Shown one piece after another: positions 1-33,914 of a DNA stretch of 33,914 nucleotides (position 1 is the first letter of the stretch; every line of letters begins with the position of its first letter). The stretch is taken from contig JAUXPH010000020.1 of assembly GCA_030683995.1 (NCBI GenBank), positions 1 to 33,914 on the forward strand. The letters run 5' to 3'. A program made the translations under genes and the position numbers. The notes under the pieces are model-generated. The model worked only from the letters and a program-made list of their open reading frames with translations, was not told the origin of the DNA and ran no database searches. Origin of the DNA: Lutibacter sp. Lineage in GTDB: Bacteria; Bacteroidota; Bacteroidia; Flavobacteriales; Flavobacteriaceae.

Positions 1-60
1 ATTGAATTGTTTTTTGTTGTAACAGCATATATATTAGGTGTTTAAGACGCTACAAGATAC

Positions 61-103
61 AAAAAAAGGAGTAGATAAACTTGCGTTTCTACTCCCTTTT
101 TAT
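61..103 (-). terminator. Rho-independent terminator after pdhC
   Basis: Stem GGAGTAG (68-74) pairs with CTACTCC (89-95). AAAC (77-80) pairs with GTTT (85-88) above a two-base bulge, closing on a TTGC loop. A run of A lies on the left and T on the right, so it can work in either direction. It lies about 80 bases beyond the pdhC stop on the minus strand, so ending the pdhA-pdhC transcript is the likely role. The rest of 1-182 shows no gene. Confidence 0.8.
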
Positions 104-182
104 TAATATTTAAGTCTTAAATTGACTTTTTCAGTGGCCTCGCCTTTGCAATGGGTTTTTAAAATTATATATGCTATATTGC

Positions 183-1445
183 TTACGCTAACATAGTTAC
201 CGGATTTTCAATATATTGTTTTAACGTTTGCAAAAAAGCAGATCCGGTTGCGCCGTCAACGGTTCTGTGATCGCAAGCCAAAGTAACTTTCATGGTATTG
301 CCAACCACAATTTGGCCATTTTTCACCACAGGTTTTTCAATAATGGCTCCTACCGATAAAATTGCCGAGTTTGGCTGATTGATAATCGAAGTAAATTCTG
401 AAATCCCAAACATTCCAAGGTTAGAAACCGTAAAAGTGCTTCCTTCCATTTCCGCTGGCGTTAATTTTTTAGATTTGGCTCTGGTGGCCATATCTTTTAT
501 TTCCGCTCCAATTTGGGTCATACTCTTTTGATCGGTAAATCGCGTTACCGGTACCACCAATCCGTCTTCAACAGCAACAGCAACACCAATATTCACGTGG
601 TGATTTATGCGTGTTCTGTCGTCAAACCATTGTGAATTAACTTTGGGATGTTTTTTCAACGCCATAGCGCTTGCTTTAACCACCATATCATTGAAAGATA
701 CTTTAGTGTCTGGCAATTCATTAATAATTCTGCGCGATTCAATGGCGTTGTCCATATTAATCTCCAGCATTAAATAATAATGAGGTGCGGTAAATTTAGA
801 TTCTGCCAATCTGCGCGCAATGGTTTTACGCATTTGCGAATTTGGTGTTTCTTCAAAACTTTCTGTTCCTGAAACAATTGGTGCAGCAACAGTGGCAACG
901 GCAGAAACTTCAGCCGGCACATAATTTTCAACATCCGATTTTACAATGCGTCCGCCTTCACCTGTTCCGGAAACGGTATTTAGATTAATTCCTTTTTCTG
1001 ATGCTATTTTTTTTGCCAAAGGTGATGCAATTATCCTTCCGGATGCATTTGCTGATACTGGTACTTGTGCAGTTTCGGCAACTTTAACAGGTTCAGCAAT
1101 TGCAGCTGATTTTTCTGGCGCTTCAGAAGCTTTTGTTGTTTCTGGAGCTTTGCTTGTGCCTGGTGTGGCTGCTTTAAATTCTTTTAGAATGGCGTCAATA
1201 TCTTCACCTTCTTCGCCAATGATAGCCAATAATGAATCAACCGGAGCGCTTTCACCATCTTTTAAACCGATGTATAAAAGCGTCCCTTCGCTAAAAGATT
1301 CAAACTCCATGGTTGCTTTGTCGGTTTCAATTTCGGCTAAAATATCGCCTTCTGAAATTTTATCGCCAACTTTTTTTAACCACTGTGCCACAACGCCCTC
1401 TGTCATTGTATCACTTAAACGTGGCATTGTTATAATTTCTGCCAT
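183..1445 (-). CDS. pdhC: Pyruvate dehydrogenase E2 (dihydrolipoamide acetyltransferase)
   Basis: This is the core acetyltransferase of the pyruvate dehydrogenase complex, which passes acetyl groups from E1 to CoA by a swinging lipoyl arm. The 420 residues show an N-terminal lipoyl domain (about 1-80, lipoyl lysine K43 in ETDKA), an Ala/Pro/Lys/Glu-rich linker (about 90-135), an E3/E1-binding domain (about 138-175) and the catalytic domain (about 200-420) with the HRTVDG motif at H393-D397. Only one lipoyl domain is present, while many relatives carry two. The ATG follows directly on the pdhA stop with no gap, so the two are translated from one message. E1 beta is not adjacent. A 2-oxoacid dehydrogenase E2 of another substrate class is possible, but the pdhA partner argues for pyruvate. 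Confidence 0.93.
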   Translation of the reverse strand: MAEIITMPRLSDTMTEGVVAQWLKKVGDKISEGDILAEIETDKATMEFESFSEGTLLYIGLKDGESAPVDSLLAIIGEEGEDIDAILKEFKAATPGTSKAPETTKASEAPEKSAAIAEPVKVAETAQVPVSANASGRIIASPLAKKIASEKGINLNTVSGTGEGGRIVKSDVENYVPAEVSAVATVAAPIVSGTESFEETPNSQMRKTIARRLAESKFTAPHYYLMLEINMDNAIESRRIINELPDTKVSFNDMVVKASAMALKKHPKVNSQWFDDRTRINHHVNIGVAVAVEDGLVVPVTRFTDQKSMTQIGAEIKDMATRAKSKKLTPAEMEGSTFTVSNLGMFGISEFTSIINQPNSAILSVGAIIEKPVVKNGQIVVGNTMKVTLACDHRTVDGATGSAFLQTLKQYIENPVTMLA

Positions 1446-2438
1446 TTATCTATGTTTTAAAAACGGATAATCTTTTTGTTCGTAAACAATATCGTATAAT
1501 AATTGTTTGTCTGGATAAGGAGATTCTTCAGCGAATTTCTGACATTCTTCAACCTTATCTTTGATTTCTTGATCCCAAGCTTTAATTTCTTTTTCTGTAG
1601 CGTATTTTTTTTCTTGTATCACTGTCAAAACCTGAGAAATCGGATCAATTTTACGATACTCGTCCACTTCTTCTTTGGTTCTGTATTTTTGGGCATCACT
1701 CATTGAATGGCCTCTGTAACGATACGTTTTTATGTCGAGCAACGTTGGTCCGTCACCTCTTCGGGCACGTTTAATCGCTTCATCCATTGCTTCTGCCACT
1801 TTAACCGGATTCATTCCGTCTACTGGTCCGCAAGGCATTTCATAACCCAAACCAAGTTTCCAGATATCTTCGTGATTGGAAGTTCTGCTCACAGATGTTC
1901 CCATGGCATAACCGTTGTTTTCACAAATAAATACCACCGGAAGTTTCCAGGTTATGGCCATATTAAATGTTTCGTGCAAAGAACCTTGTCTGGCCGCTCC
2001 ATCCCCAAAATAAGTTAAGGTAACGCCGTCTCTTCCAAAATATTTATCGGCGAAAGCCAAACCGGCACCTAAAGGAATTTGTCCGCCCACAATTCCGTGG
2101 CCGCCGTAAAAATTATGTTCCGGAGAAAAAATGTGCATAGAACCGCCCATACCGCGAGAAGTTCCCGTGTCTTTTCCCATTAATTCTGCCATTATTCTTT
2201 TAGGATCAACACCCAATCCAATTGGTTGAACGTGATTTCTGTAAGCGGTGATCATTTTGTCATTTTTTTCCATCACGTGCAAAGCGCCCGCTAAAACAGC
2301 TTCTTGTCCATTATATAAATGCAGAAAACCTCTTACTTTTTGCTGAATGTAAAGTGCCGCCAATTTATCTTCAAATTTTCTCCAAAACAGCATATCTTTA
2401 TACCAGTTGATATAGGTTTCTTTCGTTATTTTTTTCAT
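1446..2438 (-). CDS. pdhA: Pyruvate dehydrogenase E1 component, alpha subunit
   Basis: This is the thiamine-diphosphate-binding alpha chain of the E1 decarboxylase, which acts with a beta chain encoded elsewhere. The 330-residue length is normal for the family. The thiamine diphosphate motif begins at GDG (145-147) and ends at ENN (173-175). The conserved YRYRGHSMSD loop lies near residue 240. It is the first gene of a two-gene operon with pdhC. It has a candidate -7 box TATTTTTG at 2476-2469 on the minus strand, overlapped by a perfect 10+10 palindrome, and two conserved hairpins lie about 210-340 bases upstream. The start ATG at 2438 fits this short leader. Confidence 0.95.
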   Translation of the reverse strand: MKKITKETYINWYKDMLFWRKFEDKLAALYIQQKVRGFLHLYNGQEAVLAGALHVMEKNDKMITAYRNHVQPIGLGVDPKRIMAELMGKDTGTSRGMGGSMHIFSPEHNFYGGHGIVGGQIPLGAGLAFADKYFGRDGVTLTYFGDGAARQGSLHETFNMAITWKLPVVFICENNGYAMGTSVSRTSNHEDIWKLGLGYEMPCGPVDGMNPVKVAEAMDEAIKRARRGDGPTLLDIKTYRYRGHSMSDAQKYRTKEEVDEYRKIDPISQVLTVIQEKKYATEKEIKAWDQEIKDKVEECQKFAEESPYPDKQLLYDIVYEQKDYPFLKHR

Positions 2439-2463
2439 TTATAAAAAATATAAGTTTAAGTCG

Positions 2464-2489
2464 AAATGCAAAAATACCATTTTGCATTT
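2464..2489 (-). promoter_or_regulatory. Palindrome over candidate pdhA promoter
   Basis: AAATGCAAAA (2464-2473) and TTTTGCATTT (2480-2489) form a perfect 10-base inverted repeat around six bases. The candidate pdhA -7 box TATTTTTG (minus, 2476-2469) lies inside it, and a TTTG (minus, 2504-2501) sits 24 bases upstream, slightly far for a -33 element. The position suits an operator that blocks the promoter, or a hairpin at the 5' end of the message. No regulator can be named. Confidence 0.5.
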
Positions 2490-2649
2490 TAGTAATTAAA
2501 CAAACCACTATTTTTTTTACTATAAGGTTTTCGTAAATTTAAGAAAAGCATTAAAATATTTTATTTTGTCAATGCAATGGCTTAAATTTTTTTTCAAAAA
2601 AAAATCATTTTAGGCAATATTTTTAATGTTTAACAGTTATATTTACAGT

Positions 2650-2695
2650 AATTAAAGATGATACTACAGTTGTGGGGACGACAAAGTCTTTAATT
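2650..2695. ncRNA. Hairpin with conserved loop, copy 1
   Basis: AATTAAAGA (2650-2658) pairs perfectly with TCTTTAATT (2687-2695). The enclosed segment contains atactacagttgtggggac (2661-2679), then one variable base and ACAA. The same core recurs 81 bases away in copy 2, inside a stem of different sequence. Further pairing is possible inside the loop (ACT with AGT, TTGT with ACAA), leaving GGGGAC exposed. A shared loop with different but still paired stems is typical of a structured RNA or a protein-binding hairpin. The strand is not known. On the minus strand it would lie in the pdhA leader or in a separate small RNA. I do not recognise the family. Confidence 0.55.
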
Positions 2696-2726
2696 TATTT
2701 TTGAAGTTAATTTTCTGATAGATAAG

Positions 2727-2779
2727 AAAAGTTAGAATAATATACTACAGTTGTGGGGACTACAAGTATTATTGCTTTT
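2727..2779. ncRNA. Hairpin with conserved loop, copy 2
   Basis: AATAATA (2736-2742) pairs with TATTATT (2767-2773), with one more T-G pair inside and an outer AAAAG/CTTTT helix (2727-2731 with 2775-2779). The core atactacagttgtggggac (2742-2760) is identical over 19 bases to copy 1 and is again followed by N-ACAA. The stem differs from copy 1 in sequence but keeps its pairing. Confidence 0.55.
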
Positions 2780-2797
2780 ATAGAAAACATCAGAAAT

Positions 2798-2827
2798 AAA
2801 AAGTCTCGAGATTTCTCGAGACTTTTT
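2798..2827 (-). terminator. gcvP terminator
   Basis: AGTCTCGAGA (2802-2811) and TCTCGAGACT (2814-2823) are perfect arms flanked by A and T runs, 23 bases beyond the gcvP stop. The hairpin can work in both directions. It separates gcvP transcription from the hairpins and pdhA. Confidence 0.9.
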
Positions 2828-2849
2828 TTGTTATAAAGGTATTTGGTTT

Positions 2850-5696
2850 TTATGATTCCATATAATCTTCAATAGGGTTACAAGAACAAATTAAATTCCT
2901 GTCGCCCAACGCATTGTCAACTCTTGCCACAGATGGCCAAAATTTATTTTCTTTGATATAAGGAAGCGGAAAAGCAGCCTGTTCACGTGTGTAAGAATTA
3001 TTCCACTCATTTGCGGTGATTTCACTTTCAGTATGCGGAGCGTTTTTTAACATTGGAATTAAAGCACCATCATTGTCCATAATTTCACTTTTTATGTTGA
3101 TAAGCGTATCACAAAAACGATCTAATTCCTGCTTTCCTTCACTTTCCGTAGGTTCAATCATTAAAGTGTCGTGAACTGGAAAAGAAAGTGTTGGGGCGTG
3201 AAATCCATAATCCATCAATCGTTTTGAAATATCCGTAACATCAGCTCCAAAGTTTTTATATTCTCTAAAGTCGACGATCATTTCGTGCGCTGAAAATCCG
3301 TTTTCTCCTGTATATAAAATTTTAAAATGTTTCTCTAACCTTGATTTCATATAATTGGCATTCAAAATCGCATACATTGTCGCTTGTTTTAATCCGTTAG
3401 AGCCTAACATTTTTATGTAGCTGTAAGATATCAGCAAAACCAATGCCGAACCCCAAGGAGCCGATGAAACACCTGTAATTCCGTGTTCTCCGCCAGTTTT
3501 AATGATTGGATTTGAAGGTAAAAACGGCGCTAAATGTTTAGCGACACAAATTGGACCAACACCTGGGCCTCCGCCTCCGTGAGGAATTGCGAAAGTTTTA
3601 TGCAAATTTAAATGACAAACATCTGCGCCAATGGTGGCCGGATTTGTCAATCCGACTTGTGCGTTCATATTGGCACCATCCATATAAACTTGTCCGCCAT
3701 TATCGTGGATAATCTTCGTAATTTCTTTGATTGAACTTTCAAAAACGCCGTGGGTTGAAGGATAAGTCACCATCAAAGCAGCCAAACTGTCCTTGTACAA
3801 CAAAGCTTTTTCTCTAATATCGTCTACATCTATATTTCCTTGTTCGTTTGTTTTGGTAACAATCACTTTAAAGCCAGCCATAACTGCCGATGCAGGATTG
3901 GTTCCGTGCGCCGATGAAGGAATTAAACAAATATTTCTGTGACCGTCGCCATTTGATTCGTGGAAAGCTTTAATCACCATCAATCCGGCGTATTCGCCTT
4001 GCGCACCTGAATTTGGCTGTAATGAAGTGGCGTAAAAACCTGTTATTTCATTCAACGCTTCTTCCAAACCTTTAATCACTTCCTGATAACCTTGTGCTTG
4101 TTCTATGGGCACAAATGGATGCATATTTCCCCAACTTGGAGAACTTATCGGGAACATTTCAGAAGCGGCATTCAATTTCATCGTGCAAGAACCCAATGAA
4201 ATCATAGAATGTGTCAATGAAATATCTTTTCTTTCCAATCTTTTGATGAAACGCATCATTTCGGTTTCCGAATGGTATTTTTCAAAAACTTCATTTTCCA
4301 TAAACGGAGAAGTTCTGGCAAATTTTGACGGAATGGTACTTTCAGAAATCGCATTTAAAACGATAGCTTTTTTGCCTTCTGCTTCAGCCAAGATGGCAAG
4401 GATTTCATTGATATCGGCTAAATTGGTTGTTTCATTAATGGAAATGCCCACTAATTTGTTTGAAGGATAATAAAAGTTTATTTCATTTTTTTCTGAAATT
4501 TCTTTCACCTTCGCAGCATTGGAAACTTCAATGAGCAGCGTGTCAAAATAAGTGCTGTTCAATTGTTTTAAACCAAGGTCTTTTAAACCTTTATGTAAGG
4601 TTGAAGCCAGGTTTTGAATGTTGGTTGCAATGTATTTTATGCCTTTTGGCCCATGGTAAACGGCATACATTCCCGCCATTACGGCCAATAAAACCTGGGC
4701 GGTGCAAATGTTTGAAGTTGCTTTTTCACGTTTTATGTGTTGCTCTCTAGTTTGTAAAGCCATACGCAAAGCACGATTTCCGTTTTTGTCTACAGAAATG
4801 CCAATAATTCGACCCGGCAAATTGCGTTTATAGTCTTCTTTGGTGGCAAAATATCCTGCGTGCGGACCGCCATAACCCATAGGAATTCCAAAACGTTGGG
4901 TAGTTCCAACCACCACATCTGCGCCCCATTCACCCGGAGGCGTCAATAATGACAAGCTCAATAAATCGGCAGCAACCGCTATTTTTGCATCAACAACTTT
5001 TGCTTTTTCAACAAATGACGCATAATCATAAATTTGGCCGCTTTTTCCCGGATATTGAATAATTGCACCAAATATTTCAGAAGTAAATTCAAATTTTTCG
5101 TGATCTCCAAAAACAAGTTCAATATTTAATGGAATTGCCCGTGTTTTTAAAACATCGATAGTTTGCGGTAAAACTTCATTCGAAACAAAGAATTTTAAGG
5201 CATTTGCTTTTATTTTATCGCGAGATCTTGAGTTATATAGCATTAACATTGCTTCAGCAGCCGCAGTTCCCTCGTCCAATAAAGAAGCATTCGCTATTTT
5301 TAAGCCAGTTAAATCGCAAATCATTGTTTGAAATGTGATCAAAGCTTCCATTCGGCCTTGTGAAATTTCAGCCTGATAAGGCGTATAAGAAGTGTACCAG
5401 CTCGGGTTTTCTAAAATATTTCTTTGAATAACCCCGGGAAGTATGGTTGGATGATAACCCAATCCGATATAATTTTTAAACAATTTGTTTTTGCCTGCAA
5501 GTTTTTGAATGTGCGTTAAATACTCAAATTCGCTCATCGCTTTTGGCAAATCCAACTCGTGGGCCAATCTAATATCAGTCGGTATTGTTTTGTCGATTAA
5601 TTCATCCAACGATTGAACACCAATAGTGGCAACCATTTCTTTCACCTCATTTTCTCGAGGTCCAATATGTCTTAAAACAAAGGAATCTGTTCTCAT
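2850..5696 (-). CDS. gcvP: Glycine dehydrogenase (decarboxylating), P protein
   Basis: This is the P protein of the glycine cleavage system. It decarboxylates glycine using pyridoxal phosphate and passes the aminomethyl group to lipoylated H protein. At 948 residues it is the single-chain form, with the two homologous halves fused in one polypeptide. The pyridoxal phosphate lysine is K700 in NLHKTF, followed by the glycine-rich PHGGGGPG loop. The N-terminus (MRTDSFVLRHIGP) matches the family start. The genes for the T, H and L proteins are not in the window. It is transcribed alone, with a candidate -7 box just upstream and a strong terminator after it. No glycine riboswitch is visible in the roughly 90 bases before it. 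Confidence 0.97.
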   Translation of the reverse strand: MRTDSFVLRHIGPRENEVKEMVATIGVQSLDELIDKTIPTDIRLAHELDLPKAMSEFEYLTHIQKLAGKNKLFKNYIGLGYHPTILPGVIQRNILENPSWYTSYTPYQAEISQGRMEALITFQTMICDLTGLKIANASLLDEGTAAAEAMLMLYNSRSRDKIKANALKFFVSNEVLPQTIDVLKTRAIPLNIELVFGDHEKFEFTSEIFGAIIQYPGKSGQIYDYASFVEKAKVVDAKIAVAADLLSLSLLTPPGEWGADVVVGTTQRFGIPMGYGGPHAGYFATKEDYKRNLPGRIIGISVDKNGNRALRMALQTREQHIKREKATSNICTAQVLLAVMAGMYAVYHGPKGIKYIATNIQNLASTLHKGLKDLGLKQLNSTYFDTLLIEVSNAAKVKEISEKNEINFYYPSNKLVGISINETTNLADINEILAILAEAEGKKAIVLNAISESTIPSKFARTSPFMENEVFEKYHSETEMMRFIKRLERKDISLTHSMISLGSCTMKLNAASEMFPISSPSWGNMHPFVPIEQAQGYQEVIKGLEEALNEITGFYATSLQPNSGAQGEYAGLMVIKAFHESNGDGHRNICLIPSSAHGTNPASAVMAGFKVIVTKTNEQGNIDVDDIREKALLYKDSLAALMVTYPSTHGVFESSIKEITKIIHDNGGQVYMDGANMNAQVGLTNPATIGADVCHLNLHKTFAIPHGGGGPGVGPICVAKHLAPFLPSNPIIKTGGEHGITGVSSAPWGSALVLLISYSYIKMLGSNGLKQATMYAILNANYMKSRLEKHFKILYTGENGFSAHEMIVDFREYKNFGADVTDISKRLMDYGFHAPTLSFPVHDTLMIEPTESEGKQELDRFCDTLINIKSEIMDNDGALIPMLKNAPHTESEITANEWNNSYTREQAAFPLPYIKENKFWPSVARVDNALGDRNLICSCNPIEDYMES

Positions 5697-5729
5697 TTAT
5701 GTTTTGGTATTTTTTTATTTTAATGATCC

Positions 5730-5737
5730 CAAATTTA
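5730..5737 (-). promoter_or_regulatory. Candidate gcvP -7 box
   Basis: The minus strand reads TAAATTTG, matching the Bacteroidota -7 consensus TAnnTTTG, 33 bases before the gcvP ATG. I see no clear -33 TTG at the usual distance. Confidence 0.45.
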
Positions 5738-5822
5738 ATGAAAATTACAGAAAGCACTGCCATTCATATTACTTAATTATAATATTTTGTTAACCAAGAA
5801 ATCCATTATGATTGCAAATCGG

Positions 5823-5830
5823 TACTTTTG
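5823..5830 (+). promoter_or_regulatory. Candidate -7 box for UbiA-like gene
   Basis: TACTTTTG matches TAnnTTTG and ends four bases before the chosen ATG at 5835. It lies inside the longer open frame that begins at 5787, which is why the shorter start is preferred. The transcript would be almost leaderless. Confidence 0.5.
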
Positions 5831-5834
5831 TAAG

Positions 5835-6674
5835 ATGCGGTTGTTTAAAAAAATAGTTGATTTTTATGTTTACAGCAATATCCACGTTGCTTTGGCCGGA
5901 TTTTCATTGACAAAAATCACGCTGCTTAATTTTGGAATTGATGGTAATTTAACGCCGTTATTTGTGGCTTTTTCTGCACTGATATCCTATAATTTCATTC
6001 GATTTTATGAAATAAAAAACAACAGATTGATTTGGTTTAAGGATTGGTTTTTTATCAATATTAATGGAATATTGCTGTTGATATTTTTGTCGATTTTGGG
6101 CTTGGCAACTATTTTATTTTTTACCGATTTTAACCTAAAATCGGTTTTAATTCTTTTTCCTTTTGCTTTTATGACGTTTTTTTATGCGATTCCATTGTTT
6201 AAAATCGGAAAATTGGAAGTTTCATTCCGAAATTTCCCTATGATAAAAATCTTTAGTATTGTTATAGCCTGGGCGGGAATTTCAGTATTTTTTCCCATAT
6301 ATGAAGCGAATTACCAATTTACTTCCGCAGTTTATCTGGAATTTTTTCAGCGGATTTTAATTCTGCTGGCGATTACCATTCCGTTTGATATTCGGGATGT
6401 GCACGCAGATTCAAAATCGTTAAAAACTTTGCCGCAAATTTTGGGAATAACCAACGCGAAAGTTTTGGGAACTTTGCTGTTGTTTGGGTTTCTTCTGATG
6501 GAAATTGTCAAAGAAAATTTTACTTATTTTGGTATTCTGATTTTGCTGATAATTTCATTGATTAACGCACTTTTTTTGTGGTTTTCTGCGCCAAAACAAT
6601 CTCGATATTATACCAGTTTTTGGGTGGAATCAATTCCCGTAATTTGGTTGGGATTGCTTATTTTCATCAAATAA
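5835..6674 (+). CDS. UbiA-like polytopic membrane protein
   Basis: This integral membrane protein has 279 residues from the ATG at 5835 (the frame is open from 5787) and about eight or nine hydrophobic helices. It resembles the UbiA prenyltransferase superfamily, which joins isoprenoid chains to acceptors. The second aspartate motif is recognisable as PFDIRDVHAD followed by KSLKTLPQILG. The first motif, normally NDxxDxxxD, is not there; the matching loop reads about SYNFIRFYEIKNN. The substrate cannot be given and catalytic activity is uncertain. The start is chosen by the -7 box four bases upstream and by the better N-terminus (MRLFKKIVDFYVYSN). A methyltransferase gene follows after 15 bases, so the two probably share a message. 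Confidence 0.6.
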   Translation: MRLFKKIVDFYVYSNIHVALAGFSLTKITLLNFGIDGNLTPLFVAFSALISYNFIRFYEIKNNRLIWFKDWFFININGILLLIFLSILGLATILFFTDFNLKSVLILFPFAFMTFFYAIPLFKIGKLEVSFRNFPMIKIFSIVIAWAGISVFFPIYEANYQFTSAVYLEFFQRILILLAITIPFDIRDVHADSKSLKTLPQILGITNAKVLGTLLLFGFLLMEIVKENFTYFGILILLIISLINALFLWFSAPKQSRYYTSFWVESIPVIWLGLLIFIK

Positions 6675-6689
6675 TAAATTTAAAAAAAC

Positions 6690-7505
6690 ATGTTAATGGA
6701 AAATAAAAATCAGCAGTATTTTGAAGTAAATAAAGATACCTGGAACAAAAAAGTAAATATCCATATCAAATCAGATTTTTATGATGTTGAAGGCTTTATA
6801 AAAGGTAAAACATCTTTAAACGCTGTAGAATTGAAAGAAATTGGCGAAGTAAAAGGCAAATCGTTGTTGCATTTACAATGTCATTTCGGTCAGGATACAC
6901 TGAGTTGGAGCAGGCTGGGAGCCAAATGTACCGGCATTGATATTTCTAATGAAGGCATAAAAAACGCGAAACTTTTAAATGATGCATTGGGTTTGGATGC
7001 CACTTTTATAGAAAGCAATTTGTATGACGTTCCTAAAAATGTGAAAGGAAAGTTTGACTTTGTTTTTACTTCTTACGGCGTTATTGGCTGGTTGCCCGAT
7101 TTAAAAACCTGGGGAGAAATTATTGCAAAAAAACTTAAAAAAGGAGGCATGTTTTATCTGGTTGAATTTCACCCCATTGTTTGGATGTTCGATTATTTGC
7201 AGACGCCGCCAAAATTGATTTATCCTTATCAAAATAGTGAGGTGATTTATGAGGAATACAAAGGAACTTACACCAACAGAGATGCTGATATTGTAAGCAA
7301 AGAATATGGATGGAACCACGGTTTGGGCGAAGTTGTTTCGGCGTTGACTGCTGCCGGACTTCATATTGAGTTTTTGCACGAATTTGAAAAATCGCCTTAT
7401 AATGTTTTGCCGGAAATGGAAGAAACTGAAGATGGCATGTTTGTGCAAAAAGGCGGTGAAAAATTATTTCCGTTGCTGTATTCCATCAAAGCAACTAAAA
7501 AATAA
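6690..7505 (+). CDS. Class I SAM-dependent methyltransferase
   Basis: The 271-residue soluble protein has a Rossmann-type S-adenosylmethionine fold. Motif I reads LLHLQCHFGQDTLSW (about 60-75), followed by the acidic strand GAKCTGIDIS, and motif IV lies near FDFVFTSYGVIGWL. The substrate cannot be told from sequence. The gene lies 15 bases after the UbiA-like gene and may act on the same lipid or quinone-like product, but that rests on position only. ATG codons at 6690 and 6696 are both possible starts. It ends at a bidirectional terminator shared with the converging gene at 7539. Confidence 0.85.
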   Translation: MLMENKNQQYFEVNKDTWNKKVNIHIKSDFYDVEGFIKGKTSLNAVELKEIGEVKGKSLLHLQCHFGQDTLSWSRLGAKCTGIDISNEGIKNAKLLNDALGLDATFIESNLYDVPKNVKGKFDFVFTSYGVIGWLPDLKTWGEIIAKKLKKGGMFYLVEFHPIVWMFDYLQTPPKLIYPYQNSEVIYEEYKGTYTNRDADIVSKEYGWNHGLGEVVSALTAAGLHIEFLHEFEKSPYNVLPEMEETEDGMFVQKGGEKLFPLLYSIKATKK

Positions 7506-7530
7506 AAGGCTTCCGATTTGGAAGCCTTTT
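7504..7530. terminator. Bidirectional terminator between convergent genes
   Basis: AAAAGGCTTCC (7504-7514) and GGAAGCCTTTT (7520-7530) are perfect 11-base arms around GATTT. The left arm is just past the methyltransferase stop codon, and the converging gene ends at 7539. Confidence 0.92.
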
Positions 7531-7538
7531 TATGGAAT

Positions 7539-8312
7539 TTACTTTAAAAGTTTTTCGATTTTTTCTCTTTCTTCTTCCGCCAAAGCGCCGTCAACTAAAA
7601 TTCTGCCGCTGTATTCATCGGTTATGATTTTTTTGCGACTTGAAATTTCAACTTGTCTTTGTGGCGGAATGGTGAAAAAAGATCCGCCTGATGCGCCTCT
7701 TTCAATAGAAACAACTGCCAAACCATTTTTTACGTTTGATCTGATTCTGTTGTAGGCCGACAATAAATTGTCATCTATCAATTCAGCGTATTCTTTAGAT
7801 TTTTCAAGTAAAATGTTTTCTTCTTTTTCGGTGTCGCTCATAATATCATTCAACTCAGCAGCCTTATGTTTAAGCAATTCTTCTTTTCTGGCAAGGTTTA
7901 CTTTTGTGCCTTCAATCACTTCATTTTTTTGCTCAATTTTGGCTCTGTGTTCTTTGATTCTTTTTTCAGCCAATTCAATTTCAAGTTCTTGAAACTCAGT
8001 TTCTTTGCTGATTGAATTGAATTCTCTGTTGTTGCGAACTTTCTTTGATTGTTCTGTGTATTTTTTTACTAAAGCATTTGCTTCATCAATCACCAATTTT
8101 TTGTCGGTAATTTCTTTTTTTAGGGCAGCTACTTCTTCGTCTAAATTAACAAGTCTTTTGTTTAAACCAATAACTTCATCTTCTAAATCTTCAACTTCTA
8201 AAGGTAATTCGCCTCTTACGCTTTTAATTTCATCAATTCTTGAATCAATTAATTGCAAATCATAAAGAGCTCTTAACTTTTCTTCAACAGTAACTTCTTT
8301 GCTTTTAGCCAT
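7539..8312 (-). CDS. Coiled-coil protein with degenerate C-terminal zinc ribbon
   Basis: The 257-residue protein has a long, highly charged coiled coil (about 15-190) and a C-terminal segment homologous to the zinc ribbon of the family usually annotated as zinc ribbon domain protein next to Nif3. The four positions expected to be zinc cysteines are S208, S211, D232 and S235 (RGASGGSFFTIPPQ and DEYSGRILVD), so metal binding is not expected. The start is set at ATG 8312 (MAKSKEVTVEEK) and not the upstream ATG at 8393, because the upstream part lies inside the 3' end of the Nif3 gene. The Nif3 stop is one base from this ATG, so the two are translationally coupled. The function of the family is not established. 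A structural or nucleic-acid role is only a guess. Confidence 0.85.
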   Translation of the reverse strand: MAKSKEVTVEEKLRALYDLQLIDSRIDEIKSVRGELPLEVEDLEDEVIGLNKRLVNLDEEVAALKKEITDKKLVIDEANALVKKYTEQSKKVRNNREFNSISKETEFQELEIELAEKRIKEHRAKIEQKNEVIEGTKVNLARKEELLKHKAAELNDIMSDTEKEENILLEKSKEYAELIDDNLLSAYNRIRSNVKNGLAVVSIERGASGGSFFTIPPQRQVEISSRKKIITDEYSGRILVDGALAEEEREKIEKLLK

Positions 8313-8313
8313 A

Positions 8314-9408
8314 TTATAAGTAATAAATTGGATTTGTGTTTTTTTGTGATAAAATGATTGCAAAATTAGGAAATTTTTTTGTAAGTATATCAACTAAAAG
8401 ATTTTTTGTGAATTGTTCACTTTCGTAGTGCCCAATGTCAGCAATAACCAGTTTATTTTCAGCTTTGTAAAACTCGTGATATTTGATGTCGGCCGTCACA
8501 TAAATGTCGGCTCCAGCTTCTATGGCTTTCTCAATGGCAAAGCTTCCGGACCCACCTAAAACTGCAACTTTTATAATGGGATTACCCAACAACTCCGAAT
8601 GGCGAATGCCTTTTGAATTCATAGTGTTTTTTAAGAAATTCAGGAAGTTAGTTTCGCTGCTTTCTTCCGCCAATTCACCTATCATTCCCAAACCAATTTC
8701 CTGATTTGTATTCTCCAAAACAACGATTTCATAGGCAACTTCTTCGTAAGGATGCGATTCAAAAAGCGCGGAAAGGATATTTCTTTGCTTGTGTTTTTCA
8801 AAAATAACGCTGATTAAGGTTTCATTTTCCTGATGTAATTTTCCTTTTTCTCCATAAACCGGATTCGAATCTTCATTTCCTTTAAAAGTTCCGTAACCTT
8901 CTGCATTAAAACTGCAATTATCGTAATTGCCGACAGTTCCGGCACCTGCGTTAAAAAGCGCATGTCTCACTTTTTCTGCTTCAGCAATTGGTGCATAAGT
9001 GGTGAGTTTTTTAAGCGTATTTTTTTGCGGAATCAATATTTTTTTGTTTTTCAATCCTAAAACTTCACACATTTTTGCGTTTACGCCTTCAAATGAATTG
9101 TCCAAAGCCGTATGCATCGCATAAATGGCAATATTGTTTTTAATGGCTTTAATCACAGCGCGTTCCACATAATTTTTGCCGTTCAGTTTTTTTAAGCCTG
9201 AAAATAAAATGGGATGAAAACTTACGATTAAGTTGCACTTGTTTTCGATGGCTTCATCAACTACGGATTCTAAGGTGTCTAATGTCACCAAAACTCCGGT
9301 TACTTCGGTGTTGAAGTCGCCAACCAACAAACCCACATTGTCAAAATCTTCGGCATAATTCAAAGGAGCAATTTCTTCAATGCACAAAGCTATATCTTTA
9401 ATTTTCAT
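8314..9408 (-). CDS. Nif3-like dinuclear metal centre protein (DUF34)
   Basis: The 364 residues belong to the Nif3/YqfO family, called GTP cyclohydrolase 1 type 2 in some databases though that activity is doubtful. The N-terminal half has the metal-site sequence FHPILFSGLKKL and TALDNSFEGVN. A middle insertion (about 130-235) resembles the PII/CutA-like insert of YqfO, and the C-terminal half carries VLGGSGS, TADIKYH and IGHYESE. The start is ATG 9408 or 9411: the candidate -7 box TATCTTTG lies at 9438-9431, so the open frame beginning at 9450 would start upstream of it. It is the first gene of a pair with the coiled-coil protein and diverges from lpxK. Confidence 0.9.
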   Translation of the reverse strand: MKIKDIALCIEEIAPLNYAEDFDNVGLLVGDFNTEVTGVLVTLDTLESVVDEAIENKCNLIVSFHPILFSGLKKLNGKNYVERAVIKAIKNNIAIYAMHTALDNSFEGVNAKMCEVLGLKNKKILIPQKNTLKKLTTYAPIAEAEKVRHALFNAGAGTVGNYDNCSFNAEGYGTFKGNEDSNPVYGEKGKLHQENETLISVIFEKHKQRNILSALFESHPYEEVAYEIVVLENTNQEIGLGMIGELAEESSETNFLNFLKNTMNSKGIRHSELLGNPIIKVAVLGGSGSFAIEKAIEAGADIYVTADIKYHEFYKAENKLVIADIGHYESEQFTKNLLVDILTKKFPNFAIILSQKNTNPIYYL

Positions 9409-9430
9409 CATATCAAAATGGTTTGGTGAA

Positions 9431-9438
9431 CAAAGATA
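9431..9438 (-). promoter_or_regulatory. Candidate Nif3 gene -7 box
   Basis: The minus strand reads TATCTTTG, matching TAnnTTTG, about 20 bases before the start codons at 9411/9408. It supports the shorter N-terminus. Confidence 0.5.
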
Positions 9439-9493
9439 AATTTTACACAAGAAAGTTAAAGTAATAATGAATAAATTTTCTGATTTTGTTTTG

Positions 9494-9501
9494 TATTTTC
9501 G
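9494..9501 (+). promoter_or_regulatory. Candidate lpxK -7 box
   Basis: TATTTTCG differs from TAnnTTTG at one base and ends five bases before the GTG chosen as the lpxK start. The geometry is the same as for the genes starting at 5835 and 15165. Confidence 0.4.
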
Positions 9502-9506
9502 CTAAA

Positions 9507-10544
9507 GTGGAGTTTTTAAGAAAAATAGCATTTCCGTTTTCAATATTGTATGGATTAATTACAAGTTTGCGTAATTATTTATACGATGTTGCCTTATTGA
9601 AATCTACGGAATTTAAAACGCCAACGATTGTGGTCGGGAATTTAAGCGTTGGCGGCACAGGAAAAACGCCCCAGATTGAATATTTAATCGATTTATTGAA
9701 AAGTGATTACAAAATTGCGGTTTTAAGCAGGGGTTATAAAAGAAAAAGCAAGGGATTTTTGATGGCTGATTCAACTGTTTCTGCTGAAATTTTGGGTGAT
9801 GAACCTTTTCAAATTCATTTAAAATATCCTGAAGTGATTGTTTGCGTTGATGCAGACAGAACCAACGGAATTACAAAATTGGAGGAATTGGAAAATCCGC
9901 CAAAAATTATTTTGCTGGATGATGCTTTTCAACACAGAAAAGTTCGGGGCGGATTTAATATTCTGTTAACCACTTTCTCAAATTTGTATGTAAATGACAC
10001 GATGCTGCCAACCGGCGATTTACGTGAAAATGCTTCGGGAGCAAATAGGGCACAAGCCATTATTGTGACCAAATGTCCAACTGCTATTTCAGAAGCAGCA
10101 CAAGCAGAAATCATTAAAAAGTTACAGCCAAAAGCACATCAGCAAGTGTTTTTTACCGCCATAACTTATGATACGCAATTAAAAGGCGAATCAACAATCG
10201 ATTTAAGCGATTTGACCGATTCTGAAATTTTATTGGTAACTGGAATCGCGAATCCAAATCCGTTGTCAGATTATTTAAAAAGCAAAGAGCTATCTTTTAA
10301 ACATTTAAAATATGCGGATCATCATCATTTCAGTTTAAATGAACTTGAGGAAATAAATTCGACTTTTGAATCGTTATCAGCAACAAATAAAATAATTTTA
10401 ACAACAGAGAAGGATTATGTCCGTATTTTTGGCAAACTAAAAAACTTGCATTACATCTCAATAAAAACAACGTTTATAACTCATAAAAATGAGTTTAACA
10501 ATCTTATAAAAAATTATGTGGAACAAAGTTCAGGAAACAGTTAA
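9507..10544 (+). CDS. lpxK: Tetraacyldisaccharide 4'-kinase
   Basis: LpxK phosphorylates the 4' position of the lipid A disaccharide at the inner face of the cytoplasmic membrane, so the organism makes lipid A. The protein has 345 residues from GTG 9507, with an N-terminal hydrophobic membrane anchor (about 8-25) followed by the P-loop VGNLSVGGTGKTP (about 43-55). ILLDDAFQHRKV is the family's conserved aspartate/histidine segment. The open frame also allows a TTG at 9486, but that lies upstream of the -7 box, and VEFLRKIAFPF matches usual family N-termini. The 3' end overlaps the purine nucleoside phosphorylase gene by 29 bases, so the two form one operon. Confidence 0.95.
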   Translation: MEFLRKIAFPFSILYGLITSLRNYLYDVALLKSTEFKTPTIVVGNLSVGGTGKTPQIEYLIDLLKSDYKIAVLSRGYKRKSKGFLMADSTVSAEILGDEPFQIHLKYPEVIVCVDADRTNGITKLEELENPPKIILLDDAFQHRKVRGGFNILLTTFSNLYVNDTMLPTGDLRENASGANRAQAIIVTKCPTAISEAAQAEIIKKLQPKAHQQVFFTAITYDTQLKGESTIDLSDLTDSEILLVTGIANPNPLSDYLKSKELSFKHLKYADHHHFSLNELEEINSTFESLSATNKIILTTEKDYVRIFGKLKNLHYISIKTTFITHKNEFNNLIKNYVEQSSGNS

Positions 10545-11373
10545 ATTCTTACAAAATAAAGGAATTTCAAAAGCAGATTACGGTATTATTTTAGGAACAG
10601 GCTTGGGCAATTTGGTGGAGAAAATCGATATCGAATTTTCAATTCCTTACAATAAGATTCCCAATTTTCCGGTTTCAACGGTTGAAGGCCATTCGGGAGA
10701 ATTGATTTTTGGCACCATCGGCACCAAAAAAGTGATTGCGATGCGTGGCCGATTTCATTATTATGAAGGCTGGACGATGGAACAAACTGTTTTTCCGGTG
10801 CGCGTGATGAAATTTTTGGGTGTTGAAAATTTAATTGTTTCAAATGCATCAGGAGGCGTAAATCCGGCTTTTAAAGTCGGCGACATTATGATCATAACCG
10901 ATCATATTAATTTTATGCCGGTTCATCCTTTGCACGGCAAAAATGATGAACGTTTTGGGCCGAGATTTGTTGATATGCACGAGGCTTACAGCAAAAAAAT
11001 GATTGCTAAAATGGAAGAAGTTGCACTAAGGTTAAATATTCCGGTTCATAAAGGAATTTATTTGGCGTTGCAAGGACCAACTTTTGAAACACCCGCAGAA
11101 TATAAAATGGTAAAAATATTGGGAGCTGATGCGGTTGGAATGTCAACCGTGCCTGAAGTGATTGTCGCCAAACATATGGGAATGATATGTTTTGGAATCT
11201 CCGTAATTACCGATTTGGGTGTTGAAGGCATTGTGGAAGCTGTTTCACACGAAGAAGTGCAAAAAGTGGCTAAAATCGCCGAAAAATCAGTCGGGAAATT
11301 GGTGGAAGAATTTATAAAAAGCCCCCTAACCCCTGCCTCGCCGGCAGGCAGGCCCGAAGGGCAATGTCATTAA
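10516..11373 (+). CDS. Purine nucleoside phosphorylase with repeat-derived C-terminal tail
   Basis: This is a trimeric-type purine nucleoside phosphorylase of the PNP/MTAP family, which splits purine nucleosides with phosphate for salvage. Visible motifs are ILGTGLGNL (phosphate site), EGHSGELIFG, MRGRFHYYEGW, SNASGGVNP, QGPTFETPAEY and GMSTVPEVIVA with VITDLG. Of 285 residues, about 268 are normal family sequence ending near VEEFIK. The last 17 (SPLTPASPAGRPEGQCH) are encoded by the left end of an interspersed repeat at 11320-11520, so the native stop codon appears to have been replaced. The tail lies outside the catalytic fold, and the enzyme is probably functional. Confidence 0.94.
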   Translation: MWNKVQETVKFLQNKGISKADYGIILGTGLGNLVEKIDIEFSIPYNKIPNFPVSTVEGHSGELIFGTIGTKKVIAMRGRFHYYEGWTMEQTVFPVRVMKFLGVENLIVSNASGGVNPAFKVGDIMIITDHINFMPVHPLHGKNDERFGPRFVDMHEAYSKKMIAKMEEVALRLNIPVHKGIYLALQGPTFETPAEYKMVKILGADAVGMSTVPEVIVAKHMGMICFGISVITDLGVEGIVEAVSHEEVQKVAKIAEKSVGKLVEEFIKSPLTPASPAGRPEGQCH

Positions 11374-11520
11374 GTTAAGACATTTACTCCTTTTTTTTGT
11401 CCTTCCGAGGCACGAGGAATCTCATATGTTATGGTTGTTTGATGTGATTCCTCCTTTGTCGGAATGACAAATATTTCCTTAACTTAATGACATCGCGCGG
11501 TAGGGGCTGGGGATAGGACT
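11320..11520. repeat. Foldback interspersed repeat between PNP and Ppx genes
   Basis: A nested inverted structure of about 200 bases, richer in G+C than its neighbours. The perfect 16-base arms are 11364-11379 (atgtcattaagttaag) and its complement at 11478-11493. Imperfect inner arms are 11398-11424 and 11443-11469. The outer C-rich and G-rich ends are 11320-11362 and 11494-11518, and a small palindrome centred on GCCGGC lies at 11340-11345. There is no transposase. The inner part (AGGAATC, CGGAATGACA) looks to me like a family dispersed in Bacteroidota genomes, which is recalled and not checked. It runs into the 3' end of the PNP gene and stops at the Ppx/GppA stop codon. Confidence 0.8.
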
Positions 11521-12413
11521 TATTTTTCAAAATATAAATTTTTCACAATACCATCCGCAAGTCCAATTTTTGGGACAAATATTTTATTTGCGCCGCTCCA
11601 TTCCATAATCGATAAATAAATTTTGGTTGCAGGAATAATTACATCGGCCCTGTCCGGATTTAAGTCCAGCTGCATGATGCGTTCTTCATAACTTAAATTA
11701 CTCAATAATTCCAGTTGATCTTTTATATAGCTTAAATACAGCGGTTTACCCATTGGTTTTCCTGAAATTTTGAAAATTTTATTGATGTTTCCTCCAGAAC
11801 CAATGACAGAAATCCTTTTTAAGTTTTTTGTATTTTCTTTGACCCAGAGCTCTATGCTTTTCCAAATATTTTTAAATTCTTTATTGTCGTCCAACAAACG
11901 CACGGTTCCTATTTTAAAGGATTTTGAGTTGATAATTTTTCCTTTTGAAAAAAGCGTTATTTCGGTGCTTCCACCGCCAACATCAACATATAAATAAGAA
12001 TTTTTAGCGGTAATGACCGTGCTTAAATCTGTTCCAAAAATAATCTTGGCTTCTTGCGTGCCATCAATAATGTCAATTTTTACGGAAGTTTTATCAAATA
12101 TTTCTTTGGCAACTTCATTTCCGTTACTTGCTTCGCGCATTGCAGATGTGGCGCAGGCTTTATATTTTTGAACGCCATGAACTTCCATCAATAATTTAAA
12201 AGCTTCCATGGCCTTAATCATCCTGATTTTATTTTCTTCTGAAATTTTTCCGTTTAAAAAAGTGTCGGCACCCAAACGAATGGGAACCCGAACCAATGCC
12301 GATTTTTTAAAACTTGGCTCTTGGATTTTGTTTTGTTCCGTAATAACATTCACCAGCAACAATCTTATTGCGTTAGATCCAATGTCAATTCCGGCAAGTT
12401 TTTCAATTTTCAA
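11520..12413 (-). CDS. Exopolyphosphatase / pppGpp phosphatase (Ppx/GppA family)
   Basis: This is an ASKHA-fold phosphatase of the Ppx/GppA family, which removes terminal phosphate from polyphosphate or from pppGpp. The phosphate-binding motifs are GIDIGSNAIRLLL near the N-terminus, KACATSAMREASNG, and YLYVDVGGGSTEITLF. At 297 residues it is the short form, with the two ASKHA halves and no C-terminal HD domain. Sequence alone does not separate polyphosphate from pppGpp as substrate. It is the last gene of the minus-strand run, seven bases after sixA. A foldback repeat begins at its stop codon. Confidence 0.9.
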   Translation of the reverse strand: MKIEKLAGIDIGSNAIRLLLVNVITEQNKIQEPSFKKSALVRVPIRLGADTFLNGKISEENKIRMIKAMEAFKLLMEVHGVQKYKACATSAMREASNGNEVAKEIFDKTSVKIDIIDGTQEAKIIFGTDLSTVITAKNSYLYVDVGGGSTEITLFSKGKIINSKSFKIGTVRLLDDNKEFKNIWKSIELWVKENTKNLKRISVIGSGGNINKIFKISGKPMGKPLYLSYIKDQLELLSNLSYEERIMQLDLNPDRADVIIPATKIYLSIMEWSGANKIFVPKIGLADGIVKNLYFEK

Positions 12414-12420
12414 ATTAGTG

Positions 12421-12909
12421 CTATTTATAATTTTTAGGAAATTCTGTTAAAAAAGTTTTTCCCGATTTAATGTCTTTCCAATGATTGGTGTCGAATTTGA
12501 TGCCAACAACGCCGCAAGTTGGTACTTTATCTACGTGAATACTTCCAAATTTATTCACAAAATCGCTGATTCCGTGGTCGTGGCTAAAAATAATGGCCGA
12601 ATCAAATCCGTCATCCAAAGCTTTTACGGTTTTTATCAAATAACCGTCGCTAAAATTGAACAGCGATTTGCTAATCCTCAAATTTGCAAGCGGAAAATTA
12701 AAAGTGTAGGTAAAAATCATTGCGGTATGCAAAGCCCTGTTTGCGCAACTTGCGATAAACACATCTGGCGTCGCAATTTTTTTTTGCAGCACGTTCGAAA
12801 TCAAATAAGCGTCGTTAATTCCGCGTTCTTTCAACGGTCGGTCAATGTCTTTTATGCCTTCATATTCCCAAGAAGATTTTGCGTGCCTAACAATATAGAG
12901 TGTTTTCAT
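12421..12909 (-). CDS. sixA: SixA-like histidine phosphatase
   Basis: A 162-residue histidine phosphatase (phosphoglycerate mutase fold) of the SixA branch. The catalytic RH is in TLYIVRHAKS (H9), DRPLKERG follows, and the second histidine is in IIFSHDHGISDF. Escherichia coli SixA dephosphorylates phosphohistidine in phosphorelay or phosphotransferase proteins. The target here is unknown. It sits between pdxH (28 bases) and the Ppx/GppA gene (seven bases). The pairing with a polyphosphatase suggests phosphate or stringent-response physiology, but this is inference. Confidence 0.88.
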   Translation of the reverse strand: MKTLYIVRHAKSSWEYEGIKDIDRPLKERGINDAYLISNVLQKKIATPDVFIASCANRALHTAMIFTYTFNFPLANLRISKSLFNFSDGYLIKTVKALDDGFDSAIIFSHDHGISDFVNKFGSIHVDKVPTCGVVGIKFDTNHWKDIKSGKTFLTEFPKNYK

Positions 12910-12937
12910 TTTTTTTATTGAGTTTCAAAGTTACTAT

Positions 12938-13585
12938 TTAAGGAGCCAATCGCTCAATTTTCCAATTATAATCTTCCTGTAAGGTATATCTTATTCTGTC
13001 GTGCATGCGATTTGGTCGTCCTTGCCAAAATTCCATGCTTATTGGTTTTACTAGGATTCCGCCCCAATGTTTTGGCCTTGGAATCTCTTTGTTTTCGTAT
13101 TGTTTTTCAAAGGTAGCCAATCGCTCGTCTAAATAATTTCTGGAAGGAACCGCTTCACTTTGGTCAGAAGCCCAAGCGCCTAATTTACTTCCATCGGGTC
13201 TTGATTCAAAATAGCCATCCGACAAATTTTCTGAAAGTTTTTCTGCAACACCTTTAATAATAATCTGGCGTTCTATGCCTGCCCAGAAAAAAGACAGACA
13301 AACATGAGGGTTTAGGGCAATTGCTTTTCCTTTTTCGCTGTTGTAATTGGTAAAAAAAACAAATCCTTCCCAAGTGAATTTTTTTAATAAAACAACTCTG
13401 GCTTTTGGAAATCCATCTGAGCCAATGGTAGAAACTGTTACCGCATTCACTTCAGAATCTCCTCCAAATTCCTCCACTTCAAAAAACCATTTTTGAAATA
13501 ACTCCATCGGATTTTCCGAAATTCCCTCTTCAGAAAGTTCGCTTTTTTGGTAATTTTTCCTATAATTGCTTAAATCATTCTCCAT
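12938..13585 (-). CDS. pdxH: Pyridoxamine 5'-phosphate oxidase
   Basis: This FMN enzyme oxidises pyridoxine or pyridoxamine phosphate to pyridoxal phosphate. It has 215 residues, the usual length. Family features include the N-terminal YRKNYQKSEL, the FMN-binding KARVVLLKKFTWEGFVFFTNY segment, SRPDGSKLGAWASDQSE, and a C-terminus WQGRPNRMHDRIRYT ending in ERLAP. It lies nine bases after the symporter gene in the same run. The product is the cofactor of GcvP and HemL, both encoded in this window. Confidence 0.97.
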   Translation of the reverse strand: MENDLSNYRKNYQKSELSEEGISENPMELFQKWFFEVEEFGGDSEVNAVTVSTIGSDGFPKARVVLLKKFTWEGFVFFTNYNSEKGKAIALNPHVCLSFFWAGIERQIIIKGVAEKLSENLSDGYFESRPDGSKLGAWASDQSEAVPSRNYLDERLATFEKQYENKEIPRPKHWGGILVKPISMEFWQGRPNRMHDRIRYTLQEDYNWKIERLAP

Positions 13586-13594
13586 ATTGCAAAA

Positions 13595-15088
13595 TTAAAA
13601 ATCTTTTATGACTTTTTCATTGATTTCTTTTTTTGGTGCTTTTATGATTAAAAGTCCAATAAAAGTGATGATTCCGTTTACAATTAAGAGCTCATAGCCA
13701 AACACATAGCCATTTAATAGTTGGGTTGAATAATCGTTTAAATAATAGGTAATAATTACCGAAAGAATTGCAACAGCCCACACTAAAGAATCTTTTACGG
13801 GGATTTTTGTGAAAATTCCAAAGGCAAACAAACCCAAAAGTGGTCCGTAAGTATAGGAAGCGACTTGCAACACACTGCTGATTACGTTTTCTTTTAATAC
13901 ATATCGAAATAGGATGATGACCAAAATTAATACGACTGAAACAGCAATATGTGTCTTTTTTCGAATTGCGGTTTGTTTTGATTTTTCTCGGTTTTCAATG
14001 TCAAGAAAATCGACACAAAAGGAAGTGGTTAAAGCCGTTAAGGCACTGTCGGCACTCGAATAAGCGGCAGCAATCAATCCTAAAATAAAAAAGATACCGA
14101 TGTAAATTCCCAAATCACCATGAAGCGCGATTTCGGGAAATAACAAGTCGGTTTTTATTGAGCCATCAACAACTGGTGTTACAATCCCAAATTTTTCGGC
14201 GTAAATAAACAATAAAGCGCCTAAAACTAAAAACACAAAATTGACTAGAATCAGCACAAAGCCAAGTGTCACCACATTCCATTGCGCTTCTTTGGTATTT
14301 TTGCAAGTCAGGTTTTTTTGCATCATATCCTGGTCCAAACCAGTCATCGCAATGGCAATAAACATTCCGCCAAAAAACGATTTTAAAAAGTGTTTCTTGT
14401 CGCTAAAATCGTCGGTAAATATGATTTTGCTGTAATGTTTAAATTCCTCCGAAGAAAAAATATCAGAGATAGACCACTCTAACTTGTTGATAATGATGAT
14501 TATAGTAGCAAAAAGTGCAAAAAGCATAAAAGCGGTTTGAAGCGTATCAGTCCATACAATGGTTTTAATTCCGCCTTTAAAAGTATAAATCCAAATCAGG
14601 AAAATAGAGAGAATTACGGTAATTTCAAAAGGAACATTCCAAGCGTCAAAAATGTAATATTGTAAAACGGAAGCCACTAAAAATAACCTGAAAGCAGAGC
14701 CTAAAACCCGGGAAACAAAAAAGAAAAAGGCGCCTGTTTTGTGTGAAGTCGGTCCAAATCGATGTTTTAAAAATTCGTAAATTGAAGTTACCTGCATATT
14801 ATAATAAATGGGAATCAGCACATAAGCAATCACCAAATAGCCAAACATATAGCCAAAAACGATTTGCATATAGCTAAATTGGGAACTTTGCACCCATCCG
14901 GGAATCGATATAAAAGTAACACCGGATAGTGAAGCGCCAACCATTCCGAAAGCGACAATGTACCAAGGCGATTTTTTGTTTGCCTTAAAAAAAGTGTCAT
15001 TATTGTCGCTTTTCCCTGTGAAATAGGCAATTATAAGCAGTATACAAAAATAAACGGCAATCAGGGAAAGAATATAAATTGGCTTCAT
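13595..15088 (-). CDS. Sodium:solute symporter
   Basis: A 497-residue transporter of the SSS family (LeuT fold) with about 13 predicted membrane helices. Family features are the unwound-helix region [18 protein letters not shown] near residues 53-70, the motif [18 protein letters not shown], and the Na-site helix region [23 protein letters not shown]. The solute cannot be read from sequence. It is first in a tight run with pdxH, sixA and the Ppx/GppA gene, and its promoter region overlaps that of the divergent recR. Confidence 0.93.
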
Positions 15089-15122
15089 TAAATATTTTTA
15101 TTATTATGGTTAACAAAGAAAG

Positions 15123-15130
15123 CAAAATTA
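15123..15130 (-). promoter_or_regulatory. Candidate symporter -7 box
   Basis: The minus strand reads TAATTTTG, matching TAnnTTTG, 34 bases before the symporter ATG. It abuts the recR -33 element, so the two divergent promoters may exclude each other. Confidence 0.4.
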
Positions 15131-15160
15131 TTGGGAATATCTTCTCTAATTGTATATTTG
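15131..15160 (+). promoter_or_regulatory. recR promoter
   Basis: TTG (15131-15133), 19 bases, then TATATTTG (15153-15160) fits the Bacteroidota consensus TTG-N19-TAnnTTTG exactly. It ends four bases before the recR ATG. This is the best promoter match in the window. Confidence 0.7.
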
Positions 15161-15164
15161 CAAC

Positions 15165-15776
15165 ATGAATTTTTCGTCAAAAATTTTAGAAAATGCCGTA
15201 AATGAAGTTGCTCAATTGCCCGGAATTGGCAAAAGAACCGCTTTGCGTTTGGTTTTGCATTTATTGAAGCAGCCGGCATCGCAAACGCACCAATTGGCGG
15301 CCGGACTTATTAAATTGGTGGACGAGATTAAATTTTGTGAAAAATGCCACAATATTTCCGACAAGGATATCTGTGAAATTTGTTCAAATCCCTCCCGAAA
15401 TTCTGAAATTATTTGTGTGGTTGAAGATGTGCGCGATGTAATGGCCATTGAAAATACGTCGCAATTTAGGGGATTGTACCACGTTTTGGGCGGAAAAATT
15501 TCTCCTATCGAAGGCATTGGCCCGCATAATTTAACCATTGAAAGCTTGATTGAAAAAGTAAAATCGGGAACCATAAAAGAGGTGATTTTTGCGTTAAGTT
15601 CTACCATTGAAGGCGATACCACAAACTTTTATATTTACAGGCAATTGGAAAGTTTGCCTATCAAAACTTCAACCATAGCGCGTGGAATTGCGGTAGGCGA
15701 TGAGCTCCAATATGCCGATGAGGTTACTTTGGGCAGAAGTATCGTGAACCGAATCCCGTTTGATAAATCTTTTTAA
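15165..15776 (+). CDS. recR: Recombination protein RecR
   Basis: RecR forms a ring-shaped clamp that works with RecO and RecF in recombinational repair. The 203 residues show an N-terminal helix-hairpin-helix ([17 protein letters not shown]), a four-cysteine zinc finger ([16 protein letters not shown]), and a Toprim domain with [12 protein letters not shown] and YHVLGG. The Walker-like C-terminus includes [24 protein letters not shown]. The ATG at 15165 is chosen over an upstream TTG at 15150 because the promoter -7 box lies at 15153-15160. It diverges from the symporter and converges on corA, with no obvious terminator hairpin in the 47 bases between. Confidence 0.97.
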
Positions 15777-15823
15777 TTAAATTTCGCATTTTCCAAAAAA
15801 AAAGGCCATTCAATAAAACAGAT

Positions 15824-16750
15824 TTAAAACCATCTTCTTTTCCAAAAAAGAAAAACACCCAATAGCGAGAACATAAAAGATATTATTAAAACAATCCAAA
15901 ATCCCCAAACGTTATCTTGTAATGCGTTTGGAACATTCATTCCATATAAACTCGCAACCAGCGTAGGAATCATTAAAATAATCGAAATTGAAGTTAATTG
16001 CTTCATAATAACATTTAGATTGTTGCTGATTACAGAGGCGTAAGCATCCATCATTCCTGTTAAAATATCATTATATATATTTGTTGTTTCCAAAGCTTGC
16101 CTTAATTCAATTTCAACATCTTCAATTAAATCTTCATCTAAAATGTTTTTATTGACTTTCAAATTTTTAACCCGATGCACTAAAATCGCATTACCCCTTA
16201 ATGAGGTTGTAAAATAAACAAGACATTTTTCAATTTTGAATAAAGTTTGCAAATCTTCATTTCTGATCGATTTTTCCAGCGTGTTTTCAGCCGATTTTAT
16301 TTGTTGGTTTATTTGTTTTAAATATTTAAGAAACCAAACACTTGATGATAAAAATAGCTGCAATATGAAATCATAATTATTTTGTTTGATAATATTTTTT
16401 CGTCTTGAGAATTGTATAAAATCCGGAATCAAATCGGTTTTATAAAAGCAAATTGACACAAAAACATCTCCCTTAAAAATAATTCCGACCGGACCTGTTT
16501 CAAAAGGGTTATTTGTTTTATGGTTTTTAAATGGAATCCTGAATAAAATGAAAACCCAGCCGTCTTCAATTTCAATACGCGGACGCTCATCTATATCTTC
16601 AATATCATTATAAAATGCTTCAGGAATTTGTAATTCATTTAAAAGATATTTTTTATCATCTTCGGTAGGCTTTTCAATGTTAACCCAACAATTTGGTTCC
16701 CATTTATCGGATTTAATAAGTCCTTGTCCGTTTATTAAAAATGATTTCAT
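15824..16750 (-). CDS. corA: CorA-like magnesium transporter
   Basis: A 308-residue CorA family divalent-cation channel with a large N-terminal cytoplasmic domain and two C-terminal helices. The signature GMN lies at the end of the first helix (SLYGMNVP), and the positively charged tail KRRWF follows the second. Mg2+ is the usual substrate, but Co2+ or Zn2+ cannot be excluded. It appears to stand alone, separated from the ior-acd operon by about 136 bases that hold no visible gene. Confidence 0.92.
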   Translation of the reverse strand: MKSFLINGQGLIKSDKWEPNCWVNIEKPTEDDKKYLLNELQIPEAFYNDIEDIDERPRIEIEDGWVFILFRIPFKNHKTNNPFETGPVGIIFKGDVFVSICFYKTDLIPDFIQFSRRKNIIKQNNYDFILQLFLSSSVWFLKYLKQINQQIKSAENTLEKSIRNEDLQTLFKIEKCLVYFTTSLRGNAILVHRVKNLKVNKNILDEDLIEDVEIELRQALETTNIYNDILTGMMDAYASVISNNLNVIMKQLTSISIILMIPTLVASLYGMNVPNALQDNVWGFWIVLIISFMFSLLGVFLFWKRRWF

Positions 16751-16886
16751 TTGCTGATATTTTAATTTGATGAATAAGATAGAGGATGTCTTTTGTTGAA
16801 AAAAACAAAATTCAAGGCCTCAAAATTAATCAATAAATTTAAAATATGAATAATGTTAAAAAGAATATGCCATTTTTGGATTATCT

Positions 16887-18947
16887 TTATATTTTTTCAA
16901 TCATAATTCTGGCATCAACCGCAAAAATTTCTTTGGAATTTCCGAATAGCGGATTCAAATCAAGTTCTACAATTTCCGGTGCAGCCATTAATAAATCAGA
17001 AACTTTTACCACAATTTCCGCGAACAAATTTTCATTCACGCCTTCCTGGTTTCTGATTCCCTGAATTATTTTATACGATTTTAAATTTTGAATCATTGCT
17101 GACGCTTCCATTTTTGAAACCGGAGCCAACGAAACATTGATATCTTTTAAAACTTCAATGTAAATGCCACCCAAACCGCACAACACCATATGTCCAAAAT
17201 TTCCTTCTTTTTTAGCGCCGATAAACAATTCCATGCCTTTTTTCATGGGCTGTATCAACACCGCTTTTGCGCCTTCAATTTTCATAATTTTATCATAGGC
17301 AGCATCCAGTTTTTCGGTAGTGTTGATGTTTAAAATAATTCCGCCCACATCCGATTTGTGAATGGGGCCAACCACTTTCATCACCACCGGAAATCCAAGT
17401 TTTAGCGCCTCACTTAAACAGCCGCTTTTTGTGGTGCAAACAGCTTCGTTCACCAATGGAATTTTTGCCGCCAATAACAATTCTTTTACCTGTTGAGGTG
17501 ATAAAAAGCCGTTTTCAGCAGTATTGATAATGCTTCTGATTGCATCAAAATCTAAACTTGTTTTGTTTGTTTTTACAGAAACTGGAATCTTCGTATTAAA
17601 TATTTTGGCCAAAGCATTTCCAAACAATACTTCATCGGGAAAATTGATGTTTCCTTTTGCAATAAAATAATCGATTTCCTTTTTTACGTTTACCACCGAA
17701 GGCAATATCGGAAAAATAGGTTTTTTGCATTCGCGCATTTTTTTGTCCAAAACATCATAAACATCATAAACTTCAAACAATCCCGGACTTCCGAATATAA
17801 CCACCATCGCATCAATATCCGAAAATTCATTTTCGCAATAATCGATAATGGTTTCCAGTTGTTCCGCATTTCCTGTCGCTAAAAAATCAATAGGATTTGA
17901 AACGGAAGAACCTAAAAATAATTTATTCAGTAATTCTTCAGATTTTTTTCCGCTGATTTCAGGAACGTTCAATCCATTTTTGGACAAGGCATCCGTCAGC
18001 ATCACTGCAGGTCCGCCAGCGTGGGTAATCACCGCGATATTTTTGCCTTTTAGTTCTTTATGCATAAAAATTCCGGCAACGGTAATCAATTCATTTCTTC
18101 CGAAGCAACGCACAATTCCTGCTTTTTTGAACAAGGCATCCACAGCAACGTCAGAATTGGCCAATGCGCCTGTGTGCGAACTCGCCGCCCTGCTTCCTGC
18201 CGAGGAACTTCCTGCTTTTATGGCGGCAATTTTACAACCTTTGGCAATTAAGGAAGCTGCGTGTTTTAAGAGTTTTTGCGGATTTTCAATACTTTCGATA
18301 TAGAGTAATTTCACTTCCGAACTTTTTCCTTTTTCAAAAGTTTCGTCTAAATGTTCTAACACTTCTTCAACGCCAATTTGTGCCGAATTTCCAACCGAAT
18401 AAACGCTTGAAAACGTCAAGCCGGTTGCCATGGCAGCTTCCATAATAAATACCGCAGTTGCGCCCGACCCTGAAATAAAATCGACGCCTTTCGGGTTTAA
18501 TTTTGGAATGGGCGTGGTAAAAACGCCTGCATAATGCTGGTTGATTAATCCGATATTGTTAGGACCCAAAAGTGTGCCGCCAACAGTATTAATTTCTTTA
18601 ACAATTTGTTCTTCCAGCTGTTTGCCTTCAGCATCTTTTTCGCCGAATCCTGCCGAAAAAATGATAAATCCTTTGGTATTTTTTTGTTGTGTTAAAATTT
18701 GAATAGTTTCCAACGTAAATTTTGCCGCAATGGCGATAATTGCCAAATCCACTGCAGGAATATCCAAAACATTTTGGTAGCATTTCAATCCTTGCACTTC
18801 CGTTTCTTTCGGATTCACGGCAAACAATTCACCTTTAAAATGGTGGGCGATTAAATTTTTTAAAACGCTTCCGCCAGGTGTGTGAATATTGTTAGATGCA
18901 CCAATAACAACAATGCTTTTGGGATTAAGTAATTCTTTGTTCAGCAT
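16887..18947 (-). CDS. ADP-forming acyl-CoA synthetase (fused alpha-beta)
   Basis: This NDP-forming acyl-CoA synthetase converts acyl-CoA, ADP and phosphate to free acid, CoA and ATP. The 686 residues hold the alpha part (about 1-450) with an N-terminal CoA-binding fold (SIVVIGASNN) and the phosphohistidine segment SSHTGALANSD, followed by the beta part, an ATP-grasp domain (about 465-686) with VVMKVVGPIHKSDVGG. It is the third gene of an operon with iorA and iorB, 14 bases after iorB. That context points to aryl-acetyl-CoA as substrate, giving substrate-level ATP from aromatic amino acid breakdown as in hyperthermophilic archaea. A protein lysine acetyltransferase role is unlikely because no GNAT domain is visible. 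Confidence 0.88.
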   Translation of the reverse strand: MLNKELLNPKSIVVIGASNNIHTPGGSVLKNLIAHHFKGELFAVNPKETEVQGLKCYQNVLDIPAVDLAIIAIAAKFTLETIQILTQQKNTKGFIIFSAGFGEKDAEGKQLEEQIVKEINTVGGTLLGPNNIGLINQHYAGVFTTPIPKLNPKGVDFISGSGATAVFIMEAAMATGLTFSSVYSVGNSAQIGVEEVLEHLDETFEKGKSSEVKLLYIESIENPQKLLKHAASLIAKGCKIAAIKAGSSSAGSRAASSHTGALANSDVAVDALFKKAGIVRCFGRNELITVAGIFMHKELKGKNIAVITHAGGPAVMLTDALSKNGLNVPEISGKKSEELLNKLFLGSSVSNPIDFLATGNAEQLETIIDYCENEFSDIDAMVVIFGSPGLFEVYDVYDVLDKKMRECKKPIFPILPSVVNVKKEIDYFIAKGNINFPDEVLFGNALAKIFNTKIPVSVKTNKTSLDFDAIRSIINTAENGFLSPQQVKELLLAAKIPLVNEAVCTTKSGCLSEALKLGFPVVMKVVGPIHKSDVGGIILNINTTEKLDAAYDKIMKIEGAKAVLIQPMKKGMELFIGAKKEGNFGHMVLCGLGGIYIEVLKDINVSLAPVSKMEASAMIQNLKSYKIIQGIRNQEGVNENLFAEIVVKVSDLLMAAPEIVELDLNPLFGNSKEIFAVDARIMIEKI

Positions 18948-18961
18948 AAATAAATTGGTGT

Positions 18962-19552
18962 TTAGGAAACTAATTCAGCGGCAATTTCTTTACCTTTTAA
19001 GAAAGCTTCCAGGTTTTTTGCAACAATGCGTTCGCCCTTTCTTTCAAATAGTGTGGCTATTGCTTTTTGAAAACTTTCATCGCTTAAAGGAATTAAAGAT
19101 GAAGCCGCGCCCAATAAAACAATATTGGTGGCTTTTGAATTACCTAAATCTTTTGCAATTTTCATCGCATCGATTAAAATATGGTTTTTGTGCGATTTTA
19201 TTTCGTTGTAAAGTGTTTCCAATTCCGGATAATTTTTAATGTTTTCAAACGGATTTGAATCGGTGATTAAATAGCCGTCTTTTTTCAAAAATGGCAAATA
19301 GCGCAGCAATTCCATAGGTTCCACAGAAATAATGATATCTGCTTTTCCCTGCGGAATTAAATCAGAATAAATAGGTTGGTCCGAAATCCGCACATGAGAT
19401 TGCACGGCACCGCCACGCTGGCTCATTCCATGCACTTCCGATTGTTTGATGTTTAAATTGTTATCCAAAGCGGCAGTGTCCAAAATAGCCGCAATGGTTA
19501 AAATTCCTTGTCCGCCAACGCCGGCTAAAATGATATTTATTTTTGTGTACAT
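18962..19552 (-). CDS. iorB: Indolepyruvate oxidoreductase, beta subunit
   Basis: This is the gamma-type domain subunit of the thiamine-dependent 2-oxoacid:ferredoxin oxidoreductase that oxidises indolepyruvate and other aryl pyruvates to aryl-acetyl-CoA. The 196 residues start with the nucleotide/CoA-binding glycine loop NIILAGVGGQGILT, followed by SEVHGMSQRGGAVQSHVRI, both hallmarks of IorB. It lies four bases after the iorA stop and 14 before the acyl-CoA synthetase, so all three are one operon. Confidence 0.93.
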   Translation of the reverse strand: MYTKINIILAGVGGQGILTIAAILDTAALDNNLNIKQSEVHGMSQRGGAVQSHVRISDQPIYSDLIPQGKADIIISVEPMELLRYLPFLKKDGYLITDSNPFENIKNYPELETLYNEIKSHKNHILIDAMKIAKDLGNSKATNIVLLGAASSLIPLSDESFQKAIATLFERKGERIVAKNLEAFLKGKEIAAELVS

Positions 19553-19556
19553 AGGT

Positions 19557-21173
19557 TTAATTTATTGACACGTTTGTATATTCTTTTAATTTATCTTTTT
19601 TCTCCTTCGGAAGTTGAACGCAAGGACGCTGGGCAATAACAACAGAAACACCTTTATAATTTATTTCATCCCGAATGATATCAATATTTTCCTGTAAATT
19701 TTTATGCAATGGCGTAATCACTTTTAAATGGTCTTCTTCAATGCCTAAACCTTTGCAAATTGAAATTAACCTGCCCGAAGCCGCTGAATCCTGCGCGCCG
19801 GTCATCGCAATGGCCGAATTATCGGAAATAATAACGGTGATCGATGTTTTTTCGATAATGGCATCCAGTAAACCGGTCATTCCCGAATGCGTAAAAGTGG
19901 AATCCCCAATAACGGCAATTGCCGGATGAATTCCCGCATTGGAAGCGCCTATTGCCATGGTAATGGACGAACCCATTTCAATCAAGGTATTGATACTTTC
20001 ATAAGGCGACAAAACGCCTAAGGCAGAACAGCCTATGTCGCCAAAAACCTGTTGCGTAGCCGATTCATTTTTTAAAACATTAATGGCGTTAAACAAATCA
20101 TTGTGGCCACAGCCAACGCACAATTGCGGCGGTCTTCCCAAAACCACTTTTGGCAAATTGTCGTTGATCACGATATCAAAACCCAAAGCATTCGCAATAT
20201 TGTCGGGATTAAGTTCTCCAACACGCGGAATATCGCCGCTTAAACGTCCGATTACTTTTCGGTTTTCGCCTAAGAAGTCGGAAATGGCTTCTTCAATAAA
20301 AGGATAGCCGTCTTCCAATACCAATATTTTTTCGCAGGTGTCAAACAATTCTTTGATTGGTTCTTTTGGCAATGGATATTGCGAAATTTTTAAAACCGGA
20401 TAAGGACAATTGCCATCCTCAAAATTTTCCATCAAATAATTATAGGCTATGCCTGATGCAATAATTCCGATGGTTTTGTTGGTGCCTTCATGGAATTTAT
20501 TAAAGTCACTGTTTTCTGATATTTCAAGCATATCTGGCTGAATGTCAACCAAATGTTTGTATCGGTCACGCGCATGTATTGGGATTAACTGAAATTGTGT
20601 TTCAATTTTTGGCAAATTAACAGTATTTTGTGCAATCCTTTGGCCGGTAACAACACCGGCTCTTGAGTGCGACAAACGTGTAACCAATCGAATGAGAACA
20701 GGTAATCCTAAATTTTCTGATAGTTCAAAAGCATATTTGGTGATATCATAGCATTCTTGTTGGTTGGAAGGTTCTAAAATAGGAATCATCGCAAATTTGC
20801 CATAATACCTTGAATCTTGTTCGTTTTGTGAAGAATGCATCGAAGGATCATCGGCCACAACAACCACCAAACCGCCATTAATTCCGGAAACGGACATATT
20901 CATAAACACATCCGCCGCCACGTTTAAACCTACGTGTTTCATCACGACCATCGATTTTTTTCCGGCGTATGACATACCGAGTGCAGCTTCCATCGCGGTT
21001 TTTTCGTTGACCGACCAAGATGCATGGATATTTAATTCTTGTGCTATTTTTGATTTTTGGATATATTCTGTTATTTCGGTAGAAGGCGTTCCCGGATAGG
21101 CGTAAACACCGGATAAACCGGCATCAATGGCGCCTTGTGCCAATGCTTCATTACCCAATAGAAGTTTTTTCAT
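19557..21173 (-). CDS. iorA: Indolepyruvate oxidoreductase, alpha subunit, lacking the ferredoxin domain
   Basis: This is the large thiamine-diphosphate subunit of indolepyruvate:ferredoxin oxidoreductase. The 538 residues show a pyrimidine-binding N-terminal domain (GLSGVYAYPGTPSTEITEY), a central domain, LCVGCGHNDL (C352, C355), and a thiamine-diphosphate domain with GDIGCSALGVL, GDSTFTHSGMTG and SDNSAIAMTG. Archaeal IorA continues into a C-terminal double [4Fe-4S] ferredoxin domain. Here the protein stops soon after VVIAQRPC, and no clustered CxxCxxC motif is present. The next start codon follows within five bases, so nothing is hidden beyond. Electron transfer would need another route. 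A candidate -7 box and Crp/Fnr-like box lie upstream. Confidence 0.9.
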   Translation of the reverse strand: MKKLLLGNEALAQGAIDAGLSGVYAYPGTPSTEITEYIQKSKIAQELNIHASWSVNEKTAMEAALGMSYAGKKSMVVMKHVGLNVAADVFMNMSVSGINGGLVVVVADDPSMHSSQNEQDSRYYGKFAMIPILEPSNQQECYDITKYAFELSENLGLPVLIRLVTRLSHSRAGVVTGQRIAQNTVNLPKIETQFQLIPIHARDRYKHLVDIQPDMLEISENSDFNKFHEGTNKTIGIIASGIAYNYLMENFEDGNCPYPVLKISQYPLPKEPIKELFDTCEKILVLEDGYPFIEEAISDFLGENRKVIGRLSGDIPRVGELNPDNIANALGFDIVINDNLPKVVLGRPPQLCVGCGHNDLFNAINVLKNESATQQVFGDIGCSALGVLSPYESINTLIEMGSSITMAIGASNAGIHPAIAVIGDSTFTHSGMTGLLDAIIEKTSITVIISDNSAIAMTGAQDSAASGRLISICKGLGIEEDHLKVITPLHKNLQENIDIIRDEINYKGVSVVIAQRPCVQLPKEKKDKLKEYTNVSIN

Positions 21174-21208
21174 AAATTTCAGTTGTTAAAATTGTCATTA
21201 TAATGCCA

Positions 21209-21216
21209 CAAATTTA
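21209..21216 (-). promoter_or_regulatory. Candidate iorA -7 box
   Basis: The minus strand reads TAAATTTG (TAnnTTTG), 35 bases before the iorA ATG. No -33 TTG is seen at the usual distance, and a Crp/Fnr-like box sits there instead, as expected for an activator-dependent promoter. Confidence 0.45.
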
Positions 21217-21237
21217 TGAAAACGATTTCGTATTTTG

Positions 21238-21253
21238 TATGATAAAAATCAAT
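21238..21253. promoter_or_regulatory. Crp/Fnr-like box upstream of iorA
   Basis: TATGATAAAAATCAAT contains the perfect palindrome TGAT-AAAA-ATCA (21240-21251), the core of Fnr-type sites. It is centred about 33 bases from the centre of the candidate -7 box, which puts it near -41 of the inferred start site. It matches 13 of 14 bases of the box at 24725-24738. Confidence 0.45.
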
Positions 21254-21425
21254 CGAAAGTTTATAACTAACTGATAAACAAACTATTATATATTCAATAA
21301 AAGTGTTGAATATTTGAATAATATTAACTTAATCGATATTTTATTTATAGTTATTTATAAAAAATCAACTTATGGCTAAACATTTCGTAATTTTTATATG
21401 AAATATTATCTGTTTTTTGAAGTAT

Positions 21426-21848
21426 TTATTTTTTTATATTTTTTAGTTTGTTTTCTTGCTCTTGTATTAAAGTTTTAAGCGTAGATTTTTCATAATCAAG
21501 ATAAACATAAAAGTAAGCATTTTTAAAACAATACAAAATAATAGTTATTGATGTAACTATCATAAGATTAACAATATGCATTTCTGGGTCTTCAAATAAA
21601 TTAAAAAAGATGATGCCAATTGGGACTAATAATAAGCTAATACTTGTGTATAGAAAAGATTGAATAAAGAAAACTAATTTATTTTCTGTTCTTTTTCCAT
21701 AATCATTTTCAAATGACAATAATTGTTGTATAAATCCATATTTGGTATAATAAATCAAGATATAAAAGTATAGAAAAAGAAATATTTTATTCATTACCCA
21801 ATCCCAATCAATATTATTTATTGTATCTATATTTAAAAAATTATCCAT
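21426..21848 (-). CDS. Hypothetical membrane protein
   Basis: I do not recognise this 140-residue protein. It has about four hydrophobic helices (about 20-36, 60-85, 93-108 and a weaker stretch to 118) and a charged Lys/Glu-rich C-terminal tail (EQENKLKNIKK) likely to be a short coiled coil in the cytoplasm. Composition is AT-rich, with many Ile, Phe and Tyr. It lies 74 bases downstream of the RusA-like gene on the same strand, and 252 bases without a visible gene separate it from iorA. It may be accessory DNA. No function is offered. Confidence 0.6.
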   Translation of the reverse strand: MDNFLNIDTINNIDWDWVMNKIFLFLYFYILIYYTKYGFIQQLLSFENDYGKRTENKLVFFIQSFLYTSISLLLVPIGIIFFNLFEDPEMHIVNLMIVTSITIILYCFKNAYFYVYLDYEKSTLKTLIQEQENKLKNIKK

Positions 21849-21922
21849 AAAATAGGTTTTATTTGATTAATCATTCAGCCACTTTGCTATTAGATATTAT
21901 CGTTCGCTGGTTTTTATTCATC

Positions 21923-22531
21923 TCATTTAAATTGTAATCCTTTTCTTGTCTCGGTCAACTTAGTTATCCCTATGAGAATTCCGTTTACATTCATTGGATG
22001 AACGTGTTTGTCAACGATTAAAGATGAAACTTGACAATCATCGTCAAATGCTATTCCATTTAATGAATCCAACACAGTTTTGGCGAGATTATCAACGTCA
22101 ACATCAAAAAAACTTTTTTCGGTGAGTGAAATTGATAAATGAACTTGAACTTTATTTGGTATTTTTATTCTTTCGTTATCGGTAAACTTATCAGAAGTAA
22201 TTTCTTGGATATATTTTTTAAAATTTTGAACAGAAGTCGTTTCGGGTTTTCGTTGATAAAAGTGCTTTAAAATTGTTTCAATTCCGTCTTCGTCAATTTG
22301 AATAGCATTTATTGGTTTGTATCCGTCCTGTTTGGTCGGCACTTTCATAGCTCCAAAATATCCAAATAAGAAATCAATATTAGGATTTTGTATAAAAGTC
22401 ACATATTTTTGTTTATCCTTTTCCATCTTTGGTTTGCAGAATTTTTCAAGCTTGTTTACAACTAAAAGCCAACTTATAGTCTTGGCAAAATCATCCCAAT
22501 CCACCCATATTTGGTTGGCTTGGTATGACAA
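21923..22531 (-). CDS. RusA-like Holliday junction resolvase domain protein
   Basis: The C-terminal 80 residues match the RusA endonuclease family, which cuts four-way DNA junctions. DVDNLAK (D145, D147, K151) and FDDDCQV (D164, D165) followed by K175 line up with the catalytic aspartates and lysine of Escherichia coli RusA (D70, D72, K76, D91). The roughly 115-residue N-terminal part is unfamiliar, and RusA alone is about 120 residues. No ATG is near the start: a TTG at 22531 or GTG at 22504 is most likely, just downstream of a possible -7 box TAATTTTG at 22569-22562. An in-frame TGA lies at 22536-22534. It is probably phage- or element-derived. A decayed 5' end cannot be excluded. Confidence 0.6.
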   Translation of the reverse strand: MSYQANQIWVDWDDFAKTISWLLVVNKLEKFCKPKMEKDKQKYVTFIQNPNIDFLFGYFGAMKVPTKQDGYKPINAIQIDEDGIETILKHFYQRKPETTSVQNFKKYIQEITSDKFTDNERIKIPNKVQVHLSISLTEKSFFDVDVDNLAKTVLDSLNGIAFDDDCQVSSLIVDKHVHPMNVNGILIGITKLTETRKGLQFK

Positions 22532-22641
22532 GTGTCAAGCTTTATTGATAACGAATGTAGCCAAAATTAATTTATGAATCATCAAAAGGGTTTTAATATT
22601 TTGAATGGTTTTGGCGTCTGTTTTATTGTTGAAGTAAAAAG

Positions 22642-22684
22642 AAAACCTGATGACGCGTTTACAAATCCACATCATCAGGTTTTT
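22642..22684 (-). terminator. hemH terminator
   Basis: AAAACCTGATGA (22642-22653) pairs with TCATCAGGTTTT (22672-22683), 12 perfect base pairs around an 18-base loop, with a T-rich run following on the minus strand. It lies about 40 bases past the hemH stop. Confidence 0.8.
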
Positions 22685-22720
22685 AAAAAATAATTATTGA
22701 AAATTCTCAGTATTAAATCA

Positions 22721-23734
22721 TTATTTCGCCCATTCTTTAATCCAACCCGATAATGTTTTTACCCAATTGTCATCTTCGTTTAAACAAGGAATCATATTAA
22801 AATCCTCACCGCCATTTTCCATAAATGAATGTTTGGCTTCCATGCCAATTTCTTCCAAAGTTTCCAAACAATCTGTAACAAATGCGGGCGTAACCACTGC
22901 TAATTTTTTTAAGCCATTTATGGCGAAGTTGTCTATGGTTTTATCGGTATAAGGCTGCAACCAAGGGTCACTTCCCAAACGCGATTGAAAGGAAGTGCTG
23001 TAACTGCCTTCCGCCAAATTTAATTTTGCGGCAACATTTTTGGTGGTTTCATAACATTGATGGCGGTAACAAAACTCGTGGGCAGCTGATGGCGTATTGC
23101 AGCAACTGCCATCAATTGTGCAATGTGATTTTGTGATATCCGATTTTTTGATGTGCCTTTCCGGAACGCCGTGATATGAAAAAAGAAGATGCTCTGGTTT
23201 TAATGCTTCAAGAGAAGTTTGAATGCTTTCGCTCAATACTTCAATATAATCGGGTTGGTTGTAAAACGCGGGAACCATCGTTAATTTAATATTCGGGAAC
23301 TGTTTTTTTGCAATTTTTTTTGCCAAGACTTCAATGGTTTCTGTGGTTGCCATGGCGAATTGCGGATAAAGCGGAATCAGTAAAATTTCATCAACGCCTT
23401 GATCGGCCAATTTTTGAATGCCGCTTTTCATAGATGGATTTCCGTAACGCATCGCCAATTCAACAGGAATATTGGTGTTTTCCTGTACTTTTTTGTGTAA
23501 TCTTTGAGAAAGCACAATTAAAGGAGAACCTTCATCCCACCATATTTTTTTATAAGCTGCCGCCGATTTTTTTGGTCGGGTATTTAAAATAATGCCTTTC
23601 ACCAAAAATGCGCGAAACAAATACGGAACATCAATGACCCGTTCATCCATTAAATATTCATCCAAATAATTTCGAACATCTTTTGTTGAAGTGCTGTTTG
23701 GCGATCCTAAATTTACTAATAAAGCTCCTTTCAT
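22721..23734 (-). CDS. hemH: Ferrochelatase
   Basis: HemH inserts ferrous iron into protoporphyrin IX, the last step of protoheme synthesis. From ATG 23734 (MKGALLVNLGSPNS) it has 337 residues. The open frame reaches 23803, but that extension overlaps the end of the AraC gene and does not resemble the family. The catalytic histidine is in LLFSYHGVPERH. Just after it lies a cysteine-rich stretch with the pattern C-x5-CC-x9-C-x4-C, which may hold a [2Fe-2S] cluster as in some bacterial ferrochelatases. The C-terminal PAFVTDCLETLEEIGME is typical. It lies 13 bases after the AraC gene, so the two are probably co-transcribed. Confidence 0.95.
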   Translation of the reverse strand: MKGALLVNLGSPNSTSTKDVRNYLDEYLMDERVIDVPYLFRAFLVKGIILNTRPKKSAAAYKKIWWDEGSPLIVLSQRLHKKVQENTNIPVELAMRYGNPSMKSGIQKLADQGVDEILLIPLYPQFAMATTETIEVLAKKIAKKQFPNIKLTMVPAFYNQPDYIEVLSESIQTSLEALKPEHLLFSYHGVPERHIKKSDITKSHCTIDGSCCNTPSAAHEFCYRHQCYETTKNVAAKLNLAEGSYSTSFQSRLGSDPWLQPYTDKTIDNFAINGLKKLAVVTPAFVTDCLETLEEIGMEAKHSFMENGGEDFNMIPCLNEDDNWVKTLSGWIKEWAK

Positions 23735-23747
23735 TGATTTTGTTTCA

Positions 23748-24641
23748 TTATGATTTTGAAAATTGTTTTGGTGTAATGTCGAATTTACTTTTAAAAGCGG
23801 CAATAAAATGGCTGGAAGCGCTGTAACCTAAATGAGAGGCTATTTCGTTCACATTCATTTGTTGTTCCTGCAGCAATGTTCTAGCCAAATCCATTTTATA
23901 ATTCAATAAATATGTAAAAACGGGAACGCCATAAATTTCCTTAAAGCCGGTTTTTAATTTTTTGATGTTTAAGCCAACTTCCTTTGCCAAATCGGTAAGT
24001 GATGGCGGGTTGTTCATATTGGTAATAATCAGCTGTTTTGCCTGTTTTATTTTGCTGGCGGTTTCTTCATTGGAAATATAAGGGCAATTTTCAGTTTCAT
24101 TTTCAGAAGATTGGCTGAAATAATAACTCAGCAATTCGTAAACTTTACCCTTAATGTAAATTGGCCTAAGCAAATCATTTGTTTGTTTGGTCCTTAATTG
24201 GTTCAATATTAATTTTATGGAAGAACTTGTCTCTTTAGGTTCAATGATTGGATTTTCTCCCTTTAAACTGCCATAGTTAAATAAAACGGTTCCGTTAATG
24301 GAAAATAAGGAATGAAAATGTTCAATGGAAATTAAAATGGCCAGCAACTCGGAATTTGGAGGCAACTTAAAAAGCAGGTCCATTTTTTCATCCTTAAAAT
24401 AAACCATACTCGAATTGCCTTCAAACAAAGGCATAACACAATGTTCAAATTTGAAAGCAACTTTACATTCATTATTGCAGCAAAAATAAATTTGAATGTA
24501 ATTTTTGGTTAAAGAAAGTTTATAAAACTCATCGTTATCCGACAAGTTATTTAAATTAAAAACTTTAAAAGTGTCCGTTTCATTAAAAATAAACTGGGTA
24601 CTTTTGTCGATATTTTTGTAATTTTCTAAATTGGATTTCAT
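23748..24641 (-). CDS. AraC-family transcriptional regulator
   Basis: The 297-residue regulator has an unfamiliar N-terminal sensing part (about 1-190) and a C-terminal AraC domain (about 195-297) with two helix-turn-helix units, SLTDLAKEVGLNIKKLKTGFKEIYG and NVNEIASHLGYSASSHFIAAFKSKF. The N-terminal part has four cysteines in the pattern CC-x3-C-x8-C (C54, C55, C59, C68), which could bind metal, heme or respond to redox state. It diverges from hemA and precedes hemH on the same strand, so control of heme synthesis is the simplest proposal. Its candidate -7 box and two Crp/Fnr-like boxes lie in the shared upstream region. Confidence 0.9.
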   Translation of the reverse strand: MKSNLENYKNIDKSTQFIFNETDTFKVFNLNNLSDNDEFYKLSLTKNYIQIYFCCNNECKVAFKFEHCVMPLFEGNSSMVYFKDEKMDLLFKLPPNSELLAILISIEHFHSLFSINGTVLFNYGSLKGENPIIEPKETSSSIKLILNQLRTKQTNDLLRPIYIKGKVYELLSYYFSQSSENETENCPYISNEETASKIKQAKQLIITNMNNPPSLTDLAKEVGLNIKKLKTGFKEIYGVPVFTYLLNYKMDLARTLLQEQQMNVNEIASHLGYSASSHFIAAFKSKFDITPKQFSKS

Positions 24642-24675
24642 AAGATATTTTTATGAATTAACTTTAAAACCAAGG

Positions 24676-24683
24676 CAAAAATA
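24676..24683 (-). promoter_or_regulatory. Candidate AraC gene -7 box
   Basis: The minus strand reads TATTTTTG (TAnnTTTG), 34 bases before the AraC ATG. A TTTG (24703-24700, minus) lies 16 bases upstream, a little close for a -33 element. Confidence 0.45.
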
Positions 24684-24724
24684 GGAATAAAAAACCATAC
24701 AAAAAAACATCTGTACAATAAAAA

Positions 24725-24740
24725 TATGATAAAAGTCATA
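24725..24740. promoter_or_regulatory. Crp/Fnr-like box 1, AraC-hemA intergenic region
   Basis: TATGATAAAAGTCATA is an interrupted palindrome (TATGA...TCATA) with the core TGAT-AAAA-GTCA. Its centre is about 53 bases from that of the AraC -7 box, which puts it near -60 of the inferred start site, a usual class I activator position. Together with box 2 it forms a long inverted repeat (24720-24738 with 24762-24780, 17 of 19 pairs). Confidence 0.5.
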
Positions 24741-24761
24741 GTTTTTGAAGCCTTATTTTGC

Positions 24762-24773
24762 TGACATTTATCA
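24762..24773. promoter_or_regulatory. Crp/Fnr-like box 2, AraC-hemA intergenic region
   Basis: TGACATTTATCA is the near-complement of box 1, 35 bases away centre to centre. Read on the minus strand it is TATGATAAATGTCA, 13 of 14 identical to box 1. Confidence 0.45.
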
Positions 24774-24860
24774 TACTTTTATTCAATATTAGCTTATTTA
24801 GAAGTATTATAAATTAGGGGTGGTAACTTATGTCGATAATAATAGTACTTTTACCGATGT

Positions 24861-24888
24861 TTTGTACAACTATAACTTCGTACTTTTG
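24861..24888 (+). promoter_or_regulatory. Candidate hemA promoter
   Basis: TTTG (24861-24864), 16 bases, then TACTTTTG (24881-24888). The -7 box is a full match to TAnnTTTG and ends 27 bases before the hemA ATG at 24916. The spacing to the upstream element is short. A weaker copy, TACTTTTA, lies at 24846-24853. Confidence 0.5.
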
Positions 24889-24915
24889 ACGACACTTATT
24901 GATAACACTATTTTT

Positions 24916-26181
24916 ATGAGTCAAGAAAACATGCCTACAAAATTATACTGTGTAGGGTTAAGTTATAAAAAAGCCGATGTAAAAGTGCGAGGCACTTTCA
25001 GTATCACAAAAGAAAATCAAAAATTATTATTAAAGGAGGCTAAAGAATCAGGGATCGATGGGATTTTTGTTTTATCCACTTGCAATAGAACTGAAATAAC
25101 CGGTTTTGCCAAACATCCTTTTGAATTGATTAGTTTAATAATCAAATATTCAAATGGAACTGTTGAAGATTTTATCAGGGTTTCTTATGTTTATAAAAAT
25201 AAAGATGCCGTTCGTCATTTGTTTAAAACAGGAACTGGCTTAGACAGCCAAATTTTAGGCGATTACGAAATTGTAAGCCAGTTAAAGGAATCTTTTAAAC
25301 AAGCAAAAATTGCAGGCACAACCAATGCTTATTTAGAGCGCTTGATGAATTTGGTTTTACAGGCAAGCAAAGATGTTAAGAACAATACGCAATTAAGTTC
25401 GGGCACAACTTCTGTGGCTTACGCTGCCATTCATTATATTATGGAAAATATTCGCAATTATAATGAACAAAAAATTCTTATTTACGGTTTGGGCGACATC
25501 GGAAAAAATACTTGCAAAAATGTTTTGGGATACACTTCAAACAAAAACGTGACGCTTATTAACAGAACCCACGAAAGGGCTTTGGAATTTAAAGCGGAAC
25601 ATCCTGAAATTACCGTAAAAAATTATGCCGACTTAGCAAAAGAAATTGAAGATACCGATATTTTAATTGTTTCAACGGGTGCAGAAACCCATACCATAAG
25701 TCAAGACCATTTAAAAAATGGCAAAGAAATATTGATTTTAGATTTGTCAATGCCTGAAAATGTTGATATTTCTGTAAAAAATATTGACGGTGTTAGGTTG
25801 GTGAATGTTGATGAACTTTCAAAAATCACGGACTTAACCATTGAAAATCGTAAAAATGAAATTCCTGCTGCTGAAGCCATTATTCAAAAATATAAAGGTG
25901 AATTTAACGATTGGATTGAACAACGCAAATATGTGCCGGCTGTGAATGCTTTAAAAGAATCACTTCAGGCAATTCAACACGATGAAATAGATTTTCAATC
26001 AAGAAGATTGAAAGATTTTAATATTGAACACGCAGAGTTTTTGACAAACCGTATGATTCAAAAAATTACCACACAATTTGTTAAACATTTAAAAGATGAT
26101 GAAACTTCTGTTGATTTAAGCATTAGCGTGATCAGTAAAATGTTTAATATTAAAGAGTTGACCTTAAATGAGCAAGATTAA
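24916..26181 (+). CDS. hemA: Glutamyl-tRNA reductase
   Basis: HemA reduces glutamyl-tRNA to glutamate-1-semialdehyde, the first committed step of C5-pathway tetrapyrrole synthesis. From ATG 24916 it has 421 residues, the family length. The catalytic cysteine is C56 in STCNRTE. The NADPH domain shows LIYGLGDIGKN, and the C-terminal helical dimerisation domain is present. The frame is open back to 24820, but the candidate promoter lies inside that part, so the later ATG is preferred (24931 is also possible). The last 14 bases overlap hemC. It begins the plus-strand hem cluster. Confidence 0.96.
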   Translation: MSQENMPTKLYCVGLSYKKADVKVRGTFSITKENQKLLLKEAKESGIDGIFVLSTCNRTEITGFAKHPFELISLIIKYSNGTVEDFIRVSYVYKNKDAVRHLFKTGTGLDSQILGDYEIVSQLKESFKQAKIAGTTNAYLERLMNLVLQASKDVKNNTQLSSGTTSVAYAAIHYIMENIRNYNEQKILIYGLGDIGKNTCKNVLGYTSNKNVTLINRTHERALEFKAEHPEITVKNYADLAKEIEDTDILIVSTGAETHTISQDHLKNGKEILILDLSMPENVDISVKNIDGVRLVNVDELSKITDLTIENRKNEIPAAEAIIQKYKGEFNDWIEQRKYVPAVNALKESLQAIQHDEIDFQSRRLKDFNIEHAEFLTNRMIQKITTQFVKHLKDDETSVDLSISVISKMFNIKELTLNEQD

Positions 26182-27088
26182 AATAGGAACAAGAGCAAGT
26201 CAACTCGCATTATGGCAAGCAAATTTAGTTAAATCACAACTTGAAAAATTAGGATACCAAGCCCAAATTATTGAAATTACTTCAACCGGCGATGAGGTTT
26301 TGGACAAACCATTACACCAAATAGGCGGTTTTGGATTGTTCACTAAAACGCTCGACAATGCGATGCTTCGCGGAGAAATTGATATCGCGGTGCACTCTTT
26401 AAAAGATGTTCCAACCGATTTGCACGAAAAAATTTCACAGGCTGCCGTTTTGGAAAGAGCCAATATCAGTGATGTTTTGGTGCTTAAAAACAATTCAGAT
26501 TTTTTAATCAATCAAGAAAACGTTATTATAGCCACGGGAAGTTTACGACGAACCGCGCAATGGTTGCATAAATATCCGAAACATAGCATTACCGATTTAC
26601 GGGGAAACGTAAATACGCGTTTGCAAAAATTGGTTGACAACAACTGGAATGGGGCCATTTTTGCCGCTGCCGGCTTGGAACGCATCAACTTGCTTCCAAA
26701 AAATCATGTGATGTTGGATTGGATGATTCCAGCACCAGCACAAGGCGCCATCATGGTCACCGCTTTAAAAGCTGACACCGAAATCCTTGATATTTGCGCT
26801 CAAATAAACCATATAGAAACTGAAATGGCTGTTGCTGTTGAACGTCAGTTTATGAAAACACTGGAAGGCGGATGTACTGCGCCAATCGGCGGAAATGCAA
26901 AAATTACAGGCGATAAAATCTATTTTAAAGGAATTTTAATTGCCATAAACGGTTCAGAAAAAGTGGAAGTTGAAAAAACGGTTCCATTAAGTGAATGGAA
27001 AAATTTGGGCAAAATTTGTGCTGAAGAAGTATTAAATAACGGCGGAAAAAAATTAATGGAAAGCATAAAAGCTGAAATGAAGAAATAG
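26168..27088 (+). CDS. hemC: Porphobilinogen deaminase
   Basis: HemC joins four porphobilinogen units into hydroxymethylbilane. It has 306 residues. The start MSKIKIGTRASQLALWQA is typical. The dipyrromethane cofactor attaches at C236 in LEGGCTAPIGG, and STGDEVLDKPL and HSLKDVPT carry substrate-binding residues. The start lies inside hemA (14-base overlap) and the stop TAG is followed at once by the hemD ATG, so translation of the three is coupled. Confidence 0.97.
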   Translation: MSKIKIGTRASQLALWQANLVKSQLEKLGYQAQIIEITSTGDEVLDKPLHQIGGFGLFTKTLDNAMLRGEIDIAVHSLKDVPTDLHEKISQAAVLERANISDVLVLKNNSDFLINQENVIIATGSLRRTAQWLHKYPKHSITDLRGNVNTRLQKLVDNNWNGAIFAAAGLERINLLPKNHVMLDWMIPAPAQGAIMVTALKADTEILDICAQINHIETEMAVAVERQFMKTLEGGCTAPIGGNAKITGDKIYFKGILIAINGSEKVEVEKTVPLSEWKNLGKICAEEVLNNGGKKLMESIKAEMKK

Positions 27089-27757
27089 ATGAACACAAAA
27101 AAAAAAATCCTGTCCACCAAAAAGCTTTCCCAATCGCAAAAGGAACTGTTGCATCATTTTATTGTAGATGAAATTGAATTGATTGAGATTTCTTTCAATA
27201 CTTCCATTAAAATTCAAAATCCGATCAAAAACGCAATTTTCACAAGTAAAAATGCCATAATTGGCATCTTCAACCAGTTTTCTTCGGATGAATTACAATT
27301 TGAAAACGTGTATTGCGTTGGCGATAAAACCGCGCAATTTTTGGAGGAAAAAAACGTTAAAGTAACCGTTAAAGCGAATTCAGCTGAGGAATTGGCCGAC
27401 GAAATCTTACTGAATAAAGACATTGATGAGGTTCATTTTTTCTGTGGAAACTTGCGACGCAATGAATTGCCGGAAATGTTAACCGAGAACAATATTAAGG
27501 TCAATGAAATTGAAGTATACACCACCAATTTCAAACCTGTAAAAATAAAAAATACGTATGATGGCATCTTATTTTTTAGTCCGTCATCAGTAAAAAGTTA
27601 TTTATCAAAAAATACCGATACCCAAAGCGTGGCTTTTTGTATTGGAAACACAACCGCTTCTGAAGCCATCGACGATTTTGAAAATGTATTTGTGGCCGAT
27701 GAGCCAACAGTTGAAAATGTAATAGAATCTGTAAATCAATATTTTGATTATGAATAG
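27089..27757 (+). CDS. hemD: Uroporphyrinogen-III synthase
   Basis: HemD closes hydroxymethylbilane with inversion of ring D. The family is very divergent. This 222-residue protein is assigned by two-lobed layout, by recognisable pieces such as [51 protein letters not shown] and [11 protein letters not shown], and by lying exactly between hemC (no gap) and hemB (8-base overlap). The length is slightly short of the common 240-260. Confidence 0.85.
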
Positions 27758-28715
27758 AACAAGACGCCTTCGTAAAACTGAAAATATTCGTCGTTTGGTA
27801 AGGGAAAACAGACTTACCGTTGATGATTTAATTTATCCTTTGTTTATTGAAGAAGGGACAAATATTGAAACCGAAATTGTTTCCATGCCAGGAATTAAAA
27901 GATGGTCATTAGACAGAATTTCAAAAGAACTGGATGAAGTGGTTGCATTGGATATTCCTGCAGTATTGCTTTTCGGAATTCCATCAAAAAAAGATGAAAT
28001 TGGTTCAGAAACCTGGAACGATAACGGAATTATGCAAAATGCCATCCGTTTCATCAAAAAAAATTATCCGAGTTTATACGTTATTACCGATGTTTGCTTT
28101 TGTGAATACACCAGTCACGGCCATTGTGGCGTAATTCACAATAATGATGTTGACAATGATGCAACCTTGCCAAACATCGCCAAACAAGTAATCTCTCACG
28201 CAAAAGCGGGAGGGGATATGGTGGCGCCATCGGGAATGATGGACGGTATGATTGCAACGATTAGAGAGGCGTTGGACAATACAGGTTTTTACGATCTTCC
28301 AATTATGTCTTATGCGGTAAAATACGCATCAGCATATTATGGTCCGTTTAGGGATGCCGCAGATTCTGCGCCAACTTTCGGTGACAGAAGAACCTATCAA
28401 ATGGATTCTTCAAACAGGGATGAAGCCTTGCGCGAAGCCACTTTTGACGATCAGGAAGGTGCCGATATATTAATGGTAAAACCAGCTTTGGCTTATTTGG
28501 ATATCATAAGAGATGTCAAAAACAATTTCGACCGTCCGGTTGCTTGTTATAATGTAAGCGGTGAATATGCGATGATTAAAGCAGCTGCCCAAAAAGGTTG
28601 GATTGATGGCGATCGGGTGATGATGGAAAGTTTGCTGTCGATGAAAAGGGCAGGAGCCGACATTATTATTACCTATTTTGCAAAAGATGTTGCCAAATTA
28701 TTATTGAAACGTTAA
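27750..28715 (+). CDS. hemB: Porphobilinogen synthase (delta-aminolevulinic acid dehydratase)
   Basis: HemB condenses two 5-aminolevulinate molecules. From ATG 27750 it has 321 residues. The frame is open from a TTG at 27744, but [10 protein letters not shown] is the usual N-terminus. The zinc cysteines C116, C118 and C126 ([13 protein letters not shown]) are all present, so this is the zinc-dependent type. The two active-site lysines are in [21 protein letters not shown] and [10 protein letters not shown]. The start overlaps hemD by eight bases. It is followed by 134 bases containing an interspersed repeat before hemL. Confidence 0.97.
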
Positions 28716-28774
28716 AATAAGTTTATTTGTTGAGTTGTTGAATCGTTTAGATTTAATTTTACAAATGAACAAAA

Positions 28775-28827
28775 TGTCACCCTGAGCGTGGTTACTGAGC
28801 TTAGCCGAAGTACAGTCGAAGGGACAC
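28775..28827. repeat. Interspersed repeat between hemB and hemL
   Basis: The stretch begins TGTCACCCTGAGCG, contains the small foldback ACTGAGCTTAGCCGAAGT and ends GTCGAAGGGACAC, giving an imperfect inverted layout of about 53 bases. CCTGAGC/GTCGAAGGG units look to me like a dispersed family of Bacteroidota chromosomes; this is recalled and not checked. It lies 23 bases before the hemL start and could act as a weak attenuator or RNA-processing site. Confidence 0.65.
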
Positions 28828-28849
28828 GATTACACAAAAATAAAAGAAA

Positions 28850-30142
28850 ATGAAACTAGAAAAATCATTAGAATTATATACAAAAGGTAAAAAGAACTTG
28901 GTGGGAGCAGTAAACTCTCCGGTTCGGGCTTTTAAATCTGTTGGAGGAATTCCTATATTTATTGACAGGGCAAAAGGCAGCAAAATTATTGATGTTGACG
29001 GAAACGAATACATTGATATGGTGTTGTCATATGGACCCATGATATTGGGTCACAGAAACAGCACAGTAGAAAAGGCAGTAAAAAAAGCCTTAAAAAAAGG
29101 AACAACTTTTGGCGCTTCAACAGTTGGAGAAATTAAATTGGCCAAAATTGTTTGTGATGCTTTCCCAGGAATGGATAAAGTACGCTTTGTAAGCTCAGGA
29201 ACTGAGGCGGTTTTTAGCGCCATACGTTTGGCCAGAGCATTCACAGGAAAAAATAAAATCATCAAATTTGCAGGCTGTTATCACGGTCATGCAGATGATA
29301 TGCTGGTTGCTGCAGGATCGGGTTTGGTAACGTTAAGCATTCCCGGAAGTAAAGGCGTTCCGCCGGAAGCTGTTGCAAATACGCTGGTTGCGGTATATAA
29401 TGATATTGACAGTGTTGAACAACATTTAGCGAAGCATGATGATATTGCTGCCGTAATCATAGAACCAATAGCCGGTAATATGGGCGTTGTAAATCCGACC
29501 AAAGAATTTATAGAAGAATTAAGAGATTTAACCAAAGCAAGCGGTGTTCTTTTAATTATTGATGAAGTGATGACCGGATTTCGTTCAAAATTCGGAGGAG
29601 CCCAAGAATTGTTGGGTGTAGAAGCCGATATCACTTGTTTGGGAAAAGTTGTTGGCGGAGGTTTTCCGGTTGGCGCTTATGGTGCCAGAAATGAAATTAT
29701 GGAAATGGTAGCGCCTTTGGGTGATGTTTACCAAGCAGGAACTTTATCGGGAAACCCAATTGCTATGGCTTGCGGTATTGCGACTTTAACGGAATTAAAA
29801 AAACAAAATCCGTATGCAGCTTTTGAAAAAACGGCTTCTTTTTTAGAGCGATCTTTACTAAATGCAGCTAAAGAAAATGGAATCGATTTGCAGGTAAACC
29901 GATTTGGATCCATGATTTCTCCATTTTTTACAAAAACACCGGTGGTTGATTTTAAAACTGCACTCACCAGTGATACCAATAAATTTAAAATATTCTTTTG
30001 GAAAATGATGGAAAATGGCGTGTTTTTGCCGCCATCTCAATTTGAAGCTTGGTTTTTAGGAACCGCAATAAGCAAAAGAGATATTTATAAAGTAAGAAAG
30101 GCGATTGATATCGCAATGAAAGCGGTAGCTGCAAAAAGCTAG
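28850..30142 (+). CDS. hemL: Glutamate-1-semialdehyde 2,1-aminomutase
   Basis: HemL transfers the amino group within glutamate-1-semialdehyde to make 5-aminolevulinate, using pyridoxamine/pyridoxal phosphate. The 430 residues are the normal length. The cofactor lysine is K266 in LGKVVGGGFPVGAYG. Other motifs are VNSPVRAFKSVGG near the N-terminus, FVSSGTEAVFSAIRLARAFTG, AGCYHGHADDMLV and AGTLSGNPIAMA. It follows hemB after 134 bases and precedes hemE by 156, so it may have a separate message. Confidence 0.96.
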   Translation: MKLEKSLELYTKGKKNLVGAVNSPVRAFKSVGGIPIFIDRAKGSKIIDVDGNEYIDMVLSYGPMILGHRNSTVEKAVKKALKKGTTFGASTVGEIKLAKIVCDAFPGMDKVRFVSSGTEAVFSAIRLARAFTGKNKIIKFAGCYHGHADDMLVAAGSGLVTLSIPGSKGVPPEAVANTLVAVYNDIDSVEQHLAKHDDIAAVIIEPIAGNMGVVNPTKEFIEELRDLTKASGVLLIIDEVMTGFRSKFGGAQELLGVEADITCLGKVVGGGFPVGAYGARNEIMEMVAPLGDVYQAGTLSGNPIAMACGIATLTELKKQNPYAAFEKTASFLERSLLNAAKENGIDLQVNRFGSMISPFFTKTPVVDFKTALTSDTNKFKIFFWKMMENGVFLPPSQFEAWFLGTAISKRDIYKVRKAIDIAMKAVAAKS

Positions 30143-30169
30143 CACTATTTACAATTGAAAACCAATTTG

Positions 30170-30250
30170 CGTTAGCGACAAGAGAGATATCCTTTTTTGA
30201 AATGTAATGAAAAAAAGATAGAACGGATGGCGCGGCCTGAAAGGAACGCC
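30170..30250. repeat. Structured interspersed element between hemL and hemE
   Basis: Two hairpins lie in tandem. TATCCTTTTTT (30188-30198) pairs with AAAAAAAGATA (30210-30220) at 10 of 11 positions. GGCG (30229-30232) and CCT (30236-30238) pair with AGG (30242-30244) and CGCC (30247-30250) in an interrupted helix. The block is more G+C-rich than its surroundings. Its pattern (GTTAGCGA then GGATGGCG...GGAACGCC) resembles a block I recall from other flavobacterial genomes, without having checked. It explains why the frame upstream of hemE is open back to 30197 without being part of the protein. Confidence 0.55.
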
Positions 30251-30298
30251 AAAAAAAATCCAAGATTCGAAATTACTAAAATACCAAAACACAAAAAA

Positions 30299-31321
30299 AT
30301 GTACAAAAACGATTTATATTTAAGAACCCTAAAAGGAGAAATAGTTGAACGTCCGCCAGTTTGGATGATGCGTCAGGCAGGGCGTTTTTTACCGGAATTT
30401 AGAGAAATTCGTGATAAATACGATTTCTTTACCCGTTGCAGAACTCCAGAATTGGCTTCGGAAATTACGGTGCAGCCTTATCGCAGATTTGGAATGGATG
30501 CTGCTATTTTGTTTTCGGATATTTTAGTGATACCGCAGGCGATGAACATTGAAGTGGAAATGAAAGAAGGAACAGGTCCTTGGTTGCCAAAACCGATTCG
30601 TACCCAAAGAGATGTTGACAGTGTGATTGTGCCAGACGTGACTGTTGAATTAAAATACGTGATGGATGCCATTAAAATGACCAAGCAAATGCTAAATAAC
30701 GAAGTTCCGTTGATTGGTTTTGCCGGATCACCTTGGACAATTTTATGTTATTGCGTGCAAGGCCAGGGTTCTAAAACTTATGATATTGCCAAAGAGTTTT
30801 GTTTTACCCAACCAATTGCTGCACATACTTTATTGCAAAAAATTACCGATACCACCATTGCTTATTTAAAAGAAAAAGTAAAAGCGGGTGTTGATGCCGT
30901 CCAAATTTTTGATTCTTGGGGAGGAATGTTATCTCCAGTTGACTATCAGGAATTTTCATGGAAATACATCAACCAAATTATTGAAGCATTGAAAGATGAT
31001 GCACCGGTAATTGCTTTTGGAAAAGGTTGTTGGTTTGCGTTGGAAGATATGTCGAAATCAAATGCCTCGGCTTTGGGTGTGGATTGGACAATTACACCTC
31101 AAATGGCAAGAAAATTTACAGGTGGAAATATAACGCTTCAGGGCAATATGGATCCAGCGCGTTTATTGTCGCCACCAGCAGAAATCAAAAGAATTGTGAC
31201 CAAAATGATTAACGATTTCGGAAAAGATAAATACATCGTTAATTTAGGCCACGGAATTTTACCAAATGTGCCGTTAGAAAATGCGAAAGCGTTTATTGAT
31301 GCGGTTAAAGAATACAAATAG
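30299..31321 (+). CDS. hemE: Uroporphyrinogen decarboxylase
   Basis: HemE removes four carboxyl groups from uroporphyrinogen III to give coproporphyrinogen III. From ATG 30299 ([13 protein letters not shown]) it has 340 residues, the usual size. The open frame from 30197 would add 34 residues that come from a repeat-like element. The N-terminal signature [20 protein letters not shown] with the substrate-binding arginines is intact, as are [22 protein letters not shown] and the C-terminal [19 protein letters not shown]. It is followed by hemN after about 70 bases. Confidence 0.97.
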
Positions 31322-31390
31322 TTGTTTGTTTTAGGTTAACAAAATTCTAAAACCAAAGCCCAATAAACAGCCAATAAAAGTACCCAAATA

Positions 31391-32749
31391 ATGAAAAACT
31401 TAATTCAAAAATACAATATTCCCGGTCCAAGATACACCAGTTACCCAACCGTTCCTTTTTGGGACAAAGAGGGAATTGCGATGGAAGACTGGAAAAAAAC
31501 AGTGGTGAAATCTTTTAATGAAAGCAATGACAGTGAAGGAATAAGCGTATATATTCACCTTCCTTTTTGTGAAAGTTTGTGTACATTTTGTGCTTGCCAT
31601 AAAAAAATTACCAAACGCCATGAAGTTGAGCAGCCTTATATGGATACCGTTTTAAAAGAATGGGATTTGTATTGCGATTTGTTGGGAAAACGTCCAAAAA
31701 TTAGAGAAATCCATTTGGGAGGCGGTACACCAACATTTTTTTCTTCTGAAAATTTAAAGAAATTAATCAACGGAATTTTTAAAAGAGCCGATAAATTTGA
31801 GATTTTCGATTTTAGTTATGAAGGTCACCCAAATCACACATCAGAAGATCAATTGCAAACGATGTACGATTTAGGTTCTCGTAGAAACAGCTTTGGAATT
31901 CAGGATTATGATCCTAAAGTCCAAAAAGCGATTCATAGAGTCCAAAGTTTTGAACAGGTAAAAAAAGTTCACGATTTGTCAAGGAAAATTGGCTACGAAT
32001 CAATCAGTCACGATTTAATTTTTGGTTTGCCTTTTCAAAACGAAGAAAGCATCAGAAATACCATTAAAAACACCATTGCTTTAAAACCTGATAGAATTGC
32101 CTATTATAGTTATGCCCACGTGCCTTGGATTAAAGGTGTTGGACAACGAGGTTTTGAGAACAGTGATTTGCCAAAAGATGATGAAAAGCGCCATTTATAT
32201 GAATTGGGAAAACAATTGTTTTTTGACAACGGTTATGTTGAAATAGGCATGGATCATTTTGCTTTGCCAAGTGATTCGTTGCACAAAGCGATGGAAGCTA
32301 AAAAACTGCATCGTAATTTTATGGGCTATACTGCCGGTAAAACGGAGCTGATGATTGGTTTGGGAATGTCATCAATCAGCGATTCCTGGTATGCATTTGC
32401 CCAAAACGAAAAGGAAATAGATGATTATACAGATCGCGTAAATAAAGGTGAATTGCCTGTTTTTAGAGGTCATTTGTTAACTGATACCGATTTGATCATC
32501 AGAAAGCACATATTAAATTTGATGTGTAATTTGGAAACGGAATGGAATATGGGATTAACATCTCAGGTTAAAAATGAAATAATTGGGAGATTAGGTGAAA
32601 TCATAGGTGATGGATTAATTGATGTTTACGACAACAAAATTGTGGTAAAAGAAGCAGGGAGAATGTTTGTGCGAAATATTTGTATGGCATTTGATTTAAG
32701 GCTGGTGGAGAATCAGCCGGAAATCAGGATCTTCTCAATGACCATATAA
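31391..32749 (+). CDS. hemN: Oxygen-independent coproporphyrinogen III oxidase
   Basis: This is a radical SAM enzyme that converts coproporphyrinogen III to protoporphyrinogen IX without oxygen. The 452 residues match HemN proper and not the HemW paralogue. C60, C64 and C67 form CxxxCxxC, with the additional C69 that HemN has (FCESLCTFCAC). The N-terminal arm (YNIPGPRYTSYPTVPFW) is the HemN signature. GGGTPTFF binds SAM and the HemN-type C-terminal domain is present. Its presence suggests heme can be made under low oxygen. No hemF is in the window. It ends at a bidirectional terminator. Confidence 0.96.
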   Translation: MKNLIQKYNIPGPRYTSYPTVPFWDKEGIAMEDWKKTVVKSFNESNDSEGISVYIHLPFCESLCTFCACHKKITKRHEVEQPYMDTVLKEWDLYCDLLGKRPKIREIHLGGGTPTFFSSENLKKLINGIFKRADKFEIFDFSYEGHPNHTSEDQLQTMYDLGSRRNSFGIQDYDPKVQKAIHRVQSFEQVKKVHDLSRKIGYESISHDLIFGLPFQNEESIRNTIKNTIALKPDRIAYYSYAHVPWIKGVGQRGFENSDLPKDDEKRHLYELGKQLFFDNGYVEIGMDHFALPSDSLHKAMEAKKLHRNFMGYTAGKTELMIGLGMSSISDSWYAFAQNEKEIDDYTDRVNKGELPVFRGHLLTDTDLIIRKHILNLMCNLETEWNMGLTSQVKNEIIGRLGEIIGDGLIDVYDNKIVVKEAGRMFVRNICMAFDLRLVENQPEIRIFSMTI

Positions 32750-32752
32750 CAT

Positions 32753-32779
32753 AAAAAACCGAACAATTTGTTCAGTTTT
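32753..32779. terminator. Bidirectional terminator, hemN / cytochrome c
   Basis: A-rich left arm AAAAAACCGAAC and right arm GTTCAGTTTTTT around AATTT, with one C-A mismatch. It begins a few bases past the hemN stop and lies 29 bases beyond the converging cytochrome c stop. Confidence 0.8.
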
Positions 32780-32807
32780 TTTATGCTATATTTTCTTATT
32801 TTTATGA

Positions 32808-33521
32808 TTACAGGGTTCTCATATAATTGACAATCAACCATCTGTCTTCATCTGAAGGAAGTTTTTTGTTAAATGCCGGCATATCATCTCTCCCAAAAGT
32901 GGTTTTGTAATACAATGCGCCATCAGTTTGTGATTGGAATTTTTTAGATGAAAAATCACCTAAATCCCCTTTCATTTCTTTGGCTTTTACGCCATCTCCA
33001 TAACCTTCACTTCCGTGACAAGATTTACAATGTTTGCCGTATAATGATTTTCCAATGGCCATATCAACTTTTGGATCTGTAGGGTTTTTCATTGTTTGGT
33101 ATTTTGCAGGAACTACCCAGTTAGAAGTGTTTGCTGCCACTGTTGGTTCTTTAACAACCACCTTTACAACGGGAGCCGCTGGTTCTTCTGTTTTCGTAGG
33201 TTGCTCTTTAACAACTACTTCAACTTTAGTGTTTTCGCCCACTTTTGTTTCAGTTGTAGTTTTGGTAACAACTTTAACAGGATCTTTTACAGTTACTTTA
33301 GTAACCGTTGTAGATTTATCAGTGGCGGTTTTTGCAACTTCATTGGATACGTCTTCTACAATAATCTCTGTTCCGTTTTCAGTAGTTAGAGAATCAATAA
33401 TTACAGTTTCTGTAACAATGGAATCATTTAGCGTTTCCGTTTTTTCTTGTTTTTCTTTTGTATTGCAATTTTGAAACATTAAAGAAGTTCCTATAATTGC
33501 GATAATAAATAATTTTTTCAT
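32808..33521 (-). CDS. Lipoprotein monoheme cytochrome c
   Basis: A secreted, probably membrane-anchored electron carrier of 237 residues. Residues 1-18 are a signal peptide ending at a lipobox-like FQNC with lipid-attachment candidate C19. Residues 25-130 are a low-complexity linker of Thr, Val, Lys and Glu with repeated VVK, VTK and TTTETK units. The cytochrome domain (about 150-237) has the heme motif CKSCH (165-169) and a likely axial methionine M214 in DDMPAF. The redox partner is unknown. It converges on hemN and has its own candidate promoter and a CRP-like box upstream. Confidence 0.9.
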   Translation of the reverse strand: MKKLFIIAIIGTSLMFQNCNTKEKQEKTETLNDSIVTETVIIDSLTTENGTEIIVEDVSNEVAKTATDKSTTVTKVTVKDPVKVVTKTTTETKVGENTKVEVVVKEQPTKTEEPAAPVVKVVVKEPTVAANTSNWVVPAKYQTMKNPTDPKVDMAIGKSLYGKHCKSCHGSEGYGDGVKAKEMKGDLGDFSSKKFQSQTDGALYYKTTFGRDDMPAFNKKLPSDEDRWLIVNYMRTL

Positions 33522-33568
33522 ATTGTTTCGTTTTATTAATTAATTTGTATTGATTTAATATAACCACT

Positions 33569-33576
33569 CAAAATTA
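33569..33576 (-). promoter_or_regulatory. Candidate cytochrome c gene -7 box
   Basis: The minus strand reads TAATTTTG (TAnnTTTG), 47 bases before the ATG. No -33 TTG is seen. The CRP-like palindrome covers that position. Confidence 0.4.
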
Positions 33577-33587
33577 GTTGAAAAACT

Positions 33588-33603
33588 TGTGACATTTGTT
33601 ACA
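33588..33603. promoter_or_regulatory. CRP-like palindrome upstream of cytochrome c gene
   Basis: TGTGACATTTGTTACA matches nine of the ten conserved bases of TGTGA-N6-TCACA. It lies over the expected -33 region of the cytochrome c promoter. The TGACATTT part is shared with box 2 of the AraC-hemA region. Confidence 0.4.
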
Positions 33604-33714
33604 TAATTTATATAAATACTTACATCATTCATCTATTTTGGGTCGATGATTTGGCGACTTTAAGGATTGTTAATACCTTATATTATTTAATTTGTAAAGG
33701 TTTAAATAGAATAC

Positions 33715-33745
33715 AAAAAAGGTTTAGCAAAAACTAAACCTTTTT
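33715..33745. terminator. Bidirectional terminator
   Basis: AAAAAAGGTTTAG (33715-33727) and CTAAACCTTTTT (33734-33745) form a perfect stem around CAAAAA. No gene inside the window ends here, so it probably ends minus-strand transcription coming from beyond the right edge. Confidence 0.8.
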
Positions 33746-33783
33746 ATATTCAATAACATTATTGTCCGGTTAAATTTTTCAAA

Positions 33784-33890
33784 ACAAACAGGTCGCCCCG
33801 ATGGGGCTTTAAATACTGAATTTTTCCATTTTTTTACAAACATTTCGCTCCTATGGAGCTTTTTTAGTCCCAGAGGGACGACCTGTCTGT
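33784..33890. repeat. REP/MITE-like element with terminal inverted repeats
   Basis: ACAAACAGGTCG (33784-33795) and CGACCTGTCTGT (33879-33890) are terminal inverted repeats matching at 11 of 12 positions. Inside are three small palindromes with three-base loops: GCCCC-GAT-GGGGC (33795-33807), GCTCC-TAT-GGAGC (33847-33859) and GTCCC-AGA-GGGAC (33867-33879). No coding capacity. The layout is that of a non-autonomous repeat. Similar CCCC...GGGGCGACCTG units are, as I recall, common in Bacteroidota. Confidence 0.75.
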
Positions 33891-33914
33891 AGAAAATAGA
33901 TTTTCAAAAAAACA

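Follow-up and report, generated by a model that had tools for sequence, protein, structure and literature searches.

Twin hairpins between pdhA and gcvP

The window analysed here, a stretch of 33,914 nucleotides from Lutibacter sp. (contig JAUXPH010000020.1), carries two copies of a 24-nt core between pdhA and gcvP. The copies, ATACTACAGTTGTGGGGACGACAA at 2661-2684 and ATACTACAGTTGTGGGGACTACAA at 2742-2765, are identical at 23 of 24 positions and lie 81 nt apart from start to start. Each is enclosed by an inverted repeat (AATTAAAGA at 2650-2658 with TCTTTAATT at 2687-2695 around the first, AATAATA at 2736-2742 with TATTATT at 2767-2773 around the second); core, spacing and arms agree in position and sequence with a first-pass annotation of this DNA. 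The 16-mer CTACAGTTGTGGGGAC was found at two sites in the window when up to three mismatches were allowed, compared to a mean of 0.05 in shuffled sequences, none of which (0/100) reached two. With the window sequence alone, the folds of the two hairpins were not significant on either the + strand (z of -1.36 and +0.34) or the - strand (-0.16 and -0.25). The first-pass annotation had also taken the two copies as an internal covariation test, which they are not, since their stems cannot be aligned with each other; such a test is supplied by the orthologues. Because window-only folding was unconvincing, relatives were examined, and the case for an RNA structure comes from these relatives and not from the two copies.

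Copies with gcvP and/or pdhA beside the element are termed class A. Thirteen of the 16 class A sequences, the window among them, were aligned (the single-core loci L049 and L070 and a near-copy of the window, L062, were left out), and conservation extends from approximately 40 nt before hairpin 1 to the terminator. The conserved block upstream of the hairpins (2613..2646, + strand) ends in TTATATTTAC and is a candidate promoter of the RNA; the sequence upstream of this block is not conserved. A sigma-70 scan of 2400-2900, which does not cover Bacteroidota promoters, returned three sites compared to 3.5 in shuffles. Hairpin 1 (2650..2695, + strand) consists of the stem AATTAAAGA/TCTTTAATT around the first core; the stem is kept in orthologues, with one pair changed on both sides and others varying by G-U. 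Hairpin 2 (2712..2796, + strand), which encloses the second core, is composed of an outer stem (TTTCTGAT/ATCAGAAA, 2712-2719/2789-2796), a middle stem (AAAA/TTTT, 2727-2730/2776-2779) and an inner stem (AATAATAT/GTATTATT, 2736-2743/2766-2773) in the class A consensus structure. One of the outer pairs is G-C in eight, A-U in four and G-U in one of the 13 sequences, and a covarying pair inside the core is A-U in nine and C-G in four. A conserved intrinsic terminator of the form AAAAAGTCTCGAGA-TT-TCTCGAGACTTTTT with a T run follows at 2798..2829; being palindromic, it can end both a + strand RNA and gcvP on the - strand. The whole unit of two hairpins and terminator (about 2641..2836, + strand, alignment A3) is predicted to give an RNA of ~185 nt. 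The longer outer arms of hairpin 2 and the conservation over ~2613-2836 are features absent from the first-pass annotation. An encoded peptide was rejected, as an ATG at the start of hairpin 1 is present in only 6 of the 13 orthologues in the same alignment.

Distribution, conservation and strand of the element

The exact core was found in 63 stretches in a scan of GTDB genomes, 49 of them titled Lutibacter and three Gelidibacter, with the remaining 11 titled only Flavobacteria, Flavobacteriia, Flavobacteriaceae or Bacteroidetes. It was found in no IMG/VR contig, and a viral origin was rejected on this ground. Of the 67 distinct sequences, 59 were used to build a covariance model (R1); seven near-copies and the third copy in L033, a variant with ACAAC, were left out. 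The model matched 35 of 38 Lutibacter genomes, including 29 of the 29 good ones, with one to six copies each, and further copies are located elsewhere in the 3.08-Mb genome of the window. Within the family, matches were obtained in 5 of 349 genomes and 2 of 237 genera; the second genus gave weak matches only, in two genomes (E of 0.002 and 0.008). In 395 genomes of the order and 395 of the phylum, the model found the element in the genome of the window only, and a looser pattern search was positive in 3 of 199 genomes of the family. Stricter filters were applied when more than 40 genomes were searched, and R1 may miss diverged relatives because it depends strongly on the core. Orthologous copies recur at several fixed loci, with a nearly invariant core loop and stems that vary but stay paired. 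The three Gelidibacter records (L034, L038 and L080, Gelidibacter sp. Bin2_9) contain Lutibacter-like class A, C and B loci with flanking proteins 85-98% identical, and the name on these records may be wrong.

Rfam 15 gave no match at gathering score in the window, nor at the elements of six loci carrying classes A-D. For 2440-2850, 17 weak matches were listed at E up to 5, all of them below their cut-offs; 6S-Flavo (RF01685) was not among them. Flavo-1 (RF01705), with which the element was to be compared according to the first-pass annotation, had no gathering match in the window, so that the element is not Flavo-1. Both are predicted RNA motifs of Bacteroidetes, Flavo-1 being widespread in Flavobacteriaceae (PMC2864571, PMC9723704), but their sequences differ. 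A copy of Flavo-1 was detected in the same genome (L023, 5658-5743), downstream of argS and away from the elements. GUCCY-hairpin is another Bacteroidetes motif (PMC2864571). In the open-licence PMC literature, the core fragment GTTGTGGGGAC together with Flavobacterium and repeat was not found, none of the titles listed was on the motif, and a search for Lutibacter small RNA gave nothing related. Judged from these searches, the twin hairpins belong to a dispersed, apparently undescribed family of putative structured RNAs centred on Lutibacter.

Class A accounts for 15 of the 63 stretches. Class C (17 stretches) is recognized by thioesterase, glycosyltransferase, marR or typA markers and class B (31 stretches) by an OmpA, PorP, dcp or purE marker, present in 29 of the 31; L033 and L048 have none of these, and the OmpA match in L072 and L081 is only 37-38%. 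Class D, found in the genome of the window (L023), consists of several short hairpins arrayed next to a CAP gene. In the second genus, copies are also located near marR, from which we infer that class C may be the oldest class. Twelve of the 31 class B and 4 of the 17 class C stretches have a CAP-domain lipoprotein gene that faces the element. By a regular-expression search that misses diverged ORFs, a small ORF of 46-62 aa, likewise facing the element, was recognized in 17 of the 18 class C loci (counting L021) and in 8 of the 31 class B stretches. The genome of the window has two strong copies of this ORF, both beside elements. No Pfam or NCBIfam family was matched by the three members tested. 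The product is basic (K+R 6-12, D+E 1-3 in the 10 members counted) and has no confident predicted fold (mean pLDDT 61, pTM 0.28). Matches to the small ORF in ~250-aa proteins of many genera were dropped, as these seem by eye to be of SCO1/SenC type (7 loci). The CAP-domain lipoprotein gene is followed by the basic small ORF in L023 (1912-2415 and 2483-2671), L047 (4692-5463) and L138. The small ORF has the motif IYINTLxPxFxYxNxxG..C-x-L, found also in L138, which belongs to another genus without the core. Tandem duplications in L033 (5040-5564) and L047 (4506-4647) seem to carry the 3' tail of OmpA together with a class B hairpin.

The class A consensus structure is paired in 98.4% of 676 cells, compared to at most 59.4% with the 3' partners slid by 1-3 columns, and the class B structure (n = 37, without the L040 copy, which is cut by a contig end) in 98.6% compared to at most 64.2%; the structures were derived from the same alignments and are therefore favoured over the slid versions. 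In class A (n = 13), six pairs and 12 cells are changed on both sides, and 0 of 500 shuffles reached either number. Further pair types are no more numerous than expected by chance, the same number being reached by 238 of 500 shuffles. In class B, four pairs are changed on both sides (1-3 in slid versions, 0/500 shuffles), while the five cells changed on both sides are within the range of slid versions (2-10). Two candidate pairings within the core are GUUGU/ACGAC and [A/C]GUU/GAC[U/G], and a third was obtained when all classes were aligned jointly. In 59 sequences, 19 core columns are invariant, most of which are fixed by the search pattern itself. Covariation in the class A and class B relatives supports the earlier suggestion that a conserved loop on changing stems reflects selection on RNA structure.

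In 106 of 122 sites the better fold is that of the + strand (mean -22.2 versus -16.1 kcal/mol), partly because of the core itself. When arm pairing was scored symmetrically, with G-U and A-C treated alike, 244 G-U and 85 A-C cells were counted; the ratio of 2.87 compares to 1.60 for shuffled arms, so that composition accounts for part of the G-U excess. Sets C2 and A2 show little G-U excess and weak polarity, and a polarity test based on pairs other than G-U had too few pairs in most sets. The G-U wobbles lean towards the + strand, short of proof.

This strand is antisense to both pdhA and gcvP. A tandem leader element or small RNA tied to pyruvate dehydrogenase had been considered in the first-pass annotation; a tandem small-RNA gene is supported as a possibility, and strand, position and absence from 11 of 28 pdhA loci speak against the tie to pyruvate dehydrogenase. 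The motif-independent search for pdhA matched 37 of 38 genomes, and 30 loci were fetched, two of which are cut short upstream. Seventeen of the 28 intact upstream regions contain the core, 13 of these two cores, whereas 11 have no core in the intergenic region or the first 600 nt. In the six core-less regions that were aligned, the region next to pdhA is kept. A pdhA leader was rejected because the favoured strand is antisense, because the unit is farther from pdhA than the conserved region adjoining this gene and because of its absence from the 11 Lutibacter regions. In one of the 11 (L067, genome G227), a twin pair is located beside gcvP on the same contig, ~8 kb from pdhA, showing that unit and pdhA can be separated. 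Further copies are found at OmpA/dcp, thioesterase/marR and CAP loci. Downstream of the unit, the + strand runs through gcvP (- strand), with a 121-aa + strand ORF antisense within gcvP, and the next likely + strand gene is located at 5787; an antiterminator leader was rejected as no likely + strand gene lies before that position. Just upstream of pdhA, a palindrome (AATGCAAAA-nnnnnn-TTTTGCATT, 2465-2488) looks like an operator and is similar in several hairpin-less Lutibacter species.

C-rich translation starts near the elements

In 14 of the 18 Lutibacter class C loci a marR gene is present, which starts with TTG preceded by ..AGTAGTATAGATAATTGTTGTCCCC(C)(C)GAAG. CCCC is located within 12 nt of this start in 14 of 14 cases, and the 13-mer AATTGTTGTCCCC, complementary to the loop sequence GGGGACGACAATT with one G-U, was found in 13 of the 14 leaders. 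Raw ATG calling places the marR start at an internal ATG, and the marR counts therefore rest on the TTG-leader survey and on a set of 335 starts. In this set nine distinct marR starts rank 1-9 for loop pairing, eight of which had been added by a pattern containing GTCCCC, a sequence found in every Lutibacter marR leader surveyed. Among 417 starts tested for loop pairing, nine of the ten best distinct entries were marR (-22.7 to -35.6 kcal/mol, compared to -22.2 and -21.9 kcal/mol for two probably spurious non-marR ORFs), and the tenth was the CAP start of L055, which is directly preceded by an element-like remnant. Equally good pairing with the marR start was reached by 2 of 500 shuffled loops each for the class B/C loop and for hairpin 1, and by 15 of 500 for hairpin 2 of the window. 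Both marR starts of the second genus pair over 15 nt. The marR leaders are orthologues and not independent of each other, and the leader region may also be a promoter. A palindrome upstream of marR (TTGTACATACATTTGATGTATATACAA in L021), kept with small changes in 14 Lutibacter leaders, is a probable MarR operator.

CAP starts have CCCC within 30 nt in 16 of 19 cases and two CCCC in 13 of 19, compared to 1 of 289 other ORFs, whereas the mirror control GGGG was present in none of the 19 CAP starts and in 1 of the 289 other ORFs; these are mechanical calls of at least 100 aa from the window and 66 loci, many of which are orthologous. The single other ORF with CCCC, a lipoprotein-like gene in L033, has three elements next to it. 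CCCC is missing at the CAP genes of L040 and L056, two loci in which the search for the small ORF found none, and at the second CAP gene in L076. The complementarity at CAP starts often ends at CCCC or CCCCACAA. In L138 (genus of G181), where the core pattern is absent, the start of the small ORF and one further ATG also have CCCC, so that C-rich starts need not depend on the RNA. The octamer GTGGGGAC occurs at 15 sites in the genome of the window, which does not exceed a backward control (12 sites); ten of the 15 are in elements. Exact-octamer targets were rejected, as the five sites outside the elements fall inside ORFs and none at a start; the octamer missed marR because the site there reads GTCCCCC. 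Within the window and the element-bearing loci, the translation starts thus examined show the conserved complementarity asked of a trans-acting antisense sRNA; for a discrete transcript, the pointers are the conserved upstream block and the terminator.

Proposed function and related RNAs

Starting from the structure, conservation and complementarity described above, we infer transcription, pairing and repression as follows. The unit would be a gene for a small structured RNA transcribed from the + strand, one of a family centred on Lutibacter in which each RNA presents one or more G-rich loops (GUUGUGGGGACGACAA) of the form UACUAC[A/C]GUUGUGGGGAC[G/U]ACAA. The loops would base-pair with the C-rich translation starts of genes convergent with sister copies, either the marR start (..AAUUGUUGUCCCC..GAAG-UUG) or CAP-lipoprotein starts, for example ACCCCnnnnACCCCACAA-AUG, in which two CCCC are frequent, and pairing at the start would block translation. 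The copy between gcvP and pdhA would be a stand-alone, trans-acting member. We give even chances to this reading, in which G-rich loops lower translation from C-rich starts. Tentatively, and at somewhat below even chances, it may extend to a genus-wide circuit, in which twin G-rich loops read single or paired CCCC at marR, CAP-lipoprotein and other element-adjacent starts, the RNA gene being convergent to its targets and stand-alone trans copies having spread.

The main rival, though unlikely, is a protein-binding RNA, in which an RNA-binding protein would recognize the conserved loop and be titrated or scaffolded by loops in tandem, in a CsrB-like manner; a possible partner is the small basic protein whose gene lies next to many of the elements. 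The core is longer than a typical seed and hardly varies, the change of the in-loop pair from A-U to C-G preserves structure and not sequence, four tandem loops are present in L023 and in L047, and the product of the small ORF is basic, all of which suits such a role. It leaves the C-rich starts unexplained, however, and the candidate partner lacks a confident fold. CsrB/RsmY-type sponge RNAs combine several hairpins with GGA-containing loops in one RNA. The proposed Lutibacter RNA shares this arrangement, but its conserved core is much longer, and CsrA (PF02599) was not found in 38 Lutibacter genomes, compared to 3 of 14 control genomes with CsrA; a CsrA sponge was rejected on this ground.

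Two further explanations were considered. Bidirectional terminators or 3'UTR hairpins between convergent genes, with a loop kept by copying and not by function, would fit the class B hairpins located a few to ~100 nt after the OmpA stop codon in the loci inspected, the second hairpins of class C, which end in T runs, and the terminator of class A. This is improbable, given that a ~24-nt loop kept genus-wide on diverging stems is the opposite of what a terminator needs, that class A has two hairpins besides its terminator and that copies recur at orthologous positions. Very improbable is a mobile palindromic DNA element of the REP type, even though the copies are dispersed, the unit is present or absent at gcvP-pdhA, L033 and L047 contain tandem duplications, and GTAG and CGTC occur close to a small hairpin in the reverse complement. 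REP elements of this kind are short palindromes that carry an unpaired GTAG or CGTC tag at one end, and the GTAG families have a dedicated RAYT transposase (PMC3733652). In the reverse complement of the element, the 3' side of the hairpin has the GTAG, and CGTC is part of the stem. R1 found only one to six copies per genome, at orthologous loci. Pairs changed on both sides and the G-U bias also argue against a DNA element.

For the small RNA with start-pairing loops, the nearest working analogues are FopS and, mirrored, RepG. FopS comprises paralogous sRNAs with RbpB in Bacteroides thetaiotaomicron, with a seed in the single-stranded 5' end before the terminator and SusC-like transporter mRNAs as targets (PMC11697453). 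Like the Lutibacter family, FopS is multicopy in Bacteroidota with one conserved segment common to the paralogues, and it acts near the start codons of its targets, the site also proposed here (PMC11697453). The single-stranded R1 seed of FopS/GibS differs from the Lutibacter segment, which lies in hairpin loops; the two are set apart here by the position of the segment and by the lack of an Rfam match. RepG of Helicobacter pylori is an sRNA that reads a one-base run in an mRNA leader, as is likewise proposed here, with the roles reversed: its target is a G-repeat, whereas the Lutibacter family would use a G-rich sRNA loop on C-rich leaders (PMC8295292).

For this putative structured RNA family, which has no match in Rfam, a target rule is predicted in which G-rich loops recognize C-rich starts, and its two neighbours, the CAP lipoprotein and the basic protein of ~46-62 aa, are both poorly known. 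To our knowledge, few regulatory RNAs of Flavobacteriaceae have assigned functions. The host group rarely uses Shine-Dalgarno sites. If true, the proposed pairing would show a way in which an sRNA marks translation starts where Shine-Dalgarno use is rare, the mirror image of C-rich loops reading G-rich Shine-Dalgarno sites.
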